DNA of 34,773 nucleotides from Pseudomonadota bacterium (GTDB lineage: Bacteria; Pseudomonadota; Gammaproteobacteria; Eutrophobiales; Eutrophobiaceae): contig JACZSJ010000014.1 of the NCBI GenBank assembly GCA_022574295.1, positions 1-34,773 of the forward strand, written 5' to 3'. Position 1 is the stretch's first letter. Each line of letters opens with the position of its first letter. Made by a program: the position numbers and the translations under genes. The notes beneath the pieces were generated by a model. The model was not told the origin of the DNA. It made no database searches and saw only the letters and a program-made list of their open reading frames with translations. Positions 1 through 34,773 of the stretch are shown here, piece after piece.

Positions 1-2
1 TG

Positions 3-98
3 TGTCATTCCAGAAATCCTGCAAGGATTATCTGGAATCCAGTTAAATCAATTACTTACTGGATACCGGACAACCGCTACGCAGTTTCCGGCATGACG
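3..98. repeat. Dispersed palindromic repeat (GTCATTCC ... GGCATGAC type)
   Basis: The segment opens with GTCATTCC and closes with CGGCATGAC, the usual terminal pattern of intergenic palindromic repeats in many proteobacteria. Positions 7-38 form an imperfect hairpin (ATTCCAGA pairs with TCTGGAAT, and AATCC with GGATT). A second inverted pair follows (CCGG at about 68 and 88). No open reading frame or RNA gene is visible. Assignment to a repeat class rests on the end motifs; whether other copies exist outside the window is unknown. Confidence 0.55.
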
Positions 99-150
99 AA
101 AATGGGTTAACGGGACAGCAGTGATATTTTAATAAATTGTATCAGAATTA

Positions 151-282
151 AACTGCCTTTCGGCAGTTCGCCTTCAGCCGTTATTCCGGGCTCCTGCCCT
201 CCACCCCTTCGGGGCCATCTTCGCTTCGCTTGATGTTCAATTTCGTTCCAGACGAAATTGTCGGCCACCTCTCCTTTCTCAT
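151..282 (-). repeat. Multi-hairpin repeat containing a 33-codon ORF
   Basis: On the minus strand this stretch holds three hairpins: AATTTCGT/ACGAAATT at about 238-258, a short CCCC/GGGG stem at about 203-213, and CTGCC/GGCAG at 153-166. An ORF runs from ATG at 282 to TAA at 181-183 and encodes a basic 33-residue peptide beginning MRKERWPTISSG. It has only a distant AGGAA (about 11 nt upstream), and its sequence is mostly made of the hairpin arms, so I read it as a by-product of a structured repeat rather than a gene. The first 14 nt of the structure resemble the 5' end of tRNA-Ser, but no 3' half is present. Confidence 0.4.
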
Positions 283-385
283 TTTTTATTGAATTCCTAA
301 ACGGCGAGCAAGAATACCCACCGGGTAGATAGCAGTAAAGTATAATTAACTGCTAAATTGTGTGCAGACGTTAAATTAGGGTCTA

Positions 386-580
386 TCAGTCTTCGCTGTC
401 TGACTTATCTTTATGCCCTTCCTGCTGAATTCGCTCGTAAATTTCTTCACGATGAACTGGAATTTCTTTTGGCGCATTCACACCAATACGAACCTGATTA
501 CCTCTTATGCCTAAAACGGTGACTACGACTTCGTCACCAATCATCAATGACTCACCTACTCGGCGTGTTAATATCAACAT
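386..580 (-). CDS. csrA: Carbon storage regulator CsrA (RNA-binding translational regulator)
   Basis: The 64-residue product matches the CsrA/RsmA family along its length: the N-terminal [16 protein letters not shown] strand, the [29 protein letters not shown] core and a short acidic tail. E. coli CsrA has 61 residues. Family members are homodimers that bind GGA motifs in mRNA leaders, usually blocking ribosome access, and control carbon storage, motility and biofilm switches. The start is supported by AAGGAG (minus strand of 589-594), 8 nt before ATG. It is the last gene of the minus-strand recA-recX-alaS-lysC-csrA run, a conserved gammaproteobacterial order. The 82-nt gap to lysC contains a small GGACTA/TAGTCC hairpin and could hold its own promoter, but I cannot demonstrate one. 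Confidence 0.95.
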
Positions 581-662
581 CTACTTATCTCCTTAAACTT
601 CCTTATTGGACTAATATAATTCTAGTCCATTTTTATGACTTTATTTCTGAAACGATACTGTC

Positions 663-1895
663 CTACCCTCCCAAGTCGACACTATCTTCCAGATTAAATG
701 CTGAATGCAGGGTTCTAACACCCAACTCCAGATACTTCTCGTCTACGACAACTGACACTTTTATCTCTGATGTAGAAATCATTTTTATATTGATCCCTTC
801 TTCAGATAAGGCATTGAACATCTTGCTGGCAATACCCGCATGAGAACGCATGCCGATTCCAATGACAGAGATTTTTACAATACGATCATCACCTGTCACA
901 TCAGAGGCATCCAGTTCACTGGCTGTATTTTTCAGAATACCTAGTGCCTTTTTATAATCATTCCTGTTAACAGTAAAGGTGAAATCAGTCGTATTATTGA
1001 CACCGACATTTTGCACAATCATATCAACTTCGATATTGGCATCTGCAATTGGTCCAAGAATACGGTACGCAACACCTGGTTGATCTGGCACACCAACAAT
1101 CGTCAGTTTTGCTTCGTCTTGATTGTGCGCAATTCCTGAAATAAGTGCTTGTTCCATACCTTCATCCTCTGCTGTAATCAATGTTCCATCTCCTTCCTTA
1201 AACGTGGATAAAACCCGAAGTTGCACATTATATTTTCTGGCAAATTCAACCGACCGTATCTGCAACACCTTGGAACCTAAACTCGCCATTTCTAACATTT
1301 CTTCATAAGTGATGACATCCAGACGTCGAGCTTTAGGCTCAATGCGCGGATCAGCAGTATAAACACCATCAACATCTGTGAAGATATGACATTCATCTGC
1401 TTCCAGTGCTGCTGCCATGGCAACTGCCGTTGTGTCGGAACCGCCTCTACCGAGAGTGGTAATATTCCCATCTTCATCTATGCCCTGAAAACCTGCAATA
1501 ACAACGACCTCTCCTGCCTTAAGTGCCTTTTTTACCCTGGCAGCATCGATATTAATAATTCTTGCCTTGTTGTGGGCACTATCAGTACGAATGTGAACCT
1601 GAGCACCGGTAAAAGAACGTGCCGGGCAATTCTGCTCATCAAGTGCGATGCTCAATAGGGCTATAGTCACCTGTTCGCCTGTTGATAGCAGCACATCTAT
1701 TTCTCTGGAACTTGGTTGGTCCGAAATCTCATGCGCCAGCCCCATGAGTCGATTTGTTTCACCACTCATGGCAGAAACCACCACCACCACGTCATGTCCT
1801 TCTGATCGAGATATAGCAATCTTCTCAGCCACAGCCTGTATACATCCAATGCTGCTAACTGACGTTCCACCAAATTTTTGCACTAATAGCGCCAT
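663..1895 (-). CDS. lysC: Aspartate kinase
   Basis: The enzyme phosphorylates L-aspartate, the first committed step towards lysine, threonine, methionine and diaminopimelate. The 410-residue product opens with the kinase signature KFGGTS (residues 7-12). It carries the GRGGSDTTAVA nucleotide-binding loop in the middle and a C-terminal regulatory half (about 265-410) with two ACT-domain-like repeats (GVPDQPGVAYRILG and VIGIGMRSHAGIASKMFNAL). Length and layout match the monofunctional Pseudomonas-type LysC rather than the bifunctional ThrA. Feedback inhibition by lysine and/or threonine is expected from the ACT pair but is inference. It lies between alaS and csrA, and no strong Shine-Dalgarno precedes the ATG. 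A perfect palindrome (TACCCC-AAAT-GGGGTA, 1916-1931) lies just upstream. Confidence 0.96.
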   Translation of the reverse strand: MALLVQKFGGTSVSSIGCIQAVAEKIAISRSEGHDVVVVVSAMSGETNRLMGLAHEISDQPSSREIDVLLSTGEQVTIALLSIALDEQNCPARSFTGAQVHIRTDSAHNKARIINIDAARVKKALKAGEVVVIAGFQGIDEDGNITTLGRGGSDTTAVAMAAALEADECHIFTDVDGVYTADPRIEPKARRLDVITYEEMLEMASLGSKVLQIRSVEFARKYNVQLRVLSTFKEGDGTLITAEDEGMEQALISGIAHNQDEAKLTIVGVPDQPGVAYRILGPIADANIEVDMIVQNVGVNNTTDFTFTVNRNDYKKALGILKNTASELDASDVTGDDRIVKISVIGIGMRSHAGIASKMFNALSEEGINIKMISTSEIKVSVVVDEKYLELGVRTLHSAFNLEDSVDLGG

Positions 1896-1915
1896 ATTTC
1901 GCTTACCATTTAGTA

Positions 1916-1931
1916 TACCCCAAATGGGGTA
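1916..1931. other. Perfect 6-bp-arm palindrome in the alaS-lysC gap
   Basis: TACCCC-AAAT-GGGGTA is a perfect inverted repeat 20 nt upstream of the lysC start, inside the 143-nt gap between alaS and lysC. It could be an operator or a small leader hairpin. No U-tract follows on the minus strand, so it is not a convincing terminator. Confidence 0.35.
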
Positions 1932-2038
1932 GATATTGAGGGTTTTAAAAAGGCAGGGATTCTAACGGAATCGAAGCTGTAGGGGAATCTTGTTCCTTAA
2001 ATTATCCCTGTTTTACATCACGCCATCCTAAACTACTC

Positions 2039-4672
2039 CTATGTTTTGATCTTGTCTCTCACCCAGTCCGGAACACTGGCGAGTGCCGAGTCCAGTTCGG
2101 CAGGTTTATTGCCTCCTGCCTGTGCCAACTCTGCTCGGCCACCTCCTTTTCCGCCCACTTGACGAGCTACAAAATTAACTAACTCACCTGCTTTTATCCT
2201 GTCCGTGATATTTTTGGTCACACCCGCGATTAACATTACCTTGTCGTCCTCTACTGAGGCCAGGACCAATGCTGCGGTTCCCAACTTGTTCTTTAACTGG
2301 TCCATGGTCTCTCTGAGCGTATTCACATCTGCCCCATCCATGACTCTGGCGCTGACCTGTATCCCTTCAATCTCCTCAGCTTCTGTAGCCATATCATTTC
2401 CTGCACTTGTCGCTTGTTCCGCCTTTAACTTCGCAAGCGCTTTCTCCAGCTTGCGTGTTTTTTCAAGTTGTTGTTCCAGGCGTGATACTACTGATGGTCG
2501 ATCTGCCATGAGCAATTGAGTTAGATCATTTAGTTTCCGTTCGCTCTCGTAGATCCAGTCCAGTGCACCTTCCCCGGTAAGCGCTTCGAGTCGGCGAACA
2601 CCTACTGCAACACCGGATTCGGAAATGATCTTCATTAAACCAATATCTCCGGTGCGGCTCACGTGTGTGCCACCACATAATTCTGTGGAAAATTCTCCAC
2701 CAATCTTGAGTACCCGGACGGACTCGTCGTATTTCTCACCAAACAATGACATGGCCCCGGATTTTTTGGCATCCTCAAGCGCCATCACCTGAACTTCTGT
2801 TTCCCTGTTCTCAAGAATCTGACGATTTACCAATGATTCAATTTGCAATAACTGATCCGCATTGACAGGCTCAGTATGTGAGAAATCAAAACGCAACCTC
2901 TCTGGACTAACCAGAGAGCCTTTCTGTGTGACATGCTCTCCCAATATGTTTCTCAGGGCGGCATGCAGTAAATGCGTGGCAGAATGGTTACGCATAATGT
3001 GTAAACGCCGGATCTGATCAATCCGACAATTCAAAAGCTGACCGACTTTTAATTCACCCTCTTGTAATGACCCTAAATGCACATGTGCCAAACCCTGTTT
3101 CTGTGTATCACTGACATCAAACACTATCCCCTCAGCGGACAGTACACCCGTATCGCCGACCTGGCCTCCGGACTCAGCATAAAATGGTGTCGTATTGAGT
3201 ATGACTCCACCCGAATCCCCAGCCTTCAATGATTTCACTGTATTACCATCCTGATATAAGGCCTCAACTGTCGCTTCCTGGATCGTTTCCTGGGTCATTA
3301 ACTCATATCCACTAAATTCAGTCTCTAGATCTGTGTCCGGCAATTCTGACATATCAACGCTAAATTTGCTGGCTGCACGAGCACGAGCACGTTGCTTTTC
3401 CATGGCCTTTTCATAATTTGCATTATCCAGAGTTAAGCCGCGTTCGCGCGCAATATCGGCGGTTAAATCAACCGGGAATCCGTATGTATCATAGAGCTTG
3501 AATACGACTTCACCTGATATGACTGAACCTTTCATTTCATTGATAGCAACTTCCAGATGTTTTAATCCCTGCTCCAAAGTCTCCGCGAAACGTTGCTCTT
3601 CTTTCAAGAGAACCTGACTGACACGTTCACAATTTTTATCCAGTTCCGGGTAGGCCTCGCCCATTAATTGACTCAAAGGTGACACCAGCTTATGAAAAAA
3701 CGGCTCAGTAAAACCCAGTTTATTTCCATGTCTGATGGCACGACGAATGATCCTACGTAACACATATCCACGGCCTTCATTGGCAGGGACAATGCCATCA
3801 GTAATCAGAAATGCACAGGAGCGGATATGATCTGCAATCACCTGTAAGGAAACAGTCTCCCTAATCTCATTTTCATTGGCATCACCCGGTAGAAGCGATT
3901 TAATTGCTCTAATCAATGTCTTAAACAGGTCAATGTCATAATTATTGTGTACGTTTTGTACGACGGCAGTCACACGCTCCAGACCCATTCCTGTATCCAC
4001 AGAAGGTGAGGGAATCGGATTCAATTTGCCTTCCGCATCACGATTGTATTGGGTAAATACAAGGTTCCAGATCTCAATGTAACGATCCCCTTCCTGATCA
4101 GGACTGCCAGGAGGGCCGCCGGGAACATCTTCACCATGGTCATAAAATATTTCTGTGCAAGGCCCACAGGGACCTGTATCTCCCATCTGCCAAAAATTAT
4201 CTTTCTCACCGCAACGACTAAAACGTTCCTTTGCAACACCGATATCATTAAGCCAGATATCTGCAGCCTCCTCATCGTCTTCAAAAACTGACACCCAGAG
4301 TCGTGATTCAGGGATGTCCAATTCCTTTGTTAAAAACTCCCATGCATAAGCAATGGCTTCATGCTTGAAATAATCACCAAAACTGAAATTCCCCAGCATC
4401 TCAAAAAAGGTGTGGTGGCGTGCGGTATGGCCTACATTTTCAAGATCGTTATGCTTGCCCCCTGCACGAATACAACATTGCGAGGTAACCGCTTTGTTGT
4501 ATGGACGTTTCTCTATGCCCAGAAAAACATCCTTGAATTGCACCATCCCGGCGTTAGTAAACAACAAAGTCGGATCGTTCACCGGAACCAGAGAACTACT
4601 CGCCACGACTTCATGATCCCTGTCACGGAAATAATTCAGGAAGGCGTCTCGGATGTCAGAACTGCTTTTCAT
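2039..4672 (-). CDS. alaS: Alanyl-tRNA synthetase
   Basis: This class II synthetase charges tRNA-Ala and hydrolyses mischarged Ser- or Gly-tRNA-Ala. The 877-residue product is within one residue of the E. coli enzyme. Visible in order are the N-terminal catalytic domain ([39 protein letters not shown]), the tRNA-recognition region and an editing domain with zinc-ligand motifs HSATH (near residue 565) and CGGTH (near 667). The C-terminal DHHA1-type domain contains [15 protein letters not shown]. It starts 13 nt after the recX stop, so it is probably co-transcribed with recA-recX. The start ATG has only a weak ribosome-binding site. Confidence 0.97.
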
Positions 4673-4685
4673 GATTTACTTAATT

Positions 4686-5138
4686 TCAGGCTTCGTCTGT
4701 TCTAAAAATTCGTCTGATTTGCTCACTGGTAAAACCGCGATATTGCAAAAATTTTGATTGTTTCATTTTTTCCTGATAGCTTGATGGCAAAACTTTTCCA
4801 TATTTTTTTTCACGCAGATGGCGTACTTCTTCGTTCCAATGGGGGTCATTTATTTCAAGATGTAGAGCAATCAGTTCGTCACTAATACTTCTTTCACGCA
4901 ATTCCAGTCGGATCCGAACTGGTCCGTAACCTCTTTGCACACGGCTGTGAACATAGGCCTCTGTAAATCGATCATCACTTTGTAGACCTTCATCACGAAG
5001 CTGCTCGACGACTGCCAGCACATCTTCACTACATTTATCGCCTTTATTCAGTTTTCGTACTAACTCGCTGACACTATGCTCTCGTCTTGAGAGCAGTCTC
5101 AACGCACGGTCGCGAATTAAGGCGATATCTTCACTCAG
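4686..5138 (-). CDS. recX: Regulatory protein RecX (RecA modulator), non-ATG start
   Basis: RecX binds RecA filaments and limits their extension, restraining recombination and the SOS response. The product shows the family's helical repeats: [55 protein letters not shown] and a C-terminal [13 protein letters not shown]. It directly follows recA. No ATG is available. A TTG at 5100-5102 gives 138 residues but cuts into the conserved N-terminal helix and has no ribosome-binding site. A CTG at 5136-5138, overlapping the recA stop as CTGA and preceded by GAGGAAG, gives 150 residues beginning [23 protein letters not shown] favour the CTG start, which fits translational coupling to recA, but this is inference. 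Confidence 0.85.
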
Positions 5139-6178
5139 GCTTCTGCTTCCTCGGCGGCCTCATCATTACTGGAAGATTTATCAGCAACATCAGGTATCAC
5201 TGCGCTACGAATACCTTTTTCTATCTCATCGGCAATTTCAGGGTTTTCTTTCAGAAAAATCCTGACATTATCCTTCCCCTGACCGATGCGTTCACCTTTA
5301 TAGCTATACCAGGCACCGGCTTTCTCAATCAAATCATGTTTCACACCCAGGCTCACTATCTCACTCTCTCTGGAGATACCTTCTCCATAAATGATATCAA
5401 AAATAGCTTCCTTGAATGGCGGAGAAACTTTGTTTTTTACAACCTTCACACGCGTCTCATTACCGATGATTTCATCACCCTTTTTAATGGCACCAATGCG
5501 TCGGATATCCAGACGCACCGAAGCATAAAATTTAAGTGCATTACCCCCGGTCGTGGTTTCAGGATTGCCAAATATGACACCAATCTTCATTCGCATCTGG
5601 TTAATGAATATCACCATGGTATTCGAACGTTTGATATTTGCAGTTAGTTTGCGCAGTGCCTGTGACATGAGACGTGCTTGCAGTCCCATATGACTGGCAC
5701 CCATATCACCTTCAATCTCGGCCTTTGGTGTCAAGGCAGCAACCGAGTCAATAATGATCACATCAACTGCGCTTGAGCGCACCAACATATCGGTTATTTC
5801 AAGGGCCTGTTCACCAGTATCTGGTTGTGAGACCAGTAAGTCATCAATTTGCACCCCTAACTTGCCGGCATAACCTGGATCCAATGCATGCTCCGCATCA
5901 ATAAAGGCAGCAGTGCCCCCCAATTTTTGAATTTCTGCCGCCGCATGTAATGCCAGGGTGGTTTTACCCGATGATTCCGGCCCATAAATTTCAATGACCC
6001 GGCCTCTTGGCAATCCTCCAATACCCAGGGCAAGATCCAGCCCTAGTGAACCGGATGAGACCGCTTCAATATCATGTGCCGATCCCACATCACCCATTCG
6101 CATGACAGCTCCCTTGCCGAATTGCTTTTCAATTTGACCTAGCGCGGCAGTTAATGCTTGTTTCTTCTTTTCGTCCAT
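5135..6178 (-). CDS. recA: Recombinase RecA
   Basis: RecA forms ATP-dependent filaments on single-stranded DNA, drives homologous strand exchange and triggers LexA self-cleavage. From the ATG at 6176-6178 the protein has 347 residues. It contains Walker [10 protein letters not shown] (66-74), the [20 protein letters not shown] Walker B/L1 region, the [35 protein letters not shown] core and an acidic tail typical of RecA. An in-frame GTG at 6191-6193 exists, but AGGTGG sits about 11 nt before the ATG and directly on the GTG, so the ATG is preferred. recX follows with overlap. Upstream, pncC (a usual neighbour) is displaced by the palindromic element 6242-6511. I find no CTG-N10-CAG LexA operator in the 63 nt between them. 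Confidence 0.97.
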
Positions 6179-6241
6179 TGATCTATACACCACCTGTTTG
6201 ATTTGAGAGGCATGATTATCCCATAAATCTGGCCGCTCAGC

Positions 6242-6511
6242 CTAGTAATCCGTCCAGATGATATTGCCGGGTTCAGTTAGCTTATCAATGTTCATGGCAA
6301 GGCGTGCCTCGCCGACAATGGCCGCTACCCTTGTCAAGAGGGTCAACGTAGTCCATGGGCATTGACAAGCTAACCCACAGGGCATTGCCGTGGTATCCCG
6401 CAGCCGCGTTGCAGCACTTGGGAAGGGAACAACCATTCCCGACGCACTTCGCCTTGCTGCGAAATACCACGGCAACGCTGAACCGGCAATATCATCTGGA
6501 CGGAATACTAG
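6242..6511. mobile_element. Three-stem palindromic element A (MITE-like) between pncC and recA
   Basis: The 270-bp segment is bounded by terminal inverted repeats (6242-6276 and 6478-6511) that match at all but one mismatch and one 1-nt indel and begin with CTAGTA. Inside are two hairpins. The left pairs 6276-6297 with 6353-6374; the right pairs 6385-6404 with 6456-6475 (18 of 20). Each hairpin encloses a 52-53 nt module (AAGGCG ... AACGYRG): plus strand at 6299-6351 and minus strand at 6404-6455. The short ORFs here only trace the palindromes. There is no transposase, so it would depend on one elsewhere if mobile. It fills most of the 373-nt pncC-recA gap. Confidence 0.75.
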
Positions 6512-6551
6512 ACTTGATGGGGAAAGATTTACAACTGCTGAAAACGTTTAA

Positions 6552-7040
6552 TCAGGATTCGAGTAAATCCAGAGAGCCCTGTAATGCTAGCATACACGCC
6601 TGCTGACGCACCTGTTGTCTGTCGCCCTGAAGTTGAGTTCTGGCGCTACGACGCGTGCCATCCTGGTGTACCCAGGCAAAACAGACAGTACCGACTGGTT
6701 TGTCTGCCGTTCCACCCTCTGGACCGGCAATCCCGGTGATCGCCACACCCACCTGAGCGTGACTGTTTGAGACCGCACCCTGTGCCATCTCCAGTGCCGT
6801 CTCTTCGCTGACAGCACCTGAAATCTCAAGCGTTTCCAGACGGACGCCGAGACATTCCCGCTTGGCCTCATTGGAATAGGTAATATAACCCCGTTCAAAC
6901 CATTGTGAGCTCCCAGGGATCTGTGTCACCAGTTCGGCGAGCCCTCCTCCCGTACAGGATTCGGCCGTCACCAACATTTCTTCTCTGAGCAGCAAAACCT
7001 GCCCGAGGCGCTCTGCCATCTTTGATGCTGTGCTATCCAT
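6552..7040 (-). CDS. pncC: Nicotinamide-nucleotide amidohydrolase PncC (CinA C-terminal domain)
   Basis: The enzyme deamidates nicotinamide mononucleotide to nicotinate mononucleotide, recycling NMN released by NAD-dependent DNA ligase. The 162-residue product is a stand-alone CinA C-terminal domain. It has the conserved TAESCTGGGLAELVT loop (residues 25-39), the YSNEAKRECLGV segment and the GIAGPEGGTADKPVGTVCFAW signature. The E. coli homologue YgaD has 165 residues and also lies next to recA. tadA is 34 nt upstream on the same strand. No clear Shine-Dalgarno precedes the ATG. Confidence 0.93.
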   Translation of the reverse strand: MDSTASKMAERLGQVLLLREEMLVTAESCTGGGLAELVTQIPGSSQWFERGYITYSNEAKRECLGVRLETLEISGAVSEETALEMAQGAVSNSHAQVGVAITGIAGPEGGTADKPVGTVCFAWVHQDGTRRSARTQLQGDRQQVRQQACMLALQGSLDLLES

Positions 7041-7074
7041 TGTTATTGCTTGTCATTGGCTTACTTTAGTAAAC

Positions 7075-7524
7075 TTATTTTCTTCGGCGTTGAAAAAATG
7101 ATGTCAGCAAAGAGGCACATTCATCTTTCATGACACCACATGTAATTTCAATCTTGTGGTTCAGCTTGTCTGTTCCTAATAGTTCAAACACACTGCCTGC
7201 TGCTCCGGCCTTTGGATCCGTTGCACCAAAAACAACACGAGCAACTCTCGCATGAATCAAGGCACCGGCACACATCACGCAGGGCTCTAATGTCACATAC
7301 AGCGTGGTGCCTGGTAGGCGATAATTTTGAAGTCGTTCCGATGCGGCCCGCAAGGCCATGATTTCGGCATGTGCGGTAGTATCATTTGTTGAGATAGGTT
7401 GGTTCCAGCCTTCTGCAATACATTCCCCGTCCATCACGAGAATGGCCCCGATCGGCACCTCATTTTGCTGTTCTGCCTTTTTCGCAAGTGATAATGCAAG
7501 CTGCATCCAGTTTTCGTCATTCAT
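7075..7524 (-). CDS. tadA: tRNA-specific adenosine deaminase TadA
   Basis: TadA converts A34 to inosine in the anticodon of tRNA-Arg(ACG), allowing CGN decoding, and is usually essential. The 149-residue product carries the zinc deaminase signature: HAE at 52-54 (zinc ligand His52, proton-shuttle Glu54) and PCVMC at 81-85 (Cys82 and Cys85 as ligands). It also has the family-specific ALIHARVARVVFGATDPKAGAAGSVF segment. It is somewhat shorter than the E. coli protein at the C-terminus, which ends in the basic FFQRRRK. It is followed by pncC on the same strand. The start lacks a recognisable Shine-Dalgarno. Confidence 0.95.
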   Translation of the reverse strand: MNDENWMQLALSLAKKAEQQNEVPIGAILVMDGECIAEGWNQPISTNDTTAHAEIMALRAASERLQNYRLPGTTLYVTLEPCVMCAGALIHARVARVVFGATDPKAGAAGSVFELLGTDKLNHKIEITCGVMKDECASLLTSFFQRRRK

Positions 7525-7619
7525 TTGGAAATGAGGAGTAAAATGTTAAATGTAAATTAGTTAATAAATTCACAGAGGAATCAGGAGTTAGATAGAATGA
7601 CTATAGATACAATATGACT

Positions 7620-7625
7620 ATTATA
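7620..7625 (-). promoter_or_regulatory. Candidate -10 box for tadA-pncC
   Basis: The minus strand reads TATAAT about 95 nt before tadA in a very AT-rich segment. No good -35 hexamer is visible at 16-18 nt, where the sequence runs into the end of the adjacent TIR element. It is a weak candidate. Confidence 0.3.
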
Positions 7626-7645
7626 ATGAGTATATATATATTTAA

Positions 7646-7775
7646 GGAACCTCTGATTAAGGCCAACCTGTCATTTCGAGCGCAGCGAGAAATCTTGTAG
7701 CCAACTGATTTTACTTAATATTTTCAACTTAAGATTTCTCCCGTTGGTCGAAATGACAACTTGATCAGAGGTTCC
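7646..7775. mobile_element. Small TIR element D (GGAACCTCTGATTAAG ends) with a nested palindrome
   Basis: This 130-bp element is bounded by 16-bp terminal inverted repeats GGAACCTCTGATTAAG (7646-7661) and its complement (7760-7775; 15 of 16 match). Flanking tetranucleotides TTAA and ATAA are nearly a target duplication. Inside is a second inverted pair, GTCATTTCGA (7670-7679) with TCGAAATGAC (7748-7757), of the widespread GTCATTTCGAGCGCAGCGAG repeat type. The same 16-bp ends bound element C at 13938-14097, but the interiors are unrelated. It lies in the 280-nt gap between the HIT gene and tadA and could end transcription of guaB-guaA-HIT. Confidence 0.75.
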
Positions 7776-7804
7776 ATAAGTATATATACGTTTAATTTGC
7801 TTTA

Positions 7805-8209
7805 TTAAGACCAATACCTCAATTTATCTGCAATCACACTACGAACACCACCTCTTGGATCATCAACATCACTCTTTCTTCTCGGGATCAGATGTATATG
7901 GCAGTGAAAAATTGATTGTCCTGCATCTTCACCACAGTTCATGCCAATGTTAAACCCTGTGACACTTGAATCAATCTCTTCTATATCTTCCTTGACCTTA
8001 TTGAGCATTTGATTTACTGCATTGAGTTCTGGTTGATAGAGTCCAAAGTAGTCTTCAACATGTCTATGAGGAATTATCATTGTGTGATGTTCAGTAACAG
8101 GGAAACCATCACGAATTGCATAACAGAATTCATTTGATGCAATGATTCTGTCTTTATCAATCTCACAGAACAAACAACCTTCTTCACGATCATTGTCACT
8201 CTCTAACAT
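7805..8209 (-). CDS. HIT-family nucleotide hydrolase/transferase
   Basis: The 134-residue protein is a histidine-triad enzyme. The active-site motif HCHIH is at residues 102-106 with a preceding GEDAGQSIF loop, and the N-terminal half has CLFCEI and HTMIIPHRHVEDYF. A closing GGVRSVI segment is typical of the Ap4A-hydrolase-like branch. Such proteins hydrolyse dinucleoside polyphosphates or nucleoside phosphoramidates; the substrate cannot be read from sequence. It begins 6 nt after the guaA stop behind GTGAGAG, so it is probably the third gene of a guaB-guaA-HIT transcript, which would suit a nucleotide-housekeeping role. That link is inference. Confidence 0.88.
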   Translation of the reverse strand: MLESDNDREEGCLFCEIDKDRIIASNEFCYAIRDGFPVTEHHTMIIPHRHVEDYFGLYQPELNAVNQMLNKVKEDIEEIDSSVTGFNIGMNCGEDAGQSIFHCHIHLIPRRKSDVDDPRGGVRSVIADKLRYWS

Positions 8210-8215
8210 CTCTCA

Positions 8216-9790
8216 CTATTCCCATTCGATTGTTGCTGGCGGCTTGCTTGAAATATCGTAGGTAACGCGTGATATTCCTTCTACTTCATTAATGATCCTG
8301 CTGGAAACAGTTTCCAGAAAATCATAAGGGAGTCTGGCCCAACGCGCAGTCATAAAATCAATGGTTTCAACTGCTCGAAGCGCGATCACGTAATCATATT
8401 TGCGCGCATCTCCCATCACGCCAACGGATTTCACTGGCAGAAATACTGCAAAGGCCTGGCTGGTTTTGTCATACAAGTCCTGCTCATATAACTCTTCAAT
8501 GTAGATCGCATCAGCCTGACGTAATAGATCGGCATACTCTTTCTTAACTTCACCTAATATTCTTACACCCAGGCCCGGGCCAGGAAACGGGTGCCGATGG
8601 ATCATGCTTTCGGGCAATCCTAATTGTAAGCCAAGTTGTCGCACCTCATCCTTGAACAATTCTCGCAAGGGCTCTAGCAATTCAAGCTGCATGTTATCTG
8701 GCAGCCCACCAACATTGTGATGCGTCTTGATGACGTGTGCCTTGCCTGTTTTTGCGCCAGCAGATTCGATGACATCAGGATAAATCGTCCCCTGTGCCAA
8801 CCATTTGATGCCTTTTAATTTGGCCGCTTCTTCATCAAAAACCTCGATGAAGTTGAGGCCAATAATCTTTCTCTTTTCTTCGGGATCAGAAATTCCTTCA
8901 AGTGCCTTCAGAAAACGGGATTCTGCATCGACACGAATGACCTTGACGCCCATATGCTCGGCAAAGGCATCCATGACCTGATCGCCCTCGTGTAAGCGCA
9001 GCAGGCCGTTATCAACAAATACACATGTGAGTTGGTCGCCGATGGCTTCATGCAACAGGGCAGCGACAACCGAGGAATCCACGCCGCCAGATAAACCCAA
9101 TAAAACCTGATCCTTGCCAACCTTTTCTCTGATGCTACGAATCGCATCTTCTGCAATGCTGCCCATATTCCACAAAGACTGACAATCCGCAATCTCATGC
9201 AGGAATCTTTGCATGATGGCTTCGCCCTGTTTGGTGTGCGTGACTTCCGGGTGAAATTGCACACCATAAAATTTTCGCTCTTCATCGGCCATCCCGGCGA
9301 TCGGTGCATTGTCTGTCGAAGCCATCACTTTAAACCCTTCAGGCATCTCAGCGACCTTATCTCCGTGGCTCATCCAGACATCCAGTAACCCGTGACCCTC
9401 ATCATTGGTGTCATCCTGTATGTCTTTTAATAACGTCGTATGGCCTCTGGCACGAACCCTTGCGTAACCAAACTCTCTGATGGGTGAAGATTCAACCTTG
9501 CCACCGAGTTGCGCCGCCATGGTCTGCATGCCATAACATATGCCCAGCACCGGGACATCCATTTGAAAGACAATTTCAGGTGCTTTGATATCATTCTCAA
9601 TGGTTACCGATTCAGGCCCACCAGAAAGAATTATTGCCCTGGGATTAAATGCCTGTATGTCATCTGATGACATATCAAAGGGATGAATTTCACTGTATAC
9701 ATTTGCCTCTCGCACGCGACGTGCGATCAACTGTGTGTACTGAGAACCAAAATCCAGAATAAGAATTTTTTCAGAATGTATATTGGTCAT
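8216..9790 (-). CDS. guaA: GMP synthase (glutamine-hydrolysing)
   Basis: GuaA amidates XMP to GMP using glutamine and ATP, the last step of guanine nucleotide synthesis. The 524-residue protein (E. coli 525) has an N-terminal class I amidotransferase domain with nucleophile Cys85 in GICYGMQ and His180/Glu182 in GVQFHPE. Next comes an ATP-pyrophosphatase domain with the PP-loop SGGVDSS (234-240). A C-terminal dimerisation domain ends in the invariant KPPATIEWE. It follows guaB by 42 nt, the classic guaBA order. The start is the first ATG; only a weak ribosome-binding site is visible. Confidence 0.98.
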
Positions 9791-9832
9791 GCCTGTTGTG
9801 CTTGTACCTGGGCCAACGTCGTAAGGGAAAAT

Positions 9833-11296
9833 CTACTCCATTCTATAATTCGGTGGTTCCTTGGTGATGGTCACATCATGGACATGACTTTCACGCATCC
9901 CCGCATTGGTCAAACGCAGGAATTCCGGGCGTGTGCGCATTTCTTCAAGATCTTTACAACCGGTATAACCCATTGCTGCGCGAACCCCACCCAGTAATTG
10001 ATGAATGATGACATCCAATGGACCTTTAAACGGTACACGCCCTTCAATCCCTTCAGGCACCAGTTTTTCGATTTCATCATTCTCCTGAAAATAACGATCG
10101 GAAGAACCATGTTGTTGTGACATGGCACCCAGTGAACCCATCCCACGGTAGGTTTTATAGGAACGCCCCTGATATAACTCGACTTCCCCCGGCGCTTCTT
10201 CCGTCCCTGCAAATAATCCACCAATCATGATTGAATGGGCTCCTGCAACAATCGCCTTGGCGACATCACCTGAAAAACGAATACCTCCATCCGCAATAAA
10301 AGGTATATCGGTCCCCTTCAGTCCTTCGGCCACATTGGCAACTGCACTGATTTGTGGCACACCGACTCCCGAAACAATGCGGGTTGTACAGATTGAACCG
10401 GGCCCGATACCCACCTTCACGCAATCTGCACCCGCATCAACCAGGGCTTTGGCACCTGCGGCTGTCGCCACATTGCCGCCGATCAACTGACTATCCGGAA
10501 ATGTTGTTTTGACCCAGCGCACCATCTTAAGCACACCTGCAGAATGACCATGTGCAGTATCGACAATGATCACGTCAACACCGGCTTCAATAAGTGCAGT
10601 AACTCTATCCTGAGATGCTTCACTGACACCTACAGCAGCACCCACACGCAGCTGTTCATCACTGTCTTTGCAGGCATTCGGGAATTCATGCGCTTTCTGA
10701 ATATCCTTGACTGTTACTAATCCGCGTAACTGGAAGTCTTTGTTAACCACCAATATCTTTTCAATCCGGTGTTTGTGTAATAATCCTTTTATCTCTTCCT
10801 TGCTCGCCCCTTCAGCGACGGTGACCAACTTGTCTTTCTTTGTCATGATATTTCTGACCGGGTCATCGAGTCGTGTTTCAAAACGCATGTCCCGACTGGT
10901 GACAATCCCGACCAGATCTTCACCATCTACGACTGGCAAACCTGATATTTTATAATGCCGGGTCATATCAAGCACTTTCTGGATGGTTGTATCGGGCGAA
11001 ACGGTTAAAGGATCTTTAACCACACCACTCTCGTGTTTCTTCACCAGGCGAACTTGCCTGGCTTGTGCTTCCGGACTCATGTTCTTATGAATGATGCCAA
11101 TGCCCCCTTCCTGGGCCAGAGCAATTGCCAGTCGGGATTCTGTGACGGTGTCCATTGCCGCCGATAGCAGCGGTATGTTAAGTGTTATTTCTCTGGTCAG
11201 GCGGGCGGTTAGATCAACTTCCCGGGGTAAAACCTCCGAGAAGGCGGGTACTAATAGGACATCATCAAAGGTAAGTGCTTGCTCGTTTATTTTCAT
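9833..11296 (-). CDS. guaB: IMP dehydrogenase
   Basis: GuaB oxidises IMP to XMP with NAD+, the rate-limiting step to GMP. The 487-residue protein (E. coli 488) has the TIM-barrel core interrupted by a pair of CBS domains (about 92-203). The catalytic loop is [11 protein letters not shown] with Cys303, followed by the [17 protein letters not shown] phosphate-binding region and the mobile flap [10 protein letters not shown]. It is the first gene of guaB-guaA. Its promoter (11387-11415) is unusually clear, and four direct repeats (11294-11359) lie between promoter and start, the last including the start codon. Only a poor Shine-Dalgarno (AGTTGAAAT) precedes the ATG. Confidence 0.98.
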
Positions 11297-11359
11297 ATTT
11301 CAACTATGGGCATATCTTAACTATTTGGCATATTTCAACTATTAGAATCGCTTAACTAT
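11294..11359 (-). repeat. Four iteron-like direct repeats in the guaB leader
   Basis: On the plus strand, CATATTTCAACTAT occurs exactly at 11294-11307 and 11329-11342, with a variant CATATCTTAACTAT at 11311-11324 and a degenerate copy ending in CTTAACTAT at 11346-11359. Start-to-start spacing is 17, 18 and 17 nt. Read on the minus strand, they fill the transcribed leader of guaB, and the last unit includes the ATG. Confidence 0.7.
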
Positions 11360-11386
11360 CTGATTTAGAGATAAAAATAGCCGCGC

Positions 11387-11415
11387 ATTATAACGCCAGG
11401 CAGCCAAATGGTAAA
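11387..11415 (-). promoter_or_regulatory. guaB promoter (TTTACC-N17-TATAAT)
   Basis: On the minus strand the -10 hexamer is a perfect TATAAT (11387-11392). The -35 is TTTACC (11410-11415; four of six consensus positions) at the optimal 17-nt spacing. Transcription would begin near 11380, giving a leader of about 85 nt that contains all four direct repeats. Confidence 0.65.
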
Positions 11416-11446
11416 TCATTGTTTGCTTTGCCAGCCAGCTCATCTG

Positions 11447-11713
11447 TATACCCAAACTACTTGAAAATGCAGGATTCAGCAAGACGAGAAGTCACCATAT
11501 TTAAGGCATAAAGCCGAAGAACTAGCCATTCTAGTACAAGGTTTTATAACGCAGAAGATGGTGGCCTCCCGTCTTGCCCTGCGGGAGCTCAGACAGGAAG
11601 CCAGTGCTGCGTTACAACTCTTATGAAGGACTAAGCCATTCACTGCGAATTGCGCCTTGCTCTGACTTCCTGTCTGAACTCTGAAACCTGCGTTTCCAAG
11701 TAGTTTGGGTATA
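11447..11713. mobile_element. Three-stem palindromic element B (MITE-like) between guaB and xseA
   Basis: The 267-bp segment is bounded by 27-bp terminal inverted repeats beginning TATACCCAAACTACTTG (11447-11473 and 11687-11713; 25 of 27 match). Two internal hairpins follow. The left pairs 11479-11498 with 11558-11577 (17 of 20); the right pairs 11585-11604 with 11662-11681 (18 of 20). Each holds a 52-nt module: plus strand 11503-11554 and minus strand 11607-11658. Dimensions match element A almost exactly, including the 52-nt gap between modules. It ends 15 nt before the xseA start and carries no protein gene; the 90-codon minus-strand ORF across it looks spurious. Confidence 0.78.
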
Positions 11714-11728
11714 GCGTAGCATTGAGGT

Positions 11729-13099
11729 ATGGGTGATATTTCTAACAATCAACGAGACATCTACAACGTCACGCGACTGAATCGTGAAGTCCGGGCGGTA
11801 CTGGAAGGCAGTTTTCCGTCTATCTGGCTACAGGGTGAGATTTCAAATTTTGCCCGCCCTGCCTCTGGTCATATGTATCTTACCCTGAAGGATATCCACT
11901 CCCAGGTACGCTGTGCCATGTTCAAAAACAAGAATCGCTTGCTTAAATTTGAACCGGAAAATGGTGTTGAAGTGCTTGTACGAGCAAACGTCAGTCTTTA
12001 TGAAGGACGTGGCGAATTTCAATTGATTATTGAGTATATGGAACTAACAGGCGAAGGAGGTCTTCAGCGTGCATATGAAGAACTGAAGCAGAAATTATTC
12101 AAGGAGGGCCTATTTGAGGAAGAACACAAACAGCCCCTTCCTAACATGCCCAGGACAATTGGTGTCATTACTTCGCCCACAGGTGCTGCTATTCGAGATA
12201 TCTTAAGTGTTCTCAAACGCCGTTATCCCGCAGGGAATATTATTGTTTATCCTGTGGCTGTTCAGGGCGAAGGATCAGCAGAACAGATCACAACCATGCT
12301 CAGAACTGCGGAAAAAAGAAATGAATGTGATGTCCTGATACTTTCACGTGGAGGTGGTTCGATTGAAGATCTCTGGGCATTTAATAATGAAACATTGGCC
12401 AGAGCCATTTTTGACTGTTCACTTCCTGTCGTCTCAGGCATCGGTCATGAGATTGATTTCACCATTGCAGACTTCGTTGTTGATCAGCGTGCGGCCACAC
12501 CTTCTGCCGCAGCTGAGTTAGTCAGTCCCGATCAGCTGCACATTAAACAAACAGTTTCTCTTCAACAAACCAGGTTAACTCAATTTCTCAAGGTTAAACT
12601 TGATCACCTTCAGGATAATATTTTATATTTGAAAAAACGTCTGCCGCATCCAGCAATACAACTACAAAATAATGCGCAAAGACTTGACGGCCTGACTGTA
12701 CGAATGAGCCACTCAATAGAGTCAATATTTACAGAACAAAAAAATAGACTACATGAACAGTCTATTACATTAAACAAACACAGCCCTTTACAGAAATTGC
12801 AGATCTATATAGAACGATGTGAACAATTGCATCAACGTTTACATCAGGCTGCAAATAATCTTTGGCGAAATTTAGATTCGCAATTACACACGCTAACAAG
12901 GGCACTGAATACGGTGAGTCCCCTGGCCACACTAAACAGAGGTTATGCTATCGTGCAGAAATATGACGACCAGCAAATCATTCGTGATGCCGGGCAACTT
13001 AGCCCAGGAGATGAGGTATTAGCACGTTTTTCTGATGGCCAGGCCAGATGCACAGTGAACGAGATTTTTAAGCGCAGTGACTATGAAAAAGATACATAA
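11729..13099 (+). CDS. xseA: Exodeoxyribonuclease VII large subunit
   Basis: XseA is the catalytic subunit of exonuclease VII, which degrades single-stranded DNA from both ends into oligonucleotides and works with XseB in mismatch repair and damage tolerance. The 456-residue protein (E. coli 456) begins with the OB-fold region YNVTRLNREVRAVLEGSFPSIWLQGEISNF and PASGHMYLTLKD. The catalytic domain follows (TSPTGAAIRDILSVLKRRYP, ILSRGGGSIEDLWAFN, GIGHEIDFTIADFVVDQRAATPSAAAE). Then come a long coiled coil (about 275-400) and the terminal NRGYAIV segment. GAGG lies only 1 nt before the ATG, so initiation may be weak. Element B ends 15 nt upstream, so its promoter must lie in or beyond that element. 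xseB is not in the window. Confidence 0.96.
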   Translation: MGDISNNQRDIYNVTRLNREVRAVLEGSFPSIWLQGEISNFARPASGHMYLTLKDIHSQVRCAMFKNKNRLLKFEPENGVEVLVRANVSLYEGRGEFQLIIEYMELTGEGGLQRAYEELKQKLFKEGLFEEEHKQPLPNMPRTIGVITSPTGAAIRDILSVLKRRYPAGNIIVYPVAVQGEGSAEQITTMLRTAEKRNECDVLILSRGGGSIEDLWAFNNETLARAIFDCSLPVVSGIGHEIDFTIADFVVDQRAATPSAAAELVSPDQLHIKQTVSLQQTRLTQFLKVKLDHLQDNILYLKKRLPHPAIQLQNNAQRLDGLTVRMSHSIESIFTEQKNRLHEQSITLNKHSPLQKLQIYIERCEQLHQRLHQAANNLWRNLDSQLHTLTRALNTVSPLATLNRGYAIVQKYDDQQIIRDAGQLSPGDEVLARFSDGQARCTVNEIFKRSDYEKDT

Positions 13100-13952
13100 A
13101 GACCCTTATTTTCGTTCTTTAATCATTCCATTTATCTTTTCAATGTTCATCTGCCCGGGGTCATCAGCAGAAATCATTGCCGATAAGCATGGCTTCCCTG
13201 AAGATGCCAATTTTCCTGGTGGGATGGTTGTCATTAATCTCAACCACAATGAGAGGCCAATGGCATGGTACGATAAAAAACAAGTCATGGTAATTGGCCA
13301 CCCTAATCACTGGAAAGCGATAGTTGGCATTCCGCTTGATGCAAAGACAGGACGTCATCAAATACACGTGAAAGATTCAAAAGGCGAGACAAACTATAAC
13401 TTCAACGTTAAAGGTAAGGAATATCAATCTCAATACCTGACTGTTCAGAACAAACACCATGTCAATCCGGATACGATGGAGTTGGAACGCATACATCGCG
13501 AGCAAGATATAATACAAAAAGCAAAATCAAGCTGGCGCGATATTGATAATGTATCGTTTAAATTCTCACAACCAGTTGCAGGGACGATCAGCAGTCAGTT
13601 TGGTTTACGTCGTTTCTTTAACGGCGAAGCACGCCGCCCACATAGCGGTCTTGATATTGCTGCACCGGAAGGTTCCCTGATTACGGCGGCTGCAGATGGT
13701 GAAATCGTGAATACTGGCGATTACTTTTTTAATGGCAACACAGTGTTTATTGAACATGGCCAGGGATTTATTACCATGTATTGCCATATGAACAAGATAA
13801 ATGTAAAAACAGATCAACTAGTCAAGGCGGGGGATATCATTGGTGAGGTGGGTAAAACCGGTCGCGTCACTGGCGCGCATTTGCACTGGGGTGTTATTCT
13901 TAACCAGACGATGATTGATCCCACACTATTTATTAAGGGAACCTCTGATTAA
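13083..13952 (+). CDS. M23-family zinc metallopeptidase, probably periplasmic (stop codon inside an inserted element)
   Basis: This is a LytM/M23 endopeptidase of the type that cleaves peptidoglycan cross-bridges. The ATG at 13083 gives 289 residues; an in-frame GTG lies 6 nt earlier. The N-terminus MKKIHKDPYFRSLIIPFIFSMFICPGSSAE is a good signal peptide. An immunoglobulin-like N-terminal region follows, then the catalytic domain with zinc ligands His187 and Asp191 (RRPHSGLD) and the HxH pair His266/His268 (GAHLHWG), so it should be active. It overlaps xseA by 17 nt. The last four codons (GTSD) and the TAA are the terminal repeat of element C. Removing that element and one target copy would extend the frame instead as VQSSQ and a TAG at 14117-14119. 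Confidence 0.9.
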   Translation: MKKIHKDPYFRSLIIPFIFSMFICPGSSAEIIADKHGFPEDANFPGGMVVINLNHNERPMAWYDKKQVMVIGHPNHWKAIVGIPLDAKTGRHQIHVKDSKGETNYNFNVKGKEYQSQYLTVQNKHHVNPDTMELERIHREQDIIQKAKSSWRDIDNVSFKFSQPVAGTISSQFGLRRFFNGEARRPHSGLDIAAPEGSLITAAADGEIVNTGDYFFNGNTVFIEHGQGFITMYCHMNKINVKTDQLVKAGDIIGEVGKTGRVTGAHLHWGVILNQTMIDPTLFIKGTSD

Positions 13953-14097
13953 GTCTGGGTCGAACAGATTGCTGGTTATAACATTCTGGTTCAAGGCGTG
14001 AAACGCGCGTAATAGCAAGGCTATTGCGAAATTTTACAACGCAGAAACAGGATGTTTTAGTCGCAAGATGTCGATTCATAACTTAATCAGAGGTTCC
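13938..14097. mobile_element. TIR element C (GGAACCTCTGATTAAG ends) inserted at the 3' end of the M23 gene
   Basis: The 160-bp element has perfect 16-bp terminal inverted repeats (13938-13953 and 14082-14097). It is flanked on both sides by TAAG (13934-13937 and 14098-14101), consistent with a 4-bp target duplication. Its ends match element D at 7646-7775. The interior differs: it carries one copy of the 52-nt module (13993-14044) flanked by an imperfect stem (AACATTCTGGTTC against GAAACAGGATGTT). A small AATAGC/GCTATT hairpin lies at the module centre. No coding capacity. It also separates the convergent M23 and lipA genes and may act as a bidirectional terminator. Confidence 0.8.
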
Positions 14098-14186
14098 TAA
14101 GGTACAAAGTAGTCAATAGTAGGATGGTTCTGCTGTTTTTTGAAAAAACTGGAGAACAATTATTGTAATACCTCAAAACGGGTAAG

Positions 14187-15188
14187 CTAGAACTGTCTAC
14201 CCGCCGCCTGTAGATCAGCATGATAGGAAGAGCGTACCATCGGCGCACTGGCAACATTCTTGAATCCCAGGCTTTCTGCATAAACACCCAATTCTGCAAA
14301 CTCGTCAGGAGTCACAAAACGTTCTACCTGCAGGTGATAGCGACTTGGTTGCAAATACTGCCCCAAGGTTAACATATCGCAATTATGTGCCCGTAGATCT
14401 TGTAATACCTGTTTGACTTCATCGATGGTTTCTCCCAGGCCTAACATCAAACCTGATTTACCTGGAAGCTCAGGATGTTGTGCCTTGAAATTTTTAATCA
14501 ATTGCAATGACCAATCGTAGTCCGCGCCGGGTCTTGCCTTTCTATATAAGCGTTTAACCGTTTCAAGATTGTGATTAAAAACATCGGGAGGACATTCTGC
14601 TAATTTGGATAAGGCAATATCCATACGTCGTCGGAAATCCGGCACCAGAATCTCAATCTTAACTTCAGGTGTTCTGCTTCGTATCGCTTCGATACATGCG
14701 GAAAAATGACCAGCGCCCCCATCTTTCAAATCATCGCGATCAACAGAGGTGATGACGACGTATTTTAGTTGCATTTTCTCAATGGCTTGTGCAAGGTGCT
14801 CCGGTTCATTGAGATCCAGCGGTTTCGGGCGACCATGAGCTACATCACAGAATGGACAGCGTCGAGTACAGACATCTCCCATGATCATAAACGTCGCCGT
14901 GCCATGAGAAAAACATTCGCCGAGATTGGGACAGGCCGCTTCTTCACAAACCGTATGTAAATTTTGCTCCCGAAGTAAGGACTTAAGTTGTGTTACTTTC
15001 TCGCCAGTCGGGGCCTTGGCCCTGATCCATGAAGGTTTACGCGCGGGCCTCCCTTGCATTGGAATGACCTTGATGGGTATTTTTGCCGTCTTTAATTTTC
15101 CTCGTTGATCCCGAGAGGGCCCTTGCTGTGTTTCACTTGTCTGAGCTTCTCTGGTCTGAGCTTCTCTGGTCTGAATTTCTGTGGGCAT
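14187..15188 (-). CDS. lipA: Lipoyl synthase
   Basis: LipA is a radical-SAM enzyme that inserts two sulfurs into protein-bound octanoyl groups, completing lipoyl cofactors on 2-oxoacid dehydrogenases and GcvH. The 333-residue product has the auxiliary-cluster cysteines Cys81, Cys86 and Cys92 ([12 protein letters not shown]), the SAM-cluster motif CTRRCPFC (Cys107, 111, 114) and the C-terminal RSSYHA serine ligand. The first 20 or so residues are a low-complexity [10 protein letters not shown] tail encoded by 15-bp tandem repeats and are unlikely to matter for catalysis. It lies 17 nt after lipB, in the order ybeD-lipB-lipA. Confidence 0.97.
15141..15185. repeat. 15-bp tandem repeat inside the lipA 5' end
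   Basis: CTGAGCTTCTCTGGT occurs twice in exact tandem (15141-15155 and 15156-15170), followed by a degenerate third copy (15171-15185). In frame, each unit encodes TREAQ, so copy-number change would lengthen or shorten the LipA N-terminus by five residues without a frameshift. Confidence 0.85.
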
Positions 15189-15205
15189 GATCTATTTTAA
15201 CCTGT

Positions 15206-15871
15206 TTAAGCTGCCTGATCTGAGCAGGCTTCATTAATGACGCTGATATCTTTTTCAGAATACTCCATTTGTTCTAATAAATGCGGCAATAGATTCTTTG
15301 TTACCTGTGCTAACTCTTCGTCAATACCAAGGGCTTTCATCTGAGTTATTTCAAGTTCTGGAAATCCACAAGGGTGAATACCTTCATAGGGTGCTAAATC
15401 CATGTCCACATTAATGCAGAGACCATGATAACTACACCCCCGTCTTACCCTGATCCCCAGTGCTGAAATTTTCCTGTAATTAACATAGACGCCCGGCGCA
15501 CCCTCTCGACGGTTGGCTTTTATGCCATAGCCATGCAACATGTCAATTACCGACTGTTCCAGTCGATGGACAAAATCCTTGACGCCGATTGCTTTACGCC
15601 TGATATCCATTAAACAATAAACCATGAGCTGCCCTGGGCCATGGTAAGTGATTTGTCCACCTCGATCTGTTTCAATCACTGGAATATCACCTGTGTCAAT
15701 AATGTGATGACTCTGGCCATTCAATCCAAGTGTGTACACGGGGGGATGTTGTAGACACCATATTTCATCTGTTGTTTTGGAATTTCTATTATCAGTAAAA
15801 CGAGACATCGCTGTATATACCTCGTCATAACGGCACAAGCCTTTTTCCCTGATAATCAATTGTGAAGACAT
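15206..15871 (-). CDS. lipB: Octanoyl-[acyl-carrier-protein]:protein N-octanoyltransferase
   Basis: LipB moves octanoate from acyl carrier protein to target lysines, making the substrate for LipA. The 221-residue product contains RGGQITYHGPGQLMVY (70-85), the catalytic Lys134 in NYRKISALGIRVRRG and the catalytic Cys168 in the HPCG motif. These positions correspond to Lys135 and Cys169 of the E. coli enzyme. It starts 3 nt after the ybeD stop and lies 17 nt before lipA, so the three are probably one operon. No Shine-Dalgarno is obvious, which fits translational coupling to ybeD. Confidence 0.96.
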   Translation of the reverse strand: MSSQLIIREKGLCRYDEVYTAMSRFTDNRNSKTTDEIWCLQHPPVYTLGLNGQSHHIIDTGDIPVIETDRGGQITYHGPGQLMVYCLMDIRRKAIGVKDFVHRLEQSVIDMLHGYGIKANRREGAPGVYVNYRKISALGIRVRRGCSYHGLCINVDMDLAPYEGIHPCGFPELEITQMKALGIDEELAQVTKNLLPHLLEQMEYSEKDISVINEACSDQAA

Positions 15872-15874
15872 AAT

Positions 15875-16183
15875 TTAAAACGCCATCAAGACACGTTCAT
15901 GCGCGGTCAATTCCAGATAGATATTATCCAATTGCTCCCTGCTTTGTGCCTCGATGGTCACAGTGACTGAAATATATTTACCTTCACGACTTGGTTTTGT
16001 TTTAACTGCGCCTTCGGTAATATCAGGATAGTGTTTTCGTACAATTTCCACGATCAAACTATCAAAATCATCCACTGCAATGCCCATCGCCTTGATGGAG
16101 AAACTGCAGGGAAATTCCATTAGAGAGTCTTCTTCACTGGCTTCTTTATTAGCTGCTTGATTATCTTCTTGATTCATTCTCAT
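15875..16183 (-). CDS. ybeD: YbeD/DUF493 family small protein
   Basis: The 102-residue product matches the DUF493 (YbeD) family: MEFPCSFSIKAMGIAVDDFDSLIVEIVRKH, then SREGKYISVTVTIEAQSREQLDNIYLELTAHERVLMAF. These small ferredoxin-fold proteins are encoded next to lipB across gammaproteobacteria, and E. coli YbeD has 87 residues; the biochemical role is not established. The N-terminus has about 20 extra acidic/polar residues. Two close ATGs exist (16181-16183 and two codons later), and either could be used. It is the first gene of ybeD-lipB-lipA. Confidence 0.9.
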   Translation of the reverse strand: MRMNQEDNQAANKEASEEDSLMEFPCSFSIKAMGIAVDDFDSLIVEIVRKHYPDITEGAVKTKPSREGKYISVTVTIEAQSREQLDNIYLELTAHERVLMAF

Positions 16184-16260
16184 TATTCCAGCAGGTAGTC
16201 ATAGATATGCGCCATACACTGATTCCTTACGCATGTTGCTGTAAGCATATATATAAGCCT

Positions 16261-16266
16261 ATTATA
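16261..16266 (-). promoter_or_regulatory. Candidate -10 box for ybeD-lipB-lipA
   Basis: The minus strand reads TATAAT about 78 nt upstream of ybeD. The best -35 at 16-nt spacing is TTCTGG, which is poor. The placement suits the first gene of the lipoate operon. Confidence 0.35.
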
Positions 16267-16351
16267 GCCGATATCAAAAGCTCCAGAATGGGATAAATCC
16301 CTGGTGTAGGATGACATAGCTCTGGGACATCATCGCAAAGATCATATTGGG

Positions 16352-16360
16352 TGCTATAAT
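16352..16360 (+). promoter_or_regulatory. Extended -10 promoter for the DUF4389 gene
   Basis: TGCTATAAT is a perfect extended -10 element (TGN plus TATAAT). It lies 65 nt before the start of the DUF4389 gene and compensates for the weak -35 region (ATCGCA at 17-nt spacing). Confidence 0.5.
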
Positions 16361-16425
16361 CCGTATGGTTAATTTGATCATTTTATTTACAGACAAATCT
16401 TAGAGGCTATCAAAGGGGAATGAAG

Positions 16426-16791
16426 ATGGGTATTAAAGATAACGCCAAAAATATAGATACCTGGCTCAGAGGACTTTTTATTCTGATTTTTGGTGTGATT
16501 TTCTATTTTCTGTATGGATTAATCTGGTTACTTGTCATTTTTCAATTTGTGACCAAGGTCATCACCGGCGGGTTGAACAGTAATCTTGAACAATTCAGCA
16601 CCAGGATGACGTGTTATGCCATGCAGATTCTGAATTACATTACATTTCAATCTGAAGAGCGCCCATTTCCATTCAGCCCATTCCCGGAAGGTGGTGCTGA
16701 AGCTCTGCCAAAAAAAATCGAAACTGCCGAGAAAACGAACAAAAAAAAGACAACAAAGAAAGAAATACCAAGTGAAAAAGATAAAGATTAA
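16426..16791 (+). CDS. DUF4389 family small membrane protein
   Basis: The 121-residue protein has one or two adjacent membrane segments (about residues 13-45, very hydrophobic). A conserved-looking segment follows, ending in ERPFPFSPFP, typical of DUF4389. The C-terminal tail is highly charged and lysine-rich (EKTNKKKTTKKEIPSEKDKD). The function of the family is unknown to me. Two ATGs compete: 16420 has AAGGGG only 1 nt upstream, while 16426 has it at the ideal 7 nt, so I choose 16426 (MGIKDNAKN). It begins the plus-strand block that separates ybeD-lipB-lipA from dat-dacC. Confidence 0.8.
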   Translation: MGIKDNAKNIDTWLRGLFILIFGVIFYFLYGLIWLLVIFQFVTKVITGGLNSNLEQFSTRMTCYAMQILNYITFQSEERPFPFSPFPEGGAEALPKKIETAEKTNKKKTTKKEIPSEKDKD

Positions 16792-17100
16792 TACAAACTT
16801 TTTAACATTAATATTATTGCAGTGTGTCAATAATTGAATAAAGAGGTGATCCCTCTACAATCAGGATCAGGATTTGGCTTGATTAAATACTCGATTAACA
16901 GACCTGAACCAGTTCACATTTTTCTATAATAACTTGTGACATCGCTTGCAATTTTTCCAGAAATAATTGAAATCATGCCTATAAGCGGTCATATTCTGAG
17001 AACATTGATGAAAAGAGTGAAATCATTTTTTCACACGAATATAATGACCGACGATAAATAATGAGCTAATCCAGATTTAGGTAACCCAGAGCAAAGAACA
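16792..17100 (+). promoter_or_regulatory. Non-coding 309-nt leader before the tandem CNB gene
   Basis: No gene is visible. It contains a TATAAT at 16925-16930 (poor -35, ACCTGA at 17 nt) and a GTGAAA/TTTCAC hairpin near 17018-17035. The downstream gene lacks a strong Shine-Dalgarno. If the -10 is real, the leader would be about 165 nt long, but this is a weak assignment. Confidence 0.25.
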
Positions 17101-17952
17101 ATGACAGTTTCACTTGACGATCCAGAATTATTACACAGCATTCCTCTATTCAAATCACTCAGTGATGATGATTTGCTAGACATAATTAATTCCCCAGAAA
17201 ATGGTATCGAGGACTATGGTCAGCGGGAAATCATCGTGCGAGAAGCCGAGGTTGGAGACTGTATGTACATCGTTTTGGATGGCTTTGTCGAAGTCACTAT
17301 CCGTAGTAGTGCCTCAGATCGCGAAGTAGGTATCGCAACGTTACGACCAGGGGATTTCTTTGGTGAACAATCACTCTTGCCCTGTGGGACTGGTAGAAGA
17401 AATGCCAGTGTCAGGGCACTTCATTCCGCAAAAGTTTTTCGCATTGATAAAAAATATGTGCTACTCGGAATCAAGCGTGATGATGAAGATATTGATGATA
17501 CCGATTCTGAAGATACAACCGTCATAAATGCAAAATTTGAACCTGATGAAGTCCGTGACCTAATCATGGACATGCGTCTGTTTAAATATCTTAATACTCA
17601 GGAACTCGCAACCATCAGGGACTGGACTGAAGTTGTCTCATTTGGGCCCGGTGATTTTGTCGTCAAGAAATTTCAGAAAGGTGAGCATCTCTTTGTTGTC
17701 CTCGATGGTACTGTTGAAGTATTCACTTTGGATGATGACGGAGAAGTCATCGTTCTTGCCGAACTAAAGGCCGGAGAATTCTTTGGTGAACAGGCACTCA
17801 TGCCTGACAATAAAGGCAAACGCAATGCTTTCGTCAGAGCAAACCATAAAACAAGAATGATAAAAATACCCAAGGAATATTTCAGGTTGATCCTTTCCCG
17901 AGACAAGGAGATTGAAGCCCAACTCAGAGCTATTCACGATAGCCGCCAATAG
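17101..17952 (+). CDS. Protein with two tandem cyclic-nucleotide-binding domains and no effector domain
   Basis: The 283-residue soluble protein consists of two cNMP-binding-type beta-roll domains (about 12-125 and 155-270). They share GxxxxIVLDGxVEV, a phosphate-binding-cassette-like loop (FGEQSLLPCGTGRRNAS at 87-103; FGEQALMPDNKGKRNAF at 228-244) and a terminal helix. The cassettes keep the Gly-Glu and Arg positions of cAMP-binding loops but have a 2-3 residue insertion compared with the PKA-type FGELALxxxxPRAAT. The linker (125-145) is very acidic. There is no DNA-binding, kinase or channel domain. The layout recalls PKA regulatory subunits, but ligand and partner are unknown. A terminator-like structure follows. 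Confidence 0.82.
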   Translation: MTVSLDDPELLHSIPLFKSLSDDDLLDIINSPENGIEDYGQREIIVREAEVGDCMYIVLDGFVEVTIRSSASDREVGIATLRPGDFFGEQSLLPCGTGRRNASVRALHSAKVFRIDKKYVLLGIKRDDEDIDDTDSEDTTVINAKFEPDEVRDLIMDMRLFKYLNTQELATIRDWTEVVSFGPGDFVVKKFQKGEHLFVVLDGTVEVFTLDDDGEVIVLAELKAGEFFGEQALMPDNKGKRNAFVRANHKTRMIKIPKEYFRLILSRDKEIEAQLRAIHDSRQ

Positions 17953-17971
17953 TCATTCCAGCAGCATTTGA

Positions 17972-18020
17972 TTGTTACCTTTGTCAGAAAGATAACAACG
18001 GCATCAAACCGCCGTCTTTA
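17972..18020 (+). terminator. Two adjacent hairpins after the tandem CNB gene
   Basis: The first hairpin is TTGTTA-c-CTTT / AAAG-a-TAACAA (17972-17998, 5-nt loop). The second is ACGGC / GCCGT (17998-18015) followed by CTTTAATT. Together they probably end transcription of the CNB gene. The U-tract is short, so efficiency is uncertain. Confidence 0.5.
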
Positions 18021-18069
18021 ATTGCTGGTCTCATTAATTCTAAATCATTCGCTTTAACGCTATAGCTGT

Positions 18070-18075
18070 TACAAT
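18070..18075 (+). promoter_or_regulatory. -10 box immediately before yadG (possible leaderless transcript)
   Basis: TACAAT ends 7 nt before the GTG start codon at 18083, so transcription from it would begin at or next to the start codon. No Shine-Dalgarno is present between them, and no good -35 is visible. Confidence 0.35.
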
Positions 18076-18082
18076 ATTTTTT

Positions 18083-19006
18083 GTGAAAGCGTTAAAAATT
18101 TCAAACCTTAAAAAAACCTACCGGGGAGGTCTGCAAGCTTTAAAAGGAATAGATCTTGAAGTTGATGAAGGAGATTTCTTTGCTCTGCTTGGACCGAATG
18201 GCGCAGGTAAATCAACGACCATTGGCATCATCACATCTCTTGTGAACAAAACTGAAGGCACGATTAGTGTTTTTGATCTTGATATAGATTCTCATTCTGT
18301 TGAAGCAAAATCATTAATTGGTGTAGCACCCCAGGAAGTCAATTTTTCACAATTTGAAAATCCACTCGAGATTTTACTCAATCAGGCCGGATATTACGGC
18401 ATAAACCGTAAGTTAGCTTATCACCGCGCTGAAAAATATCTGTGCGAGCTCGGGTTATGGGAAAAACGAAATGATCCATCTCGTACATTATCGGGTGGGT
18501 TCAAACGTAGATTAATGATCGCTCGTGCCTTAGTCCATGAACCAAAATTACTGATACTCGATGAACCGACTGCCGGGGTTGATGTCGAGTTACGGCGCTC
18601 AATGTGGGATTTTCTTATTGATATAAATAAACAGGGCACCACTATTGTTTTAACAACACATTATCTGGAAGAAGCGGAAAATCTTTGTAAAAACGTAGCC
18701 ATTATTGATAAAGGAAATATCATCGAGAATACCTCGGTTAAATCGCTATTATCAAAACTAGATATTGAGACCTTTATTTTAGATCTAAAAGAGCCCCAGA
18801 CAACCCCCCCGATAATTAGTAATTATGTTTACCATATGCTCGATCAATCAACATTACAAATAGATATCTCCAAGCAACAAGGTCTTAATAACTTATTCAA
18901 ACAGCTTTCTGCCCTGAACATTGAAATCCTCAGCATGCGCAATAAATATAATCGGCTTGAAGAATTGTTCATTAGCCTTCTGGAAGATAACAGTACTAAT
19001 AAATAA
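18083..19006 (+). CDS. yadG: ABC transporter ATP-binding protein YadG
   Basis: This is the nucleotide-binding subunit of an ABC-2 type exporter. The 307-residue product is collinear with E. coli YadG (308). It has Walker A GPNGAGKST (37-45), signature LSGGF (136-140), Walker B LLILDE (156-161), the H-loop TTHYLEEAE and the family tail NKYNRLEELFISLLE. The substrate of YadGH is not established. The start is GTG with no Shine-Dalgarno; its position agrees with the E. coli protein. The permease gene follows after 25 nt. It is the ATPase half of a two-gene exporter within the plus-strand block. Confidence 0.93.
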   Translation: MKALKISNLKKTYRGGLQALKGIDLEVDEGDFFALLGPNGAGKSTTIGIITSLVNKTEGTISVFDLDIDSHSVEAKSLIGVAPQEVNFSQFENPLEILLNQAGYYGINRKLAYHRAEKYLCELGLWEKRNDPSRTLSGGFKRRLMIARALVHEPKLLILDEPTAGVDVELRRSMWDFLIDINKQGTTIVLTTHYLEEAENLCKNVAIIDKGNIIENTSVKSLLSKLDIETFILDLKEPQTTPPIISNYVYHMLDQSTLQIDISKQQGLNNLFKQLSALNIEILSMRNKYNRLEELFISLLEDNSTNK

Positions 19007-19031
19007 ACTTGAAACTTTTGTCAATCTATTC

Positions 19032-19805
19032 ATGAATACTAATTTATATCTAACTGCATTTAAAACCATTGTTATCAAAGAGGTGAGTCGATTTGCTCGC
19101 ATCTGGATTCAAACTATTTTGCCTCCTGCAGTCAGCATGACACTTTATTTCGTAATATTTGGCAACCTGATAGGACCACGAATTGGCACAATGGAAGGCT
19201 TTGATTATATCCAATATATCGCGCCCGGTATTATTATGATGTCTATCATCAATAGTGCTTATGCTAATGTTGTATCGTCTTTCTTTGGGGCCAAGTTTCA
19301 ACGGCACATTGAGGAAATGCTTGTTGCACCAATCCCCAATCTCGTCATACTCAGCGGCTATATCACCGGTGGGGTTGCTCGAGGCATGATGGTGGGATTT
19401 GTTGTCACTCTGGTTGCTCTGTTTTTTACCGAACTGCATATTGAACATCCAGTGATTGTGGTTAGCGTCGTGCTACTCACATCGATTCTTTTTTCCCTTG
19501 CAGGATTTATCAACGGAATTTTTGCCAAGAATTTTGACGACATTGCCATCATTCCATCTTTTGTGCTCACCCCACTTATTTATCTTGGTGGTGTCTTTTA
19601 TTCCATCAATTTATTGCCTGAAATCTGGCAATTGATTTCAAAGTTTAATCCGATCTTGTACATGGTCAATGCATTTCGTTATGGCATGCTTGGTGTGTCA
19701 GATATTAACATTCAAACTGCGTTTGTAATCATAATAATATTCAATGTCGTACTATTCAGTTTATGTCTTTATTTATTAAACAAAGGGATTGGTATTAAAA
19801 GCTAG
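19032..19805 (+). CDS. yadH: ABC-2 type transporter permease YadH
   Basis: The 257-residue membrane protein matches E. coli YadH (256) throughout: RIWIQTILPPAVSMTLYFVIFGNLIG, GIIMMSIINSAYANVVSSFFGAKFQRHIEEMLVAPIP, FVLTPLIYLGGVFYSINLLPEIWQ and a terminal RGIGIKS-like end. About six membrane segments are expected. The frame is open upstream into yadG to 18921, but homology starts at the ATG at 19032, 25 nt after the yadG stop. It works with YadG as an exporter of unknown substrate. It converges on queD with a 43-nt gap that shows no clear terminator. Confidence 0.93.
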   Translation: MNTNLYLTAFKTIVIKEVSRFARIWIQTILPPAVSMTLYFVIFGNLIGPRIGTMEGFDYIQYIAPGIIMMSIINSAYANVVSSFFGAKFQRHIEEMLVAPIPNLVILSGYITGGVARGMMVGFVVTLVALFFTELHIEHPVIVVSVVLLTSILFSLAGFINGIFAKNFDDIAIIPSFVLTPLIYLGGVFYSINLLPEIWQLISKFNPILYMVNAFRYGMLGVSDINIQTAFVIIIIFNVVLFSLCLYLLNKGIGIKS

Positions 19806-19848
19806 AGGTAGGCGCCCCCAGTATAAAAATGACAGATAACAACAACGA

Positions 19849-20205
19849 CTATTCCCCTCGATAGACGCATCCCGAAGTACAAGTTTCCTTAACAATAATT
19901 TTCTTTAGCTGTGGCAAGCCGGGTAATAGCTTTTGCCATACCCATTGCGCCAGATTCTCGCTGGTAGGATTTTCTAAACCCTCAATATCATTTAGATAAT
20001 GATGATCCAGTTTCTCGAAAACAGGCTTGAAACTATTTTTTATCTGTGCGAAATCCATTACCCAACCCTGTTGCGGATCAACATCGCCTTCAACATGGAC
20101 TTCTATCCTGAAAGAATGGCCGTGCAATCTTTTACATTTGTGACCTTCAGGAACATTAGGTAAAAGATGTGCTGCCTCAATTGTAAATTCCTTATATATG
20201 TTCAT
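19849..20205 (-). CDS. queD: 6-carboxy-5,6,7,8-tetrahydropterin synthase QueD
   Basis: QueD converts 7,8-dihydroneopterin triphosphate to 6-carboxytetrahydropterin, the second step towards preQ0 and queuosine. The 118-residue product (E. coli 121) shows the zinc ligands His13, His28 and His30 (LHGHSF), catalytic Cys24 ([11 protein letters not shown]), the DHH triad at 67-69 (LDHHYLND), NPTSEN and substrate-anchoring Glu107 (VKETCTSGC). It lies 73 nt downstream of dat on the same strand. No other queuosine genes are in the window, so it is either a stray end-of-operon gene or an independent unit. Confidence 0.92.
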
Positions 20206-20278
20206 TTATATATCCATTGCCAAACTATCTCATTATTTTCCCAGGCTGATTTCTCTATCTAATTCTCCGGTCGATTCA

Positions 20279-21139
20279 TCAAACAACATTTGTCATGTCA
20301 GTTTTAAATGCCTGATAAATTTCTGATGCTTGTTGCCATACTTCACCAGGGCGACCCGTCCCAACAGGATTGTTATCCAGACTTATCACAGGCACTATCT
20401 CCCAGGTGGAACTGGTAATCCATATTTCATCAGCCTGTTTTAACTCTGTCTCCTTGATTGCAACCTCTTCACATGGAATACCTGATTCGGTTAATAATTC
20501 AACAACCAGATCTCTTGTGATTCCTGGCAGCAAGCTACCATCTTTTGGCGGGGTTTTCACAATACCGTTTTTGACAATAAATACGTTGCTTGCCGCACCC
20601 TCCGTGATATAACCATCTTTGACCAATATTGCTTCAGTTGCGCCTGCATCCCTTGCTTTATGTCGTAGCATAACACTAGGCAGTAAAGTGATGGCCTTGA
20701 TATGACAATATTTCCATCTTATATCTTCTTCTATGATTGCTGATATTCCTGCAGAACGATCGTATTCAGGTAAGGGCCTGCACATTGCAAATACGGTTTG
20801 TTTGGTAGCAATATCAATTGCGTGATCTCTTTCTGAAATTCCTCTGGTTACTTGCATATATAAAGACAGATCATTCCCAGTATTCTTGCCCGAATTCTTT
20901 TCAACCAATTTGCACAATATTTCCTGCCACTGTTCTAACGTATAAGGCCTGTCTATATAAACCTCATCAAGGCTATTATTCAGTCTCTCAAGATGTTCCC
21001 TCATTCTGAAAATATGGCCTTTATAGACAGGGATCACCTCATAAACGCCATCACCAAAGGTAAATCCACGATCCAGAACGGAGATTTTTGCGTCTTCAAT
21101 CGGCAAGTATTGGCCATTAAGATAAACAATATAAGACAT
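20279..21139 (-). CDS. dat: D-amino acid aminotransferase (class IV PLP enzyme)
   Basis: The enzyme interconverts D-alanine and 2-oxoacids with D-glutamate or other D-amino acids, supplying or recycling D-amino acids for peptidoglycan. From the ATG at 21137-21139 it has 286 residues. It has the fold-type IV features: LDRGFTFGDGVYEVIPVYKG at the N-terminus, PLP-binding Lys148 in HIKAITLLP, EGAASNVFIV and LLPGITRDLVVELL. A TTG five codons upstream is open but unsupported by a ribosome-binding site. It starts 7 nt after the dacC stop. Such aminotransferase genes often lie between dacC and ybeD in gammaproteobacteria. A branched-chain aminotransferase is less likely given the context. Confidence 0.88.
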   Translation of the reverse strand: MSYIVYLNGQYLPIEDAKISVLDRGFTFGDGVYEVIPVYKGHIFRMREHLERLNNSLDEVYIDRPYTLEQWQEILCKLVEKNSGKNTGNDLSLYMQVTRGISERDHAIDIATKQTVFAMCRPLPEYDRSAGISAIIEEDIRWKYCHIKAITLLPSVMLRHKARDAGATEAILVKDGYITEGAASNVFIVKNGIVKTPPKDGSLLPGITRDLVVELLTESGIPCEEVAIKETELKQADEIWITSSTWEIVPVISLDNNPVGTGRPGEVWQQASEIYQAFKTDMTNVV

Positions 21140-21146
21140 GATAGTT

Positions 21147-22286
21147 TTACTCAAAGAGTAATAAAAAATTATCCTTTAAACGAACGATAACACTACCTTC
21201 ATTAACAGACTGTAATGCAATTAATTTTGCATCAGCGATATCTTCATCAGCAAGAGTGATTTTCAGATTTCCCAGTACATTGCCCCTGTTTACAGGGGCA
21301 ATATATTTTTCTGAAAGATTAAATTCTGTCTTTAGCTGATTTTTCTGTCCCCTGGGAAAGGTTACGTATAGATCGGCATCTAAGCCAAGGACCAGTTCTT
21401 CTGTATCGCCTTTCCATATTTTCACGGAAGTAATATTTTCATTTGCACCATATAGTCTCTGTGTCTCATAGAACCGGAAACCATAAGCAAGTAATGACTG
21501 GGTCGCTTTCGCCCTTGCACCTTCACTTTCAGCACCCATTACCACAGAGATAAGCCGCATATTTTCCTTTTTTGACGATGCCACCAGGCAAAAACCCGCA
21601 GCCTCTGTGTGACCCGTTTTAATCCCATCTACATCTGGATCACGCCAAAGCAATTTATTTCTGTTTTGTTGGGTTATTTTGTTGAACGTGAATTCCTTTA
21701 CAGAATGTAAAGCATATATTTCAGGGGCGTTCCTGATTAGAGCATCTGCAAGAATTGCCATGTCCTTTGCCGTCGTATAATGCTGTTCATCCGGCAAACC
21801 TGTACTATTAATAAAATGACTGTTAGTCATCCCCAGCTTAGTTGCATATTGATTCATGAGTTCTGCAAATACATCTTCACTTCCAGATATATGTTCAGCC
21901 AGAGCGACACTTGCATCGTTTCCAGATTGGATGATGACACCTTTCAATAGATCACCAACGGATACTTTTTTATTCACTTCAATAAACATGCGTGAACCGG
22001 GCGTCTTCCAGGCCTTTTTACTCACTAACACCTCATCATCCAACGTAACCCTGCCTGATTCTAATTCATTTGCAACAACATAGACTGTCATCATCTTGGT
22101 CAGGCTTGCTGGCGAGATTTTCTGATCAATATTCCTCGAAGCAAGAATTTTTCCACTATCAAAGTCCTGAAGAAGATATGCGCTCGCCTTAATGCCTGGA
22201 GGCGCGGGAATTGCCGTCACACCTGCGCAAACGAAGCCACTAAAAAGTAATTGCCCGATCAGGGATATTAATATTTTTTTAATCAT
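21147..22286 (-). CDS. dacC: D-alanyl-D-alanine carboxypeptidase (PBP5/6 family)
   Basis: This low-molecular-weight penicillin-binding protein removes the terminal D-Ala of peptidoglycan pentapeptides. The 379-residue precursor has a signal peptide (1-25, MIKKILISLIGQLLFSGFVCAG). The catalytic motifs are SLTK (61-64), SGN (121-123) and KTG (223-225), followed by a C-terminal beta-domain. It ends in an amphipathic membrane-anchor helix (VIVRLKDNFLLLFE). It sits between rlpA and dat in the elongation cluster, and the released D-Ala could feed Dat. It could equally be called dacA; family members are hard to separate by sequence. Confidence 0.93.
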   Translation of the reverse strand: MIKKILISLIGQLLFSGFVCAGVTAIPAPPGIKASAYLLQDFDSGKILASRNIDQKISPASLTKMMTVYVVANELESGRVTLDDEVLVSKKAWKTPGSRMFIEVNKKVSVGDLLKGVIIQSGNDASVALAEHISGSEDVFAELMNQYATKLGMTNSHFINSTGLPDEQHYTTAKDMAILADALIRNAPEIYALHSVKEFTFNKITQQNRNKLLWRDPDVDGIKTGHTEAAGFCLVASSKKENMRLISVVMGAESEGARAKATQSLLAYGFRFYETQRLYGANENITSVKIWKGDTEELVLGLDADLYVTFPRGQKNQLKTEFNLSEKYIAPVNRGNVLGNLKITLADEDIADAKLIALQSVNEGSVIVRLKDNFLLLFE

Positions 22287-22330
22287 AGAAGTCTAGCTCA
22301 CTTGCTTACAAGTTATTTCATATAAATGTT

Positions 22331-23185
22331 TTAGTTAATGACAATATGGTGCTCAGATCCATTAAGCTGAATTAATTTCTGAACTATCTTATCTGCAATA
22401 GCCACATCTGATAGTGGCCCTATTCTCACTCTATAGAGTGTTCTGTTGTCAATCACCACCTGGCTTATTTTTACCAGTGCATTGCCGATGACATTTAATT
22501 TTCTACGTAGACTTTCCGCATTATCTAACTCAGAAAAAGCCCCCACCTGTATGAAAAAATAACCCGGCGAATATTCAGGAGAGATAGTTTCAATGGCAGC
22601 GCCCCTTTCCCCAGAAGTATATCCTGGCTGCACTACACGTATTTTTACTAATGCAGTCCCCTTGGCAACAACATCAAGTTTTGTTGCGGCTGCATAAGAC
22701 AAATCGATAATCCTGTTCTCATGAAAGGGGCCTCTGTCATTCACCTTTACAACTACTTTTTTGCCATTCTCCAGATTGGTTACTTCAACATAGGCAGGCA
22801 ATATTAACGTCTTATGTGCTGCTGTCATTGTATACATATTATAGCTCTCACCGGACGATGTTCGCTTACCATGAAATTTCTTGCCGTACCATGATGCAAT
22901 CCCCTGCTGGCTAAATCCTCTATTGTCATTCATCACATAATAACGTTTATCAAAGACAACATAAGATTCTGGATTTCCATATTTACTTCTTGTTTCCAAT
23001 TTTGGTACAGCATCAGGGACAGATGAAACATCCACATGTTTCTCGGGGGCACTATCACGCTCGACTGTGACATAAGAACACCCGGCTAATGTCACAATAA
23101 CGAATGCCAAAAATATTAATAATGGACAAATATACCTATCCAGAGTTGGTCTGAATAAGACCCTATTGTATATTTTGTTTTTCAA
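22331..23185 (-). CDS. rlpA: Rare lipoprotein A-type septal-ring lytic transglycosylase with SPOR domain
   Basis: RlpA cleaves peptide-free (denuded) glycan strands and localises to the septum through its SPOR domain. The product has a lipoprotein signal with lipobox LAGC (Cys36). A double-psi beta-barrel domain covers about 90-185 (GIASWYGKKFHGKRTSSGE, VVVKVNDRGPFHENRIIDLS). A C-terminal SPOR domain covers about 205-284 (GYFFIQVGAFSELDNAESLRRKL). No ATG precedes the signal peptide. TTG at 23183-23185, overlapping mltB by 23 nt, gives 284 residues and is the most plausible start, presumably coupled to mltB translation. The order mrdA-rodA-mltB-rlpA-dacC is conserved. Confidence 0.92.
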   Translation of the reverse strand: MKNKIYNRVLFRPTLDRYICPLLIFLAFVIVTLAGCSYVTVERDSAPEKHVDVSSVPDAVPKLETRSKYGNPESYVVFDKRYYVMNDNRGFSQQGIASWYGKKFHGKRTSSGESYNMYTMTAAHKTLILPAYVEVTNLENGKKVVVKVNDRGPFHENRIIDLSYAAATKLDVVAKGTALVKIRVVQPGYTSGERGAAIETISPEYSPGYFFIQVGAFSELDNAESLRRKLNVIGNALVKISQVVIDNRTLYRVRIGPLSDVAIADKIVQKLIQLNGSEHHIVIN

Positions 23186-24209
23186 CAGCAGTTTCTTTCT
23201 CGTATTCTATTTTGATTGATTCGGATAATTGATATACGGCCATGGCATACAATGCGCTGTGATTATACCGCGTAATGACATAAAAGTTATGCAGTCCAAG
23301 CCAGTAATCATAGTGATCCTTCTGCTCAAATTTCAAAACTTTCAGCAAAACAGTATCCGGGATATCCTGATTAAAAATAAGACCATATTTTTTCAATTCA
23401 TGCGGTCTGATATGTGGTTTCAGATCGTTATTTATTATTTCATTCACTCTATTCCCTGTGATACTGACAGGGAATGTAACCAGTTTGCCTGTTTCCCAGC
23501 CATGGCGATTAAAATAATTTGCAACACTGCCGATTGCATCGATCGGATTCAGCCATAGATCCTTCTTTCCATCTGAATCAAAATCCACGGCATATTCCCG
23601 GTAGCTGCTGGAAATAAATTGCGGGATCCCCATCGCACCTGCATATGACCCTTTCAATGACAATGGATCAATATTCTGCTCCCTGGTTAACAGCAAAAAC
23701 TGCTCCAGCTCACCACGAAAAAAATCAGCACGCTTTGGATAATGAAAAGCGAGTGTAGCCAGGGAATCCATCACTTTATCTTTACCTTTATACTGGCCGT
23801 ACTGTGTTTCAACGCCAATGATAGAGATAATTATTTGTGGCGGGATACCATAGACATCTTCCGCTCTATTCAAGGATGCTTCATGCTTTTTCCAGAATCT
23901 GACACCTTTTTTAATACGAGTATCTTTTAAAAAGATGCGACGATATTGATACCATGCCAAATCTTCAGCGGGCTGTGACATCGCAAGTAAAACTTTATCT
24001 GAATACTTCGTCCCACCGAATAATATTCTTAAGCTGTTTGTATCAAAACCATGCTTGGTCACCATTTTATCAATAAATTGATTTACCAGATCGGAGTCCA
24101 ATGATTTAGTAAATCCTATACCTGGCAATATCAATATTAAAATCACACTGCTTCTTAATAAGTGACACATACATTTTCCCGGTCGAACAAACATATTTAT
24201 TAATTTCAT
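23163..24209 (-). CDS. mltB: Membrane-bound lytic murein transglycosylase B
   Basis: MltB cleaves the MurNAc-GlcNAc bond of peptidoglycan with formation of 1,6-anhydroMurNAc. The 348-residue product has an N-terminal hydrophobic signal (about 18-34) with no clear lipobox, so it may be a secreted or anchored form. The catalytic domain has Glu134 in GVETQYG. Conserved blocks are GSYAGAMGIPQFISSSYREYAVDFDSDGKKDLW, NPIDAIGSVANYFNRHGW and YNHSALYAMAVYQLSE. It starts 13 nt after the rodA stop and overlaps rlpA by 23 nt. Confidence 0.94.
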   Translation of the reverse strand: MKLINMFVRPGKCMCHLLRSSVILILILPGIGFTKSLDSDLVNQFIDKMVTKHGFDTNSLRILFGGTKYSDKVLLAMSQPAEDLAWYQYRRIFLKDTRIKKGVRFWKKHEASLNRAEDVYGIPPQIIISIIGVETQYGQYKGKDKVMDSLATLAFHYPKRADFFRGELEQFLLLTREQNIDPLSLKGSYAGAMGIPQFISSSYREYAVDFDSDGKKDLWLNPIDAIGSVANYFNRHGWETGKLVTFPVSITGNRVNEIINNDLKPHIRPHELKKYGLIFNQDIPDTVLLKVLKFEQKDHYDYWLGLHNFYVITRYNHSALYAMAVYQLSESIKIEYEKETAVEKQNIQ

Positions 24210-24222
24210 ATTTCAGACTGAT

Positions 24223-25323
24223 TTAGCTGGATAGTATTCTTCTGTGCGTATGAATTGACATCAGAATACCGAAAGCCACCATCAATGTGACCATCGATGT
24301 GCCACCATGGCTAATTAAAGGCAATGGCACACCCACTACCGGTAACTGACCTATCACCATACCCATATTAACGAAGATATAGACAAAAAATGTCAGTGTC
24401 AGTGCGGCGGCAAGTAATTTTCCGTAAGTCTGTTGTGCATTAGCAGCTATATATAAACCACGTGCAATAATGAATAGATAAATACACAGTAGAAGTAATA
24501 CACCCATCAGGCCAAACTCTTCACAATACACAGCAAAAATAAAATCAGTCGAACGCTCTGGTAAAAATTCAAGATGAGATTGCGTACCATTCAACCAGCC
24601 CTTACCGTAAATTCCACCTGAACCGACTGCAATCATGGATTGAATGATGTGGTACCCAGCACCTAGTGGATCCTGTTCCGGGTTAAACAGTGTTAATACA
24701 CGACGTTTCTGATAATCGTGCATAAAATACCAGAGTATCGGCGCGCACATACTACAGAGAGCACCAAATATCAGAATAATTTTCCAACGTATCCCGGCGA
24801 TAAATAATACAGAAAGACCCGCAGTTGCAACCAGTAATGAGGTCCCCAGATCAGGTTGTTTCGCAATTAAAGCGACAGGAATAATTATCATCAACCCGAC
24901 AATGATTATGTTGCCGATATTTGGCGGCAATGTTTTGTTGGCAAGGTACCAGGCTACGACCATAGGCACAGACAATTTCATTAACTCGGAAGGTTGAAAT
25001 CTGAAAAACCCCAGATCTAGCCAACGTTGTGCTCCTTTTCCAACATGCCCCACCCATAACACCGTTACCAGCGTGGCAATGCCGGCGATAAAAAGCCATA
25101 GGGACCATCTTTCTATGACAGCTGGGGGTAATTGCGCAACTAAAAACATGAATACGAAAGCCACCCCCATCCGCGTCGCCTGCCTGATGATAATACCGAG
25201 ATCTTCCCCGCCAGCACTGTAAAGTACCATTAAGCCTAAACCACATAACACCAGTAACCCAAAGCATAGAGGCACGTCCAGATGAAGTCGTTTGGAGAGT
25301 GACTGCTGTTCAAAAGGTTTCAT
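24223..25323 (-). CDS. rodA: Rod-shape peptidoglycan glycosyltransferase RodA
   Basis: RodA is the SEDS-family polymerase that makes glycan strands for cell elongation with PBP2. The 366-residue protein is an integral membrane protein (about 10 segments). It has family blocks GAQRWLDLGFFRFQPSELMKL, KQPDLGTSLLVA, GSGGIYGKGWLNGTQSHLEFLPERSTDFIFAVYCEEFG and PVVGVPLPLISHGGTSM. Its ATG overlaps the mrdA stop by 4 nt (ATGA), a sign of translational coupling to its partner transpeptidase. It corresponds to E. coli mrdB. Confidence 0.97.
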   Translation of the reverse strand: MKPFEQQSLSKRLHLDVPLCFGLLVLCGLGLMVLYSAGGEDLGIIIRQATRMGVAFVFMFLVAQLPPAVIERWSLWLFIAGIATLVTVLWVGHVGKGAQRWLDLGFFRFQPSELMKLSVPMVVAWYLANKTLPPNIGNIIIVGLMIIIPVALIAKQPDLGTSLLVATAGLSVLFIAGIRWKIILIFGALCSMCAPILWYFMHDYQKRRVLTLFNPEQDPLGAGYHIIQSMIAVGSGGIYGKGWLNGTQSHLEFLPERSTDFIFAVYCEEFGLMGVLLLLCIYLFIIARGLYIAANAQQTYGKLLAAALTLTFFVYIFVNMGMVIGQLPVVGVPLPLISHGGTSMVTLMVAFGILMSIHTHRRILSS

Positions 25324-27179
25324 TTAAGGTTCCCTGATTCATCCAGCAAATAGTGATCTAACAGCTTTCTTCCTATCGGCGCGGCTGTTGATGATCCACC
25401 ACCACCGTTTTCTACGACGATGGCAAGTGCAATTTTGGGCTGCCTGGCCGGTGCAAATGCGATAAATAATGCATGATCACGTAAATGTTCCGGCACTTCA
25501 TCTTTCTCGTATTTTTCATCCTGACCAATACCAAAGAGCTGGGCAGTCCCTGTCTTTCCAGCAATCCTGTAAGCAGCGTTTGCACCACTACGCCTGGCCG
25601 TTCCTTTCGCTCCGTGCATGACATCTTCCATCGCCTGTATCACAAAATTCCAATGTTCCTGTTTGTAGCCAGCAACATATTCTGGTGTTGCAACAGGAAG
25701 GAGTGTGGATTCTCCTGAAATCGGATCACTAATTTTGTACACCAACCTCGGAAGAACACGTTTCCCATGATTGGCCAAAGCAGCAGTTGCCGTGACAAGT
25801 TGTAGTGGGGTCGTCAGAACATAACCCTGCCCGATGCCAGCAATTAGTGTCTCGCCGGGATACCAGGGTTGATTCAATGCGCTACGTTTCCAGTCAATTG
25901 AGGGAACCAGTCCAGTTGATTCTCCACCGATATCAATCCCTGTTTTAAAACCAAAGCCAAAATTTGTTAGCGCCTGATTCAATCTGGTGATACCAAGATC
26001 ATGTGCCAGTGTATAAAAATAAACATCACAGGACTGCATAATTGCATAATTCAAATCCACATGCCCATGCCCCCCCTTTTTCCAGTCACGATAACGATGA
26101 TCCTGCCCCTTCAATGTGTACCAACCCTTACACCAGGTCTTTTCATCTACATCCCTGACACCAAACATAAGTGCGGCGATCGCTAAAAATGGTTTTATCG
26201 TAGAACCTGGTGGATATTTACCACTCAGCGCCCTGTTGATGAGTGGCGTATCCCTGGAACTGAGTAGCACTTTATATGATTTGGAATCAATACCATTGAC
26301 AAAGGGATTAGGATCATAGGCAGGTGAACTGACAAGGGCCAGAATATCACCATTGTCTGGGTTCATGGCAACAATAGATCCTTTTCTTCCCTGCATTAAA
26401 CTTAATGCGACGGTCTGAAGTGAAAGATCTAGTGTCAAATAAATATTTTTCCCCGGTTCTGGCGGTGTTCTTTCAAGTACCCGGATGATCCGACCTTGTG
26501 CATTTACCTCGACTTGTTGATGACCAACATGCCCATGCAATATATCTTCGTAGGCTTTCTCAACACCAAGTTTTCCAATATGCGTCGTCCCCAGATAATT
26601 TGACTCCACAATTTTTTGCAGATCTTTCTCATCAATTCTGGCGACATATCCTAATGCATGCACCAAAGTTGATTTCTCGGGGTAGTGGCGATAAGGACGG
26701 GCAATCACCTTGGCACCGGGGATCTTATGTCGCTCAACAGAGAAACGCGCGACTTCATCCTCTGACAGGTTAAATTTAAGTGGTATGCTTTCAAAACGTC
26801 TTTTCTCACGACGTAGCTTCTTAAAGCGATTCACACTATCTTCATCGATATCAATAAGCCTGGAAAGTTGACCTATGGTCTTATCCAGACTGTCTATTTG
26901 TTCCGGAATCAGTTCAAGACTAAAAGAGGGTTGGTTATCTGCAAGCAGAACATTGTCACGGCTGAAGATTAAACCCCGGATCGGTGCAATAGGTAAAACC
27001 TTTACCCTGTTACTCTGAGATAAAGTAATAAAGTGATCATGTCGAATCACTTGTAGATAAAACAATCTTGCAACAAGCACCATGACTATCAGAATAATAA
27101 TGACAACTGCAGAATAGATACGAAGACGGATGAGCCGTGATTCTTCTTCGGTATCTTTAATTGTGAAATTTAAACCCAT
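25320..27179 (-). CDS. mrdA: Penicillin-binding protein 2 (elongation transpeptidase)
   Basis: PBP2 is the transpeptidase of the Rod complex. The 619-residue protein has one N-terminal membrane segment (about 22-43). The non-catalytic pedestal region includes NRVKVLPIAPIRGLIFSRD. The transpeptidase domain has STIK (326-329), SCD (383-385) and KTG (542-544). E. coli PBP2 has 633 residues. It lies 15 nt downstream of mreD and overlaps rodA by 4 nt. Extension at the C-terminus is minimal, and all catalytic motifs are intact. Confidence 0.97.
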   Translation of the reverse strand: MGLNFTIKDTEEESRLIRLRIYSAVVIIILIVMVLVARLFYLQVIRHDHFITLSQSNRVKVLPIAPIRGLIFSRDNVLLADNQPSFSLELIPEQIDSLDKTIGQLSRLIDIDEDSVNRFKKLRREKRRFESIPLKFNLSEDEVARFSVERHKIPGAKVIARPYRHYPEKSTLVHALGYVARIDEKDLQKIVESNYLGTTHIGKLGVEKAYEDILHGHVGHQQVEVNAQGRIIRVLERTPPEPGKNIYLTLDLSLQTVALSLMQGRKGSIVAMNPDNGDILALVSSPAYDPNPFVNGIDSKSYKVLLSSRDTPLINRALSGKYPPGSTIKPFLAIAALMFGVRDVDEKTWCKGWYTLKGQDHRYRDWKKGGHGHVDLNYAIMQSCDVYFYTLAHDLGITRLNQALTNFGFGFKTGIDIGGESTGLVPSIDWKRSALNQPWYPGETLIAGIGQGYVLTTPLQLVTATAALANHGKRVLPRLVYKISDPISGESTLLPVATPEYVAGYKQEHWNFVIQAMEDVMHGAKGTARRSGANAAYRIAGKTGTAQLFGIGQDEKYEKDEVPEHLRDHALFIAFAPARQPKIALAIVVENGGGGSSTAAPIGRKLLDHYLLDESGNLK

Positions 27180-27194
27180 GCCCGATATTGCTTA

Positions 27195-27683
27195 TCAGGC
27201 CACGTTATATTGACGGCGTATGTCCCTGAGGATAACAAACAACCATGGCCACAAAACCATGCTGCTTATTGCAGGCATCCAATAGGCCCATGTCTGGGGG
27301 GGTATTCCCATAATTCCGCTAACCCATGAGGAAATGAGTAAATAAAATATGATGATGAACCCAATCAGACAGGATTGTTGCACCAGTGGAAATAGTCGAA
27401 ACCGTTTGTGAATCTGAATCACAAAATAAGCAATCAATGCAAGACCCAGGGCATTTTGTCCAAGTAAGGTACCTTGTTGCACATCTAACAATAGACCCAG
27501 ACACCACGCAATACCAATACCTATCCTTTCAGGTAGCGCCATACACCAGTATATCAGTACCATCGCGACCCAGGCAGGTCGCCAATCATCAGCCCAGATG
27601 GGCAATGGCAAAGCCGTTAACAGGAAGGCTATCAATAAGCTGGTGAATATAATCCAGCCACCCGTATTTTTGTTTAACATCAT
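27195..27683 (-). CDS. mreD: Rod shape-determining protein MreD
   Basis: MreD is a small polytopic membrane protein that links MreC to the elongation machinery. The product has about five hydrophobic segments and family features such as LPLPIWADDWRPAWVAMVLIYWCMALPERIGIGIAWCLGLLLDVQQGTLLGQNALGLALIAYFV. Two starts are open. GTG at 27687-27689 gives 164 residues. ATG at 27681-27683 gives 162 residues and makes the ATGA 4-nt overlap with the mreC stop; I choose that one. It is followed by mrdA after 15 nt. Confidence 0.92.
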   Translation of the reverse strand: MMLNKNTGGWIIFTSLLIAFLLTALPLPIWADDWRPAWVAMVLIYWCMALPERIGIGIAWCLGLLLDVQQGTLLGQNALGLALIAYFVIQIHKRFRLFPLVQQSCLIGFIIIFYLLISSWVSGIMGIPPQTWAYWMPAISSMVLWPWLFVILRDIRRQYNVA

Positions 27684-28582
27684 TGCCACGCTGAGACATC
27701 TAGGTCATCCAATAGATTTGGGTCATCTAATGGCGATTCAAAATTTGACGGCAACTGAGAGATCGATTTTGGCCAGACCAATAAAACCTCTCTACTCTTT
27801 TCAAGTTGCGCACTGGGAAGTATGGTTACCTTGGCAAAAGGTTCACCTGGAACTCGACTGATATTATAAACAATACCCACAGGGTAACCTGGAGGAAACC
27901 TGCTTCCCAGGCCTGAAGACACAACCAGATCTCCTTCTTTGATATCAACGTTATTGGGTAAATGTTCCAGCTGTAAAACATGACTTTGTCCAGTACCAAC
28001 AGCAACTGATCTTAAGCCGTTACGATTGATTTGAACGGGAATTGCATGCATCGGATCAGTCAACAAAAGTACCGTACTCGAAAATGGACCAACATGCACT
28101 ACCTGCCCCATCACACCATTTGCATCAACAATAGGTTGCCCTTCGTAAACGCTTTCACGCCGGCCTTTATTGATCACGATCTGATGTCTGAATGGTTGTA
28201 AATCAACTGCCAGTAATTCTGCAATTAATACACGCTCGCCAAGTTTCTCTGAAGACTTTAGCATTTCCCTGAGACGTTCATTTTCTGCCTCAAGAATTTC
28301 AAATTTCTGTACCTTGGAACTGAGTATCAGTTGTTCCTCACGTAATCGAGTGTTCTCTTTCACCAGGCCAGCGCGCGTAGTCAAAGACTCGGATGCCCAG
28401 TTTATGACTGTAACGGGTAGATCAGCAACGTATTGCAATGGATATACAAATACGGTAAGTACCGAGCGCACCCTCTCTAGATGACCCTGTCGATGATCAA
28501 CAGTCATCATAATTAATGAGGCCAGAATGAACGCAACAATGCGCACATTGGCGGAAGGACCCTTTAGAAACAGCGTACTTAT
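27680..28582 (-). CDS. mreC: Rod shape-determining protein MreC, apparent ATA start
   Basis: MreC is a periplasmic scaffold of the elongasome that activates PBP2-RodA. It has an N-terminal membrane anchor (VRIVAFILASLIMMTVDHR), a coiled coil (about 75-115) and two beta-barrel subdomains (GVMGQVVHVGPFSSTVLLLTDP, GDLVVSSGLGSRFPPGYPVG). The first standard start, GTG at 28544-28546, has no ribosome-binding site and removes the conserved LFxxGPS segment. The frame is open upstream to a stop with only an ATA at 28580-28582 placed 7 nt after a perfect AAGGAG (28590-28595). This gives MSTLFLKGPSANVRIVAF (300 residues), just like family members. An ATA start or an ATG-to-ATA sequence error both fit. 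It overlaps mreD by 4 nt. Confidence 0.92.
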   Translation of the reverse strand: MSTLFLKGPSANVRIVAFILASLIMMTVDHRQGHLERVRSVLTVFVYPLQYVADLPVTVINWASESLTTRAGLVKENTRLREEQLILSSKVQKFEILEAENERLREMLKSSEKLGERVLIAELLAVDLQPFRHQIVINKGRRESVYEGQPIVDANGVMGQVVHVGPFSSTVLLLTDPMHAIPVQINRNGLRSVAVGTGQSHVLQLEHLPNNVDIKEGDLVVSSGLGSRFPPGYPVGIVYNISRVPGEPFAKVTILPSAQLEKSREVLLVWPKSISQLPSNFESPLDDPNLLDDLDVSAWQ

Positions 28583-28589
28583 TGTCTGT

Positions 28590-28595
28590 CTCCTT
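28590..28595 (-). promoter_or_regulatory. Strong Shine-Dalgarno that decides the mreC start
   Basis: The minus strand reads AAAAAGGAGAC. AAGGAG is followed, after 7 nt, by ATA (28580-28582) in the mreC frame. No ATG, GTG or TTG in any frame lies at a suitable distance, so this site points to initiation at ATA. Confidence 0.7.
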
Positions 28596-28613
28596 TTTTT
28601 GTATTAAATCGGG

Positions 28614-29663
<1,050 letters not shown>

Positions 29664-29698
29664 TTACTTTGATTCACTTTATGGTTATATTAAAAATG

Positions 29699-29756
29699 AT
29701 GCCTTTTGGCGGAAAAAACCTGTTACTCTCCGCCCGGAAACAAGCTATCAAGGCAT
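29699..29756 (-). promoter_or_regulatory. Nested hairpin upstream of mreB
   Basis: Two nested inverted pairs occur in the divergent mreB/gatC region: ATGCCTT (29699-29705) with AAGGCAT (29750-29756), and inside it GGCGGA (29708-29713) with TCCGCC (29729-29734). The outer arms are 39-96 nt before the mreB ATG, so the structure would be in its leader if transcription starts further upstream. I see no convincing promoter hexamers for either mreB or gatC in the 275-nt gap. Confidence 0.4.
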
Positions 29757-29935
29757 TTAGTGTAGCATCATCCATAGCGCTGATTTTACTCGTTTTCTGA
29801 CTTTTCATGGGTGATTTAGTGCTCCTGCAGAGACTACCTGCCTAAACGGCTAACTGTATCAACGAGTATCGCTTTGGGCAAGTGATAGAATGTGATAAAT
29901 TTTTAATTATCAACAAATTAATGGCAAAATCTTGA

Positions 29936-30223
29936 ATGTCTCTCAATAAATCTGATATCGACAAAATCGCCTGGTTGGCACGTCTTTCTATTTCGGAAGA
30001 AGATACCCCGAATTACCTTCATGACGTATCCAATATTCTGGATCTGGTAGAAACAATGAACACAGTCGATACAGAGAATATCGAACCACTCGCCCATCCG
30101 TTGGAGATCACTGCCAGGCTCAGGGAAGACAAAGTCACCGAAACCGATCAGCGTGAACATTTTCAGAAAATAGCACCTGCTGTGGATAATGGTCATTACC
30201 TCGTTCCTAAAGTAATTGAGTAA
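29936..30223 (+). CDS. gatC: Asp/Glu-tRNA amidotransferase subunit C
   Basis: GatC is the small scaffolding subunit that wraps around GatA and joins it to GatB. The 95-residue protein matches the family: MSLNKSDIDKIAWLARLSISEED, the NILDLVETMNTVDTENIEPLAHPLE central segment, LREDKVTETDQREHFQKIAPAVDNGHYLVPKVIE. It starts the gatCAB group, divergent from mreB. No Shine-Dalgarno is evident. Confidence 0.96.
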   Translation: MSLNKSDIDKIAWLARLSISEEDTPNYLHDVSNILDLVETMNTVDTENIEPLAHPLEITARLREDKVTETDQREHFQKIAPAVDNGHYLVPKVIE

Positions 30224-30342
30224 GGGTGATCGAATAATCAAGATAAGCAGGAGGCATTAGATCCGCTTTAGCCTTATGAGCTCCGTAGTTATTTTTCAGG
30301 ACGACACGTGATAAAAAAATAATTTACGAATATTGACTATAC
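30224..30342 (+). promoter_or_regulatory. 119-nt gatC-gatA spacer with an orphan Shine-Dalgarno
   Basis: A perfect AGGAGG at 30249-30254 is not followed by a usable start codon: the next frame is ATT-AGA-TCC..., closing at a TGA within seven codons. gatA itself, 88 nt downstream, has no Shine-Dalgarno. TTGACT lies 8 nt before the gatA ATG. I cannot assign a function. Confidence 0.25.
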
Positions 30343-31797
30343 ATGCACAAAAAAACAATCAAAGAACTCTCAAGCGCATTACAGAATAAAGAATTCAGCA
30401 GTGAAGAACTTGTGTCGTTTTATCTGCACCGGTGTGAATTACATAATGCAGATTTAAACTGTTTCATTAGTTTGATGCCTGAGACAGCCATTAAGCAGGC
30501 TAAATCTGCAGATAAAAAAATACAAAACGGAAATGCCACTCCACTTACAGGGATTCCTCTGGCGCATAAAGACATTTTTTGCACCAATGGAACAAAAACC
30601 ACCTGTGGTTCAAAAATGCTGGATAATTTTATTGCCCCCTATGATGCAACTGTTGTTACTCGTTTGAATAAGGCAGGTATGGTGACATTAGGTAAAACCA
30701 ACATGGATGAATTTGCCATGGGCTCAACAAGTGAGACCAGCTTTTATGGTGCGGTCAAAAATCCCTGGGATATCGACCGCGTCCCGGGTGGCTCTTCAGG
30801 GGGATCAGCGGCGGCAGTGGCAGCCAAACTTGCCCCTGTCGCAACCGGCACAGATACAGGCGGTTCTATTCGGCAACCTGCTTCCTTATGCGGGATCACT
30901 GGCTTGAAACCCACCTATGGCAGGGTTTCACGTTACGGCATGATTGCTTACGCCTCCAGTCTTGATCAGGGAGGCCCGATAACACAAACGGCTGAAGATG
31001 CTGCCATCATGTTAAACGCAATGGCAGGTTTTGATGAACGCGACTCAACATCAGCAGAAAAAGCCGTTGAAGACTACACAAAAAATCTCAATGAAAGTCT
31101 TGATGGACTGACGATTGGTTTACCTAAACAATATTTTGGTGGCCAACTTGATGCCAGCATCGAATCAGTGATTCAAGCGGGCGTTAAAGAGTTAGAAAAC
31201 CTTGGTGCACATGTTAAAGAAATTGAATTACCTAACTCAGAGCTATCTATCCCCGCGTATTACGTGATTGCATTAGCAGAATGTTCATCCAACCTGGCAC
31301 GTTTTGATGGGGTTCGTTTTGGACATCGCTGCGATGACCCGAAAGATTTAACCGATCTATACTTACGTTCACGCGCTGAAGGTTTTGGTAAAGAAGTAAA
31401 ACGACGCATTATCACAGGGACTTATGTTTTGTCTGCCGGTTATTACGATGCCTATTATCTAAAGGCACAAAAACTTCGTCGCTTGATACGTGATGATTTT
31501 CGCAAAGCGCTTGAAGATGTTGACGTCATAATTGGGCCAACCGCGCCGCAAGTAGCCTTTAAGCTGAATGAATTCATTGATGATCCCATTAGTATGTATT
31601 TATCAGATATTTATACCGTGTCAGTGAACCTGGCTGGACTGCCTGCCATTTCTGTCCCCGCTGGTTTTGCCAACGAGCTCCCGGTAGGCATGCAAATCAT
31701 CGGTAATTATTTCGCTGAATCCAGATTGCTTAATATTGCGCATCGATTCCAACAAGCCACAGACTGGCATCAACGATCCCCCGAGGGGTTTGAATAA
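30343..31797 (+). CDS. gatA: Asp/Glu-tRNA amidotransferase subunit A (glutaminase)
   Basis: GatA releases ammonia from glutamine for transamidation of misacylated Glu-tRNA-Gln and/or Asp-tRNA-Asn. The 484-residue protein is an amidase-signature enzyme with the full Lys-cisSer-Ser triad: Lys76 (LAHKD), Ser151 ([14 protein letters not shown]) and Ser175 ([12 protein letters not shown]). It then has [28 protein letters not shown], typical of GatA rather than other amidases. It overlaps gatB by one nucleotide (TAATG). Confidence 0.97.
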
Positions 31798-33242
31798 TGG
31801 AATGGGAAACCGTTATCGGGCTTGAGATACATGCACAACTTGCAACCAAAAGTAAGATATTTTCAGGCGCATCAACAACCTACGGTGCAGAGGCGAATAC
31901 TCAAGCCTGTGCCGTAGACTTGGGTCTGCCGGGTGTGCTACCTGTTATCAACCAACAAGCCATAGAGATGGCTATCAAGTTTGGAACTGCGGTAAATGCA
32001 CATATCGCTGATAAATCAGTCTTTGCACGTAAGAATTATTTCTACCCTGATCTACCAAAGGGATATCAGATCAGCCAGTTTGAATTGCCTATTGTCGGTC
32101 ATGGTGAAATCGAGATTCAATTAACCGATGGCAGTAAAAAAATCATTGGCATCACCCGTGCACACCTGGAAGAGGATGCGGGGAAATCAGTTCATGATGG
32201 CTTCTTTGATAATACCGGAGTGGATCTCAATCGTGCCGGAACACCATTAATAGAAATTGTCTCTGAACCTGATATGCGTTCCTCTGAAGAAGCCATTGCC
32301 TACCTGAAAAAAATCCATTCCATTGTTCGTTATCTAAAGATCTGTGATGGCAATATGCAGGAAGGATCATTTCGATGTGATGCCAATGTCTCTGTACGAC
32401 CCAAAGGCCAGGATGAACTTGGCACACGAACTGAACTCAAGAATCTTAACTCCTTTAAATATATCGAACAAGCAATTGAATTTGAGATTGAACGTCAGAT
32501 CGAAGTTATCGAGTCCGGTGGTAAAGTTGTTCAGGAAACACGTTTATATGATCCGAATAAAAATGAAACAAGGACCATGCGCAGTAAGGAAGAAGCCAAT
32601 GACTATCGCTACTTTCCAGATCCAGATTTACTCCCGGTTTGCATAGATCAGGAAACCATTGAGGCCATCAGAAAAGAACTTCCTGAATTACCGGAGGCCA
32701 AACGTGACAGATTCATCAAAGAATTCGGCCTGTCGGAATATGACAGTGATGTTTTAACATCTAACCGTGATCAAGCTGAGTACTTTGAGTCCGTTGTTAA
32801 TGCTGCTAATGGTGAAGCAAAACTGAGTGCCAACTGGGTGATGGGTGAATTATCAGCAGTCTTAAATAAAAGTAATATAGACATTACCCAAAGTCCGGTG
32901 AGTGCCGAAATGTTGGGCGGTATGATCAAGCGCATCAAGGACAACACCATCTCAGGCAATATAGCCAAACAAGTATTCGAGGCCATGTGTAATGGCGAAG
33001 GCAGTGCCGATGAAATCATTGATAATCAAGGACTTAAGCAAGTCACCGACCCAGGTGCCATCGAAAAACTGGTCGATGATGTGATCGATGCCAACCCTGA
33101 TCAGGTCAAACAATATCAGCAAGCACCTGCAGAGAAACAAGGTAAGTTGATTGGCTTCTTCGTCGGACAAATCATGAAAAAATCCCAAGGCAAAGCCAAC
33201 CCGCAACAAGTGAATGAGTTGCTACAAGAAAAATTAAAATAA
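31797..33242 (+). CDS. gatB: Asp/Glu-tRNA amidotransferase subunit B
   Basis: GatB activates the acyl group on misacylated tRNA by ATP and accepts ammonia channelled from GatA. The 481-residue protein begins [24 protein letters not shown]. It has [52 protein letters not shown] and [24 protein letters not shown] in the catalytic cradle. A C-terminal helical YqeY-like tail follows ([27 protein letters not shown] to [23 protein letters not shown]). Presence of GatCAB implies the organism makes Gln-tRNA or Asn-tRNA indirectly for at least one tRNA. Confidence 0.98.
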
Positions 33243-33273
33243 ATGGTGGAGGTGCTTTTACCATCTGATAACC

Positions 33274-33969
33274 ATGGATAACAAGATCCGTATCTCTTAT
33301 TTTACTGATGTACTCTGCGTCTGGGCTTATATCGCACAGATTCGACTTGATGAGCTTAAGCTTAATTACGGAGATAAACTCGATATACAATATCACTTCA
33401 TCCCCTTATTTGGATGCACCGACAAGCGCATTGGTGAAGCTTGGAAAGATAAAGGAGGCTTCAAGGGCTTTGGTGAACACGTCAAGGAAGTTTGCTCACA
33501 GTTTGATCATGTCGATGTGCATACAAATATCTGGACGACATCCATAGCCAAAAGCTCGGCGACCAGTCACCTGTTTCTGAAGGCTGTACAATTACTTGAG
33601 GAACAAGGGCAAATCTCAAAAGATATCATCAATGGCAATAATTCCTTGTTTGAAGAGATCACCTGGAAAATCAGGTTGGCTTTTTTCAAGGAAGGTTTGA
33701 ATATATCTCACATGGATACTCTTTTCTCTATAGCAGAACAACACGAGCTACCGACAGATATTCTCAGGAAACTGATAGATAATGGCGAAGCATTGGCGGC
33801 TTTATGCCGCGATATGGAACTAGCAAATGAATACAAAATCGAAGGTAGCCCGACCTTTATCCTCAACGAAGGCCGCCAGAAACTCTATGGCAATCTCGGC
33901 TACAAAATAATCGAGGCGAATGTACAGGAAGTCCTCAACCGACCAGAAAACCAGGCCTCATGGTGTTAA
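33274..33969 (+). CDS. DsbA-family thioredoxin-fold protein with a CVWA active site
   Basis: The 231-residue protein has the DsbA/2-hydroxychromene-2-carboxylate-isomerase-like layout: an N-terminal beta strand and active-site helix (ISYFTDVLCVWAYIAQIRLDEL), a large helical insertion (about 60-180) and a thioredoxin-fold return with a cis-proline loop (IEGSPTFILN, Pro193). The redox motif is CVWA (15-18), so the second cysteine of CxxC is missing; a classical disulfide oxidase role is unlikely. No signal peptide is seen, so it is cytoplasmic. It lies 31 nt after gatB. GGAGGT is about 20 nt before the ATG, too far to be optimal. Exact function unknown. Confidence 0.82.
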   Translation: MDNKIRISYFTDVLCVWAYIAQIRLDELKLNYGDKLDIQYHFIPLFGCTDKRIGEAWKDKGGFKGFGEHVKEVCSQFDHVDVHTNIWTTSIAKSSATSHLFLKAVQLLEEQGQISKDIINGNNSLFEEITWKIRLAFFKEGLNISHMDTLFSIAEQHELPTDILRKLIDNGEALAALCRDMELANEYKIEGSPTFILNEGRQKLYGNLGYKIIEANVQEVLNRPENQASWC

Positions 33970-34298
33970 GTGAAGATCAAGAGGTCAGTCGAGAAACGAT
34001 CAACCTCGAAACCGCCAGAATTAGCTGGAAAGACCTTGAAGTTTTGTATATGGATGTACTTATGCTGCGATCGCATGGATGCGAGAGAGCAGCGACCCAA
34101 CACTATCAGAAACTATTATCTACCGAAGTAGCCTTACAGATCATAAAAGACAACGCTAAATCACTCAAAAACTGGATGACAAAAGGCAAAATAGACACCG
34201 TCACCGACGACCAAGCCAAACAATACGCCGACACCCAAACATCCGTCTGGGCAGTTGTCATCAAACCGTGGATACTGATACAGTCAGCCGCCAAGTAA
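33960..34298 (+). CDS. DUF2288-like protein
   Basis: The 112-residue product overlaps the preceding gene by 10 nt. Its second half (VALQIIKDNAKSLKNWMTKGKIDTVTDDQAKQYADTQTSVWAVVIKPWILIQ) resembles DUF2288 proteins, which typically end in a WAVVxxPWVLVQ block. The first part keeps ISWKDLEVL, but the middle (residues 34-55) fits the family poorly, so local divergence is possible. Function of the family is unknown. Overlap suggests co-expression with the DsbA-fold protein. Confidence 0.65.
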   Translation: MVLSEDQEVSRETINLETARISWKDLEVLYMDVLMLRSHGCERAATQHYQKLLSTEVALQIIKDNAKSLKNWMTKGKIDTVTDDQAKQYADTQTSVWAVVIKPWILIQSAAK

Positions 34299-34773
34299 AT
34301 GAAAGAGAAAACAAATAAATCAGTAGGCAATATTCAGCGCAGAGGTTTTGATCAGCTAACTTGGGTGAATCCAAAACAAGTACTTATTAATTATCGTCAT
34401 CTAGAATTAAATTTCCTAGATAGCCTAGACCAAAAAGTAAGAACATTGAGAACAAATAAGCTAAAAGAATGGAAAGAAGCGAGAGACGCAGCTCTGTTCT
34501 CATACGGCATGGCAAATGAAGTCTTGAAAACTCCAGTTCTTGTAGCAAAATCGGAGAAATCTGATTATGACTTCATTATGAAGTGGATAATTGAGGAAAA
34601 AGAATTTTATTGCCCTGTACAACTTAAAGAGTTACCTCCGGATGATATTAATCCTAATATTCAAATAGAAAATATATTTGAGAAACTTAAGAAATATTGT
34701 GGTGAACATGATCTTCTTGTGTCAATTAAGATCAATAGAGAAATCAAGTCATTTGATTTAAATTCATTTAAAA
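34299..34773 (+). CDS. Unrecognised protein, truncated by the window end
   Basis: An open frame begins at ATG directly after the previous stop codon (TAA-ATG, no gap) and is still open after 158 codons at the window edge. The product is hydrophilic and charged with no membrane segment or signal peptide. Residues 87-112 read KSDYDFIMKWIIEEKEFY followed by CPVQLKEL. The Asp (89/91), a strand and a Gln-x-Lys (108-110) spacing resemble a PD-(D/E)xK nuclease core, but this is inference from a partial sequence. Composition is more AT-rich than the upstream gat genes. No strong ribosome-binding site is present. Confidence 0.6.
   Translation, partial: MKEKTNKSVGNIQRRGFDQLTWVNPKQVLINYRHLELNFLDSLDQKVRTLRTNKLKEWKEARDAALFSYGMANEVLKTPVLVAKSEKSDYDFIMKWIIEEKEFYCPVQLKELPPDDINPNIQIENIFEKLKKYCGEHDLLVSIKINREIKSFDLNSFK

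Follow-up and report, generated by a model that had tools for sequence, protein, structure and literature searches.

An AUA start codon behind a strong Shine-Dalgarno sequence in mreC, and the common occurrence of AUU, AUC and AUA starts of this gene in Gammaproteobacteria

To our knowledge, confirmed AUU, AUC or AUA starts in bacteria are few. The classic IF3-regulated gene is infC, which encodes IF3, starts with AUU, AUC or AUA and is autoregulated by its own product. Escherichia coli pcnB starts with AUU (Binns and Masters 2002, cited in PMC13009471) and, as far as that citation describes it, is a gene outside any feedback that is held low by its start codon. In Staphylococcus aureus, cvfC1 (AUU) and ccpN (AUA) combine such codons with unusually strong Shine-Dalgarno (SD) sequences that are conserved in relatives, and conserved AUU/AUA starts with extended SD yield about 10% of AUG expression in poor medium (PMC13009471). 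Streptomyces sigR has a GTC start that gene callers had overlooked, and its repression by IF3 was shown experimentally (PMC5472188). Non-canonical starts are repressed by IF3 (PMC5472188), and weak third-base pairs are rejected by this factor (PMC10158994).

The window analysed here is the whole stretch of 34,773 nucleotides of contig JACZSJ010000014.1 (assembly GCA_022574295.1). Its mreC gene, present as one copy in the source genome, lies between mreB and mreD, both of which match their Pfam families, and its product matches the MreC family with an E-value of 2.9e-42 (144 bits, cut-off 28). According to names read off the translations, positions 20279-29660 of the (-) strand hold a complete cell-elongation cluster (mreB-mreC-mreD-PBP2-RodA-lytic transglycosylase-RlpA-DacA, plus an aminotransferase), with lipB/lipA further along on the same strand. 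The features of the locus are given in Table 1.

Table 1. Position of the mreBCD genes and of the elements around the mreC start in the window.
Feature	Position	Strand	Remarks
mreC CDS	27680..28582	(-)	300 aa counted from ATA; Pfam PF04085
mreC initiation codon ATA	28580..28582	(-)	sole start compatible with upstream in-frame stop, SD and LFxxGPS; aligned codon ATT/ATC/ATA in relatives
Shine-Dalgarno AAGGAG	28590..28595	(-)	spacer to ATA of 7 nt
In-frame TAA stop	28604..28606	(-)	7 codons upstream of ATA; upstream bound of the mreC frame
GTG, first canonical codon in the mreC frame	28544..28546	(-)	start there would drop 12 conserved residues
mreB (control gene)	28614..29660	(-)	ATG start; Pfam MreB_Mbl
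mreD (control gene)	27195..27689	(-)	GTG start; overlaps mreC end; Pfam MreD

The initiation region reads, on the (-) strand, TAG (mreB stop, 28616-28614) cccgatttaatacaaaaAAGGAGacagaca ATA AGT ACG CTG TTT CTA AAG GGT CCT TCC GCC AAT GTG CGC. We use AUH for ATT/ATC/ATA (AUU/AUC/AUA) and canonical for ATG/GTG/TTG; the ATA is an AUH codon at the position defined by the SD. The mreC frame contains no canonical codon between the TAA at 28606-28604 and the GTG at 28546, and this TAA precludes a canonical start further upstream. An earlier note on this DNA had described the LFxxGPS motif as encoded before the GTG in a frame free of ATG, GTG and TTG, with an ATA 7 nt past AAGGAG; the sequence bears out both statements, all the coordinates given there were correct, and the N-terminus predicted from the ATA, (M)STLFLKGPSANVRIV, agrees with it. 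Local mRNA structure was rejected as an explanation, the start region folding no better than shuffles (z -0.47).

We compared this codon with the aligned position in relatives, a check that the earlier note had proposed, using loci from whole genomes and named GTDB contigs, and found ATT, ATC or ATA. An independent assembly of the same genus (96% protein identity) also carries ATA, and a second one (L004, 85% identity) carries ATT. Family members with 58–71% identity have ATT or ATC and rarely ATA at the same codon, often with an in-frame stop 2–10 codons upstream, and 60 additional loci, in most cases a single one for each family, gave the same picture. In total, 261 unique mreC loci were aligned and the LF anchor could be placed in 230, from across the GTDB class Gammaproteobacteria. 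An AUH codon just before LFxxGPS was the sole possible start in 122 out of these 230 loci; another 70 had a canonical codon nearby (a few of them also with AUH at the exact site), and 16 combined AUH at the site with a distant upstream canonical codon. AUH occupied the start column in 130 out of 229 aligned loci (57%) versus 58 out of 1187 (5%) for columns -12 to -6 upstream summed, and is thus far above chance at this column. AUH-only loci were present in 56 of the 112 family codes. AUH starts were found in the isolate Thiohalobacter thiocyanaticus Hrh1, in assemblies labelled Methylophaga, Rickettsiella, Ca. Aquirickettsiella, Chromatiales and Legionellales, and in a 6-Mb genome, Pseudomonas-like as inferred from its MreC, where the mreC start reads TAGGAGCCGGTC ATC AAA CCG ATA TTC.

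The earlier note had raised an ATG-to-ATA error, and these counts bear directly on the possibility that the true codon is ATG and that ATA reflects a sequencing or assembly error or a recent mutation. A single transition separates the two codons and the source is a draft assembly of 175 contigs; however, with ATA in one independent congener and ATT in another more than one error would be needed, and 122 loci in 56 families, including that of the isolate Hrh1, have an AUH codon only, which makes the probability of such an error practically negligible. The same note had called an ATA start very rare, and this holds for AUH starts in general but not for gammaproteobacterial mreC, in which AUH is the common state.

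A start at the GTG at 28546, which would leave the upstream LFxxGPS stretch untranslated, has in its favour that this is the first canonical codon of the frame. It is refuted for the genus, as the congener L004 has GTT at this position; relatives show no conserved canonical codon there, and the well-placed SD belongs to the ATA, with none such before the GTG. Moreover, the motif Gly (79 loci) and Pro (86 loci) were kept among the 122 AUH-only loci with all four third bases in use; in nearly all of these loci, the two codons came before the first possible canonical start. Since these residues are kept as protein while the third bases vary, translation covers the codons from the AUH up to the first canonical one, and we regard initiation at the GTG as highly improbable.

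CTG and ACG are capable of weak initiation in bacteria, and the ACG at 28576 and the CTG at 28573 lie at most 9 nt from the ATA, so that one of them could be the start and the conserved AUH incidental. Relatives, however, hold TTA, CTA, ATT, ATC, CCG, ACA and other codons at these places while the AUH is constant, and the SD spacing suits the ATA, which leaves this alternative as improbable as the previous one. We consider it near certain from these comparisons, with ATA and ATT in the congeners and 122 loci devoid of any other start, that mreC genuinely begins at the ATA at 28582-28580, as the earlier note had favoured. Initiation there would take place with fMet, by analogy with infC, pcnB and sigR.

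The other genes of the locus served as controls. The mreB start was canonical in all the 216 surveyed loci and the mreD start in all the 224, which shows that AUH starts are not produced by the method itself; within mreBCD the AUH start is specific to mreC. The infC gene of the source genome (L306), taken as a positive control, starts with ATC directly after TAA CAT and is thus a second AUH-start gene in this genome, and in relatives with a readable start infC has ATT, ATC or ATA. The AUH codon is not obligatory for mreC, since ATG serves relatives from the enterobacteria and the Alteromonadales well: E. coli mreC has an ATG start and a weak SD (a search of E. coli with mreC DNA as query gave no match, and the locus was reached through mreB), while Alteromonadaceae have ATG, TTG or GTG, mostly with little SD. 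In other classes of the same phylum, the readable loci among 20 offered a possible canonical mreC start, as picked by a crude script that took several wrong frames.

The strength of the SD differed markedly with the type of start codon. The median SD-antiSD pairing at mreC was -7.6 kcal/mol for AUH loci (n=122) versus -3.05 kcal/mol for canonical loci (n=64), the difference having p=2.5e-16 when only aligned columns were used, and a phylogenetic regression gave -3.9 +/- 0.6 kcal/mol for AUH versus canonical (p=6.5e-9). The mreB SD of the same loci did not differ between the AUH-mreC and canonical-mreC groups (p=0.21), which rules out a general lineage difference in SD. Coupling via the distance from the mreB stop was also rejected, as the distances of AUH loci (median 63 nt) and canonical loci (median 45 nt) overlapped widely.

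We then considered the third base of the start codon on a FastTree phylogeny of MreB and MreC only. Changes among A, C and T were frequent, and those to or from G were about six-fold under-represented (omega 0.15, LR 21, p=4.5e-6; omega 0.16, p=2e-5 in the strict set). The effect was not significant at 6 out of 7 control codons and weak at Arg +9 (p=0.02), and a strict independent-pairs test, underpowered as it was, went in the right direction (about 4 to 0, median p 0.125). Given that ATA becomes ATG by a single transition, the scarcity of G would point to selection against an efficient start unless a weak SD accompanies it. It is on this point that we weighed a further alternative, in which the AUH start is real but a historical relic, offset by a strong SD and without any regulatory role or selected low output. 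A strong SD could indeed restore expression in full, and ATG is present in several lineages. However, a relic should often have reverted through that one transition, and the lineages with ATG have a weak mreC SD next to an ordinary mreB SD, as if output were low either way; we therefore consider a mere relic unlikely, though clearly less so than the alternatives above.

Our preferred reading is that the ATA is a weak start discriminated against by IF3, accompanied by a strong SD and selected to limit MreC output, and we hold this to be probable. The initiator fMet-tRNA would pair with AUA through the first two bases only, and the mismatched third base would make it a weak start subject to IF3, as in infC, for which the strong SD would compensate in part. 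Both the IF3 sensitivity and the reduced output are assumed by analogy with infC, pcnB and sigR. The AUH start would then keep MreC synthesis from the shared mreBCD mRNA below the level of an AUG, and may also link this synthesis to IF3 or initiation conditions. The trade-off with the SD and the scarcity of G give indirect support to the limit on MreC output that the earlier note had proposed; they suggest that MreC production is kept low on purpose, and that a strong SD plus an AUH codon may be an old, selected trait of gammaproteobacterial mreC. MreC is an activator of PBP2 and is opposed by MreD, and E. coli cells become shorter and wider under excess MreC, the shortening being counteracted by MreD (PMC7793260); because of these properties a limit on MreC synthesis at initiation is plausible. 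More tentatively, in much of the Gammaproteobacteria an IF3-sensitive AUH start might set MreC output and couple elongation to the state of translation initiation, with AUG lineages using a weak SD instead.

The mreC start resembles infC in its conserved AUH codon without a canonical alternative, and infC has such a codon (ATC) in the same genome; however, infC encodes the discriminating factor itself and forms a feedback, whereas mreC functions in cell shape and occupies the middle position of its operon. As cited, pcnB shares the low, non-feedback expression by AUU but is another gene. The cvfC1 and ccpN starts are backed by Ribo-Ret and reporter measurements in Staphylococcus (PMC13009471), whereas the mreC case lies in another phylum and spans at least 56 families. 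Streptomyces sigR shares the non-AUG start of a regulated gene, but this is GTC rather than AUH and the gene encodes a regulatory sigma factor (PMC5472188). AUH starts were thus already known from infC, pcnB and ccpN/cvfC1, and mreC is a new and unusually widespread case; a literature search, with subscription journals mostly outside its reach, turned up no paper on a non-AUG mreC start, so an earlier description is possible. What stands out is that a core morphogenesis gene has an AUH start across at least 56 families, with the start codon measurably traded off against SD strength. Gene callers restricted to ATG, GTG and TTG would clip or mis-start MreC in AUH genomes. It also becomes testable whether initiation fidelity sets the dosage of MreC, which alters E. 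coli shape when raised (PMC7793260).

Finally, 17 relatives, including Nevskiales, had an apparent GTG, TTG or ATG start of mreC about 9–17 codons before the LF motif, that is an N-terminal extension (e.g. loci L079, L089, L090, L158, L203, L236, L276 and L284), which would appear to be another way to lack the AUH start. The metagenome-assembled genome CR_Sed_300A_bin.101 contained two mreC copies (L040 and L059) that are almost alike around the start; the codon is ATG in one and ATT in the other, and a strong SD precedes each. The two copies probably represent two strains or mixing in the bin, and form a natural ATG/ATT pair.
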